A DNA stretch of 64,000 nt from Apophysomyces variabilis (Eukaryota; Mucoromycota; Mucoromycetes; Mucorales; Mucoraceae), in assembly GCA_002749535.1 (NCBI GenBank), contig MZZL01000398.1, forward strand, positions 186,001 to 250,000, given 5' to 3'. Each line of letters opens with the position of its first letter. Position 1 is the stretch's first letter. The notes below the pieces were generated by a model. That model saw only the letters and a list, made by a program, of their open reading frames with translations. It searched no databases and was not told the origin of the DNA. The position numbers and the translations under genes are program-made. This document shows positions 1 through 64,000 of this stretch, one piece after another.

Positions 1-847
1 CATAAGAGAAAGAGCAGTGTAACAATTTCAGTTGTCAATTGGTGAAGTCAGTTCGGCATGATGATCTTGTAACTAGTCTATTTTTAGATGAGCAACTCTG
101 ACTGGATAAACATTTGAACAAAGAAGTTTCAGGTCTTTTATGTATAGTCATTTGAGGAGGAAACTGAAAATGCATAAAAGCCAAGGCACAGGACAGCAGA
201 AAATGTTATAATCATTCGTAGGATCAGCTGCAAATGAACCAACAATTAATCTCTGGTCGACTCCAGCTACGAACTTTCTTCTAATAGTATCAGGTTATGG
301 TATTCAAGACCATGATTAACCTTCATGACTCTGACATTGTATTCAGATCATTGAGTTAGAGTACCGGTGCCTGTCTGAGATATAATTACCAAATCATTAA
401 CACATGAACTTGTCTGATTCATCCCTGCTGTATTATCTCACGATCGTAGTTCTTATCATATCTATTCAGATATGGAATATACCAAGTATTGTACTAAAGT
501 ATCAACCATATTTTAGCCTGGTTATCACTCTACTGTTGTCCATTCTATCAGAATTCGACAGAAGAGATGATTTCCCTCTGGATCTCACTCCGCTTGAGTC
601 TCAGGACTGAGGGAATACCCACTCGGTATTTCGCCAAATGCAACTGTGCAAAAAATTCGGTTCAAGAGTTAAAGCCACTTGGGCGATAGTATCGGTCACA
701 TCCCACATTCATTGTCCAGGTATTAATGGTTACCGGTGTGTATAGTTTTAATTTTAAAGTAAAAATGCATCTTATCCGGAGCTATGGGAATAAAAAAAAA
801 ATATACATGAAGTCTATTTGTACAGCAAAATAAAGTGTTTTAGAGGA
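1..847. other. intergenic, no gene seen
   Basis: No open frame here looks like protein. The longest one (404-610) is hydrophobic, has no neighbour in frame and no family resemblance. The last part must hold the 3' untranslated region of the minus-strand GCV2 gene, whose stop codon is at 848-850. The stretch is otherwise ordinary AT-rich spacer. Confidence 0.6.
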
Positions 848-3800
848 TTAATTTTCAAGGTACTCTTCAGGAGAAGGACAAGTGCAGATCAAGTTACGAT
901 CGCCATAAGCATCATCTACAGACCATGAGTTAGAAAAGATGAAGACGTTTAAGAATCCGATAATGACTTACCAACTCGAGATACCGATGGCCAGAACTTC
1001 TTCTGGCGAAGATGGGGCATGGGGAACGCTGCAATGTCTCTGCTATATGGCTTGTTCCAGTTGTCGTTCAGCAAAGCATGGATAGAATGGGGAGCGTTGA
1101 CCAGCATGTTATCCTCCTTAGGTAACTTTCCATCAATAACCTGCTGAATCTCGCGACGAATGGAAATCATAGCATCACAGAAGCGATCTAATTCAGCCTT
1201 GCTTTCACTTTCTGTAGGTTCAATCATCAAGGTATTAGCCACGGGCCAGGACATGGTGGGACTATGGAAACCGTAGTCCTGAAGACGCTTAGCCACATCA
1301 ATGGCTTCGATACCGTTGGGCACGAAGGGCCTGATGTCTACGATGAACTCGTGGCCGCACATGCCATTCTCATTGGTATAGAGGATTTCGTAATAAGGAG
1401 CCAATCGACTGGCCATGTAGTTGGCGTTCAGGAGCGCAGCCTTGGTAGCGCTTGTCAGTCCAGGACCACCCATCATTTTCACATAAGCCCAAGAGATAGG
1501 AAGAATGGAGGCTGAACCATAAGGAGCGGCCGATACAGGACCAATGGCATTCTCACCACCAACGGCCACGACGGGATGTCCCGGCAAGAAAGGCGACAAA
1601 TGGGACTTGCAGGCAATAGGGCCCATACCAGGTCCTCCACCGCCGTGAGGGATACAGAAGGTCTTGTGAAGGTTCATGTGGCAAACGTCTGCCCCGATCT
1701 CGGCCGGCTTGGTCAAGCCAATTTGAGCATTCAGGTTGGCACCGTCCATGTAGACCTGTCCTCCATAGCCATGCACGATCTTACAAGCTTCCGCCACGCC
1801 ATGTTCAAAGATACCAAAGGTTGAAGGATACGTAATCATGACCGCTGCCAGACGATCCTTATTCGCTTCCGCCTTAGCCTTCAAATCCGCCATATCCAAA
1901 TTTCCGTCATTATCACACTTTACAATCACCACGTCCATACCCGCCATGGCTGCCGATGCGGGGTTAGTTCCATGTGCAGAGATGGGAATCAGACAAACTG
2001 TGCGCTGAGGCTCACCCCGCGAGGCGTGATAGGCGCGAATGGCACGAAGTCCGGCATACTCTCCCTGAGCACCCGAGTTGGGTTGCAATGAAACGCCATC
2101 GAAACCAGTGATCTCCGCCAAATCATTTTCAAGCTCAGAAAGCATCTCCCTGTAACCCTCTGTTTGATCGACGGGTGCGAAGGGGTGAATGTTAGCGAAC
2201 TCGGGCCATGTCACTGGGATCATTTCCGTGGTGGCGTTCAACTTCATTGTGCAGCTGCCCAATGGAATCATCGAGTGTACCAACGAGAGATCTTTGGATT
2301 GTAAATGGTGGATATATCGAAGCATTTCGGTCTCGGAGTGATAAGAGTTGAACACAGGATTCTGAAGATAAGAAGATGTACGTCGGAGTTGCTCAGGGAA
2401 CTGAAGGCCGTTCAGTTCGGCCTCGTTCACCTCGCCAGCCTGGAAAACAGCGAGCAAATCAGACACGTCCTCCTTCGTCACCGTTTCATCCAATGTCAAT
2501 GATACAGTCTTGGCATCCAGTGTACGCAAGTTGATGCCCTTCTCAAGCGCTTTTTGAATAATAACAGATGAGTCGTCAACTTTGACTGCCAAGGTATCAA
2601 AGAAGAATCCATCGTTTTCAATCACAAGACCCGACTTTCGCAGACCATTAGCCAAAGCTCCCGTCAAAGCGTGAATGCGCAAGGCGATATCTTTAATACC
2701 CTATAGTCGATTACTTTGTTTAACATCGAACTTTTTCTCCTCACTTTTCAAAATTCATAGATAATTTACATACCTTAGGGCCATGGTAGATGGCGTACAT
2801 GGCTGACATATTGGCAAGGAGGGCCTGGGCTGTGCATATGTTGCTAGTTGCCTTCTCACGACGGATGTGCTGTTCTCTGGTTTGAAGGGCAAGACGATAG
2901 GCCAAATTTCCGGCTGCGTCTTTGGATACACCGACCAATCTACCTGGAATGCGGCGCTTATGTTCATCCTTACAAGCGAAGAAGGCGGCATGAGGACCAC
3001 CAAAACCTAAGGGGACACCAAAGCGTTGACTGTTGCCCAATGCAATATCAGCGCCAAATTCACCGGGTGCCTTCAGCACAGCGAGTGCCATCAAATCGGT
3101 GGCTACTGCAACTTGACCACCTGCAGCATGCACGGTAGCAGTCAAGGTTTCATAGTCTTGGACAGCGCCTCGCGTATTGGGATACTGATCGGTGGGTTTC
3201 ATTTTAGTTCAGGCCAGAGACTTCGGGATTGCATTCCAACTTACTTGTAAAAGTACGCCACATAGGTCCTTCTTCTCGTTGGCAAAGTCATATTTGAACA
3301 CGTCAGCCACTACGACCTGGATATCGAATGCTTCAGCACGGGTTTGAACGCATGAGATGGTCTGTGGATGGCAGTTCTCATCGACAACAAATATGTTCTT
3401 CTTACGGCGGGCTGCCTGCCAAGTCATCAACATGGCTTCGGCAGCAGCTGTACCTTCATCCAGCAAGGAGGCATTGGCAATTGGCAAACCGGTCAGGTCA
3501 GTTACCATGGTTTGAAAGTTTAGCAAGGACTCCAGACGTCCTTGGGATATTTCGGGTTGATAGGGAGTGTACTAAGTTGTTGCAATGTCAGCCGATCCGT
3601 GATTTGCATGCGGATCTTTTCTCATGTTTTACCTGTGTGTACCATGCTGGGTTCTCAAGGACATTGCGCAAGATAACGTTGGGTACTACTACATCGGTAT
3701 AACCTTGACCAATATAGGATCTGAGCACTTTGTTTTTGGATGCTATTTGTTTAAGACGTTTGAGAAGTTCACGCTCTGGAATGCCTTCCTTAAGAGCCAG

Positions 3801-4067
3801 TGCCTTTGGTGAACGGATAGCTGGTGGGATCGTCTTTGTCAATAATTCATTGATATCCTTGACGCCAACTTGTCTCAGCATATGATCAACATCACTGTTC
3901 TGAGGACCGATATGGCGACGAGGAAAGGTGTCCAAGGGAGCAAAGGCCTGCGCAGGTCTTGTAGTGTGTTGCCAGCGGACAGCAGATGCATGAAAGGTGG
4001 GTCTCACACGCGCATTCATAGCCACACGGGCAACATGCTTGGAACGATAAGCAATACGGGACAACAT
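848..4067 (-). CDS. GCV2: mitochondrial glycine dehydrogenase (P protein)
   Basis: This is the PLP-dependent P protein of the glycine cleavage system. It decarboxylates glycine and passes the aminomethyl group to lipoylated H protein in the mitochondrial matrix. Five exons (3633-4067, 3245-3571, 2774-3184, 972-2700, 848-915) give 989 residues, the usual eukaryotic size. The first ATG of the frame (4067) opens an Arg/Ser/Ala-rich presequence starting [11 protein letters not shown]. Next come the N-terminal family blocks (FPRRHIGP, then [20 protein letters not shown] across the first junction) and the C-terminal half with the PLP lysine in [16 protein letters not shown], near residue 736. The protein ends with a CxC tail in a 68-base last exon. 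Introns are 56-73 bases with GT-AG ends. Family and gene model are secure. Confidence 0.95.
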
Positions 4068-7000
4068 TAGCAATCCCGGAAACAAAGAGATAGGGGAGCA
4101 AAGATGAAGACGCAAAGTGTCTTTTAAAGGAGATTAGGTTGACAGCGATTGGGGCCTTTCAGCCATGGTCGGCCTGATCTACCTGCCATTACAGGAAGAC
4201 TTTGGGCCCGAGTCAATCCACTCTGTCAAAGCAGTCACGGATAAAAAAAAGATCAAAAAAAAAGACTGAATTTCAAATCAGTGTCTCTCCCAGTCAACCG
4301 GATTTGCAAAGATTTCATGCCATATTTAAGGATAATGCAACTCGAGATAAGTTGTCTTCTGGCCAAAATCAACAAACAGTAGTTAATCATGTATTTTGAT
4401 TTAAAACAGAGAAAAAGACGACGGATAAGTTTCAATGTGTCAGAACGAGCGAACCGATGCTGGAAAATATAGCTATTGGAATGTATTCAAAAAGAAAACC
4501 TTGTAACCTTGCTACAATTGCCAAAGGAATACCTATATAAGACAGGAAATTATATGCAGGAGTCAGTCATGCGTTACAGAACAGGCCCGCCCTGCCGATT
4601 TCCACTTCTATACCATATCATTTGACACTTTACGAGGTCAACTGAACGATCTTTGGAATTATTCATTCTCTACGATCCTACTTATTAGTACCGGCTTAAT
4701 AAAGAAGAGCAAAAAAGAACAAGTCCAGATAAAAGCGATAGGTAAATTTTGTGCTCCGTAGATCTCGGCATTGTATGTCAAGCTCAAAGCTTAAAAAACT
4801 ATATATAAGAGTAACATAAGCAGGCATGGTAAAAGAAGCAGTATTTGGAAGTTTGTGAAACAATTATTATCCTAGATCGCTTTAGTAAGGGCAAAATCTA
4901 CAAAGGTGTACTACACGCTGACAATAGTTAGCTAGAAGACATTTGCTGGAGAGAGATCACGGTCGTTGTAGTAAGCAAGCACAAGCGTTACGGCGATCAC
5001 CATGTTGACTTTGATCCATTGCAAGGCGAGGAGGAACGCAAATTAAATGACCTTTTTCTTACTCGCAGTTACGAATCAAACCATCTATTTATGGGACGAA
5101 GAAGAAACTATATATTTATTGCGACAATCATATTCGTGGTGTTAAAAAGCTGGTATTATTTAACATAGTATGCATCAGACAGGATTCCTTCCGTGAATGG
5201 CACAACGTACTACTTGATGTTGTCAGGTTTCGGATAATCTCTTGACCTTACCACGGTATCGGACAGGAATGTAGTTTACAGATCACGGCATGTTTTTATT
5301 ATACCTAAGGGTATATGTATGGAATACAAACAATGGCAATCAAACTGTTTGTAGCTGCACAGCTGCTTTTCGGAGACATGTGCCTGATTGTTATCCATAA
5401 CTTGGCGGGAATTCAAATCATATCAGGATCTTTTGATGTGGGGAAATCTCCGCCTGAAAAAAGTTTTCTTGCAATGACAAACTTTTTGCGAGACGATCTC
5501 CGTGATAACGACATGAAAAGCTCTAATTTATATAATTCAAGCAGTGGTACCTTTTATATGTTTTGTAATTCGACAGTTTAATAGAACAGCGTTCCCTGGT
5601 AGAATCTGGAATTTGAAACACCATTCTTCCTTTTCGTGACCTATTTAGGGCGGACTCGTAGATTTACGGAACGCAGTGGACCAATAGCGTCCGGCCGTCG
5701 GCATGGAACTGTATTGATTAGCAAATGTTTGCCTCTTTGGATAGAACACAGGTTCTTTTCCTGGGAGCAGCTACTCCATCATCTGTGGGAACCAAAATTA
5801 GCTGGGTGTCCCCTAAAGGTATGTAGAGGCGTTATGATTGGGCTTGCATCGCTTAATAGCAAGAGTAAATCCAATACAATAACACCAGTAAGGCTATCAT
5901 CCTGCTATGCAAGTGCTCCATCTTCAGAATAAGGATTGATTCTGGCTTATATTCATTAAATTCCATTCTTAAGCTAAACACGATGGATTTATAAACCGTA
6001 TTTAAAGCAGTGCGCAGCACTGCAGTTTGCAGATCTTTATGTTGACCGCAAGTGTTTCTATTCTTACCATATTCATAGATGTTATGATCGAGGCGAAGCC
6101 TACATTAAGCGGAAAACGGATAGTATAATATATTGTTCAACTTTGCAGTCAATACCATCTCAAATAAACGCTTCACAACTACTTAACGAAAAAGGCCACC
6201 CATTTTGGGTTGGGAATTCGTCTCTTCGATAAAACTTTTCAATGTAGCACTTCAGGACGAAGACATACCAACTTCCTTATATGCTCTTTGCTAACCTTTA
6301 CGCACTTAGTGCTTCTACAAAGAACTAAAGAGGAGGGCTAAATTGCGCACAGACTTTTTCTTAGCGTTAACAGTTTGTTAACACCGCCAAGCCATGTGTT
6401 ACATCCTTTTATTCGTCCCTGGCTAGCATGCTTTCAATGCATGACAGTACAAGTTGTAATTAGAAGCCCTGAACAAGACCTGCCGTCTGTTCAATCAGAT
6501 CTATGCTGTTAGCACGCTATACGTCCGCTTCTTGAAGTTGACAATGTTTGCCTGAGAAAAATTTTGTCTGTGGTTATGGCGGCTCTTTTACTTCTGAAAG
6601 CGTTTTCAGGGATAAGCGAGCACGGAGTGTAAAGACGTCTCGAAATCTACTGTTATAAACACCTATTTATTCCATGTCTTTACAGCTTGTAGCTATAATA
6701 AGGTACGTTGCAGTCGCTATGTCCTTATATATTCCGGAGAGACAAGACATGACTCTAGTAACCAACTGCGCGCAAGGAATATTTAGCAGCGATTACTGAA
6801 AGCTAAGGAGCCCCTGTCTTGTACCTGTATTTAGCAACCAAGGCGGGTTCCATTTACGGGAGATCTATCCGATAGGCTTAGATGAAACGCGCATATCAAG
6901 TGGCACCTGGGAAAGAACTACGCTATATACTATTTACCGCGAAACTAAATATATCCGATGCAGTTTTTAATTTCTGTTCGTTATATCGCTGCCTTCGTTT

Positions 7001-8043
7001 TAGCCATAATAAGGGTTCACTCGATCTTTAGCGGCGGACAGAGTCCCTACTTACCGACAATGACTGATGCGTCGCCGAGAACTACGTTGCATTCTGTATT
7101 TCCAACCTCGACGAATGACTGTAGGACCAACCTACTCTAGGTAGTGTTTGTAGGACGATTGTCGGCTGTCTCTCGGAAAAGCTTAAATTGATACCTGCGT
7201 ATACAGTGTTCAGTCATCCGATTGGTAGTCTTCACTGGTTTGCTATTTACGGCAAGAACCTAGCTACTATATTCAGACTTCGTTTGTATCATAGTCAAGA
7301 GAATCAGTTATGAGACATTAAGACACCATGGCCCAAACTATATGAATTTTGCATTTTGGCTTGGTACCCTTCAAGAAGCAAGACTGATATGCACCTCGTT
7401 TTAAAAACCAGAGTGATACTGTTTCGGCAAACAAGACAGAGAAGAAAGCTTCTGGCAGATAATGGCAGGGATATAGCGCTCTGCACAGAAAATGGGATCA
7501 AAGAATGAGAAGGAAATGCTCTCTTCGTTTCGATAGTCCTTGCTATCAAAACCAAAGATTATGCTCTGCATAGATATTATTTTTGATAGGAAGGTGATCT
7601 TCATATAACATACGCTATAAGAACATGTATCCGACATAAAGTAAACGCAGTATTTCTCTCCTGGAAACGGGCTGCGCACAAAGTAGAAGCTAATTTTGAT
7701 ATCCAAGCTAAGAAAAAGAATCTTCGTCTAATATGCTCTTTTCGTCAGCCAATGTTAACTTCAATTTTTAATTGATCCGAAATTTATCCTATTCATCAAT
7801 GCGAACGATTATCCGAAATGCCGTTATTTCCATTGTCAAATATGTATATGCTGCTGCGACAATGCCGCATTTGACAATCCGTCAAACCATATATCTGCGT
7901 TATCCGAGAACAATTCAACTTGCTGATACAGAATTTGTTTGCGCGCCGTCCACATGCTGGGTATCGAGATTCTTCATAGATTCGTGAGTAAATCCGAGTT
8001 CATCTAATTTGGTCATGGCTATATTTAAACGCTAACATGCCTT
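4068..8043. other. gene-poor stretch of about 4 kb
   Basis: I see no gene I can support. The start must include the GCV2 promoter and the end the 3' region of IML2. Open frames at 5315-5581, 5636-5932 and 7401-7706 have no recognisable domain and no plausible splice partners. A 38-codon minus-strand run at about 4937-5050 reads as a hydrophobic stretch with a short polar tail (ending NDRDLSPANVF then a stop), but a stop codon lies just upstream. The block may be old repeat DNA that has lost its signature. Confidence 0.5.
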
Positions 8044-10763
8044 TTAGTCCAAGTATTTGTTTTGCTCGAAGAAGCGTACCACAGCCAGACGATATTCGAA
8101 ATCGTATTTGCTATACTTTAACGCAGTTTCCCAGAACATCCGACTGCGAGCCTTATTTTCCAGGCCCCAGGATGTTACTCCGGCTTCCCTGTAAACAATG
8201 TTAAAAGAGGGCAATAAGTTAAATGTAAGCCTCACCAGAACGCAAATGGGACAATCCATTTATCCACAGTGATACGCTCCTTGTGATCAATAATCCAGTT
8301 CAAGTGAATGATCGTATCTCTGAAACGACCCATTGCATTTAGAAGAGATGCCTTGATCAGTAACAATGCACCACGCTGGTCGAAGTATTGCGGTGGTGGG
8401 GTATCTGGAAGCAACTCCCGCGTACGGATACTGTACTCTTGCTTTTCGGCCTCCACTATGCAACCTAATGCACGATCCACCAGCTCCAAACTCTGCTCTA
8501 ATAGGCCATTGTCCATAAATTCGAAAGAATTGCCTAAGCAAAGGTATTCCAAGGCACATAATGTCATATCGATATCCTGGAATCCACTGGCTTCTAACAG
8601 TGTCACTTTCCGCAGCATATACTGTTCCATCATGGCTGTACTTGCATTCTTGGCACCAACGAGTTGTGGAACGTCGGCGTAGGCTAGAATGGCCTCTGTC
8701 CGCTGACCAACCATGTCTAGACAAATACCGTAGAGATACCGGAAAATCGCAGGAGACCAGTAGCGCTCCTTATAAAGCATATCAAAGACCTTGGCCGCTT
8801 CTTCCCACTCATGTTGCATCATGTAGTTTAGACCCATTTCGTAACTGCAAAGATGCAGCACCTCCACCTCCGCCCACTCGTTTTTGCTGATTTCGATAGC
8901 GTACAGAAAAGACTGCGTTGATAACGCTAAATTTCGAGCTAGACGAGACGTCCTGCCAGCAAAGTATAAAAAGAACGCGGAGTTCGGGTATGTTCGTTGA
9001 GCATCCAAAAGAGTCTAGATAGATTAGTAGCCGAATTCTATAACAAGGCCCTTACTTCTATAGCCGGTTGTGTATATTCGTTCCCCAAGATTTGAGGACA
9101 GATAGATGTCAAGACAGTATAGTATGCAAGAAGCCTATTTTTAATTTGTCAGCATACTCTACCAACAAAGAAGCTTAGTACATCAATGACGCCATAGGAG
9201 ACCGGATTCGTTTCTCTTCCAAGCACAGTTTTAACAATGCAAACCCGAGATGTTTATCGGCTTTCCAGCCAAACGCAGATACAACCCGGAGAATCTTTTG
9301 TGGAAGCGATGATAAAACGAGATGAACCGCACCAATCCTATTCAATAAGCTCTCAGCATCACATATTCTGTATCGCACGTTCCTACCCAAATTGAATACC
9401 AGATATAGTCTCACGATCGATAAAATCGTTGTAGACCTGCCCCATGCGTTTATACTCTTGCCACACAAGACTGTAACTTGTATACGCTGGTGTGATAAGG
9501 TTAAATGGGTATGGTAGAAAAATATAGATATTTTACCTCGTCTCAAATTGATACCACATTTAATGTATCCCATCACATTTTCTTGAAGTAACTGCAAAAT
9601 GGCAATCTGTAAACAGCACTCTGCCTTTGCTACATGTGCGCGCAGGATACCGTTGGGAACAAAGGAAATCTTATGTTGTTCAACGTCTTTCTGAGTGGCA
9701 GGCTTAGGACTTGCGGGCAACCCAGTACCCCTGGCATACTTAATGTAGTTATAATAAGAAGTAAAATATTGCACAACTGAGTCGCCGACGGATTTCTTTG
9801 TGGCAGTGTCTATTTGTGCAGTGGTCAAACCATAGGTAGTGGTTAGCACCTCAATCGCATTTGTGGTTGCCTGCTCGCTAGTAGTCTACGTTGCGTCAGT
9901 TATGGGTCAAATTGTAAAGATATTTTACCATGACAGCTGTAAATATACATAGATCACGTTAATTTCTTTTTATCAATCCGCAATCTCTATAAGTTACCTT
10001 TCAGGAACGCCATGGATCCGAGACCTAATGCATGCAAAGGATCTCTAATACGGAACAATAATGATAAGATACAGTCAGACAAACCTAGAATGCCGCTCCT
10101 CACCTGTGTGCCTCAGTTTCAAATAGCCGTTTAGCTTTCATAAACCGATTATTGAAAAGATGATGGATGGCCCGAAGAACAGGCTCATCTACGCAGGACA
10201 ATGAATTTCTCCCAAAGATATCTGTTGGATATCTCACCTGCTCGCTCTTGTTCCCGAGGAGATAGCGTGTTAGGTGTCACTTCTTTGAAATCAATGGTGT
10301 TTAATGCGATCAAATTGGCACTGTAGTTTTCCATCTCAGTCAAGTCTTCACCATGCCCAGCAAGTTCCATTGTTACTCTTGCTGGCGGGAGGCCTGGAGT
10401 AGGAGGAGTGAAAGTGTCTTGTGTATCAGTTGTTCCGCAGAGAGCGGGTTCCTCGTTGGTCTTCTGTTCCTCGTCGTGAGCAGGTCCTGATCTGACCGAC
10501 GTATCAGGTGTGGCAGATGCAAGTTCGTCATCTGAGGAAGAAAGTGCATCGCAGCGAAGATCCTCTGCATTTCCAGTTTGTACTGTCAGAGGCTGCTTTA
10601 CTTCGTTTTCTTTCACGGTGTTTTGCAGTGCAACAATGACCAAGCCGAGCTCGCGAGCGGGAGACCTCTCGTCTTCACTAGTTTCGCTGCCGGTAGAATC
10701 ATCGGGATGGTGCGATATTTTCAGTTTTGTCGCTTTTTGTTCCAATTCTTGGGCTTGTTCCAT
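8044..10763 (-). CDS. IML2: IML2/TTC39 family TPR protein
   Basis: This belongs to the family of yeast Iml2 (inclusion-body clearance, lipid-droplet linked) and animal TTC39, which are soluble TPR-rich proteins. Ten exons (10238-10763, 10104-10188, 9998-10044, 9929-9936, 9537-9885, 9387-9486, 9182-9337, 9056-9134, 8236-9014, 8044-8188) give 757 residues. About 170 residues of acidic, Ser/Thr-rich, probably disordered sequence come first. Family blocks follow: HALGLGSMAFLKAVM, AECCLQIAILQLLQENVMG, HLVLSSLPQKILR, AFGWKADKHLGFALLKLCL, RIRSPMASLML and YPNSAFFLYFAGR. The fourth exon has only 8 bases, CTGTCATG, between proper splice sites. Without it the frame hits a stop, and with it the sequence reads through KAVMTT as the family expects. 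The start is the first ATG in frame. Family assignment is strong, but the molecular role is poorly known even in yeast. Confidence 0.9.
9929..9936 (-). other. IML2: 8-base microexon of the IML2 gene
   Basis: On the minus strand the sequence reads ...tatttacag / CTGTCATG / gtaaaatat. The exon upstream ends in phase 1 (AAA G) and the exon downstream begins ACT ACT AGC. Joining those two directly gives an immediate stop. Adding the 8 bases gives GCT GTC ATG ACT ACT and restores the conserved family reading. The total coding length (2,274 bases) is a multiple of three only with this exon included. Confidence 0.8.
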
Positions 10764-11543
10764 CCTGGATGAGTCAAGATTGATTGCAGGAAAATACGAA
10801 AAATGGTCTATTTTAGATAGTTTGGTGAAACTAGGACTGGTTTCCTGGGATACGATAGGATAGCATACTCCGTGCCACCGATGTCTGTCGGTGCCGCCAA
10901 CGCCATTTAAGTTGTTTGTTGTTTGAATATGCTTGTTAGCATCATATTCACGAACAATATGTATACACTATCTAAGTCTATCCACATTCCCTCGTTTCCC
11001 AGGCCCTCCAGCTTCCCCACCCCGCCGGGGCATCCCGAAAAATCATCGGGGATAATTTATCGATCCAAGCGAGACGAAATCGAGGTCAAAAGCCTACAGA
11101 ATAACTTAATCCCTTTCCAATGCGTAGCAACAGAGGTGAAACATAAGCACAAGAACGTAACTACATCAATATGGAAAGAACAGCATCCGATGGCCGCCAC
11201 GTGGCCATTTTACCAGCGTACCTGGCAGGCTGTAACACTCCTTGCCGAGATTACTTCTTTTCTGCTGCGGACCAAATCGGGAACGTATGACTGGCGGCAA
11301 AGCCAATCAAAACTCCGTGCAAATTTCATGATCCGGGCGGCGCGATACGCCACCACAATGTTCTGTTTTTGGCTGTGGCTCCCTCCTCCACACATATCCT
11401 TCCCTCCGATCGCTGCTGCTCAGGATGCTGCGTAAAAAAACTGGCAGTGGCAAAGCAAGTATTAACAATATAAATAGATGTAATGCTCCAAACTTCCGCT
11501 GTCTTACTACTTCTTTTTATTACCAAGATAAACCAATACAACA
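10764..11543. other. divergent promoter region, IML2 and WWE gene
   Basis: This holds the 5' flanks of two divergently transcribed genes. A 170-codon plus-strand open frame (10923-11435) has no family resemblance and an unnatural composition, and I take it as chance. A TATA-like TATAAATA lies at 11469-11476, about 70 bases before the WWE gene's ATG. Confidence 0.5.
11469..11476 (+). promoter_or_regulatory. TATA-like box before the WWE gene
   Basis: TATAAATA stands 68 bases upstream of the ATG at 11544. This spacing suits a TATA box with a short leader. It is the main support, besides the domain, that the tiny downstream frame is transcribed. Confidence 0.4.
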
Positions 11544-11750
11544 ATGGCATACCAGTGGGTCTACGCTTCCGGTGCTGTTTGGGTTCCTTTTGATCCAAAA
11601 TCCCAAGAACAAATCGAAGATATCTGGCGCCTTCACACAGCCTCCTACATGTACATTGGTTCCTTCCGGGCGGAAGCATACGTTAACGGTCCTGGTCTAT
11701 ACGTTCATTATTCTGGAAACAGTATGCCCATTGCCAGACGATGCATCTAA
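11544..11750 (+). CDS. small stand-alone WWE-domain protein
   Basis: This is a single-exon frame of 68 codons from an ATG in good context (ACAATGGC). The whole protein fits one WWE domain. It starts with YQWVYASGAVWVPFD (first tryptophan, then the WVPF core), goes on to the IE pair (EQIEDIW), a G-containing strand (GPGLYVHY) and a closing PIARR, which matches the usual R-P-I-R-R end. WWE domains bind iso-ADP-ribose within poly(ADP-ribose) and usually sit beside ubiquitin-ligase or PARP domains. Here there is no partner domain and no splice site that obviously adds one. The role is inferred from the fold only. It could be a remnant exon of a larger gene, but the TATA-like box and clean ATG and stop argue for a real small gene. 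Confidence 0.5.
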   Translation: MAYQWVYASGAVWVPFDPKSQEQIEDIWRLHTASYMYIGSFRAEAYVNGPGLYVHYSGNSMPIARRCI

Positions 11751-12294
11751 AGATGTTAATTTCATCATATCATTCACATAATTCCATTGCACTCTATATC
11801 ATCAATGCACAAACACTTTCTTTTGTTTTTCTTTTTCACACTTTTCACTCTCTTGCACATATTTGCTTTCCCTTATTATATTGTTTTCTTGTCCAAATGA
11901 ATTCCTTTTTGTATATGTCAACTTACTATGCTTTCCCCTGTTGCAACATTATAAACTTATGCAAAACTCATGTCGAATAAATATGCATTTCTGTCCTATC
12001 CAACCAATATCTATGCCATTTTAACAATAAAACTTCCGATACTTATTGCTAAGATTTACCGCAGTTGAACATACATAGTTAAGTAGCGCAATGACCAAGA
12101 GCTACTAAGATCGGCTACAGTATAACAAAGTCAATAGGATCGTTTAATTCTAGTTGGTTGTGCTGACAAAACTACTGAAGAGAGACTATAAATAGATAAG
12201 TTGCAAGATAACGTGCTGGTTACACTGCTGTAAATTCCCAGAATACCGAGATAGGGCTGGATATGTCACCATTTACACACAGAATAAACCCAGA
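11751..12294. other. intergenic, AT-rich
   Basis: This is the 3' flank of the WWE gene, rich in T/C runs (11800-11960). I see no gene, RNA or repeat. Confidence 0.5.
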
Positions 12295-12576
12295 TCATGG
12301 TCTCTTCGGCATGAACGACACCTCTTTTCTTTTAGCATATACGTATACCGTTCCCGGATAGATTTTTGCTCTTGGCAAGGTCTTTGTTTGATAAGAAACC
12401 TCAATCAAACCTTCGTAGTTCCATATTTCACAAGGCATGCTACAACAAATAGGCTTATACAAAACACCATCTGTCATTTTCAATCTAACACAGTTGTAGC
12501 CTAATTTTTGCAGTGTTTCATTACCGCTTGTTTTAATTGAGGGTAATAGCCCTTCAATTCCTCCTGATCAGTGACC
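12295..12576 (-). pseudogene. WWE-like fragment, gene structure unresolved
   Basis: A 93-codon minus-strand frame open from a TGA at about 12575 ends with a stretch that follows the second half of a WWE domain: IWNYEGLIEVSYQ (W, Y, then I-E-x-x-Y), a GTVYVYA strand and a basic end MPKRP. This resembles the WWE gene 500 bases away and on the opposite strand. The part before it has no clear domain. An alternative frame (VTDQEELKGYYPQLKQAV then a stop) is also protein-like. No start codon or splice model satisfied me, so it may be a decayed paralogue or the last exon of a gene I cannot assemble. Confidence 0.3.
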
Positions 12577-13250
12577 TTCCGTTCTGATGGCTTTCATTTC
12601 CTACAATGAATCATTTTTCATCCATCATTGATTATATTTACCTTGTAATCTAACACTGATTTAAAACATCGATATCATCGACATTCTCGTCCTGCTGGGT
12701 AGAGTGTTTTCTGCTGGGTATTACTGATACTAGCAATCGGCTATATCTCCAAAAACAAAGTCACATCTTGTAAACGCGGTTTTGGTTATTGTGTTGTCGG
12801 GAGTTTGTATTACACATACATAAACTCCAACAATGCCATTGACAGCTCCTTGCCGAGCGTGTACAAGATGGACATAGAGTTCAACTGACGTCTATAAATA
12901 AACGGGCACCACTTTTCATTAACAGTGGTTAGATATTAGCGTATAAAACCTATCTATTTGAGTCATTTATCGTTTCTTGTCTTTTAAACCGCAGCCTTTC
13001 AGAGAGTGTTACTGGAGCTTTAAATGATTTTTAGTTTTTCTTATTCTTGACGGCTAATGCAAGCATAGTCTTAGTTCGCCTAACTCTTTTTCAACATCAT
13101 GCAGAAGGAAGTTACTGCAATTCCCTCTTTGTTAGGGCATCGCCAAGCACCAGTATGTGCTGCAAACTTTTTGTGCTTTCTGTTAATTTGTACGCATCCC
13201 TTCGTCCGCCAACCCGGTAAACAACGATAGTTAGTATACACACGGCAATG
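12577..13250 (-). other. protein-like pieces in shifting frames
   Basis: Several minus-strand runs look coding but do not join. At about 12735-12890 a 50-codon run reads VELYVHLVHARQGAVNG and onwards. At about 12945-13020 there is a run KSFKAPVTLSERLRFKRQ, and at about 13080-13205 two overlapping open frames. Acceptor-like and donor-like sites exist between some of them, but every junction I tried left a stop or a frame clash. I do not recognise a family. This could be a heavily spliced lineage-specific gene or a decayed element. Confidence 0.2.
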
Positions 13251-15414
13251 CTGATATTTTATTCTGTTATTTTTCCTTTTTTATCTTGTTACACGATTGC
13301 TTTTGCCTAAGCCCGGTCTACCTTATTCGAATAACACGTTGGCAATTTTCTATTGACTACATCAATTGCAAAGACTCAAATCGGGATAAATAAGGTTATT
13401 ATATTTGTTTTTGTTATGCTTCTTTTCTTTCTGTTTATCTACTTGCTTTTATGTACTCTGATTACATTGCACCCTCTATTAATTTCTCAAGCACGTAGTA
13501 ACAAGCTCAATCTGTTGATTTACTCTCTTTCTACTATTCAAATATTACAAGAACTCTCTAACTATTAAAAACTCCAAGTACTCAAACTTTATCTTCGTTA
13601 TCTTGTGTTCTATTATTGCTGAATAACACAATAGACAATGATTGGAACGATAGATAGATAAGTTGAATTTCTTATAATAAGAGCGAACATCAATTTAAAT
13701 TCACTATAATAAATACGGGTTTTTGTACTGTATGTAATGACAGAGGAATGTTGTATAGATTAAAGTTGCGAATCCCTTACTTTAGAAAAAACTCAAGGTA
13801 AGGAAAAGGAAAGAAACGATCGTAGAATAGAAGAGAAAAAATAAGGATGGGTTTGAATGAATGATCAAATAAGATATGATAAAGTGAGCATCCAGGGGCA
13901 GACTATAGTCAGACAGTAAGCCTAGAAATATTTATCAATGAACTAAAAAAATTTAAGGTAAAATGCTCTTGTAGATTTTCTAGGGTGTTCTTGAGATTTC
14001 TTGCAATAGATCGAATAAGAAAAAAATGATTGTATTTGGATCTAGAAGAGAAATGTATTGAATAAAAAAATAAGTTTTCACTCAGTCTTTAATAGTCGTT
14101 AAATAAGGTTTTTTGCTGGATCTATAAATTTAGTAACCTCTCAGTAGATTTGGCGAAGTCAAATGGCAGAAAATAAACAACAATAAGATAAAAAAAAAAT
14201 AGAGCTAAGTAATTTCGGATTATTGATAGTTTCTTGTTGACTAACAGAGGTGCAGGGTAGTTTCAGTAAATTGTAAAGGCCGCTTCTTTTATAGAAACCT
14301 AAATGGAGGCTAATGACTGAATTGGTTAAGCTCTAATAAAGCTTTCAACTTGAGGATGTAAAGGATTATCTGAGCTATCTCAGTTGAAACGCATAGAAAT
14401 AAATAATAGGAAAGGTAGGGAGACATAAATGTCTGCATGCAAGGATGTTGAGAGATCCGAATGTTGAGAGATTCGTATAGAATACTGCGATCCTTGGAAG
14501 ATTTTATTTCTAAACAAAAAGAGTACTCTTTTTTAGTTTATAAAATTTTTTAAGTACGTTCCATTTGTGAGAAAAAAAGCTTTTATTGAGTGCTAACTTT
14601 TATGGTTTTTGAGATGCTGAAAAGTTGAAGTCATGTAAAGCTCATTGCACAATTGTTGAACTGGTAATAGAAACAATTGCTTGAAAGCCTCATTGTTCAT
14701 TAAGAATTAAGCTATACAACTTCGCTATATACGTTGCTTAACAAAGTAATAGGAACTTTCTAGTAATAATAATTTGCCTTCATTGATGACTATCTGTATG
14801 TTAGTAAGCAACGTTATATTACAAGATAGTACCTAACCTTTGTACTCCTTATGTACACTACATTTCAAAGTAATTGTTGTGCACTTAGAAACTTCCACTG
14901 TAAATACCTGTAACTTACAGGCAATTGTCGAAATCTTAAGGAGCTAAGCTGGTTTTCCTATAAAATGATTGGGATTTTTTCCCTTTCTGTCGGATTCTTG
15001 GATTCTTTTCCCCTGGTTGTCTTGCTTCCGTCCAAACGATGATAATACCCGGAATGCTCAAACCAGCCTTGTCAAAAGCAAAGAATAAAAGATAACTCTT
15101 AGATTACTGATTGATTTCTTCGTTTTTCTTTTATTGAATGTTATTCTAATGATATTTATATTTTACAGAACAGAATATGCTAGAAGAAATATAATCTATG
15201 TATAATACTTTTACTAGAAAGTACTAGGAATGTATATTTTGATTTGTGTATATAATACTTCCAGAATGTTCAAGTAGTATCCGTAATGATCTTTCAGATC
15301 ACGTGTTCGGAACAACGGTTTTCCGGCGACCAGGATTGGTCGGCTTGAATTTTCTCTTTGATGGTGACGTGTCACTATGTGGAGCAGTCTCGTCCACGAC
15401 ATTTCAGCACAATT
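13251..15414. other. AT-rich stretch without genes
   Basis: About 2.1 kb of strongly AT-rich sequence with many short A and T runs and no plausible coding frame. A 16-base unit (ATGTTGAGAGATCCGA) is repeated once in tandem with two changes at 14445-14476. Nothing else structured was seen before the tRNA gene. Confidence 0.5.
14445..14476. repeat. two-copy 16-base tandem repeat
   Basis: ATGTTGAGAGATCCGA is followed directly by ATGTTGAGAGATTCGT, two differences in 16. There are only two copies, so the significance is small. Confidence 0.6.
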
Positions 15415-15485
15415 GCGTGAATAGTTCAATGGTAGAATTTCAGCCTTCCAAGCTGAAGGTCGGGGTTCGATTCCCCGTTCACGCA
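15415..15485 (+). tRNA. tRNA-Gly (anticodon UCC)
   Basis: This is a 71-base cloverleaf without intron. The acceptor arm GCGTGAA pairs with TTCACGC, with discriminator A. The D region is TAGTTCAATGGTAGAA. The anticodon stem TCAGC/GCTGA encloses the loop CTTCCAA, so the anticodon is TCC and reads GGA. The T arm GGGG-TTCGATT-CCCC supplies the B box, and TAGTTCAATGG matches the A box. The CCA end is not encoded, as expected in a nucleus. Confidence 0.93.
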
Positions 15486-15489
15486 TTAC

Positions 15490-15493
15490 TTTT
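15490..15493 (+). terminator. Pol III terminator after tRNA-Gly
   Basis: A TTTT run starts five bases after the discriminator base, the normal minimal stop signal for RNA polymerase III. Confidence 0.6.
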
Positions 15494-16436
15494 AAAAATT
15501 TACCTATTTTTGTCGTATCCGTAATTATGTTGTGCGCACTATTTGGGTTGCTGATCCGATGGTTTCCAGGAGAGCAGAAGATAGCAAAATGAAAAAGAGC
15601 ATCAATGGTTTGTAATGTTTTATTGCGCCAAAAAACCCTATGGATCTATATTGTTTTATATCTAATGATAACAATGCCTCAATGACCTAGAAAACGTAAA
15701 AACAACCAGATAAAAGATCTTGCAATCATCCTTTGAGGATCGTCTTTCCCATGTCTGTTGTTGCTTCTTACTGAAAATCGATGAGAGATAGCCTTGCTGT
15801 TGCGGTTTTTGTACCAAAATCAATTTGCGTGGCCGTAACTACGTGTCTTTACTTGTTTTTCCATTAATATTATCAATCCAAGACGGCAGGTAGGAAAGAA
15901 CAACATAAAGAAAGCACTCTGTCTATATCTTCTTCATCCTTTCAGACGAATCTTTCATTAGGTCTGAACATAGCAAAATTAAAATACACAGTTGGCAAGA
16001 GGGCCATATCACAGATTTTGTTTCCTTGGTCTCATTCACTGGACATTAAGGTCCGCGCCTGTTTCTACGTACTTTGCACTAACGGACAGCTATCTATACC
16101 TTGGCTGGATAATTCACCTTACTTGTCCAAAATTAAAGAGCCTCTTGCTACATCGGTATTAAGCTTACATCAGCTTCTATTTAGCTTAAATGTGGACTAG
16201 TTTCTGGAGATTATATCGCTCATGAGGATAAGAGCTATTTGGGGTTACATGTGCGCTGTTTAAAAAGTACCATTGCCGTTCCCCAGCCAACCGAACCCAC
16301 CAACGGTCTGTCTCGGTGTCCGATTGGTCGAACACAATCAGACTCGCGTCCCTGAACTCTTCCCCCAATCTCAGCCTTCTTTCTTCTCTTTCTTCTCTGT
16401 TTCAAATACCCCACACTACAAGATAAAGTCCCAGTG
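15494..16436. other. 5' flank of the receptor-like gene
   Basis: No gene seen. Two 60-codon open frames (16018-16200 plus, 16186-16368 minus) have no support. A pyrimidine-rich tract (CTTCTTTCTTCTCTTTCTTC) lies about 60 bases before the ATG of the next gene. Confidence 0.5.
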
Positions 16437-17662
16437 ATGGATCGGGATATGGATCGGATCAGTCTCGAGCACCGTCGTTACTCACACAGTACCTCCACAA
16501 GCGCCACAAATGGATATTCCCTGACCAAACCACATCATCGAGCTAGATCTCACTCCATTTCAGCCTGTTCTCCTATCCAGATCCTGGCATCAATCAATAC
16601 AAAATCAAGAGAAATAGGCGATATCGATACCGCCGGATTTTTACGATATGTAGATGATCACGTCCATGATACATGGGATACAGCAAGAAAGGCTGCAGCC
16701 GTTCTGGGTGCACAACGCCTACTACATCTACACGAGTTACCTATAGAATGGCAAGAGAATGAATACGTTCTATCAGGGTAACAAAAACAGTTTTCCAGTT
16801 TTTGGCATCTATTGCAAATGGTACAATGTCTGATCCATGTGCGGAAACGCCGTATTACTGCAGGTACCGATTTTACCAGAATAGCCGTGATTGCCTCAAA
16901 TCGATCTTTATGCTTCACAATGAAACCATTAATATCTGGAGTCATTTACTGGGATTTATCTTCTTTGCATGTTTAAGCATCTATGGTTTTCACGTAGGTG
17001 AACTGCTTTAGGTTAGATTGCCTTATTAAGCCTTTTTCTGTTTATAGCGTCATTTTCCCGAAGCAACACTTAAAGATCGCACAATATTCATGACTTTCTG
17101 CGGTGCAGCATTGAAATGCCTATTTTGTTCGTCGATTTACCATACCTTTATCTGTCATGCCCGCACCAACGTAAAATCTTTCACAGCTACTCTCGACTAC
17201 ATTGGTATTTCTTTCTTGATCACAGCCTCAGTGCTAGTAACGGAATACTATGGCTTTTATTGTAGTCCGATCAAGTCGCACTACATGATATTCACTTCGA
17301 TAGTTGGCAGTGTCGGTATCGTCATGCCATTCTTTAAATCATGGGATACCAAACCATGGCGACCTATCCGTATCACCATTTTCCTCTCCATGGCTATCTC
17401 CAGCGCTGTACCCGTTTGTCATCTGATCTGGCGCAATGGGTTATTCTTCACACTCTCTTTTCTGCATTTGGCAGCCATTAGTGTAATTATGTACATCCTT
17501 GGCGTCATTGTCTATGTGAATCGCTACCCCGAAAAAGTATACCCTGGCCGGTTTGATTTTGCAGGCTTGACGAGCCATGCCATCTGGCATGTGTTTGTTT
17601 GTTTCGGAATTTATGTAGGTGTTTATGTTTGTTTCCAACCATACCTAATTTCCCATTCATAG
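16437..17662 (+). CDS. adiponectin receptor / PAQR (IZH-type) protein
   Basis: This is a seven-helix membrane protein of the PAQR (AdipoR, yeast IZH) family, zinc-dependent enzymes or receptors linked to ceramide, sterol and zinc balance. Three exons (16437-16777, 16864-16993, 17048-17662) give 361 residues, with introns of 86 and 54 bases. About 100 residues of hydrophilic cytosolic N-terminus come first. The family signatures then follow: LPIEWQENEYVLSGYR, LHNETINIWSHLLG before the first helix, SSIYHTFICH with the first zinc histidine, DYIGISFLITAS, and near the C-terminus SHAIWHVFVCFG with the remaining zinc histidines. The start is the first ATG of the frame. The exact ligand or substrate cannot be told from sequence. 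Confidence 0.92.
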
Positions 17663-17849
17663 TTTCACTACCTAGCTACACTTCACTTTTATAGCCACCG
17701 GTATTCCTACGGTTGCCAGCTCGAACAAACTTTCATTTAACGCAAGACGTTTGCAGTTTGTTATTATTTAAGCCTTGCATATATAATTCTGTTTACATCA
17801 GTATATCTAGAAGCTCATTATTGGTTATATGTCAATCTATTACTGTTAT

Positions 17850-18656
17850 TTAATGCTTCGATGTCTCGAGAAACGCCACAACAGCTTTCAAACCGGCTGC
17901 AAGTAAAGCAAATAGGATCTCTGATGCATATTCATGAATCCCGTAGTGTTCGTCTGCGGCGAGTAACCATTTGAGGCTGCCAAACATAGCTTCCTGGGCT
18001 TTGTGGCGGATTTGGTGCCGCTCATCCATCCATGCAATAATCTTGATGCTGTATTCAACGATGCACCAAATCAAGTCTTTAAGTAATAACGTCGTGAAAT
18101 AAGTTCATCTGCCTGCAATCTATTATGTCCTTCTTTTTCCTTACCTGGCAGAGGCGACCGTTTGATGTGAACAGCAAACATGATTAGAGCATTCGTCGCA
18201 TACTGAGTCCACTGCTTAAACTCATTCATCTCGGTTCCGTAGGTAATCTCCATTTTCATAACCCCAAACCGTTCCTGAACGCTATTTTCACATGAATTAA
18301 TCTTGAAAAAGTCGCAAAAAGAAAGAAAGGAGATCTGACCTGTTTAACTTTAACTGGAGAGCCGTTCGGATCCTCAAATCGTCCTTATCTAACAACGCTT
18401 TGATATCAATACGATTGGTGTATAAAGCGATCATACTTGGAATGGCCATTAGCATCATATCAACACTGTTTAAGTAAATATTTAAAGCGATCTTTTCGTC
18501 GCCATGGTCAAACTCGTCCGCCGCAATCAAGAGAAGTTTGACAGCTTGCGAAAGGGTTTGTCGATCTAACGTTGGTGCTGCACTCCCAAATATATTTTGC
18601 CGTAGGTTTTTACTAAGGAATGACCCATCCGTAATTGACGATACAAAAAACCTCAT
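17850..18656 (-). CDS. small helical protein with MIT-like N-terminus
   Basis: Three exons (18340-18656, 18145-18281, 17850-18076) give 226 residues. Residues about 30-75 form an MIT-like helical pair: SQAVKLLLIAADEFDHG, then ALNIYLNSVDMMLMAI. The rest is helical with Trp and Ala-rich segments and no domain I recognise. MIT domains usually dock ESCRT-III tails, so an endosomal or trafficking role is possible but is inference. An in-frame upstream ATG at 18743 would add 29 lysine-rich residues encoded by A-rich DNA. I prefer 18656, which follows a pyrimidine-rich leader. The gene is convergent with the receptor-like gene, their stops being about 190 bases apart. Confidence 0.65.
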
Positions 18657-18810
18657 GATTAAAAGGAAGAAAGGAGATAAACTCCTTTGCTTTCTGACTT
18701 CTTTTTTCTTTTTGATAAAGTCCAACTTTCTTTTTTTATACATGCAAAAAATATCGCTTATTATCCTTGAAATGGTAGATTGTTTTGTATCTTATGCAAA
18801 GAATAATACA

Positions 18811-21800
18811 CTAGGCACCAAGGGCTTTCGAAAGCCGCTGTGCCTGAGAAGTCATACCAGCTTCAGTTGCCTCGGAAATAACAGACATGACACCCTTCTT
18901 GGAAGTTTCGCTCAGAGTGCCTTGGCACACGGCGGTTTCAAGTGATTCCATCATGACCTCCATTACGCTTGAATCGTTTGTAGTACGAATACCGGAGACC
19001 AATTCAGCTACTAAAGGATCCAAACGTGTTTGCAATGGAATCAAGATATTGAGGGCAGAGGATGCCCGAGACCGCACCACGGCACTTGATGCGTCGGACA
19101 ATGATTTGATAAATGTACGCTGCAGCTGTGGCAGGAATGGTTTGAGATGCATCGGAACTTTTGAAAGTAGAAGACTAGAAGGAATATCAAAGTTATGAGC
19201 TATGCTGCTACACAAAAACGTATTTAACGTACCTTAATGTCTGCAAAATAGCTGTTTTCACTTCAGGAGGATAACGATCGCCAATAATACGAATCAGTGG
19301 ACCGGTAATCTGGGTGACAAATGGCTTTAGCGCGTCCGATGATGTGCGGTCGATCAATTCGCCAACACCCAATGCAGCTTGCTCTCGGGACTCGGCACTT
19401 CCGTACATAAGCCCCTGTAAGAAAATGGGCAAGATAGCGCCAATACCCTTAGGTAGACAAAAGCCGGCCACATCGCAACCAGCAACGCCCACCTTCTGGA
19501 CTGAGCGGCGTACTGGAACCACAAGCTCCTCATATTCTTCTTTGGGGACAGACTTCGTCACAGCATTCAGTGCCTTCCATGCTGCAGGCACCACCTCAGC
19601 TACAGGATCGCTCAACAGCAGAATCAAGGTATGAAGCCAATCAGGTACGTATGCGGATGCATCCAGTTGGCTCTCCGAGAAGAAAGTCGCAGCAATTTCA
19701 CATGCACATGCACGGGTTTTACCATCAGTATCTCGAGCATACTCTAGTAGTGTTGTCATCAATGTCTCCAAACTATCCTCGTCTTCGATGGACAGAATTA
19801 GGGCTTGTATAGTGCTTGACAGTTGTTCAAGAGTTTCCTCATCTGTGACAATAACACAAGATTCCACAAGAGCTGAAATAATAGTCGTCAATCTTCGGTT
19901 TAATGCAGGACCTGCTACAGAGACCAACGAAGCCAACGTGCGAGCATTAAATGCACTAATAGGCACGGTGACCAGGGTAGGAATAAGCACAGGGAAGACC
20001 ACATTAGCACGCACGGTCATGATCTCATTCAGAGCCGAAAGAGCGTATGCAGATGATTCGCTCTTAGACTCTAACTGGTTCAGTAAAGATGGAAGGATAT
20101 CATCGATGGCTCGGGCACCGACATTCTGGTGCAATGTATCGAATGCTAATTATGGATAGTTAGATAAAGCTATATTTAAACAAGTGCATGCTTTACTTAC
20201 CTTGTGCTGCTGCCTCGCGAACCTCTGTAGAAGGATCGCACAAAGCCTTTCGGACAACAGGAATAATCTGTCCGGCAAAATCGGTAACCTGAACCTTGCC
20301 AGCGGTAGCCATAATCTCACTGAAGGCCACCATGACACCTTGTCTTGTATCTTCATCGGTTGAAGCCATACCTTCTTCAAGAATAACCAATATATCTGGA
20401 AGAATACGCTCACCCAATTTGCGGACAAGATCGCTCAAAGTGCGAGCAGCCACTGCACGTTGCTCATAGTGCTCACTTGAGAGGTTCCTAATAATCATTT
20501 GCATCATGATAGATAGGATCTCTTTCAGGGTGCGTGGAGTGTTGGCCACGAGCGCCTTCCAAACTTGAAGCGCCGATTGGCGCACATTACCAGAAGCTAT
20601 TCAAGTAGATCAGTACATCCCTATTTCAGCCATAAGCATGTAGAACTCACAGTCTTGTCGAACAATGTAAATAGCTGCAAGAATGCGATCTCTTCTCTCC
20701 TTTCCAAGAACATCCAGAAGTTGTTTCTTCTTCGAGTCGCCGCTACCGTATTCTTCATCTTCGTCAGCATCTTCATCCCTAATTTCTTCCACGTTTCCGA
20801 GAGCTTGCATGGTCTTGTTGGGGTTAGCAATACCCGTGATACGGAACAACAAGTCTCCCACAAGTTGGACAGAGCTCTGACGAATACGCCAGTTAGCATC
20901 GAAGAGACCTTTCTCCAATTCAGGCAAAAGAAGATCCACAGCTTTGGTAGCGTAATTGGTGACGATCATACGACCAGCACGCAACGATGCTTCACGCACA
21001 AATTCGGACTCGTCAGCAAGACCCATAAGGATAGGAGGAATGATACGACCAAGATAAGGTTGGAATCTAGGACCAAATGTTGCTGGCAAGTAGATAAGCA
21101 AGGAGATAAAACCTTCACGAACATAAGCACGTGGGCTGTCTGCATTGGCAATGATTTCTGGTAGAAGACCATCAAGGCGTTCCAGGCCGAGACCAGCAAG
21201 AACTTCAGAGAGACCTTGGGCAGCACCTTGTCTATCTACGCCACCACTATCCGTCTTGAGTCTATCAAGTAATTCTATGACCAATCCAGGGAAGTTTTCT
21301 TCACCCAGTTTTTCAACAAGTCCACCGAGCGCCTTGGCAGCAGTGCCACGAGCTTCAGGAACAGGATCAATCAGTACTTCCTTAACGCCCGGAAGAAGGA
21401 CAGACAAGTAAGGCACCAGATCTTTCTCGTCTGTAAGGGAAGCCATGTTTCCGACAATTTGGGCAGCCTTGGTTTTCACTTCAGTGCCACGTTCACGTAA
21501 TCCTCTCTCAAGAATAGGCATCACCAGAGCAAGGGACGGTGGATCAATGTAATGGACAAAGGATGCACGTAGTAAAGCGCTCAAGGCATTTACAGTCTTG
21601 TGGTTAGGGTCACTAAGAGCTTCCAGCAGGACGGGAACCATCTCTTGAATTTCTGGGTTACTGATAACTTCACCAAACGATTGAAGCGAGCGGTTGGCTG
21701 CTGCTTGAACTTGAACGTGTGTATCTGCCAAAACCTCTGTAATGCGGGGAATGATATTTGGTAGAGATACCGACAACTGTTTAGGTGCACAATAAGCCAT

Positions 21801-24800
21801 CGCACCCAAGAGTTCAACCGATGCTTTCTTCGTACGCCATTGGCGTTCTTCAAGACCGGCAAGAATAGAGGGCAGGATCAATTTCACACAATGACCGCTT
21901 ATCTTGCTCATGATAACGCGGGAAGCATCTGATGTTGCCTCTCGTACGTCCATGTTTGAATCACTGAAACACACCAATAAAAGCGGAATGATTTGGATGA
22001 TATAGGGTTCAAACAGACGGCCTAATGTAGCTGAAAGCGTTTCGAAAGCGAAAAGGGAACCTTGTCGGAACTGGTACGATTTCTTGTTATCTACAGACTC
22101 CTTTAAGGTAGTCATGATATTACACTCCTTTAGAGCAGTGATACCACGTCCCTTGACAACACCAGCCAGACCATATGCGGCACCGCGCCGATGAGCATAC
22201 TTTTCGCCATGGAACAGTTTCTTTAGCAAAGACTCACAAATAGCAGGAACCTCTTCTTTGATCATCTTAATCAAAGGAGGCAAGCATTCTGCTACTGCGC
22301 TTTGGACTACTTCCGACGGCGTATCGAGAGTCTCAATCAGCTTTTCAACTGCCATCCGAACCTTGGGGTCATTTTCCTCCAAATAACCAGCAGCGCCGCC
22401 ATACAGAATCACAACCGACTGACGGATATAATCATGTGTCTCGTTGTCAGGCGCTTTTGTGTTAAGATATGACTCGAAGATAGACAACATCTCTTGAACA
22501 CCATTCTTCCCAAGAGCACTGACTGCTGCTAATCCTGCTTCTAGCATCTGCTTGCGGACAACTTCGTTTCTGTCGCCAAGCGCTTCATCTGTGATCAAGA
22601 ACTTGCAAAGGCTAGCAGCGTTCTGCAAGTGCAAGTAAGGTGCTGAGGCCTTCAATGCAAGAGCAAGACCACTGCGTGCTTCCCAGGGATCTTTACGATT
22701 GAGTGTCTCAGGAATGATCATACCGTACTTATCGTACTCTGGATCAAGAGAAGCAGCCTAAACCTTGGTTAAAACAGCGATACTAGGGTCATGAACCTTA
22801 CCTTCTCTTTATACAGACTATATATAGCTTCAAGAGTGTCATTTGCGGTTTCAGGATACATATCAATGGCATCTGCGATGGATGTACTTGCAGCTGTCCT
22901 GACGTGATTCGAATCGGAAACTAATATCTTGTTCAATATATGTGCTCTTTGTATAGCTCCTCTTTAATACCTGCATAAGCCAACAATCGATCCTTATATG
23001 CTTCCTCCACGTCCATGGCGTTATCTTGCCATAGGTTATTGGCTAGCTCAGCATTTGCTTCGTTTTCATCATGACAAGCAAGCCACAACTCGGGTGAGTA
23101 ATCGATATCTGTTAAATCGAGAATCTAGAGCATGATCGCTTAACAAGTCAGGCTAGCATATGTCAACTTTTGTTACCTCAATGCCTTGCAAAACCGCATG
23201 GCGCACCAGAAATTCATCAGACAAAAGGCCTTGCAGCAACGTGCTAATTTCTTCAGGCAGACATGTATCCACCATACTTTCACACAGATTCACCAACGAC
23301 GTCTTTGCGTTCTTGCTGCATTGAGGGTACTCCTTGATACTGTGTAGCAGGCTTTCTATCATCTCCTTTCTGGGCATCACTGTAGAATCTCCACGACTGC
23401 AATGATATCCAATGATATCAATTGCCATGGTCACTTGCTCAAGTGCACTCTCATTGCCTGCGTCAGATTTGTTATAGCCCACTCCTCCTTGCTGAATAAC
23501 CTGGTAAAGGATAGGAAAACAGTATGCAAATGTAGCAGGTTCCAAAGATTGCGATTCTGTAATAAATCGAAGTCTGTAAAGAACGCGCGAAACTAAATCA
23601 TCCAAGGGCTCGTCCAGCCAGCGACCCGGAATAGGCTGGACCTTGTTTGCGCGCAGCGTGGCCAAACCAATGGCTTCCCGGATAGGACGGATGCTTTCAG
23701 AAATACAGAAACCAAGTTCTAGATAGGTGTTTGCTAAGTCTTCGCCAGTCAGCAATCCCACATTGCTATTAGCAGCATCCAGTAAAATTCTGACGAGAGT
23801 CACCAGGTAATCATCGAGAGCTTGCGTGTTACCGGCTACCAATGCGCGGACGACTTGAAGACCGAGGGTAACCTTATCATGGACATCTTGTACGTTCTTT
23901 CTGATCTCACTTTCCTTCTTTAGCTGGGCATCCACAGCTGCCTGCTCTTCTTTTGTCAATTTTTTAACCTCAGTGATTCCCTTCTTTTTAGCAAGCTCAG
24001 CACGAAGTTCTTCTTCCCATTTCTGATCCTCCTGACCCTTTCTGTTACGATTCTCTACGATCTTCTTGCTTTTCTTCAAGACTAAAGTGAATCAATTTAG
24101 TGTCACTTGCCCTTAGAACAAAAGCAAAAATACCATCGACGTAAGTTTCGCCCTCTGGCGTCTTCCAAATATTATATTCTAGATCGCCAATATCTTTCAT
24201 AAGGTATGGTTGCAGATTGGTTTTCACAGTCTTCATAAAGTCGTCAATTGTCTCAGGAGAGATGAAGACGACAGTAGAAACAGCAGATACAGACGCTTGA
24301 AAGAACATTTCGGACTTATGAAAAGCATTACTTACTTTCGTCTGCTTGAGATCAGAAGCCTACCTCTAGTCTAGCGTGCAAAGCGTTATTTAAAAGTTCA
24401 AGGATTCTCTGCCTGTGCTTCTTCAGTAATTTTCCTGGATCGATGTTGGCGCGTTGGATAAGCGTAATCCAATTGTATCTATCCGTAGGAGAAGCTAAAA
24501 AACGAACAATTTAGTATATGACGCATTCACGCTTTAGCCTTACCGATATACTTGTGATGCGCAATAATCAGGAGTTCTACCAGCTCTCTTTCCTTTATAT
24601 CCGCGTCAAGATCGGGGCCAAACGATGTAATTGTGTTAAGGACACTCGACAAACGATAAATGGCAACGTCTTCGTTGAAGTTTTCCGTGTTTCTTGCCGT
24701 CACCGCGGTCGAGTCTTTTGATTTGCGCTCGATCTGTGGTTCAGACAAATCAGATAAATGGTCGTCGATTGAAGCCTTCTTAGCATTTTTGGGTCACTTA

Positions 24801-26953
24801 CGTCTAACAGCCATTGGGTCAAAGCCTTTCTCATAAACGCGTTGAGTTTGGTAGCATCCGCTCGTGCAATGGCAGAAACTTCCTCATACGCTGCCCTTCT
24901 AACGGAGTGGACAGGGTGGCTGCTAATTACCCAAATCAGAGCTTCTGAACATACGTAACCTGCACCGCTTTTCTCCAATGAGGCTATGTTCTCCTGCATG
25001 AATACGCTTGTCAGCGCTCTCACAAGCCAAAGACCTTCCTCAGGAGCAACTGATTTGGTATAAACACGATCCCAAAGTAAAAATGAAGGTTTTGGTGTCG
25101 TAGTCAGCAGGCTGGATGGGTATTTTTGCTTCTTCAGCAGATCAGCCACTGGCTGCGGTAAAGCAGGCCATTGCTGAATACGACCAGAAATGATAGCAAT
25201 CAGCACGTAGGCTTCTAGCGGACCATCTTTCCAAACCAATGGCTTTTCCGAAATTTTATCGAATGTAGCGAAAAGAGACTGAAGGTATTTGGTAACGTTG
25301 CTGCTTAATGCTTGGCTGCTTTGTTTGCGATCCCACAAACTATTTCCGACTGCAAGAGCCCAGCTCTTTCTCGCCAGAGGCTTTGTTGTTGCAAGGCCTT
25401 CTGACGAGACCTTGACTGTTTTATCGACGACGTCTTTGTGGGCAGCGCAGTATTCATCATCATATATAATTACGGTAAGGTGGCGCCCAACGCCATCGAT
25501 TGCTGCTGACATAGCCTGTTCATTTGACTCTTTGGCAATCATTGCGAAATAACCTTCCAATGCCTTTTGGCTGATGATTGGTTCGGTGGATTGCGCAAGG
25601 GAGGATAAAGCGTTGTACACCACAACTCGATGCTCCGGAGAACTCACCTTTCCCGAAGTTAACGCTTTCGTAGTTTCAGTGACAACTTTGATTAAATGCT
25701 CAACTTCGTGACAAACCGAGGAGAGAGAATCCCAAAACGCCGTTGCACCTTGACGTACAACAGCAGACGTAGATCGTAGATGATTCAGTAAAGGTTCTAA
25801 CCATTTTTCGCTGAAAATACTCGAGGGATCAAATTCCAAAGCAGATACAACCCGACTTAATGCTATATACAGTGAGAAACCTTCGCATGCCGCATTCTAT
25901 TGGACGTCCTACCCAGTAGTACGATTTCAGGTGATCGAAGCATCATCTTTTCAAGAACCGGTACATAGTCCTTGAGGAAATCCTCTTTTGACACCTCGTA
26001 ATGTAGAAAATCCCGAAATGCATCCATAGCGGGTACTCTTATGGCTGTCCTGGAGGATATGATGTTTTTGAGATAATAATCTGTCAATTTCGACTTCGCT
26101 TCATGAACCATCTGCTTCCCATCAATCGACTTCATCTTTAGTCGTAGACTGGTATCAACCATGACACCAATTAGTACTGCATTTCGATAAGATGGCGTAC
26201 AGGTTTGCGCGTTTGCCATAGCCAGGTCCATAAGAACCGGGATTGAAGACGCATTCTGACGCATGCATCGTCGGACTTCCACAAATGCGCTTTTGCTGAT
26301 CGTTTTCTTGTTGTCGTCTGCAAGTGTATCTAATAACAGAGCTTGGCCATTGAGAAGCATCGACAATAAATTTGAAGATTTGGCGTTTGGACCAGCTGCA
26401 TCGAGCACGCAATTTACCAATAAATCAATCCACGTTAGCAAAATAAATCGATCTGCAGCAGGCGAAACACAATCCCTAAAGATCACAAACGAGTTCAGCG
26501 ACGAACGTTTTACGAAAGTATATACTGCGCCACTTACCCAGTATTGGTACGTTTCCCGATTTTCTCGGCTTCCTTTACCAAGGCAGGTACGAAGGTCTTT
26601 TGAAAAACTTCAGCGTTCCAGTTATTCAACTCTCGAAGGACGTCGATAATGGCGAGGCGAGAGGCGCGGTCGTGATAACGCGTGTATGTTAGAAAGACGA
26701 GGTGCAGCAAAGGACCTAAAAGCTCGGGAGGAAGATCTGTTTTGCATTTTGTTTTGTTGGTCGTCAGCATTACCAACTGTAACATACTCGGGAAACCCGC
26801 CCTGTTACCTTTTCTGCGCAGTCGGATCAGCAAGGAGTGGTGCAAGAACTCGAGTCTATCTGCTACACTTGATTTCGTGATGGCAGCCACGACTCTGGTC
26901 TTGATAAATTCCAGCCATGTGAGATCGGCGATCGGTTCTTGCGGATCGGCCAT
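18811..26953 (-). CDS. GCN1: GCN1, eIF2-alpha kinase activator
   Basis: This is a giant HEAT-repeat protein that sits on stalled or collided ribosomes and activates the kinase GCN2 in amino-acid starvation. Thirteen exons (26538-26953, 25913-26475, 24802-25862, 24544-24733, 24364-24494, 24134-24314, 23177-24081, 22971-23124, 22802-22920, 20651-22757, 20201-20596, 19233-20145, 18811-19174) give 2,499 residues, slightly shorter than yeast. A charged block near residues 860-910 (KKSKKIVENRNRKGQ) is typical. The eEF3-like HEAT region and the GCN2-binding region follow (SSVQLVGDLLFRITG, SNTPRTLKEI-like ANTPRTLKEILS, ARTLSDLVRKLGERILPDI, ALCDPSTEVREAA). A seeming frame break near 24790 disappears with a normal 68-base intron (24734-24801). 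The start ATG is followed by ADPQEPIADLTW. Confidence 0.94.
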
Positions 26954-29430
26954 CGCTCGCAAAGGTTAGAAGAAGAAGAACAGAGAGGGGAAAGCGTAAA
27001 ATAACGGTAAGCAAAAAGCCAAAAATGAAAAAAACTTTAAATTTCGGTTCAGCGACGTCAGAAGCCACAATATGGACACCAACACACCAGTAATCCGCGG
27101 GATCGTCTACGCGCACTTCACTACACTTCAGAAAAAGATTATGTTGCCCACTTTATCAGAACTAAAAATGAACTTTCGTTCTGAATTTTGTTTGTATATG
27201 TTTGCCATTAAGATCATCTTACGAAATAATCAATATTTAGCGTTTAATGATAGCCATTCCTTACATGCTTATAGTGTGATTTTGATTAAGTAAAAGTGTC
27301 AGTTATACAACTAAAGTGCCATAGGATGGTTTTTCAAACGTTGCTATATACAGTATTAAAACGTACACTTCCTTGAGTAGATATATAGTTATAGATATCC
27401 TAAATATGTCTGCTATAATTGATAAAGGCAGTGAACAAATATCTATACAGATTCTTTTTCTTATATAAGCATAGCAGTAAGACACGCATTAATATTTTAA
27501 AAGTTAAAAAGGTAGCATTAAGCATAATTCCAGTAATTGGCGACAGTTATGGAATTCAGGACCAAGTAAAGGAAGTGTACTAGTGTCAAGTGACGTTACT
27601 GAAGTGTACATGGCCGTCGCTTTTTTGGGGATTGAAGTGCGCCAGTGAAGTGGACGTAGACGATCCCTAATCTGCACCAGGCACGTCATGATCTTTTACA
27701 AAAATGACGCTGTATAACGCTGCCATGAAGTAGTTGACTCTAATACGCACGAATTTCTTCATCTCAATAGACATATACAGGAACGCACCTCTTCCATGCA
27801 TAACAATAACGTACAGCAATACAACAAATTGCAATATAATCCAATATCTATTAAAGCAATTGACAGCTATCAGTGTCAGGCACGAAGTACTCTTGTTTGT
27901 CAGACTTGTCATCAACAACAGAACAGAACTTTAGGCTCAAGATTGACCATTGAAAGAATTAGCCTTCCTAACAAATCTTCGCTTCAGCACTTCCTCTTTA
28001 GCACGCAGAATAACAGGAATCTGCTTCTTGGTTGCATATCGTAAAGGGCACTGAACTTGTAGACATACAGACCATTCATGTGAAATAGAACTGCTTATCC
28101 TCAAGGACACCCAATCTAGCCTCTTGACAGAGTCGGTATTACTGGACGGCATGTTTGTTTTCATCGAACAATTTCTAAAAGAATTTGCTCGATCTTGCTA
28201 CAACCATTGTCCATTTCCAATCCATTAGTCTTGATTTTCGTAGGAAATTTTAAGGGCGCATTTCGGTGTTTCTTCTACAGTGTGTCTTGCATACGTTCCC
28301 TCCTTGTTATGTGCGTTAATACTTGAGGGAGCGTTCGCGCCACCCCCGCTTTTCTGCTAATATGCGCAGGTAATTTTTCAGCATAAGGTGGGCCAGCGAC
28401 ATGATGGTATCTGATACGCCTGTTTAAGCCAAAGCATGTTTTATCATCTGTCGGTCCTTGACATTCACAATAAATAATTGATTATTAAAGAGCTATCAAG
28501 AGATGAATAAAAAACACACCTTGCGGGTTTCCGGACTTTGTATGTTTTCATTCCCTCTCATTATTTGCTTGTGTGGATAATACGCCTACTAAGACAACCA
28601 CTCATAGTAAAGCCCAATCCAACTGTCTAAAAGCGCGACAATGAAACGTCCAATATAAGACAATTGACACATTGTCAATAACAGAAATACATGTCGGATA
28701 CTGTATAACACGATCCGACAAATGGACGTGACTGACGGGAAGAAAAAGATTTTCAGGGATTAGTGCTTCCAGTGGGGAACAGACTATCTGTCAGGTTGCA
28801 GCCGAAGCAGTCCAGTCCAATCACTCTTTAAAGAACAACATGCTAAAACGTGAACGTAACGCAATTTAAAGTGCCCGTGCTCTGATGATACGACGCAAAT
28901 AGAGTGCGTATATTCCTTAGCATCTGTCATCTCGCAACATTTATGGTGCACTCACGCTCATAGGATAATCGACAACTAGCAAGTTGTACAAGCTCATTAC
29001 CTTCATTATGCAGCGCTATTCACACGTCAGCTGGTGTAACGTGAACAAGAAGCAATAAAAATTTTATCTGTTTATTGCATGTTTTGCGCAGTGTATCCAT
29101 TATGCGCATAGACATAGATAGGATCCATGGACCACGTGGAGAACAGTGCATCATCATGAAACACGCGTTTGAAATGAAGAGAAAACAGACAATATAAACA
29201 TAATTTGACAACACTTCACATCTTTCCTTCCTTGATAAGACATTGGAGAATCCTCAGAGTGTATCGTTCAGACATTATGAATAAGCTGACAAAACTGCCT
29301 GGACTATAATGTACATTGATTCATAATGCGTCTCCCTCGACGGTTTAACTAAGTTGAGGTCTTGATAAATTTGGGTGAGACTACAGTATTGCCAAAAAGA
29401 GAATTTCAGCAGAAAGAGTCGATTTCCTAA
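26954..29430. other. gene-poor stretch
   Basis: The first part is the GCN1 promoter side. No gene is supported beyond it. A 75-codon minus-strand frame (27937-28164; VSLRISSSISHEWSV and onwards, with YATKKQIPVILRAKEEVL) is mildly protein-like and its upstream ATGs are in frame, but I find no family. The remainder is AT-rich spacer, probably old repeat DNA leading into the Fanzor relic. Confidence 0.4.
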
Positions 29431-29436
29431 AATCAC

Positions 29437-30262
29437 ATGAAGAAGTCTCAATCAATCATTTCTGCGCTTCATGTTCTTCTTTCCTCTCTTAAATTTCCTT
29501 CTCTTTTAATTTCTCTTACGCGTACTCCCTTCTTACCAACTGCCAGAGACACTTACAGTTTTTTCTATGGAAACCCCAGAAGATCAAGTAAGAAAAAGTC
29601 GCTGTTGACGAAGGGTGATGGCCCGACAAGTGGGGCAACTCGTAAGACAAAGCTGGCCAATATCCTCAAGCCAGAATACAAGTATATGAGAGTATGTATA
29701 TTGTTCACATGTGCTGGTATAGGCTAGTATCATGTTTAGCAAAATTCCGTGAAAAAGCGGAAGAACACTAGGTACTTCGCCGTGATCCCATGAATTTAAT
29801 CAATCTTCATGTCCGCAGGTGGGCGGAACTTCCTGATCCCGAGACTTTCCCCTCCCCTCCCCGTGATAATGAAAGTTTATGGCTTCGGGCTTACAAACTC
29901 GTGTCAGCTGGCTCCATGGAAGAGAAAGAGGTAAATGCAACGATTTTAACTTCGAACAAGCACTCAAGTAACATAGCCAAGAGGCAACTGAAAGCAATGG
30001 GAAAATGACCTGGTTAAGACATATGCCGAGTACTTCGTTCCTTGCACAGTAGCCCAAAATTTGCCATGGACCACATGCTTAACGTGTCAAATAGTTAGCT
30101 TGAAGAACAGTGCTGCCAATGGATAAGGATACTGAAGCAAAGGATGAAAAAGATGAGCAAGAAGTTCATGAAGGAATCCTGACGAATCGGAATGACGATG
30201 ATATATCCGTATGAATCGAGGTCTTACAACAGTGTATTGAGGTTTCCTCTTTTCTTGTTTGG
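29437..30262 (+). pseudogene. decayed coding-like region upstream of Fanzor remains
   Basis: Plus-strand runs look like degraded exons. At 29550-29695 one reads FFYGNPRRSSKKKSLLTKGD and continues lysine-rich. At 29817-29930 the run WAELPDPETFPSPPRDNESL begins right after an acceptor-like CCGCAG. At 30119-30225 there is an acidic run (DTEAKDEKDEQEVHEG). The frames between them do not join. They may belong to the N-terminal half of the Fanzor gene that follows or to another dead gene. Confidence 0.25.
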
Positions 30263-30796
30263 GATGCAGAAGCCCTAGAGTCAAAACCATGGTCAATCAT
30301 GCCTTTGGCAAGCCATCAAGTTGTACATATGCCAGTGACAGCATCCATGCTTTGGGCTTCCTCACCGATTGTCACGATAAAGGAAAACCTGTACCTCAGG
30401 AGATGATTGGAAGGCTTTGTAGTCGCTATGACATAGTAATAGGGATAAGTTGCTTCGATGATGACGCTCATCTATTGATAATAGAACCATAGCCGGTGTT
30501 TGATCTCTAGAGAAGCATATGACAGTAACCGTAGAGACGTTGAATGGAGAGAACATCTTTGGGAATCTATATTTGACTTTGCCAGCTTGCAGCCAAATCA
30601 AAGAGAGACGAAAAAGGACGACACCCAGAAAAACATAGGTGTCCTCTATGTAGAAAGATTCGTACTTTCATATTTGCAGCTACCCTAACCTGTCTTAATA
30701 GCCGACAAAGCCATAGCTTTTCACCGCTATTTGGGAACTGATGGAGTATCTGCTTCCATGTTATATGAGCGTGCCGGCTTTGGTAAGAGACTTACC

Positions 30797-32438
30797 AAAT
30801 ACACACTATGGGAAATTTTTCGTCGGGTCTCCTTTAGCTGACGACGAACCCGACGAAGCTGCCGCCGTCGCAGTTACCCCCTTTCTCTCTACCTATTCCT
30901 AGCTTCTAGTATCCGTTTCTATTGATTATACATTGCAAAGAATAAGACAGTATAATTAAAATAGGGCAACGAATACTTTTATTTCTTTTTCGCTTAAGCT
31001 TTTCTACACTTGTAGCAACCCGACTGATTCGAAGCATTTGTCCTCCTTTCTTCTGTTTTGTCCCCCAGTTTCTTTCGATTTATAAACATAGAAGAACAGA
31101 GAAAGCTTAAGTCATTTAAATTGTTATCCGAAACTTACCAACAAGTGACACTGGGGGACACTGTTTCCCCTCTTATCTCTATACCTGGTGAATGTTGCTG
31201 CGAACTATTTCCAGGTGATGTAAGAAAGAAATTTTAACCATTACTTACCCCAATATAATCTATCTTGCAAGAGCTTTATACACTTTACTAGAAGTACTAC
31301 CCTCATGGTTCTAGCTGTAGAAATGCCTTTATTCGGCATTTACGCCAGCAATTGTTCCAATTCTTTCACAACATGTACTGCGCGGCCAAGTAATATTCGC
31401 ACTGGTTCAGTAGACCTTGTATTTGACAAGGGCCATCCTGTCCAGGCTGTCAATAGCCTTTTCTTTCTACCAGCAATGCACGTCCTTTCAGTACATATCG
31501 GACCGGCCTTGGCTTGCATTTATGTCCGTCACCAGCTTTTCGATCACCAGGTTGGAGATGTTACTGATAGAGATATAGCTGTCAGTTATAACGCCATCGG
31601 GTATCTCCTCTTTCGGGTTGACGACAAACTGCTTGACCCGGCCTATATTCGTATCCAAGGCTTGCTTCTTTCCCAAAGCATCCGTTTCGTAAGATGCCTT
31701 GATGGTTCCTGCGGACAAAATTGGTAGAACCACGTTACCAATATCATTGTTACCAGAGAGCAACAGAGGTAGACCTTTCAATTTGTTTTATCTCTGTTAC
31801 GTCAGCCTTCAATTTCTCGTGCGATTTTTCTTATTATTTAGGCGGATGTTAATGCCATTGGTATCAGATGGGTTAGTCATTATGGAAAAACATGAAGAAA
31901 GAAAAAAGTTTGCGAGAAGTAACCGCAGCAAATTGTATGTCAGTTTCTGTTTAATATCTTAGCAATCTTGCCAACGAAAGGCATATAACCCTGGAGATAA
32001 ATAAACGTACGCCTGCTACAATCATAGTTTTAACTTACTAATTCTATGTCCATAACAAAAGATTCACAAAGTGTTTCATTTTTCCTCGAATTTAATACTA
32101 ATGTACTATCATAGCAACTTTTTATACAAATTGATGTATAAGCTATCGGGATCTTATGTGAAGCGACAGTATTTGCCAGTGTATCTCGCGTATATACTGG
32201 GCACTACTATGTGTACCATGGCTTTGTGCCCGGTGGGCTCGACCTGATAATCTTGAGCAAATCTAATAGCCGATATTAAGGAAAAAGGAACCACCCTTAG
32301 AAAATCTGTCTTGTCAAAAAAAAAGAATAGCGGAGAGCATCCGACTTAGTGAAAAAATCTGCAATTTTTTAGACGAACCCGACGCCACGACGTCGATTTC
32401 CCGACGAATCCGACGAGAAATTTTCCAAAGTGGCATTT
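30797..32438. mobile_element. 1.6-kb insertion with terminal inverted repeats
   Basis: The left end (30797) reads AAATACACACTATGGGAAAT then TTTTCGTCGGG. The right end, read on the minus strand from 32438, is AAATGCCACTTTGGAAAATT then TCTCGTCGGA. About 30 bases match with a few changes and a one-base gap. Both ends also carry the subterminal motif GACGAACCCGACG (around 30843 and 32373). The segment separates the TDG block of the Fanzor relic from its RuvC-I block, which otherwise would be close together. Inside is a 98-codon minus-strand frame (31488-31781) and an overlapping plus-strand frame, neither recognised. I see no clean target-site duplication. A decayed DNA transposon or its non-autonomous derivative is the best reading. 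Confidence 0.5.
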
Positions 32439-33347
32439 GAGCTTAGTAGCTGAAGTTTCCTTGGAATAATACCCAAGCTCCCAACGGGACTTCAACCAAC
32501 TGGAAAAAAAAGAGCGAGATCTGAGCCAACAGAATCGCCGCATATATCATCTACGGAAGAAATCAACTTCGATTGGGAATCCCACGATTGCAAGGGTCAT
32601 AAGAATTGATCCTGGTAAGATAAAAAGTCCTATTTATGAAGCTCTGTCCTTCTTACGTGCAAAACTAGGCATTCGGGATGTAGTTATTACGGTTGACACG
32701 TCGGATGGCCTGCAAGATAAGTCGTACAGAAAAGCACACACATTCTCTGTATCCAACGCGAAATACGCAAAGGATGACAACAATTGAAGTAACCCAACTA
32801 AAGCTAGATCTGGTTCGCTGTTTACGTGGTGTAAGCAGATAGAACTAAAGAATCGTCAGAAATCCGACATGCAGGCACAGGTGTATGACAAATTAAATGA
32901 AGCATCATCGAAAACCGCGAGTGTGCAATGCTTTCAGAAATATCTGCAAGACATTTAGCGAAGTTCATGACAAGTAAGATACAATTTTAAGTCATATTGG
33001 CTCCTTATTTTGTTTATAGATTGCATGACTTTAACTGTCATTACACACTCCGTGAAAACAGAATGTTGTTATTCGAGCTAGAAATATCACACTTGATCGA
33101 CTGACAAGTCGAATTTTTCGAGGAGAAGGATCGGTAAGACTGCTATTAATTATTTTTACTAACTTTAGATCTTAACAGAAAGAGATACCGATGGCTCATA
33201 AAACCAACAAAAAAGGACAGAAGGCCAACAACAAAGAAAAGCCAAGTACCAAGCAGAAGGGCGGCGAGTGATAGTAGCTTATGGAGATGCAGATCTTAAA
33301 CCAAGCAAGAAAGGCCACGCCCCAGTGCCGGTAAAGGTTGTATCTTT

Positions 33348-33366
33348 ACTTTTTTTTTTTTTTTTT
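33348..33366 (+). repeat. poly-T run inside an intron-like gap of the Fanzor relic
   Basis: A run of about 18 T sits between a donor-like GTAAAG (after the GHAPVP block) and an acceptor-like TTTTCGCAG before the LVDEY block. It may be an expanded polypyrimidine tract of a former intron. Confidence 0.4.
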
Positions 33367-34050
33367 AATTCGGTTGATTCATGTCGTGATTTGCATATAC
33401 TTTTCGCAGGTTTCTTCCCAGAAAATGCCTGATGATCCTTGTAGATGAATATTTAAGCAGTCAGATTTGCTCTCTCTGTGACAGGAAAACCGAACTGATG
33501 CGTAATACTGAAACTTTCCGCTGTAAACACGAGTATGATCGTTAGCTGTGTGATCCTCACCTGATTAATGTTATTTCTTAGAATAAAGTTAATACGTCAG
33601 GACAACGATCGCAAGCTACGACGCCTCTGCCTCGATGACGACAGAAAGATACTGCACAGAAAGTCTCAATGTCCTGATAAGAGAAAACTTAGTATGACAA
33701 TACCTTTCAGCTTCAGTATCTTGCAATCTTACTAGCATTTTCAGCATTAAACGATAGCCGAACGATTGTCTATCCGATAAAAATTTGCAACAATCATTTG
33801 GCGGAAGACACGTACAGCTCGAATCGTCCAATGGTAAGGGCTTCTGCTCCTAAAATATGTCCTTCGTGCTGACCATATATGTCAGTATTGGAATAGAGAC
33901 GTTAACGCTGGTCTCAATATACGAAGAATTCGTATTGAATATATGAAGATAACTGACCTTGATTCCCGTCCAACCGAATTAAAACGTCCTTTTAAGCAAC
34001 AAGGCCTTGAAGAACAAGGCATACAGCCCTTCGTTGGGTCAGGCTGGTAA

Positions 34051-34530
34051 GTGCGCTTGGGAAAGTAGTGACGTAGCTGGTGCGAATAACCGGTGCGGAT
34101 AGACAAGCTTTAGGGGCCTGATTTCACTGGGTTTGCTGAATCGTATGAATTACCTTCAGAATAGCTATGGCTATCAGCTTTGTTCCTTGCGCAAAAGTAG
34201 ATGGTTTCTTTGAATCAGATTCATACTTAGATAGCCCATGGGGGACGTTCAACGGTTTAAACAACCAATGTTATCGACGAAGAGTGAAGAGCGTTAAGCA
34301 TATCCTTAATAGCATTTTCTCACTTTTACTGATACCAAAGAAAACACGCCACACACATATAGGAGGAAAGACTCAAGTTGTTTAAATCTATTGAATATGT
34401 ATATCGATTTTTTTTTTGGTTTTTCTCTCTGTCCCTTTATAATGGGTTTTCTACCATACGATCGGACGTTCAAATCGATGCCACGTTATTCAAATCCGGT
34501 AACCCTGGCAAAGGTCAAATTTTTTTGTCG
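34051..34530. other. spacer and COQ8 5' flank
   Basis: No gene seen. The frame of COQ8 is open upstream of its ATG to about 34378 but contains no earlier ATG, so this part is leader or promoter. Confidence 0.5.
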
Positions 34531-36547
34531 ATGTCTTTATCAAGAAATTTGGTTGACCTGTATGTTATTGCTTCGGCAGTGTCCAAAATAGGCTATGGCT
34601 TTCTAGGCTCTCAGTCAGGAGTGATATGTCACCATGTCAAAACTTCCAGCCTTCTAAATCCTACGCCAGTCTTTCCTGCCCAAGCCGCACAGGCCACCAA
34701 AGAAGAATATCGAGAAACAACAATTGTACACACGCATGAACATGTCCAGCCAAAGTATTCAGAACCCATTGTACCTTCTTCATCAGAGATCTTTGCAGCA
34801 GAGAACGTTCAGACAACGCAGACAACGTATACAGCACCAGCTAAACCAACTATATCAACCTTAAACGATGTCAAACGAGAATCTCCCGTTGTGACTCCTG
34901 AAGAACTTGGGTCAATTACGAACGAGCCAGTCCTAAAAGCTGTCGCTGAACCTCCAGCAGAGGTAGAGTTAAGATGTCCATGGCTATAGCACGAATCTAC
35001 TAAACCCACCTAAGGAGAAGAGACGCGTCCTGAAAGAATCCCGGATACCAATTACACGTGCTGGTCGACTTTGGCATTATGGCACACTAGCGACTAGTAT
35101 GGGATTGGGTGCATTGAACGAATCGTTCAAAAGGGCAACGGGCATGTCTAATGATAGCTCAGGTCAGACTTCTCTTTTCATTTTCCCATCTTTGCCGTGA
35201 CTAATTCGGGTGCCATCATTTTAGGCTCAGTGATGCTCAGCGAAAAAAATGTGGATCGTTTGGTCGAAAAGCTATCGCGAATGCGAGGCGCAGCACTCAA
35301 AATGGGACAAATGCTTAGTATACAGGGTATCCAAGCAGCAGGTCAAGGGAAAAGTATGATGCCACCACAGTTAGAACAGGTTTTATTGCGTGTTCACGAC
35401 AGCGCTAATTATATGCCAAGAAAACAGATGGAAGTAAGCCTATTTCATACATAGATTAAGATATGAGAGCTCAAGGTTTCTTGCAGAGAGTGATGTCGCA
35501 GGAACTTGGCCCTGATTGGCGATCAAAGTTCGATGCGTTTGACCCTGTGCCTATCGCAGCGGCATCCATCGGCCAGGTTCATGCAGCGACGCTTGCTAGC
35601 ACTGGTCAGGAGGTTGTCGTGAAGATTCAATATCCCGGGGTTGCCGAATCCATTGACAGCGATCTCAATAACCTAAAAGCTTTGGTGACATTTAGCAATT
35701 TGTTACCACGCGGTCTTTACTTGGATAATACCATCAAAGTGACGAAACAAGAGCTTGCATGGGAATGCGACTATTTGCGGGAAGCGGATAATGCAATAAG
35801 GTTCGGCCAACTTTTAGAAGGCGATGAACGTTACAAAGTACCCAAGGTGATCAAAGAATTGTGCTCTGAGCGTGTTTTAGTTTGTGAAAGATTGCATGGG
35901 CGCGTGTTAAGCAAGGCAACCGAAGAATCGCAGGATTTACGTAATAAGGTAAAAAATGCTCTTCCCTTGGCTAGATAGGATTAATGCGTAGCTAATGGTA
36001 AGCATAGTTGGGCGAGAATCTTCTACGACTTTGTCTCCGTGAAGTTTTTTTCTTTCGCTTTATGCAAACTGACCCAAACTGGTCTAATTTCTTCTACAAC
36101 CGAGCAAACGGTCAGATAGAACTGCTGGATTTCGGAGCATGTCGCGAATTCCCTCCCAAATTTTTATCACTCTACGGTCAAATCCTCCTTAGTGCATCTA
36201 GCAATGATCCCCAGGGCGTATGGGAATATTCACGCCAGCTTGGATTCGTTACAGGCTATGAGACAGAAGTAATGAAACAAGCTCACATTGACAGTGTGAT
36301 GATATTGGGTGAACCGTTCAGATCGACAGCGCCAGATCTGTTCGACTTTGGCCAACAAACAATAACGACTCGTATTCGAGAAACTATTCCCGTCATGCTT
36401 CGCCATCGATTAACTCCACCTCCAGATGAGATATACGGTCTCCATAAGAAATTATCCGGCGCTTTTCTGCTTTGTACCAAGCTGAACAGTCAATTCGATA
36501 CCAAATCTCTCTGGCATGAAGAGGTCACGAAGAAAATTCTTGTATAA
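34531..36547 (+). CDS. COQ8: COQ8/ABC1 atypical kinase, ubiquinone synthesis
   Basis: This is a mitochondrial atypical kinase/ATPase needed to assemble and run the coenzyme Q synthesis complex. Five exons (34531-34962, 35015-35162, 35225-35433, 35487-35948, 36008-36547) give 596 residues, with introns of 52-62 bases. The N-terminus (MSLSRNLVDLYVIASAVSKI) is followed by a Thr/Pro/Glu-rich linker to about residue 145. Diagnostic COQ8 motifs follow: the KxGQ helix in AALKMGQMLSIQ, the alanine-rich loop that replaces the P-loop (AAASIGQVHA), the lysine in VVKIQYPGV, ECDYLREADN, DPNWSNFFYN and the metal-binding LLDFGACREF. The start is the only ATG of the open frame before these motifs. The gene begins about 480 bases after the Fanzor relic. 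Confidence 0.95.
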
Positions 36548-36920
36548 AATTTGAGGAAACCGCAATTTCTTATTCCAAGCATGACCCTTTCTTATTTTGT
36601 ACGACGACCATGTTGCGGGCCTCGATGACCGCTTATTGTTTTGTTACGGTCCATTACTCTCGTTTGTCGTATAGAGATGACTAGTATTGAGTATGTTATT
36701 TTATAGATATAGACAGAAATCATATAGAGAAAGGCAAGGTAGACATGGAATGGGTGGGAACAAAGCATGAAAAGCAACAGTAGAGGTTTTCTCTTTCCTA
36801 AGATATGATAATGAAATGGTTTTTCTTAGAGCAGAATGCTTGCGCGCAAGACAATGTAAGATGCTGTCTATAGAGCAGTGTCTTTATTGCTCTTGGCCGC
36901 CAAGAATATGCTAGGCGGAG
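36548..36920. other. 3' flank of COQ8
   Basis: No gene or repeat seen here. Confidence 0.5.
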
Positions 36921-37385
36921 GTTATCAGGTCAGATACGAAAATAGGGTAATCCGACGCTAGCATACGAACTGTAAACAATGATGAAGGAGTACTGTAACG
37001 GAGGGTGTTTTCACCGGAAACAGCGACTTGGTTAGTTATGCGATAGGCCTGTATGGCAAAAGCGGTTGATTGCGTGCCTGTGATGACTATGCATGTAGAG
37101 ACTAAGTGTCCGACGGACAAAAAAAAGAAACAATACTATTCTCCAAAAGTACACCAAAACTCGCATGTCTATTTCACGTAATATCAGAAAGGCTTGAATA
37201 CACCCAAAGCGTGTTATGCCCTTTCCATGGGGTGATTCTATATGAACTGCAACGACAAACATACATTCAGAAATGAATGGAGAACCGCGGAAACTGTTCA
37301 CGATACAATGCATAGCAGCCATGACAACCTGAACGGATGATTCGAGCTTGCCGAATAGCATAACGATATTCATCAGATGTATCAA
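36921..37385 (-). other. possible gene or gene fragment, unrecognised
   Basis: The minus strand holds a run of about 65 codons ending in a stop at the left side (…TGTQSTAFAIQAYRITNQV and SDYPIFVSDLITSA) with no ATG. Just upstream is another run, NIVMLFGKLESSVQVVMAAM, in a different frame. Composition and periodicity look coding. I could not fix a start or the splice that would join them, and I recognise no family. It may be a short spliced gene or a pseudogene. Confidence 0.25.
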
Positions 37386-37542
37386 AAAATTTACTACCTA
37401 TAGAATGATTATCAAGCAATGGTACATTCAATTAATATTCTTTATACATATGTGAGGGAACAACTTTTTCTCTATATGCTTAATAGGTTAGCACGTATTT
37501 CTTACTTCTTTTGTAAGGTATGATATGAAACATATAATCTTT

Positions 37543-38867
37543 CTAGAACAGAGGGTCAAATAAAGAAGGAACGTTGTCTAAATCAAACCAGCTTTGATCT
37601 TCTTCGTTTGGAGGTTGAGGGGTTGCTAGAGGGTCTAGGAATTTGAGGTCCATCTGTGCAGCCGTAGTGGAGGGCAGGTCCAGCGGAGAGAGTTCTGGAA
37701 GGGACCAATCGGGATTGAGATCTATGGAAGGTGTGCCAGGAGAAGATTTGGCTTCGGAGGAGAGGAAAGAGGAGCAAACGGATTCTGTGGTATCGGATGC
37801 GCAGGAAGAGACAGGTGAAGGAGGGGAAATTCGATGTGTATATCGACGTGGTCGTAGCAACGGTAGGTGGGTAGCACGATAGAGGTCCAGCGCTCGTTGT
37901 AACAAGATCCGTTTGTTTGCCAGATGTTTTTGGTTTAACCATGCCTGAAAAAGGAAGCAAGCCAAAAATTTTTTATGAGTCATAATGGATTTCTCTGTTT
38001 AGTGCAACTCTTACCAGTTTCCATCCTAGTTCATTACACGTGCTTTTATCTGATCCTACTCGGTTGTCTTTAGGAAATACAGAATTTGACAGACGAAATG
38101 ATTCCGGGATATTGTTCATGTCGACAGTGTTTAAGTTGGTTTTAATTCGTAAACCATCCAATATCAAATAATCTTTTGTCCCTGCTCGTTTCCGTAGTGT
38201 GCCATTCTTCAGCTTCTCCTGTCGTGCGACACGTCGGGACCGCATCGTTGGATGGTGGTTTCGATAGCAATCCACCGCACGCTGAATTAATCCTCGTCTA
38301 CCGGCAATCTCCGGGTTCAACCAAGCCAATTGCCAACCTAGGACATTGCATTCCGTTTCGTATGCCCAACGATTCCCTTTGTATGATTCTTTGGGTACGT
38401 TGGCGCGAGGATAGATCTAAGACGGACCTTTCATTGTTTAGAGGGAAAGCAGGAGCAAAAGAATCCAAAACAAGAACGATATTTACACAATTTTGGTCTT
38501 TAAATGGTTTATCCATGGTTTCCGGCGGGGCGGAGTGAATATCCGTACGAATAGAGTACTGATGAAGAGTACGGTTATGTGAATAGGTAAAGGAAATAGA
38601 TTCGGTTAGATGGGAAGGGAAGATAGCGGCAGCCAGGGCGGTGGCAACTGTGGAGGCAGCATCAACCATATTCTTTTTACCAAGTTTTCTTCTCTTCACA
38701 TTGTGAATAGCCAGTTCAATTGTAGTAATTTGATCCGAGGTTAGTGATTCCAAGATATTTTCGACGGTTGGCGAGCAAGAAACGAGGTCTTGAATAGATA
38801 ATGAAGTAGGAGAGCGTAGGGTGTGTAACGTATCAAATGAAGAGGATGAGGTTGTGCAGAAATCCAT
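37543..38867 (-). CDS. unrecognised protein with a duplicated CN-LGW-LAWLN motif
   Basis: Three exons (38487-38867, 38015-38416, 37543-37944) give 394 residues. Introns are 70 bases each, with clean GT-AG ends and consistent phases. The protein has an N-terminal Ser-rich part, a basic patch (NVKRRKLGKKN), then two related modules of about 40 residues. Module one (about residues 149-182) has ECNVLGWQLAWLNPE followed by RRGLIQRAVDCYRNHHP. Module two (about 253-289) has STCNELGWKLAWLNQK followed by KRILLQRALDLYRATHLP. A strongly basic stretch (RSRRVARQEKLKNG) separates them, and the C-terminus is acidic, Pro/Ser-rich (TAD-like). The layout suggests a nuclear regulator, perhaps DNA-binding, but I know no family with this signature. 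Confidence 0.75.
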
Positions 38868-39274
38868 TTATAGAGACAGAGAGAGAGAGAGGGGGGTGGT
38901 GTTAGCAGAACAGGAAGGAAAGCTGTTGGGTTTGAAAACAAAGGCATCGTTTTTATGTGCTTTTTTTTTGCTTTTAAAAAGGCGCACCAAAATGGAAAAT
39001 CTTTTGGTTCGTATCACCATTGAATGAAAACGTGTCCCGTCGCTTTTCCCCACTTTTGTTCCGTTAATTTTTAATTACAGTGCCCTCTCAACAAGGTAGT
39101 GTCACAGCCTTTGAGAATCAATATCGCACTTTGAAACGTAGATGCCATCATCTCACCGTGGATAGGACTTCTATAAAAAGCCTGCAATCGACTTTTTTAA
39201 GAAACTGTATTTCATAGAAAGACGATCAGTTTTCATACACTGTAACAAACACATGTGGTTAAGTTCTTCATTGT
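38868..39274. other. spacer between two minus-strand genes
   Basis: Holds the promoter of the duplicated-motif gene and the 3' flank of TEL2. A CT/GA-rich microsatellite-like run (GACAGAGAGAGAGAGAGG, 38874-38891) lies just upstream of the start codon. No gene seen. Confidence 0.5.
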
Positions 39275-42200
39275 TTAACCTTCTATTTGCCATGCTTTTT
39301 TGCTTATTTCCATTAGTCGTACTAAAATCCCCAACGCCGCTTGCTTAATCATTTCGTCTTCCTTTGTTGACTCTACAATGCCTGGATCATAACGGTCCCG
39401 TCAATCTAGACTTTAGCTTCCGACGTTTGACATACCTTCAACCCAGAATTTGGTTTCTTCCAGTTCTCTTGCATAATTTTGCCACAGTAGCCATTCCTGA
39501 TCTTTGTAGCTTGTGTTCAAAATGATGGTGATTCCGAGCAACATTGCTCGAGTCATCCCCGCTGAGCAATCAGCATAACGTAGAGCAAGTGCAAATTCAA
39601 AATATTCCGTGACGATCCGACGCTTTTCGGGAAGATTAGCTATAAAATAGAAGTCAGTCAAGCCATTGATGTACTATTCTTTCTTTGCACTGACTAGAAT
39701 AATACATAATCATATCCAGAGTTCTAATTAACTGTTCCGTTAAAACCTTGTTGTTGCCTATCCATGATCTAGAAAGAAAAAGTATTAAATCCTAAATTCC
39801 GTGTGGAGTCATTCGCTCATTTACTTGATGCGCGTTTGTGCACCCTCCCACCATCCGACCAGCAGTGGAAAGAAAAAGACTGGTCCAGCCAGCCCGCTGA
39901 GACGATTGGTTTTGATCTTCTTAGCCTCTTTTCTTTGCAGGTCCATGCTACGCGAGAATACCCGGACTTTGCCTACGGATTGGGTAGGCATGTCTAAGGC
40001 TTTGGTCATATCTTCCAATTGTTCCTCAGTAGACCCATCACGTTCCTTTGACCATCCTGCTAATTCTCGTGCTGCTAAGTGAATGGCTGTCAAAACAATC
40101 TGCTGCACGTTGATTGAGGTCGACCGATGATACAGTGTATCAATGGCCCTGATAAAGTTATAATGCGTTAGTATAACAGTACTTTGTAAGAATAATATCA
40201 TCGCAACCAATGAGATACCTTGGTGTTGCTACATGAGGTTCAGCTACCATAAGAGCTGCTAATGCACGCTGTTGTTTATCCTCACAGTCTGGAATATCAT
40301 AGTCTGTTGGAACTCGCGTCAGCGCATTGACCAGTTGCGCCGCAAATTCGTCTGAAGAAAGGTTGGAAGGGTAATCAATGATATGCTCTGTAACGAATTA
40401 ATTAAACTTACGCAGTTCGACCCCGACACCCGTTTTTCGTCGCACAAGTTCTTCTGCGGCGTCCAAGCCGATCTCTAATTTCAATGGATCCTGGGCGTCT
40501 TTCAGGAATTGGATCAAATCGTTGATATATCTAAAGAAGAAAAGGGACAAATTAGTAATTAATGTGGTGTAGTTCTTGCATTAAACATGCATACACAGGC
40601 TTTTTAGGCTTCGATTTCGCCCTGAATTCTTCTTCATCTGATTCTTCTTCCATTGGGTACGGCTCCAGGTCCGATTCATCCTCCTCATCTGGTTGGTACG
40701 TGTCAAAGAGATAATCTCCAAAACGTTTTGCCACAATAATTTACCTTCGCCTGCAACCATCAAAGTATCAGGATCCAATTCTTCCTCGTTTTCTTCTTCC
40801 TCCATTTCATTGTCCAAAACCGTTTCTATCGTTTTCGATGATATAGGCGACGGTTCACCTACATTTAGATGCCCATTAGCTCAAAAAACACAAAAAAGAC
40901 AACCAGGTGCCTTCTTTTACCTTTTCTCAATGCATCTCTGACAAAAACAAGGTCTAGTAAGGCCAACAGTTCCTGGTCGTTGGCTGGGTCTAGTATACTT
41001 GTATCCAACTGCACATCTTCGCTGTCTACCAGCATCGATACACTTTTTGCCACTGTCTTACGATAGTCTTAGAACAAAAAGCGCACCTTATCCTGGATTC
41101 GATTATGCTCACCATGCCTAATTTAGCTGCTTCCATATCACCATTTTCCAGCCATCGATGCGCCCCAGAAGGCAGGGATGAGTTATAAAAGAAGTCTTGA
41201 GCCTCTTCCTTTCCCAGATACCCAATTAGTATCAAAAGGGCACTTGAGATGTCTAAGAATAGAATGTAACGTTAACAGGACCATTTATCTTCCAGTGTGT
41301 GTTTACATAACCGTTCATGATGTCCAGCATATTTGATAAAGACCGTATCGGTCCACTTCGCCAACACGCGATCAATAAGACTTTTTACGAAATCTCTTGC
41401 AGCTGTTGTCAACTGTTTTCCGTTGACTAGACGGGATACACCAATTACGTTTCTGTGCCTTCGAACACGGATCAATTTCACTTACCGTTGGTATTCAATC
41501 TGGAATCTTCTGTATCTTCCAGGCCAGTGGCATAAACCGTGGCAGCAATAGCTAATCTTAGGAGTAAAGTGTCGGCTTTTCGTGATTTGGCAAGCAGAAA
41601 AATGGCATATGTCAAGAAATCAGAAGAAGAAGAAGAAGACCTGCCAAGTAAGATCTTGGCAAGTTCTTCGGCCGCACTGCTGATGGTATTCTCAGTCACT
41701 GATTCACGTACAAAGAAAAGGGTGGCCTGCCACAGCTTTTCGCTTTGTGCATGAATCCACACATCTGGCCAATAAGAACCGGTACCTGAGCGTATGTGTG
41801 ATACAGCCACAGGATAAATGGACCGGATGCACTCATCTACCAGTCAAAGTTGAATAACAAGTCTGCTCCCGGTTTCGTGTCACCGAATTCGGACGACCTT
41901 ACCCACATAGCCTTGACGAATGATTTTGGCCACAACTTCCCTTGTCAGCATGCTGTCCGGTCTAGCAGCCACATGCACCGAAAGCATACTGTAGAAATTC
42001 CTAATTGATCCGGGAACATGAATAGTCTGGTTATATAATAGAGTGGAAGTCGTTTCATGTGCTTACTTATCGAGATACCACGCATTCGAACTGCTGTCCT
42101 GCAGTCCGAACGCGTTCGCCAAGCGTGACGGGATCGAACAAATCAAGTCGCAAAATGCACGAGTCTCTCCTTTCATGGTAAGATAAGTCGCCAAGAGCTT

Positions 42201-42581
42201 TGGTGACACCACGTATTTCAAAAGACTGGCGTAGATCTCCAATGTGTCCAAGGATACATCTTTGCCGAGAGCCTCCAGCAACGTCCGAAGGCTTACTAGG
42301 GCCATAGTACACTGACAATCAGGGTCTTCCTCTTTCATAACCATGGTTGATTCCAACATGGGGCGGTATTGATTCAACTGGATAGACCATGAAGGTAGAA
42401 GCGTTTGAACAATCAGTGTTACGTGATGTGTCCAGGCGACATGGCGAAAGAGCTTCAATCGAGACGTAGGAGACAGTTCAAGCGCGGCTGAAATACAAGT
42501 TTGAACCGTGTCAAAATTGCCCTCTTTGGCAGCATTATCAAGCTCTTGGATTCTGTCGACAGCTCCTGCTAGATCTGTCAT
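39275..42581 (-). CDS. TEL2: TEL2/TELO2, TTT complex subunit
   Basis: This is the scaffold that, with TTI1 and TTI2, hands newly made PIKK kinases (TOR, ATM, ATR types) to HSP90. Fourteen exons (42067-42581, 41903-42000, 41486-41836, 41307-41426, 41113-41252, 40921-41056, 40745-40858, 40595-40688, 40412-40530, 40219-40351, 39825-40148, 39695-39768, 39436-39639, 39275-39372) give 839 residues. Helical repeats lead into LYISSALLILIGYLGKE and KLGMTVAKSVSMLVD, then the acidic ESDLEPYPMEE element and YINDLIQFLKD at the start of the conserved C-terminal domain (DKQQRALAALMVAEP, LTAIHLAARELAGW, FFFPLLVGWW). A GAA-type run encodes six serines in a row near 41630. Three places first looked like ultra-short introns, but longer normal introns fit each of them. 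Confidence 0.9.
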
Positions 42582-43099
42582 GTTCGTCGGAATATAGCCT
42601 GACAGGACTCGAGCCCTGCATTTCCTTCTCTTTGTTCTCTCTTTCCCTTCTCTGGCTCCGACCGACACCCGTCACACGGTCAATTCAATAAAGAGTATAA
42701 TACAGGTTGCTCTGCTTTCTGCCTGCTTAGACTTTTCTTGTTTCTTTCTTTAGAATGGTCAGTATTTGTTATTGATCAAGCAATCAAGACTTTCAAACTT
42801 ATCGAGCAAAATCACTCCGGCACTTATAGTCGTCGGCGGTACATTGATCTAGAAAGGCAATTTCACTCAAGAGCCAAAAATAGATCTATGCTGCATTCTG
42901 CAAGTTTTGTGACAATATTCATTTTCTTCCGCTACAATGAATTTCATCAAGTGTACAAACGAATTCTTTATAGCTTTAAAGAGAGAAAAAAAAACAGTCG
43001 GGTAGGAAATACATGAGATGCACGGAGCAAAAACAAAGGGGAAAGGACGGTATCACTCGTTTTCTTTATAGTTTGTGAGATTTAGCTTCTCGCGTTCTT
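42582..43099. other. spacer between TEL2 and the KNH-like gene
   Basis: TEL2 promoter side and 3' flank of the secreted-protein gene. A 92-codon plus-strand frame (42738-43016) shows no domain and I do not accept it. Confidence 0.5.
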
Positions 43100-44341
43100 T
43101 TAGTTAGCTTTCTCAATCTTGAATGCACCAGAATGGAATCTGCAAGTTTCATCCTTGACCTTGTTTGAGGATACCTCGAGACTAAGAACAAAAAGAAAGA
43201 TCAGTCAGGTCAGTGTCACAGGGAGGAATAGAAACAAGAGAAATAGAAACACATACACGTAGTAGTATTCAGCGTTGGCATCGATCTGGTCCTGAGGGAA
43301 AGACAAATGATCCTTGAGGCTGAAAGCATCAATGAATCTCTCACTGCCTTGCCAGACGGTGGAGACGTATTCAGCCTTGTTGGCTTCAGTGGCCTTGTAC
43401 AATTCAACCTTGAGGAGTGATTCAGTCTGGGAAGACTTGTCACGGTTGGCAACGACACTGATATGATCACCCAGCTTGTAAGTGGAACCAGCCTTTGGCT
43501 GATCAACGCTGAGACCGAAGCAACCCTTCATGTGTTCAGGGTGATAGAAGGCGATGTCGTCGAGGTTCTCAGCGTAGTACGTGAAGCCGTCAGCGTTCTG
43601 GTGGGCAGCGGTGCTCACTTTGAAGGTGCTGGAGGTCTCAATACAATCGGGGCCGTGCATGCCGTTCAACATGTTTGTGACCCAGACACTAATAGTAGAT
43701 TTCAGAAAGTGTTAGATTCGGATCAACCAGTGTCTTTCAGAATACTCTACCGGTAGTAGTAAAGGCCAGCAGAGGATCCAGCAGGAATAGTGTCGTTGAT
43801 GGAGGAAGAGGTTTCCAGCTTATGTTCACCGTGCCACACGTTTTGGATATATTTAGCCTGGCCATCTTGGCTAACAGAGTAGAGCTGTCAGGTTGCCAAA
43901 AATAAAAGACAATCAATCGGTGAGTATAAGTTGTTGGAATACAAAAAAAATATGACGTGACATACATCGAGGCCGGTGATCGTCTTTTCATGTTGGTCGC
44001 CAGGGGCACGAGCTATGTCAAATCTTTAGAGTCAAATCGTTCCATGTATGAAGGAAAAGGGAGACGTTGAGTGGCAACTTACTGACGGTAATCTCGGCGT
44101 TTTGACCAACAACGACAACAGTCTGATTTGTGGGGGTTGTCACAGCAAGGCCTGAAAATGCAAGCGTGAGATGAACGTGAAAAGAAGAGAGATTGCGCTA
44201 AAAAGAGAAAAAAGGGAGTTCTTTTTTTTTTTTTTTACCTGAACACCACTGCTTCATAGCATCAGCATATTCGTCAGCCTTAGCCAAGGAAGCAAAGGCA
44301 GTAAGCAATAGAGCAGAGGTGGCAGCAAGAGAGAACTTCAT
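43100..44341 (-). CDS. secreted protein with two KNH-like beta modules
   Basis: Six exons (44239-44341, 44083-44151, 43966-44012, 43751-43884, 43257-43688, 43100-43181) give 288 residues. A clear signal peptide (MKFSLAATSALLLTAFASLA, then KA) is followed by two Ig-like beta modules resembling the Kre9/KNH family of fungal cell-wall and secreted proteins. Module one has TTPTNQTVVVVGQNAEITV and ends GLYYYRVWVTNM. Module two starts DQPKAGSTYKLGDHISVVAN, has LLKVELYKATEAN and ends EYYYVLEVSS followed by ETCRFHSGAFKIE. There is no GPI-like tail and no catalytic motif. KNH-like proteins are tied to beta-glucan assembly, but the role here is inferred. A paralogue lies immediately upstream. Confidence 0.8.
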
Positions 44342-44618
44342 AAGGCCGAGAAAAAAAGAAAAAAGAGGGGGAGAATGGAGAGAAGAAAGAAAAGAGGTTG
44401 CGAAGGTAAAAAATAGCCAAGTGGAGATTCAAAAAGCTCCAAGGGAGGCTAATGTCACACAACACGTTAATTAGCCATGGTGATTAAAAATAAGACACTT
44501 GGCGACCATAGATAACATAGACAGAGAGTAGCTAAGATCAATAGCTTCTTTTCCTTCTCTTTATTTATTGGGACGTCATATGTTATCTTCTTGTTTTTTA
44601 CAATTAGGGATGGTATTC

Positions 44619-45258
44619 TTAGTGGGTGATCTTAAAGGTCTGAGATTGATAGCGGCACGTCTGTCCATTTTGTTCAACATCGACACTGGATTATAAAAAG
44701 GCAAGGGGAACGGTTAGTATCCGATTCAATAATTATAGATTCACGCCCAGCAAGGTGAGCTAAGTCATAAACGGGTGTTACCTGAACCAAAATTGATTAG
44801 GCAAATCCAGGCCACTGAGATCTTGCTGAAGAGCCAAAATCCGATTGAGGCCCGAAGTGCCTTTAAACACCTGTTTCGATACGTCTTTCTCACCCTTCTT
44901 ATGCACCAACTCCACCTTCTTCAATTTGGCATGCCTCACTTTGCTTCCTGTTCAACTTTGTTGATGAATACCGTTTTGTCCTCTAAATAGCTGCATCCTA
45001 CCAAGAACGAGGTAAGCCGTCTTCTCGTTGTGGTGATCGATAGTCACATCCGAAGTAGGATAAAGGATGTCCACACCTTGAGTTCACAGACAAGTAAAAC
45101 AGGATGATGTTTAGATGTCTTTGGCTGCTTTTTGTTCCCCACTGTTTGCTATTCTTTTCCTAACCTTCACATCGTTGGGTAGGTGCAGCCATTGCCAGCT
45201 GAGATAGAATCATACTAGCGAAGAGTGAAAGTGTCGTTATCTTTGCGAACGTCAACAT
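44619..45258 (-). CDS. small secreted KNH-like paralogue
   Basis: Four exons (45165-45258, 45002-45076, 44782-44947, 44619-44685) give 133 residues. The signal peptide is MLTFAKITTLSLFASMILSQ followed by LAMAA. The mature part matches the second module of the neighbouring 288-residue protein: VDILYPTSDVTI, LGSKVRHAKLKKVELVHKKG, and the end QTCRYQSQTFKITH against its ETCRFHSGAFKIE. The two genes are head-to-tail, 277 bases apart, with the same kind of splice positions, so a tandem duplication with later loss or gain of a module is likely. The start is the only ATG that gives a signal peptide. Confidence 0.75.
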
Positions 45259-46702
45259 ATTTTCTGGCAAAGAAAGTGAGCTTGTACAATAGTTGCTTCC
45301 GGAGTGGAAAAAGAGAAACTAGGAACAAGGGAATCCCAAGGCGGGATGGTGCATGAAGAGAGACTCTAGCGGAAGTGGCTTGTCTGCTGCACAACCATTC
45401 GTTTTGTACAACGCTATGTCTATATTTACACAAAATAGAAAAACAAGAGTACTGTACTTTGTGATCAAATAATGGGCCTGACCTGGACATTGATCAGAAG
45501 CTTTCAAAAATAGTAACTGTTACCCAGGCCCTTGATCCCCTTTGGATAGTTACATACTGTTGGTGCAAACAAGACACAGAAAAAAAATATAGCACAAACA
45601 ACCACATCGCTTATGGAAGTGCCATAGTGAAGCACTTCCATTGTCAGAAGATTAACTTTATGTCCAGTTGAACCAAAGAAAAAGAGAAAAAGTTTTAAAA
45701 CTCTAATAATCCTTATGTTTATGTAGAAAATGTAAACCGCAGCAGCAACCTCTATATCCTCACTAAAATCGCACTGCGGTTTTCCTTTCAAAGGTAGACA
45801 CCATTTAGTATCATTAAGGAATCAAAAATAAGCTGCACAGAAACTGCCAGACACCATAACCTTGGTTTGACATATCGGTATCGAAATGATACAGTCCTCT
45901 GCTTGATAAAGACTAATATCTCTCGTCTTAAATACGTTCCGAACCAAATATTAAGCGTTAACATGTGGCTGAAAAAGGGGAGCGAAGGTGGCGTTGCTGT
46001 TGCAGAGCCAAACATGACTATCAAACATAAGATTTCTCTCGAAGGTGAGAACTGCAAACTTGAAACTATGATCAACAAATCTTAAGCGGTCGGTGACAGG
46101 TTATACTGTGAACAAGCCGATTATCAAAAAAGCAGATATTCCATGTCAAAACTACGAAAGACAGGTAGTTTGAAGAGGTATATCTGTTTTTGTGCTATGC
46201 CTACAATCTGACATGGAACAGATATTGATCGAGGCGTCTCTATTCAATTAGCTGATAGGCTTTCCATATCCGACCGCTTCATCGAACCATTCATCGGATT
46301 CCATCCGATTGAGACACTCCCAAGAACACCAAGGGTTAACTTAAACGATATATCCATTGCCCTTCCCTTTCTGAGAGATTCGTTTTAGGTCTTGATTACC
46401 ACTTTGACTCTTCTGTACAAGCTGTATGAGCTCCCATAGCATGCTTTGTGTCATTCAATCCAATGCCATACTTTAATTTTTGGACTAACTGATGCTACCG
46501 AAATAGCGTGCCTGATCTGGGAGAAGGTTCTTGGATTGGAGTGGAGTGGTTTCAATTTTTCTCGGATTTTAGCTGACCCACTGAAAAAAAGTGACGGTTG
46601 GTTAGTGGAAAAAAAGAAAGCGGGGTGCCTGGCACGTTTTAAAAGTTTTTCTTCGTATCCCGAGGCTTTCCCTTTACATTTTCCCTCAACTGTTTAACCG
46701 TT
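45259..46702. other. spacer, no gene supported
   Basis: About 1.4 kb between the secreted paralogue and GrpE. Open frames at 45504-45791, 45788-46078 and 46446-46697 show no family. The last overlaps what should be the GrpE leader. Nothing else was seen. Confidence 0.5.
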
Positions 46703-47503
46703 ATGTCATTCCTCGCTGTCATTCGCAACGCTGCTACTACATCTGTCCGACCGGCATTGACCCTTCGCAACGGTATGGCAGCCACCGCCACTCTTCCCCG
46801 TGTGACTTTGAACCGTACCTACGCAACCGAGAATGGCAAGGAAGAAGTCAAACCAAAAGAACAACAGCAGGAACAGAGCCAACAGCCAGCCGCTGCTTCT
46901 GCTAACGAAGACTTGCTCAAACAATTGGCTGAGAAAGATAAAAAAATTGCTGAACTGCAGGTAAGACAGAAGAAAACTGACAATCCTTGTCTCTTTTGTC
47001 GTTCTTTTTTCTCACGTTTCTCACTTTTCTTTTTCCAGGATGCCTATCTTCGCACTTTGGCTGATCAGGAAAATCTTCGTGAGCGTAGCCGCAAGGAATT
47101 GGAAAGCACAAAAGAATATGCCATTCAGAAATTTGCCAAGGATCTGTTAGACACCGTTGACATCCTGAACATGGCATTGACATCGGTTCCAACTGAATTG
47201 CGTGCAAAGGAAACAGCTGTCCAGGTAAAGGATACTGAGAAGTTGGCGGATCAATTTTCCAACTTGTATACGGGTGTGTCCATGACCGAAGCTGAATTGG
47301 TCAAGACGCTGAAGCGTCATGGTGTTGAACGGGATAACCCAGAAGGTGAAGTCTTTGACCCCAACAAACACCAGGCCCTTTTCCAAGCACCTATGCCCGA
47401 CAAGGAAGCAGGTACCATTTTTGCAGTGCAGAAGATGGGTTATATGATCAAGGGACGTGTGCTTAGACCAGCTCAAGTGGGTGTCGTTGCCGAATCGCAA
47501 TAG
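46703..47503 (+). CDS. MGE1: mitochondrial GrpE nucleotide-exchange factor
   Basis: This is the exchange factor for mitochondrial Hsp70 in protein import and folding. Two exons (46703-46960, 47039-47503) give 240 residues. A mitochondrial presequence (MSFLAVIRNAATTSVRPALT) leads to a Gln/Glu-rich linker, then the long coiled coil (LLKQLAEKDKKIAELQ, DAYLRTLADQENLRERSRKE) and the beta-rich head with HQALFQAPMPDKEAGTI and GYMIKGRVLRPAQVGVV. The 78-base intron has GT-AG ends and a polypyrimidine tract. It is also a multiple of three without a stop, so intron retention would still give a 266-residue reading, interrupting the coiled coil with a Phe/Ser-rich insert. Confidence 0.95.
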   Translation: MSFLAVIRNAATTSVRPALTLRNGMAATATLPRVTLNRTYATENGKEEVKPKEQQQEQSQQPAAASANEDLLKQLAEKDKKIAELQVRQKKTDNPCLFCRSFFSRFSLFFFQDAYLRTLADQENLRERSRKELESTKEYAIQKFAKDLLDTVDILNMALTSVPTELRAKETAVQVKDTEKLADQFSNLYTGVSMTEAELVKTLKRHGVERDNPEGEVFDPNKHQALFQAPMPDKEAGTIFAVQKMGYMIKGRVLRPAQVGVVAESQ

Positions 47504-48486
47504 AAAATGAAACAAAGAAAAACAAACAGACTCCAAAAATTGTACAGATATTACATAGATCTTTTGTGTTTGTGGGGAAATACCAATATTCCTTCCCACC
47601 GATTCTGAAATGACGGACAATAAAACGTGAAAAAGTAGTAACATACAATCGCACCAAGACGATAAAACCTTTTTGTTTCTTTATATTGTCATTGATAAAG
47701 GATAGCTTGCCGATATTCTCCGGCAATTTCTATATAGGAAAATGAAGCCACATACGGACCCACTATAGAGTACGTTATAATGGATATTCATCTATTTATG
47801 GTATCGGACATCCGTTCTGATAGTTTAGCCCTTGAAAGTTGTGTACCTTGTGAAATTGTCGTGCAAAAGAAATAAAAGCTGAAAATACAAGATCGGGGAT
47901 AAAGGTCTCATCAAAATAAAACGTGGTTATTGCGTCATGGATCTGTATCTATGGTGTGATACGCATTAAGGAAGAAACGGTATTAGGCTCCTCCACTCAG
48001 AACATTCCCACCGTATTATCACAGAAGAAGCGACTTCACCAGAGTATTTCGTTTTGAAAAGAGCAACTATTGCTCAACTGAGTAGATCTAACAAACAAAC
48101 ATTACCAATGAATATAATTTGGCTGGGGAGATCCTCTGTGGATAGATTCATTTCCCACGATCAACTGGTTCGAGGACATTGCAATAGTGTGCGTATTCCG
48201 CCGATAGCCTATCTATTTTACTAACAAATGATGCAGGCAGGAGATCGTACGTTTAACCTCGATTAATTTCTTTATCCAGTAGAAGGTTGTCACTCATTGT
48301 TTCATAGCGCAAAAAGATACAGATTCCCAAGTTCCCGGCTGTAGTTAATCCATGCGGCATGATGTTTCTTCAATCTCCGCAAGCAACCGTCACCGGGCTA
48401 TTTGTTTAAGGCTATAAAAAGGAAGAAACTACCCTGCACTGTAATCAATTTTTCTACTCTTCTCTATTCCTCTTTTCTTGAAGAAA
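47504..48486. other. spacer between GrpE and PAH
   Basis: No gene, RNA or repeat recognised. A TATAAAA at 48412-48418, about 70 bases before the PAH start, may be its TATA box. Confidence 0.45.
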
Positions 48487-50091
48487 ATGTCCAAGACTAC
48501 GTTATGTTTCTCGATTGCAGACAAGACTGGAGCCCTGGAAGAATGCTTGGCGGCGATTAAATCCATGTCTATTTCACTGACCAGGATCGAATCGTAAACT
48601 ATCCTTTTATTTTTTATTCGCATTTATGCATTGTTGACGTGAAAGAGAACGTATTGTGTAGGCGACCAAGCAAGAGCGAGAATTGGGATTATGACTTCTT
48701 TATTGACTTCAATGCTGTGAATGCCGACCAAGTGAAACAGGCCGTTGAGGTGCTACGATCTCACACAAAGGACATATGTGTGATTGGACAAGCCGATTCT
48801 CCGCATAAATCATTGGATAGCGTACCATGGTTTCCTCGGAAGTTGACCGATTTGGATACCTTTGCTACCAAAGTGCTGGAAATGGGCGAAGAACTCAGTT
48901 AAGTCTTGTTTGTCATGTCCATCTTTTGAAATTGTTTTTTGTTTATGTAAGGATAAACAAAATGATTAGGCGCCGACCACCCAGGTGCCAACGATCCTCA
49001 ATACCGGGCTCGTCGTGCTGAAATCACAAAGATTGCAAAAGAATACCGCACTGGGCAACCTATACCTCATGTGGAATACACACCCGAGGAGATTTCTACT
49101 TGGTCTCAAGTCTATCAACATCTTACAGCTCTGTACCCAACTCACGCATGCAGAGAACATCGGCATATGTTTCCGTTGTTGGTCCAGAACTGTGGCTACA
49201 GTGAATCAAACATTCCTCAGCTGGAGATCGTCTCCGCCTTTCTAAAAGACTGCACCGGCTTCACCATTCGGCCTGTGATGGGCTTACTGACAAGTCGCGA
49301 CTTTTTGAACGCCTTTGCTTTTCGTGTGTTCCATTCAACCCAATATGTACGCCACCATTCCAGACCATTCTATACACCAGAACCCGATGTATGCCATGAA
49401 TTATTAGGCCATGTACCTTTGGTACGTTTCTCCTTCCGTCCTTTCGTTATACTTAAGCTCTTCCTCGTTCCTTAACAAAAAAAGTTTGCCGACCGCGACT
49501 TTGCAGACTTTTCGCAAGAAATCGGCCTCGCTTCTTTGGGTGCGTCAGATGAAGACATTGATAAGTTAGCGACGATTTACTGGTTTACGGTGGAATTTGG
49601 TTTATGTCGCCAAGAAGGTCAAATTCGTGCTTATGGTGCTGGTCTGTTGAGTTCCTTTGGCGAGCTTGAATATTGTCTATCGAACAAACCGCAAGTCAAG
49701 CCTTTTGACCCATCCATCACGGCGCTGCAAAAATATCCCATCACTCAATACCAACCAGTTAAACTATCATTTGAAAAAATATCGATAGTCATCTTTAGGT
49801 TTTACTTATCGCATCATATCGTATCTATCTTAGGTGTATTTTATTGCAGATTCATTCAAGGATGCTCAGGACAAGGTAAGGGAGTTTGCATCCAAAATGA
49901 ACCGGCCTTTTTCCGTTCGGTACGATGCTTTGACCCAAACAGTCGAAGTCTTGGATACAAAGGTAACAAAACTTGAATAGCCTGATAGATATGTGTAACC
50001 TCAATCCAAAAAAAAGGACAAAATTCTTCGGTTCGGTAGATCTGTTCGGGATGACCTCAACACACTTTATTCCGTACTGGAGAGGCTTTGA
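48487..50091 (+). CDS. PAH: phenylalanine 4-hydroxylase
   Basis: This is an iron- and tetrahydropterin-dependent aromatic amino acid hydroxylase that turns phenylalanine into tyrosine. Six exons (48487-48593, 48662-48897, 48970-49421, 49485-49757, 49834-49962, 50017-50091) give 423 residues. An N-terminal ACT-type regulatory domain ([18 protein letters not shown]) is followed by the catalytic core: [13 protein letters not shown] with iron ligands His257 and His262, and YWFTVEFGL with Glu302. [17 protein letters not shown] and the C-terminal helix [17 protein letters not shown] complete it. The family is common in animals and absent from most Dikarya. Substrate choice over tyrosine or tryptophan is inferred from the family's spread outside animals. 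It converges with the ADAM gene, with about 100 bases between stops. Confidence 0.93.
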
Positions 50092-50191
50092 TCTATGGTA
50101 TACAAGTTGTACAGTAAAAATAAAAAAAAAAGGTTACAGATTCTCTTTCCCTCGTCTTTCTTTTTTCTTTGTTCAAATTATCGTAATCTAT

Positions 50192-53100
50192 TTACACCAT
50201 GCCTTCCTGAAATCTTCGTACACGACCGGAGACATCTTGTCCACCCGTTGGTGGCGGAGGAGTTGCATTTCTTCCATTCCAGTTTTCTGCAGAATTCATC
50301 TCATAAGACTGACCAGGAGGTGCAGAGGATGGAGTTGGCCCGTATGGAGGTGATGGTGTATAACTTGGAGGAGGAGGCGGCGGTGAATGATAATTGCCAT
50401 TGTAAGCCGAGGGATCTACCCAGCCAGGGGGAGGCGCTTGACCAGGTGGGGGATAGTAAGGAGGGGCACTATAGACGGGTGGTGGTGGCGGTGCTGGCGT
50501 GTTGTAGGTGATAACACTGTACCCTGGACTACCAAGACAGCCGTAACAAAGGCACCGGATAATGCAAAACAATAGCAAAAGTCCAACAGCAACGGCAACT
50601 GGAATGACAATCTTAAGATTCTGATCAATCCAATTTCTTACGTTATTGCCTATTAGAAGATGAAAATTTGCTTTTTAGTTGCCAAAGTCTGCGTTTCATA
50701 TAGCACAGGACCTACCGAAATTTTCGAGATTGCATTTGCCAGCCTTACACGCGCCTCCAATGCCACATGGTGTACCGTCAATGAATGAACCAGTAAATTC
50801 ATAACAACCAAAGCCGCGCGGGCTGTCGCAGAGAAGACTGCAGCCGGTGGAATCAGCCGAGCAAGCTCTTGTGACGTTCATGGCAGAGCCTCGTGCTTTG
50901 CATTGTTCGTCACGCGATGTGCACTGTCCAGAGGCACATTGAAGGTTATTGCCACACTTCGTCCCATCATCTACGTGTTTATCCGGGGGACACGTGGCCG
51001 AATTACCGGGGCATTTTTCTTCAACATCGCAATTACCCGTTGCTGGTCTGCACACATAAGATGAAGGGCGAATTTGACACTTATCGCAACAAAGGTCATT
51101 AGCATCTCTATCGTAAAAGGCAATTAGCTATATCCTCATTCGATGCATGGATCGCTTCCTGACTTACTCGCATACAGCTCCTGCCTTGAATTTACATGAT
51201 TTAGCATCACAGCACTGACTGTCCGTTTCACCAACGTCACAGTCTTCGCCGTCTTCTTTAATACCATTACCACACATTTGTAAGGACTTAATTGTACGAC
51301 TTCCAGGTTCTGTATGAAGAAAGCAAGTATCCAGTCAGTATCTTAGCGGATTATATCTATCCATCTAACCAACCTTCTAAACATGTGCCAATAGTTGGAA
51401 ATGCTTTACAGATCGTGTCAATGGAACATGGACTAAAATCATTAGTCGAAACATTGCTAGACGGGTTCATTATATAAGTGCCTCCGGCATCGCACTGAGT
51501 CGAGCTTAGAGGGCAACATTGACAACTAGCTCCGCTGCATGGACAATTCTGAGCCGTGCAATCATGGATAGCACCTAAGTAGAAGAGAAACATATTAGAG
51601 AGGGAAGCAATAGCAGTTTCATATTTCTCCTACCGAAATTGTGCCCAATTTCATGTGCGACAACCTTCCACTCGTCGCGAACTATGTGTTAATTCTATCA
51701 GAAGAATTATTCCACCATCGGAAGCGTTTTCTTACTGATCGAGGAGACACCCGCTCCTGACACATATTCTGTTCCGCCTGTTCTTGCTGGTTGTGATTTC
51801 GCCTTTGTCGTACAAAGAGTACTGGGCCATGCTACACCTACTTCCACGCCAGATCTAAAGAGCTCTTTGTCAGAATGATTTGCCTCGTAGATTTTTGGTT
51901 TAACGTACGCGCAACTTGTCATCAAATGCCAAAGCCCTGCTCCGTCGTTAGACATTGTGCCGCGCCATCGACTAAAATCGCTTAAACGGTTGCTAATCGT
52001 ATAAGAATTGGAACAAGCTTGATTCCATGGTTCGTTTGGATCAGGTACCGACGGGCAGGTCTCGGCTTTGATTGTGATATTAATTAGTCCCAGGAGAATG
52101 TTGAAGCTGCGATCGTAGACTGCTGAAGCCAAATTCCAATCTTTGATGATCTGCATACGAGCGTTGGTCGCTGGTGTGTAGTATTTCGTATAGGTACAAT
52201 CGGCGGCTTTTGTTATAAAGGGGGTCAGTTTTCCAAATTATATGGAACAATCCTTCATCTACCTGCTCCCATATAGTTAACTGTGGCAAAATGAGGGCTG
52301 ATTAATAACCTACACATGATATCTTTCGAACATCGTTCTTACTTCTTTTTGTAGTGGGACATCCAGCCGGTGGGGCACGCTTAGATAGAGCTGAACCAAA
52401 TTGACCAAGTTGACTGGGCTGACTTAAGATACCAAAGTTGCGAGGGTGAGCACGATCAAGACCAGGGGCAGGCTTCGAGGGGAAAGAGTTCAACATCAAG
52501 TCATCAAAACCGCAAGAAGGCGTGAGTGGGGCATCGCGCGGGGAAAGGGGGAGTTCAATGGTATCTGATTCACGGTACACAACCATGTGTACATCGCTTT
52601 CTTCGGTCAGGTCGGCGTCATCGGATCGTTTAGACAACCGATAATTTGTTTTGGATTGAATGTGGTACATATCCTGTCGCAGTCGGAAAGACCCTTCAAA
52701 GACTGGATAATCGAGCTGGTGCCTAAAAGTAATGCTATGTTAGAAAAGACGAGTGTGTCTCGTCTGACACTTGCTTGATGTCATGGCGGATCAACATCCG
52801 GGCCCAGCCCAAGACACCCTCCTCATACTCCGCCACAAATTCGTCTCGTAGGAGACCTGCTTGGTCAGCTATCCATCGTTCGTCTGAATAAGCTGGATCA
52901 ACCACATAGCCTCGATAAACACGATATTCCTCGTGACGAAGAGGTTCTTCGACACCGTCCTGATTCACAACGGCATTGGGATGAAACAGTTCATGATTGG
53001 GGACAAGGTGAAGGTACAAAGATTGATTATGAGTGTTCAGTCTCATGCGAAGAATGTCGTCATGTTCAATGGATCGTGCATTGGGAAGGTAGGAAGGGTT

Positions 53101-53345
53101 TTGACTGATACTTCGTTTATGAAAGAAGGATTCTGGTCGGGGAGCAATATCCAATTTGATCGAAGTTAATGGCTCCACTCGAAGCAGTTGACGGTTATTC
53201 AGATAGTGACCTAAGGAATTTTTTTTAAAATTCAGGTTCAAATGTTCTAACTGGTTTCTCAGTGGGTGTATAGTTTACCTAAGGTCCATGGTAACAGACA
53301 ATAAATGTAAATTACTGTGATCCAGTATTGTTTCCCAAATATCAT
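50192..53345 (-). CDS. membrane ADAM metalloprotease (disintegrin type)
   Basis: This is a type I membrane zinc protease of the ADAM (M12B reprolysin) family. Ten exons (53279-53345, 52771-53210, 52343-52715, 51909-52206, 51736-51854, 51634-51681, 51374-51574, 51168-51309, 50716-51107, 50192-50649) give 845 residues. In order there is a hydrophobic N-terminal signal (about 1-22), a prodomain with FEGSFRLRQDMYHI, and the protease with the full zinc motif HEIGHNFGAIHD (about 442-453) and Met-turn YIMNP. A disintegrin and Cys-rich region follows (CGNGIKEDGEDCDVG, EKCPGNSATCPPD). A helix (IVIPVAVAVGLLLLFCII) spans the membrane, and a Pro/Tyr/Gly-rich cytosolic tail ends the protein. All key zinc residues are present, so it should be active. 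Substrates are unknown. Confidence 0.93.
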
Positions 53346-54300
53346 TCCAAATCAAGTTAACGGGAAGATAGCGGGAAGAAGAACAAGTAAAGAGGAAGAA
53401 GAGGAGAAAGAGAGAAAAGCCGGGCACCTCACGACGCAGAGTTCAACAGAGAAGACATGGAAAAAAGGGTAGAAAGAGGAACTCCGCAATTGCCAGAAAT
53501 AGACTGTATGTCCCTGGGTCAAAAAAACGACAGCCTTTTCCGCCAAGCCCTTTTCCTCAATGGCAGAAGATTCGGCCGACACGCGTGGATAGTTTACAAC
53601 CCCGCCATTGGGAGCATGTTGGCTGTGGCGTCTGTAGTGCCTGCAAAAGCCCATTTCACGCTCGGAAATTTTTTTCCCGCTCAGGGCCAACCATTCATCG
53701 TTGGCGACACAGTCAAGACCGTGACTGAACCTCTCTTTCGTTGAAGGCCAACAGTAGTGCTAAATAGCGTACTGTTTATTTATCCTCACGTATGATGACC
53801 ACGACTCAAAATTCACATTCAATTATTTTAAATCTAAAAGAGCGAAAATCCGGCCAGCCATTTTTGAATTTCTACCGGTAAGGTCAAGCAGTAGTATCAT
53901 TTGTTTTGACTTCAGTTCCTTTTAATCAAGTCAAGGTCGTAAATGCGTAGGAAAACGGGTAGAATCAAACCTATAATGCAGGATCAATCGATACTGTCAG
54001 GATGAGGAATAGGGCTGTAATCTCAATCAAACCGACGCTTTTCTTGCAAGGTGCCCGCTAAATCAGAGAAAGAGAGGGGACAAACAAAGGAAAAGAAGAG
54101 AGTGACACACAATTTCGCGTGAGGAGAAATGTGCCGAAACAGGCAAAACTAAAGCTCGTCTCTTTTTTCTCAGCGCTTTGGCCGCATCAAGTCACGGTAT
54201 TTGCCCGAAAGGAGGAACCTTTTTCCCTTTAAAGAAGCTTGTTGCGCTACGCTAGAGTGTTTTCTTATTCTCTCTTTCCTCGTTCGCTGTATATCATCTC
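53346..54300. other. divergent promoter region, ADAM and GT4
   Basis: No gene supported. An open minus-strand frame at 53352-53690 overlaps the likely ADAM leader and has low-complexity Ser/Leu runs. A pyrimidine-rich tract (TTATTCTCTCTTTCCTCG) lies just before the GT4 start codon. Confidence 0.5.
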
Positions 54301-55563
54301 ATGCGAGTCGCCGTAATTACCGAAAATTTCTTCCCAAAGGTCGATGGTGTGACGCGAACATTAGGCAAACTCCTCGAGCATTTGCAAAGAAGACAGTATG
54401 AAGTCATTCTGCTAGGACCCGAAAGCGGCATGTCCTCCTATGCTGGAGCAGAACTGGTTGGTACAGTCGGCATCCCTTTCCTACCTTACCCTGAACTCAA
54501 GTTGAACCTCTGGAGGCCTGAGTTTACCAAGAAGTTGCTGCACTTTAAACCCGATGTAATACATCTAGTAGACCCGGTTTGGCTTGGCGCGGCGGCTCTG
54601 ATGATATGCCAGCTTTACCTTCCACACGTGCCTCTAGTCGCATCTTATCATACCAATCTAGCCACATACTGCCAACGTTTTGGTTGGGGCTTGTTTTCAC
54701 CACTCATGTGGCGATGGAATCGCTATTGTCATTCTAAATGTTTGTATACCGCCTGTCCCTCCCAGTCTACATCGCATATCCTGCAAGACCATGGCTTTGA
54801 CAACGTAAGGATTTGGCCGAGAGGAGTTGATGTTGGCTTCTTTTCGCCTGACAAGCACTCAATCCAGCTGCGAGCTCAATGGATGGGTATATCAGAAGAA
54901 GAGGCATCTGACAAAATTGTCATTCTTTATGTGGGTCGAGTATCACGAGAAAAAAATATCCATCTTGTCTTGAACGCCTATAAGTCTATGGACCACCAAA
55001 AATGCCATCTGGTCATTGTTGGTCATGGTCCGGCATTTGACATGATCCAGTCAGAGTGCGCACGCTCCGCTATTCCTGTGACATTTACCGGATATCTTCA
55101 AGGCGTCAATTTGGCGACTGCATTTGCCTCAGCTGACATCTTTGCTTTCCCTTCTGATACAGAAACCTTTGGCCAAGTTGTATTGGAAGCCATGGCTTCA
55201 GGGTTACCCATTGCAGGTCTTCTTGCGGATGGAGTACGGGATTTGGTGGAACATGGAAAAAGTGGACTGCTGCTGGACATAACCGGTCTATCACGGAAAC
55301 AACAAGCCCAATGTTTCAAGAAAAACCTGGAGAGTCTCGTGGCCGATCCGGTGATACGAAAGCAAATGGGCCAACAGGCAATGGAAGCATCCAAACGGTA
55401 CACATGGTACGAAGCAATGAACTGCATGGTCCGGATATACCGAGACGCGTGTCTAAGTTCAGCAGGAAAGAAGTATATCTGTATTGAAACTGACGCAGCG
55501 GACAGTGGCGTGGAGGAAGACTACTCAACCGAGGATGACCTAGTTTTAGCCAAATCCACTTAG
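54301..55563 (+). CDS. GT4 glycosyltransferase, MgtA/SQD2-like
   Basis: A single-exon gene of 420 residues in the GT4 family (GT-B fold). The N-terminal half starts MRVAVITENFFPKVDGVTRT, the nucleotide-sugar glycosyltransferase opening with the glycine-flanked VDGV loop. The acceptor side has VASYHTNLATYC. The C-terminal half has VGRVSREKNIHLVL and the E-x7-E donor motif (Glu288 and Glu296 in DTETFGQVVLEAMASG), followed by GLLLD. It resembles bacterial GDP-mannose-dependent alpha-mannosyltransferases and plant SQD2, which use sugar nucleotides to glycosylate lipids. The exact donor and acceptor cannot be read from sequence. No signal peptide or membrane helix is seen. It is the only sizeable intronless gene of the window. 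Confidence 0.85.
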   Translation: MRVAVITENFFPKVDGVTRTLGKLLEHLQRRQYEVILLGPESGMSSYAGAELVGTVGIPFLPYPELKLNLWRPEFTKKLLHFKPDVIHLVDPVWLGAAALMICQLYLPHVPLVASYHTNLATYCQRFGWGLFSPLMWRWNRYCHSKCLYTACPSQSTSHILQDHGFDNVRIWPRGVDVGFFSPDKHSIQLRAQWMGISEEEASDKIVILYVGRVSREKNIHLVLNAYKSMDHQKCHLVIVGHGPAFDMIQSECARSAIPVTFTGYLQGVNLATAFASADIFAFPSDTETFGQVVLEAMASGLPIAGLLADGVRDLVEHGKSGLLLDITGLSRKQQAQCFKKNLESLVADPVIRKQMGQQAMEASKRYTWYEAMNCMVRIYRDACLSSAGKKYICIETDAADSGVEEDYSTEDDLVLAKST

Positions 55564-56126
55564 TGGACAATCCTTAAACTTTGACTTCCACACGACAACC
55601 TCTCCTCCTTCCTCTCTCTTAGAGTCGCTGATCAGCGGATACCATTCCTTTCTTTTTACTGTAAACTGGTTTTTTTTATCTTGGCTGGCCAATTGTAAAT
55701 CTTCTAATCATCTATAATCAAACACCTTGTGTATGACCCTCCAATTCTTGGAACATAGTCATGCGGCGACTGCTCTTATTGCGTTTATTGCGTTTATTGT
55801 TTTACTATTTGACAAATATAAAGGGAAACTGCTCTTTAAATTCGCATAAGAATCGTATTGACATTGTGATATAGGCCCTGTGTTTCTCATTAGTATCTGA
55901 GTAACTAACTAGTTTGTCTCTCTAGCAACATAGATCGTGTCATAAGTTCTTTAACCATGCAGATTGGAAGGTGCAGCGCCAAAAAAAATATGAAAGATTG
56001 AAATGAGTGTCTTCGAGATAGCCTTCTAAGCGCTACACCTTGTATTCATGAAGCATGTGTGACGTTCAGCCGTAAATTCGCTTCTCCAGCCTTTTGTTTT
56101 CCTTCTTTTTACTTTCTTTATATCTG
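55564..56126. other. spacer between GT4 and TYR1
   Basis: 3' flank of GT4 and 5' flank of TYR1. A nine-base unit GCGTTTATT occurs twice in tandem at about 55780-55798. No gene seen. Confidence 0.5.
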
Positions 56127-58120
56127 ATGGACATGAGTGAAAAGGAGACAACCGAGCTTGGTATTATTGGTTGCGGAGGCATGGGCAAATTCTATGCTCG
56201 AAAGCTGTCCGAAGCAGGATGGAAAAGGTTTCAATAGGAAGAATGGTTCAATGATCCTTTAAGCTAAAAGAAAACAAACTTGTAAATGCTCAACAGGGTT
56301 AATGTTTGCGATTTGCCTGAGCGTTACAATGAACTGAAAGAGCAGTTTCAAGGTAGATACTTCATTAGGTCTAAAGCTGAATGGGACCTGACTTAGTCTC
56401 GTCATACACGCTTTTTTTTTTTACCAAAGATACCGCTGTCAATGTTTTACCTGATGGTTTTCACATCTCGCGTAAATGTGACTGGATCATGTATGCGGTC
56501 GAAGCCGAATATGTAGAAGCAGTCGTAGCCAAGTATGGCCCAGGTACATATAGTTGATTATGAAAGATCCTTTGGTTTCTGGATTATATTGATGAACATT
56601 GAATGCAAACTTCCTGTTTTTAATAGCTACTAAGATCGGAGCCATTGTGGGTGGTCAGGTAAAAAAAAAAGCCAAAACTGGGAGACAATCCGATCAGTGA
56701 CAAACTGTTGAAAGAAATAGACGTCTGTGAAACAACCGGAAATCAATGCCTTTGAAAAGTACTTGCCGTCCGATGTCCATATTGTCTCCTGTCACTCCAT
56801 GCATGGTCCAGGTGTCGATCCACAAGGTCAGCCTTTGGTGGTTATCCGTCAAAGAGCTACAGACGAGAAATACCAACTGGTATTGAATATTTTATCGTGT
56901 TTTAAATCCAATTTGGTTCATCTGAGTGCAGAGGAACACGATCGCATTACAGCTGATACACAGGCAGTGACACACGCCGCCTTTTTAAGGTAGATTTTCC
57001 GGAAATATCTTCAACAATAAGCAATCTTACGCAGTCGTCATAACCTTTATTTAGTATGGGAAGCGCATGGAAAGCGAACAACCAGTTTCCGGTAAAAAAG
57101 GATAAGGGAAAAGATACCTGTCATTAAACCACTCTACTGCATCTTTATGCGTTTGTAGTGGTTAATTCCTCATTTTGTGGGCGGTATCGAAAATGTCAAA
57201 GTCAATGTGGCCATGCGCATTTACAGCAACAAATGGCACGTCTATGCAGGTAACATCTATAAAAACGAGAAGAAAAGTGATATGCGGAGAACAGACTGGC
57301 TGAATTTTTCTGTTTGTTTGTTTAGGTCTTGCTATCTTAAATCCTATTGCCAAGATCCAGATCACGCAATATGCTCGATCAGTCGCCGATCTGTTTAAAT
57401 TGATGATCCAAGAAAAGGAAGAGGAATTCCGTGCAAGAGTTAAAACGGTAAGTGCATTATATTCCCTGAAAGATCAGCCATAAATTAAGTATCAATGGGA
57501 TCATGGATCAGGCAGGCGATTACGTATTTGGTGGACTCCAGAAAGACCATGTTCCTATCCTTCTGTCGGACGAAATACTAGATGAGTTCTCCTTGTCCAA
57601 AATGCTCAAGGAACATCGCACTCCCAATTCCCATTTGTCCCTGCTCGCCATGGTAACTCTATTACCCTCTCCAGTCGGAGCACAAAGTTTAACAGAGTTT
57701 TTTTAGGTGGATTGTTGGTACACATTAAGACTGAATCCTTATGCGCATATGGTTTGCCAAACACCATTATTTCGACTTTGGATGTAAGTAAAGGCAGAAA
57801 GAAACTCTGAATAAGAATTCATTTGGGTGTTTTGTTATAGGGGCATCACGGAATATCTATTCCGCAGCCCAGCCATGCTAGAGGATGCGATCAAGGCGGC
57901 CTTGTACCGCAAAGAAATCCGACCGGATGATATGGAATTCGTAACATGTGCTCGTGGCTGGGCTGAATGTGTCGAACTTGGAAGTATGGAAGCCTACCAA
58001 AAGCGATTTACTGCCACAGCCGACTTCTTCCGAGACCGTTTTGCAGAGAGCACAATCCTTGGTAACAAAATGATTGCCATGATCTCAAAGAATATGCAAA
58101 AGGAACAACCGCATCATTAG
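56127..58120 (+). CDS. TYR1: prephenate dehydrogenase (tyrosine synthesis)
   Basis: This enzyme oxidatively decarboxylates prephenate to 4-hydroxyphenylpyruvate, the last shikimate-branch step before tyrosine. Eleven exons (56127-56227, 56297-56352, 56430-56543, 56627-56658, 56721-56989, 57055-57091, 57159-57249, 57326-57447, 57512-57652, 57707-57783, 57841-58120) give 439 residues, matching yeast Tyr1. The Rossmann dinucleotide motif is GIIGCGGMG (residues 12-20). Then come ATKIGAIVGGQTSVKQPEI, the catalytic-site region VSCHSMHGPGVD with its conserved histidine, QAVTHAAFLSMGSAW, and a helical C-terminal half (MVDCWYTLRLNPYAHM). Two exons are only 32 and 37 bases long. The start is the first ATG of the frame. 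Confidence 0.94.
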
Positions 58121-58430
58121 CATGACAGACTGTTAGCATGTGGACTTGTCACTGATATAACAGGGCAAATCATGAATCCTCGTTAACGTAGAATCATACT
58201 GAAAACAATATATTCATCTATATCTCATTGCATTTACGACAGTGCGATGTGTTAATGAATTCAATCTTTTTCTTTGCGTCTCGAGGGGGAGAATAGTCGT
58301 ACTGGGACGAAGGGTAAACTGCAATTTATGCACCATACCAGTCCTGCTTGTGAGGCAGGTAAATGACTTGAAAAGCAACAAGAAGAGTAAGAAAGGTAAA
58401 AAAAAAGGAAAGCGTGTGTCATTCGATGCT
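58121..58430. other. convergent 3' ends of TYR1 and CAP2
   Basis: About 310 bases between two stop codons. An A-rich run (AAGAAAGGTAAAAAAAAGGA, around 58390) is the only notable feature. Confidence 0.5.
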
Positions 58431-59540
58431 TTATCGTGTATTTCTTTCCATTAATTTCCCTAAAAGTTCTTTTTGCATTTTTGCTTGCTGTCTGCTCTCT
58501 TTCAAAGATCCCAGGCTTCTCAGATCGTTGACGATGTCCTTTGTCTTTCCAAAGTATACTTCCTGCAGCGAGTTACGCATCTTGCTTTCCATATCCTCTA
58601 CCATGCGACCGAGATTGGCGATATGTGACATCGGATCATCTACGGGGCAATCTTGTTCCGTCTAATCATAATGGCATTAGAGCATGTCTGGGCAGTTTTC
58701 TTGTCTTTCCGTACCTGTCTCGTCATGCTACCACTTAAGTTCATTTTCCCAAGATCTTGTTGATTGTTGGTAATCATATACAACATGATGGTGGAGGTCA
58801 ACTTGTAATGCGCTGTACGACCACGTTCGGCTACTTCAAATACGTGGATGGAGTCCCAAGCACCTTTCATGTGGCGCACGCCATCGCCCACTAAAGAAAA
58901 AGTTTTCTGTCATATCAGACAAAGCAAGACGATGTCATAGAAACAAACTGTGACCAAACCTTTTTTAATGAGGACCACCACAGCAAAAGTGTTGGTATCA
59001 ATCTCAAAGGTATAGACAGAGGAAACACCGCCTTCATAGTATAGTTCACGATATGTATCAAAAGCGTCATTGGCGGCGATCTCCAATTTCCTGAGTGTCT
59101 CCGGCGGAACGGTTCCGTCTGCCAAAGGAGGATCATACTCGTTGCTCCATGGAGATCTAGGGCGAAGGCTCAGTTTTTTTTTTCTATTTTGCTTCTGCTC
59201 TTTATTGCTTCCTGTCAGTTCAGAAACTGCACCTGTAGGAATCGCCATCTCGGTTATAATCGCAAAGCAAATAATCTTTTCCGGACTTTGTACAGCGTCT
59301 TAACTTTAATGGTTGGTCAATGCTTGTCAACAAGTCATCGACCAAGTCAGGATGAACCAATTGAAGAAGTTTCGCCAGGTTGTCTTCAATATGCTGAGGA
59401 GGAAGTCTGCGCATCAAGTCCATAGCGCAATCGTAAGGGTCACTCTAATCCACAGTAGCATAAATTTCCAATGGCAAGCTTCTACTTTACTTTTTTCTCT
59501 CAAAGAATATCCAGGTCCCTTCCCTTACCTCAGTTGCCAT
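58431..59540 (-). CDS. CAP2: F-actin-capping protein subunit beta
   Basis: This is the beta subunit of CapZ, which with the alpha subunit caps barbed ends of actin filaments. Five exons (59529-59540, 59233-59444, 58960-59156, 58715-58890, 58431-58661) give 275 residues, the family's size. The first exon holds only four codons (MATE). Family hallmarks are [109 protein letters not shown] and [16 protein letters not shown]. The C-terminal tentacle ends [13 protein letters not shown]. The alpha subunit gene is not in this window. Confidence 0.96.
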
Positions 59541-60845
59541 CGTTATTTTTAAAGTTAATGAACGGAAAATCGAAAATAGAGCTTTCAAAGAAAGGGCCCT
59601 TCGTCTTTCTCGTCTTGCTCTCCGCGCAAAACCCAGAAGGTAGAATATTTAACCGCATACAAGCTTTCGGAAGAAGAAAAAACAGTTCCTTATGTGATCG
59701 TCTTATTACAATAACTTTCAGTCAAGAGTGCTAGCAAGACTTAAGAACTGGCTGATGGTTTCAGTAGCATTCTGGAAGAACAGGTAATTGATTGATCTGT
59801 TTACGGCACCCGGACGAAAGTGAGCGCGTGATTTTTTTAACTTTCTCTGGGAACTCCAGAAAGCGTTGCTAAATATGTCTGATAAGGTCTTCGACAAGAC
59901 CAAAAGCTAAGGTGACGGCTTCCATAGAGGATAGTAATCCAAAGCCCCGTTTTCCTGTCTTTAGTAAAGCATATCAAAGAAGGCTAATAAAGCATATCTT
60001 CTAGTAGGCAAAGAATCCTCGAAGTTAAGGCATGTTCAAGTATGCTTTTTTTTTCTTACTGAGACCAATAGCTGTATTAAAGACTGGGATTATATTTCGA
60101 ATCTATCATAATCTTGTTTGCGCAAACAGATCTCAGCTAGATTTCTTGTACGGGCAAAGGAACATCAGATCAGTTATTAGAAAAAAAAGGTTCTCATTGG
60201 CCACTCCTTGTAACGTGAACGTCCGGGTGCTTTTTGACTATCCCAATTGGAATATCTAATGTCAACTCTCACTTATATAGATTATATGAAGCATTTGCTG
60301 TTTGTGAGAGAGCAGACACAAATCAACTCTTCAGGCCAACCTATGGTCGATGGTATCAATTCGTTCTCCGTCTGGCATACTCTTTTTGCTCCATTTGAAT
60401 CAGTTCGTAGTCAATAAGCGATGCCTGATATAGTGATCAGTCTGCAAACGCAGCAATATATCAAGCCACTTTAGCACTCAATCATGACACAGCAAGACAA
60501 ACAGTAAGTGAGCAAGGTAGAATATATTCACGGCCAAAAATGGATTAGATAGAAGTGGTTAAGCTATACTGGAGGACCCTTTTAATAAAAAGGTCCAGTA
60601 ATTGAAGTTAAGGGATCATGGTGTAATTATGAGAGTTCAAGCAAACAAACAGACAGGAAGAGTTTACGACTGACCAACGATAAGCCCTGTCAGCCGGAAG
60701 CAGAAGAATACCAGAGACACACTGGTTTTTTCACAGTACAGAGAGCATCCAAAATTGTGGCTTGTACAAGTTCCGAAAAAAAATATTTTATTTTTCTGGC
60801 TTGGTGGGTTCATCTTCCTCTCTCTCTCTTTCCTCGCTTATAACC
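59541..60845. other. spacer with divergent CAP2 and eS21 promoters
   Basis: About 1.3 kb with no supported gene. The last 40 bases before eS21 are a CT-rich tract (CTTCCTCTCTCTCTCTTTCC), common in leaders of ribosomal protein genes. Confidence 0.5.
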
Positions 60846-61254
60846 ATGGAGAACTCTGAAGGCAGACTTGTTGATCTTTACATTCCCCGCAAGTGGTAAG
60901 TTATCCGGAAGACAGGGGAAACAGCTTTGTATGTTGACAACGCGCGAAAAAATATAAAAAATTTAGCTCGGCCACCAACCGTCTCATCACTGCCAAGGAC
61001 CACGCCTCCATTCAACTCAACATCGGTGATGTCGATGCTGAGGGTCGCTACACCAACACCTTCTCCACCTACGCTTTGTGCGGTTTCGTTCGCAGAGAAG
61101 CCGAGGCTGACGACTCCATCAACCGTCTTGCTACCCAGGATGGCTGTAAGTGTTATTAGTGAATGATTGGGTAAACAAAAAGAACATGTTGGGTTAAAAT
61201 GAATGTTTTCTTTCTTTTCTAGACTTGAAGAACGTCTGGTCCTACCAGCAATAA
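60846..61254 (+). CDS. RPS21: small-subunit ribosomal protein eS21
   Basis: This is an 86-residue component of the 40S subunit. Three exons (60846-60895, 60967-61145, 61223-61254) splice to [16 protein letters not shown], then [20 protein letters not shown] and [18 protein letters not shown], ending LKNVWSYQQ, the full canonical protein. Codon use is strongly biased to C-ending codons, as in highly expressed genes, and a CT-rich leader stands directly before the ATG. It is convergent with SRP9, with about 200 bases between stops. Confidence 0.97.
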
Positions 61255-61454
61255 GAGATTGTATCTCATCCATGGAGAAATCTTAATAAAAAGCAAACTA
61301 TTGTTTGAATAACTGTTGTGTATATACATGTTGTTTGAGTGTGAGGGGTTGCTTGTATTGTGCAAACGAGTGGTGCAAGCAAAAGATTGAAACATAGTTT
61401 AGAAATCGATACGATGTTTATTACCAAAACATAACAGAAAAATAAAAACAGGAT

Positions 61455-62018
61455 TCATGCTTTTCTCTTTTTGCCTTTCTTTGACCGCGTTGACTTCTGT
61501 GCTGTAACAACAGAGGGTATCTGAGGTCCAGAGGAGGGTGTAGGTTCAGGAACAGTTGCTGGTTTGTCTTGTTCTGAGATAATGGGTGGCAAGTTAGTAT
61601 CTTAACGTAGTCTCTTCCCCTAAAAACACACTTACCAGTTGGCAAAGTACTGTTTTGCATCTTGGCCATTAGCTCGCCATTTAGAAGAATAAACTTTTTG
61701 AGGTCGGATTGCTGATCCGTCTGAAACTTGATCACCTAAAGTAAGAAAGAGATATATTTCTCGGTCAGTGCCCAATGCATAAAGAAACTCTTCGTTTATC
61801 CTATTCCGGGAGATACCTTACCGATATGTCATTCGTTACTTTCAGGATGAGGACACCATCGGTATGACGGAATGTAGAGACGTAGCGTGTCTAAATCGGT
61901 TCGAAGGTTATACATCTTTTCCCGTCTCTAATTCAACAGTTGAGCTTACAGTTTCAGGGGAGGTATTGTACAGCTCTTCTACTGCCTTTCGAAAATCGTC
62001 CCACTGTTCAATGTACAT
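61455..62018 (-). CDS. SRP9: signal recognition particle subunit SRP9
   Basis: SRP9 pairs with SRP14 on the Alu domain of SRP RNA and slows elongation during ER targeting. Four exons (61950-62018, 61822-61890, 61636-61735, 61455-61573) give 118 residues. The family core is complete: MYIEQWDDFRKAVEELYNTS, TRYVSTFRHTDGVLILKVTN and IKFQTDQQSDLKKFILLNG. A Lys/Arg-rich tail (STRSKKGKKRKA) extends the protein beyond animal SRP9. SRP9 of this form is absent from S. cerevisiae, which has the related SRP21. Confidence 0.9.
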
Positions 62019-62852
62019 GGATGGTGCACGGTTTTTTACGAAAAAGGCTTGCAATGGCTTTCTGAGCAAGCTCATACTGTGGGTCAGTCACATCTTTTTA
62101 ATCGCAGCTCGTCTGTGCTCTTTGCTGATGGTAAGAGTAAACACTAAGCTTTATCTTTCATTTCAAAGAAGAAAAAAAGACAAAAGCAATTAGCTCACAT
62201 ATTATGAACAATCATCTTGCTAATATGTCTACAGCTTAAAAACTATCAAAATTGAGTTGCTTTTCCCTCTTTTTTTCTTATTCTTGTCAAACGAAATCGA
62301 TCCTTGTATTGCTATTGTACTATTTCTCTATGCTTGTACTATGTAGGTTTTCATTCTTAACAGATAAAACCTTGACAAAACCAAAGTGCATAGTATCGAT
62401 CTATGCAGTTCAGTGACATTGTAAAGCAAATAATTTATATTGCACGTAATAAACAAGGAAGTCCTGCGGTCTCAGTTCTATTTCTTCGATTCCTACAGCT
62501 GATTTGCTACCGCTACCCCTGCTAGTTCTTTCCCATGACGTCCCCCGGTCTCCAAATGCGTTTGCGTAAAGGATGCAAATATGATCCCATTGAATTCAAC
62601 AAAGTAAGAGAATAAGTTCGTTTACTCCAGATGTAAGTCTTATTGAAACTTTTAAACGACGGTCTAGACTTTTTTCTGTTGGTTAAATTGAAACCTACTC
62701 AATGTGAAAAGCTGATTCGATATTTTTAGTGGGCGGGATAAAGTAAATTGAAACAGCCAAGATCAGGGAAAAAATTGGAAATAAAAAGGTTGTCCTGACA
62801 GTGGCCTCTTTCTTGGGCTTTTTTCTTTATTATATAAAACACCAACATAATC
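62019..62852. other. divergent promoter region, SRP9 and GH17
   Basis: No gene seen. The GH17 side carries a TATA box. Confidence 0.5.
62831..62838 (+). promoter_or_regulatory. TATA box of the GH17 gene
   Basis: TATATAAA lies 22 bases before the start codon in a T-rich stretch. If used, it gives a very short leader or transcription starting close to the ATG at 62853. Confidence 0.5.
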
Positions 62853-63925
62853 ATGAAAGGGCTGTTCTACTTCGTATTGAGCATCCTGGCAGGCAGCTAC
62901 TTTGTACAGGCCCAGAATGACTTCTATGGTTTGAACTATGGTGTCAATCGTGACGCTTGTCCCACGTTAGACGACCTCAAGCGCGATTTTTCCACTTTGA
63001 AACAATATACAAACCGTATCAAGACCTTCTCCTTGTCAGTGTGTAATCAAGGTAAAGAGAGCAGTAAACCATCATCGACTTTTGTTTCTGACTTTCTCTT
63101 TCTTTTGTTTGATTTCGCGTAGGTGATCTTGCTCTGCAGGCTACCCAAGCACTGGGTATGCGTATGTATCTTGGTATGTGGATCGATCGACCCGATACAT
63201 TCCAACAAGAACTGGACGCTTTGAATGCTATTTTGGCCAAACATGATTTAAGCAATGTGGATGGTATCGTGGTTGGTTCAGAGGTGTTGTATCGTAACGA
63301 TGCCGACGCCGCTTCATTGGTGGGCTATATCAACAAAGTGAAGACCTTGGTGAAACCAAAAGGTGTCAAGGTCACAACAGCCGATGTCTATTATAAGTTT
63401 CCTCCAGAAGTAGTTCAGGCCGTTGATTTTATTACAATGTAAGGGAAGGATTTGGCTGGCTAATACAAAACGCTCAATGGCTATTTTTTATTTCTTTAAA
63501 CACAGGAATGCTTTCCCGTACTGGGAAGGTGTTGCAGTTGAACAAGGTGCTGGTACGCTTATGGACCATTATCAGTCAGTGGTAGGCATAGCACAAGGAA
63601 AGCCAGTTATCATTGGTGAGACAGGTTGGCCAGCAGAGGGTGCTAACTTTGGCGCCTCTGTTCCTTCACCTGCCAATCAAAAACTGTGAGTATCAAAGTG
63701 GGAATTAAGTCATGAAATGGAAGCCTTATTCTGATCATCCCAAACGACAGGTATCTGCAGCAAGTTCTTTGCCAGGTTAAGCAGCAAAATATCAATATGC
63801 TCTGGTTTTCAGCAATAGATGAACCTTATCGCTCTGGCGTAGAAGGTCATTGGGGACTTTTAGATGCTCAGAGACAATTGAATGCCAACATTCCATCTGG
63901 TGTGTTGCAAAATCCATGTCAATGA
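62853..63925 (+). CDS. secreted GH17 beta-1,3-glucanase
   Basis: This is a glycoside hydrolase of family 17 (Bgl2/Scw type), acting on beta-1,3-glucan in the cell wall as a glucanase or transglycosylase. Four exons (62853-63051, 63123-63438, 63506-63685, 63751-63925) give 289 residues. The signal peptide is MKGLFYFVLSILAGSYFVQA. The mature protein begins QNDFYGLNYG. Catalytic residues are present: the acid Glu120 in VVGSEVLYR and the nucleophile Glu210 in IIGETGWP. The C-terminus has LWFSAIDEPYRSGVEGHWGL, typical of the fungal branch. There is no GPI signal or Ser/Thr-rich tail, so the enzyme is probably soluble or non-covalently wall-bound. Confidence 0.95.
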
Positions 63926-64000
63926 AAAAGAAAACAAAGTTTAGAAGATAAAAAAAAGTATAAATTTTTCTAATACGTCTTTTATACAAGTTTCGCTCTA

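Follow-up and report, generated by a model that had tools for sequence, protein, structure and literature searches.

What kind of gene has decayed at 30.2-34.1 kb of this 64,000-nucleotide stretch of Apophysomyces variabilis DNA (the window; C83:186001-250000 of a 38.7-Mb assembly), and what carried it there? The original prediction placed a Fanzor gene, dead by stops and frame shifts, at 30263-34050. All five motif blocks claimed for that gene were found on the plus strand and in the order given. GTDGVSA (30734-30754), the RuvC-I motif IRIDPGK with its DPG fingerprint (32599-32619) and KKGHAP (33307-33324) were read directly in the sequence. These are followed by DEYLSSQICSLC (33444-33479), which holds the first CxxC and the RuvC-II glutamate in its alternative position and is recognized by its ExxxxxxCxxC spacing within a Pfam match, and by the RuvC-III motif WNRDVNA (33889-33909). 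ATDG blocks are present too in other Fanzor frames of the same genome (L001, L003, L005 and L007). In the accessible text of PMC10711439, the Fanzor fingerprint is twofold: RuvC-I contains DPG, and a glutamate lies six residues ahead of the first CxxC. Both are readable in the window, as IRIDPGK and DEYLSSQICSLC. A sister copy, C76, has DPA where the window has DPG. Given these two fingerprints and the match to PF07282, the label of fossil Fanzor is correct, and the segment at 30.2-34.1 kb is confirmed at the sequence level as a dead Fanzor1-type gene.

A search against Fanzor/TnpB profiles had been suggested as a check on the prediction. The Pfam TnpB zinc-ribbon profile PF07282 matched window positions 33390-33545 with an E value of 2.3e-5; the score, 24.9 bits, falls narrowly short of the curated cut-off (26.3), which the C107 sister copy exceeds at 27.2 bits. 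Across the genome PF07282 gave 73 matches; C107 is among them, and the window piece, C76 and C37 are not. Nine other window pieces had no Pfam match, and two window pieces compared by sequence with PDB structures matched none. In a Fanzor, a complete C4 zinc ribbon is expected, with the RuvC-III aspartate within 4-8 residues of it downstream. In the window the first CxxC and the RD are readable and are separated by ~300 bp with apparent introns; the second CxxC is unreadable and a fourth cysteine is not evident. Further interruptions resemble GT-AG introns by eye and are common to four aligned copies.

The original prediction was right that stops and frame changes lie between the motif blocks, but part of the disruption comes from two nested repeats that it did not see. 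One of them, a separate 1.6-kb repeat, fills most of the interval from the TDG block to RuvC-I. The predicted extent does contain the Fanzor motifs but probably misses the gene start by ~700 bp, and it is too small for the element of which the gene is cargo. Judged by eye from the C76 frame, the first ATG of the window gene is probably at about 29567.

Related pieces were found throughout the genome, where all copy counts are lower bounds. A 70-amino-acid piece around the RuvC-III motif gave 21 match rows and a 105-amino-acid RuvC-I piece gave 12, counts that include the window itself and a few split places. The RuvC-I piece also matched C94, C36, C4 and C66 (34-39% identity, E 2e-11 to 9e-10). 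Because blastn gave no alignment of these four places to the C76 sister element, the similarity is one of protein. Three RuvC-I frames from the matching places fell into no Pfam family, and the C4 zinc-ribbon frame matched PF07282 at E 3.5e-4, under the cut-off. With VDPG in C94 and C66 and EYNASKVCSSC in C4, these places look, by motif, like related Fanzor families.

The window gene is cargo of a ~7-kb element with Mutator-like ends, an X-type element (see below) at about 27074-34110 on the plus strand. Its left end, degenerate and at about 27074, was located by visual comparison with X-type left ends elsewhere; its right terminus is common to 12 of 14 loci. A 569-bp mini-element with MULE-type inverted repeats (27099-27667; arms at 27099-27122 and 27644-27667, 92% complementary) is nested inside this left end. 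A reading in which the mini-element begins the large element at 27099 was rejected, as the mini-element has a flank duplication of its own (TAATCCGC and TAATCTGC, 7/8 bases agreeing) and sits inside the X left end. Next comes the X region (27668-28594, plus strand), the 5' half of this carrier, which encodes no recognized protein: four of its frames gave weak Pfam matches only, far under the cut-offs. It gave 32 genome match rows, the window and some split places included, and in C106 is continuous with the Fanzor module.

The module itself begins at 28595, where homology to C76, C37 and C107 starts in all three. Its left part (28595-30803, plus strand) carries the N-terminal half of Fanzor and has 83-88% DNA identity to these copies; its right part (32437-34110, plus strand) carries the RuvC and zinc-ribbon half and the right end, with 86-88% identity. 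Between them, splitting the Fanzor gene, lies the 1.6-kb repeat (30804-32433), bounded by CACTATGGGAAATTTT...CCAAAGTG and absent at this place from C76, C37 and C107. It has at least 21 other near-full-length copies at 83-91% identity among the 40 of 63 candidates that were scored.

Everything to the right of window position 28595 is common to two carriers. The first, which we call X-type, comprises the window copy and six other copies (C106, C95:2998k-3002k, C95:1453k, C95:3431k, C119 and C66). In C106 the junction was read through and X lies directly upstream of the module; the three C95 copies and C119 fit the same order by match spacing, and at C66 the distance from X to the module exceeds expectation by ~2.7 kb. 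No transposase match was obtained for the window copy among the frames given to Pfam. The second carrier, the MULE-type, has a decayed Mutator/MULE transposase in its 5' half and Fanzor in its 3' half. In C76, C37 and C107 the transposase lies upstream of Fanzor on the same strand, as one collinear unit. Against PF10551 (cut-off 27.6 bits), the C76 piece scored 36.8 bits, C107 72.5 with one stop and C37 28.1 with two stops. Collinearity of the three extends over 6.2-6.3 kb, with 88.6-91.6% identity, and their flanks are unrelated apart from a 43-bp inverted match in C76, which is part of a neighboring mini-element. C87 retains parts of both halves and the right end, and C73 retains the MULE half and the start of the shared module. 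The X-type element with a related mini-element that occurs in C76 directly adjoins the MULE-type copy there.

The junction between carriers is sharp, with C76 element coordinate 1864 corresponding to window 28595. X bears no relation to the MULE half, has a left end of its own and occurs in many copies, which rules out that the window holds a 5'-truncated MULE-type element. Proximity of MULE and Fanzor matches was set aside as evidence: five pairs lay within 12 kb where about three were expected, in a count that took the 73 PF07282 and 67 PF10551 matches plus three rows added at approximate positions (C83, C76 and C37), and two of the five pairs involve the added rows. The link between MULE and Fanzor thus comes from the collinearity of the copies rather than from proximity.

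The element ends were then compared between the two carriers. In the right-end sample of 19 match rows, 14 reached the right end and all 14 were inspected; the terminus is sharp in 12, the window included (34066-34110, plus strand, by terminus comparison), and not clearly so in L060 and L065. All four MULE-type right ends seen (C76, C37, C107 and C87) read CGCGTAGAC, and all five X-type right ends seen (window, C95:2998k, C66, C106 and C119) read GGATAGAC or GAATAGAC. The 5' half therefore predicts the right-end variant, in 4/4 and 5/5 copies, counts that omit C60, C77 and C81 (right end seen, 5' half unseen) as well as X-type C95:1453k and C95:3431k and MULE-type C73 and C70 (right ends unseen). 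On the left, C76 ends in GGGATTGTCTACGCGCAC, with which its own right end agrees at 16/18 positions; the outermost left end of C37 is gone. At C6 the X-type left end is GGGACCGTCTATTCGCACCAGTAATCCGC, and those at C95 (two), C66, C106 and C64 are similar; X-type left ends differ from the MULE-type left ends at the same place and in the same direction as the right ends do.

Within single copies, the outer 18 bases of the left and right ends match at 16 positions in C76, 14 in C107, 14 in C106, 12 in C66 and 11 in C95. Grouped by carrier, MULE left ends match MULE right ends at 14-16 positions and X right ends at 12-15, and X left ends match X right ends at 11-14 (C106, C66 and C95) and MULE right ends at 11. 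Like ends match like modestly, and the copies being related, these counts are not independent trials. Over ~34 bp the agreement of X-type ends with each other did not hold up as a separate signal (17-22 of 34 in single copies versus 16-19 for MULE-type, judged no better).

Mutator/MULE elements generate target duplications of 8-11 bp, usually 9 bp. Among the present copies, the X-type element at C95 has GAATTGTC on both sides, with 8/8 bases identical; C76 has AAAACTGC on both sides, an 8-bp match with a one-base offset; and at C66 6/8 bases agree. Inspection of the flanks revealed no target duplication at the window copy or at C107, and no clear one at C106.

Signs of selection on the encoded proteins were sought by counting differences per codon position in five Fanzor exon stretches, delimited by eye, and in three stretches of the MULE frame. 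In the RuvC half of Fanzor, none of the six pairings of the window copy, C76, C37 and C107 showed a bias (p 0.40 to 0.94), nor did the three pairs for the MULE transposase (p 0.56 to 0.92). The copies have therefore drifted, with no selection visible on Fanzor or on the transposase. The four aligned copies differ over the RuvC half by insertions and deletions as well, and the copies examined look neutral and dead. Stops in the sister RuvC-III matches were discarded as a sign of decay, as the query overruns the position of a TAG in most sister copies. Three X-type copies have a common internal deletion, whose ends agree to within 10 bp and which spans about 4030 to 5970 on the C76 element; it drops the RuvC half and retains the right end, as expected if a derivative was itself moved.

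The original prediction further supposed a guide RNA at the conserved end, which found no support. Rfam gave no match for the right end. A common fold of 11 right ends (11 of the 14 loci; L060, L064 and L065 were left out) had a covariation term of +0.6, with both sides changed in 2 of 45 pairs, and so lacks real covariation support. Right-end identity among the 11 copies, taken over 30 columns at a time, was 0.79 to 0.91 and did not clearly exceed that of the remaining sequence. The block that is conserved best, AAGTGCGC, recurs inverted in the MULE-type left end and may therefore be a transposase site; transposase binding explains the block equally as well as a guide RNA would. If the element once worked, a guide RNA would stop at the sharp right terminus, and the downstream flank would occupy the guide position.

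The prediction that intact relatives exist in the genome fared better for Fanzor1 in general than for the family in the window. In a separate Fanzor1 family, L081 and L082 are 99.8% identical over 3,494 bp, and L081 has a 279-amino-acid open C-terminal frame with the VDPG and NEYNTSKTCHWC motifs, which scored 24.4 bits when scanned alone against PF07282. A frame of that length without stops occurs at six places among the PF07282 matches. The frame of L003, from another Fanzor family, found no relative in the protein collection. For the family to which the window copy belongs, the genome comparisons turned up no intact member.

We consider it probable, from the DNA comparisons above, that the window copy is the dead remnant of a DNA transposon whose ends were Mutator-like (MULE-like) and whose cargo was a Fanzor1 gene. 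Under this explanation, a MULE transposase would have moved MULE-type copies by cut-and-paste and would also have acted in trans on X-type copies and deletion derivatives. By analogy with published Fanzor and TnpB work, the Fanzor protein would have bound an RNA transcribed from the right end out into the flanking DNA and would have cut the site emptied by excision, and repair from a sister copy could have restored the element. That no intact family member was seen weakens this functional part; the missing target duplications at the window copy and C107 and the weak match between X-type ends count against the explanation too. It is highly improbable that the pieces stem from another RNase H-fold or zinc-ribbon transposase: the DPG, ExxxxxxCxxC and RD motifs occur in order and C107 exceeds the PF07282 cut-off, even if the window piece stays just under it, C76 and C37 are outside the PF07282 list, two window pieces match no solved structure, and, for L002, another of the genome's Fanzor frames, matches to TnpB structures are no better than E 0.005 and the match to the Spizellomyces Fanzor has E 0.32. 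Passive copying, in which a Fanzor element and a MULE were joined once and the composite was then spread by segmental duplication instead of MULE transposition, is more conceivable and still improbable. It would suit the sharp junction of the MULE 5' half with a module that also exists with another 5' half, and the lack of visible target duplications at C107 and the window copy. Duplication of larger segments, however, would not yield three composites that end together near inverted repeats and are unrelated outside; C76 has matching flanks on both sides, and the right-end variants track the 5' half in every copy where both were seen.

How the two carriers came to share one module is a further question for the transposon explanation. 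It is quite possible, if short of probable, that the MULE-type is original and that X-type elements are later non-autonomous forms that gained the Fanzor module, the window copy being an ordinary non-autonomous derivative. Derivatives were evidently mobile, as the three X-type copies with a common internal deletion illustrate, and no data place one carrier earlier than the other. Nevertheless, X is no leftover of the MULE half: its DNA is unrelated, it has a left end of its own and its copies are many. These copies, at ~70% identity, are more diverged than those of the module, which suggests that X itself is old. We put forward, tentatively and as a somewhat doubtful reading of the sequences, that the module changed carrier: another Mutator-type element would have supplied a new 5' half in place of the old one, and with it the transposase, after which the outer right end would have come to match the left end thus acquired, the Fanzor gene and inner right end being kept. 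Our confidence in this exchange, earlier a little short of even, was lowered when the match between X-type ends weakened on checking. A bold reading gives it a direction, with the MULE 5' half added onto an X-like element.

If the exchange is real, Fanzor and its right end would form a portable unit, acquired repeatedly by autonomous eukaryotic transposons, and transposase and RNA-guided nuclease would have travelled together here, as in bacterial IS605/IS607. The remains of both genes occur in one unit, and the same module occurs in a second carrier; the Mutator-like Fanzor elements in the accessible text of PMC3627910 are without transposase. One Fanzor with two carriers and with derivatives lacking the nuclease half offers a natural comparison for asking if Fanzor helps its own carrier or acts in trans, which bears on why eukaryotic transposons keep it.

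The fossil Fanzor1 gene is real and known in kind. As far as we found, the composite of MULE transposase and Fanzor and the two-carrier arrangement exceed what is in print: a whole-word, full-text search of literature outside subscription journals found none pairing Fanzor with MULE. The closest relatives by description are the MuDr-type Fanzor1 elements ROr-4, PBl-3 and MCi-4 of Rhizopus, Phycomyces and Mucor, which, in the accessible text of Bao and Jurka 2013 (PMC3627910), have 9-bp target duplications and 'do not encode MuDR Tpase'. Like them, the present elements are fungal and combine Fanzor1 cargo with Mutator-like inverted repeats and short target duplications, and the X-type window copy has the same architecture. 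The duplication is 8 bp here in the clearest case, and, in a comparison by description and not by sequence, the MULE-type sisters differ in carrying a decayed transposase.

Spu-1 of Spizellomyces punctatus, according to the accessible part of PMC10432273, has no transposase between its repeats and exists also as 'ghost' elements. The present family resembles it in having Fanzor between inverted repeats and copies that keep the ends and have lost the protein, and differs in the transposase inside MULE-type copies; the RNA and activity of Spu-1 are demonstrated, whereas the elements here are known from DNA sequence alone. MCi-2 of Mucor circinelloides is described in the accessible text of PMC3627910 as having 11-12-bp duplications, no recognizable inverted repeats and, in one subfamily, a partial Crypton transposase. 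It parallels the arrangement found here, where one common 3' part with the Fanzor gene is joined to different 5' parts; the present elements depart from MCi-2 as described there in the MULE transposase of one carrier and in right-end variants that track the 5' half.

Many places in the genome carry the X region, the 5′ half of the X-type carrier (27668–28594 in the window), and a number of these, at ~70% identity, have no Fanzor match listed nearby. Among the MULE-type copies, L069 (C73:344498–348650) has kept the transposase half and the beginning of the shared module, beyond which no Fanzor match was found within the fetched stretch. The motif ACGTCA is located a short way 5′ of the left ends of the elements on contigs C76, C107, C66 and C106 and of the window copy, reading TGACGTCA in C107 and C106, and its recurrence in these flanking sequences possibly reflects an insertion preference. 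Downstream of the window element, the host gene at 34.4–36.5 kb may encode an ABC1/COQ8-type kinase, which its translated frames resemble.

The 1.6-kb repeat nested inside the window Fanzor gene (30804–32433; ends CACTATGGGAAATTTT...CCAAAGTG) has at least 21 further near-full-length copies with 83–91% identity among the 40 of 63 candidates scored. Pfam gave no clear match to this repeat in the frames tried.

Another Fanzor1 family, distinct from that of the window, is represented by L081 (C27:196900–201900) and L082 (C79:223300–228300). The two fetched copies are 99.8% identical across 3494 bp, and the C-terminal frame of L081 is open for 279 aa, a length listed at six places in the PF07282 profile search of the genome. 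This suggests that the family multiplied recently in this genome.
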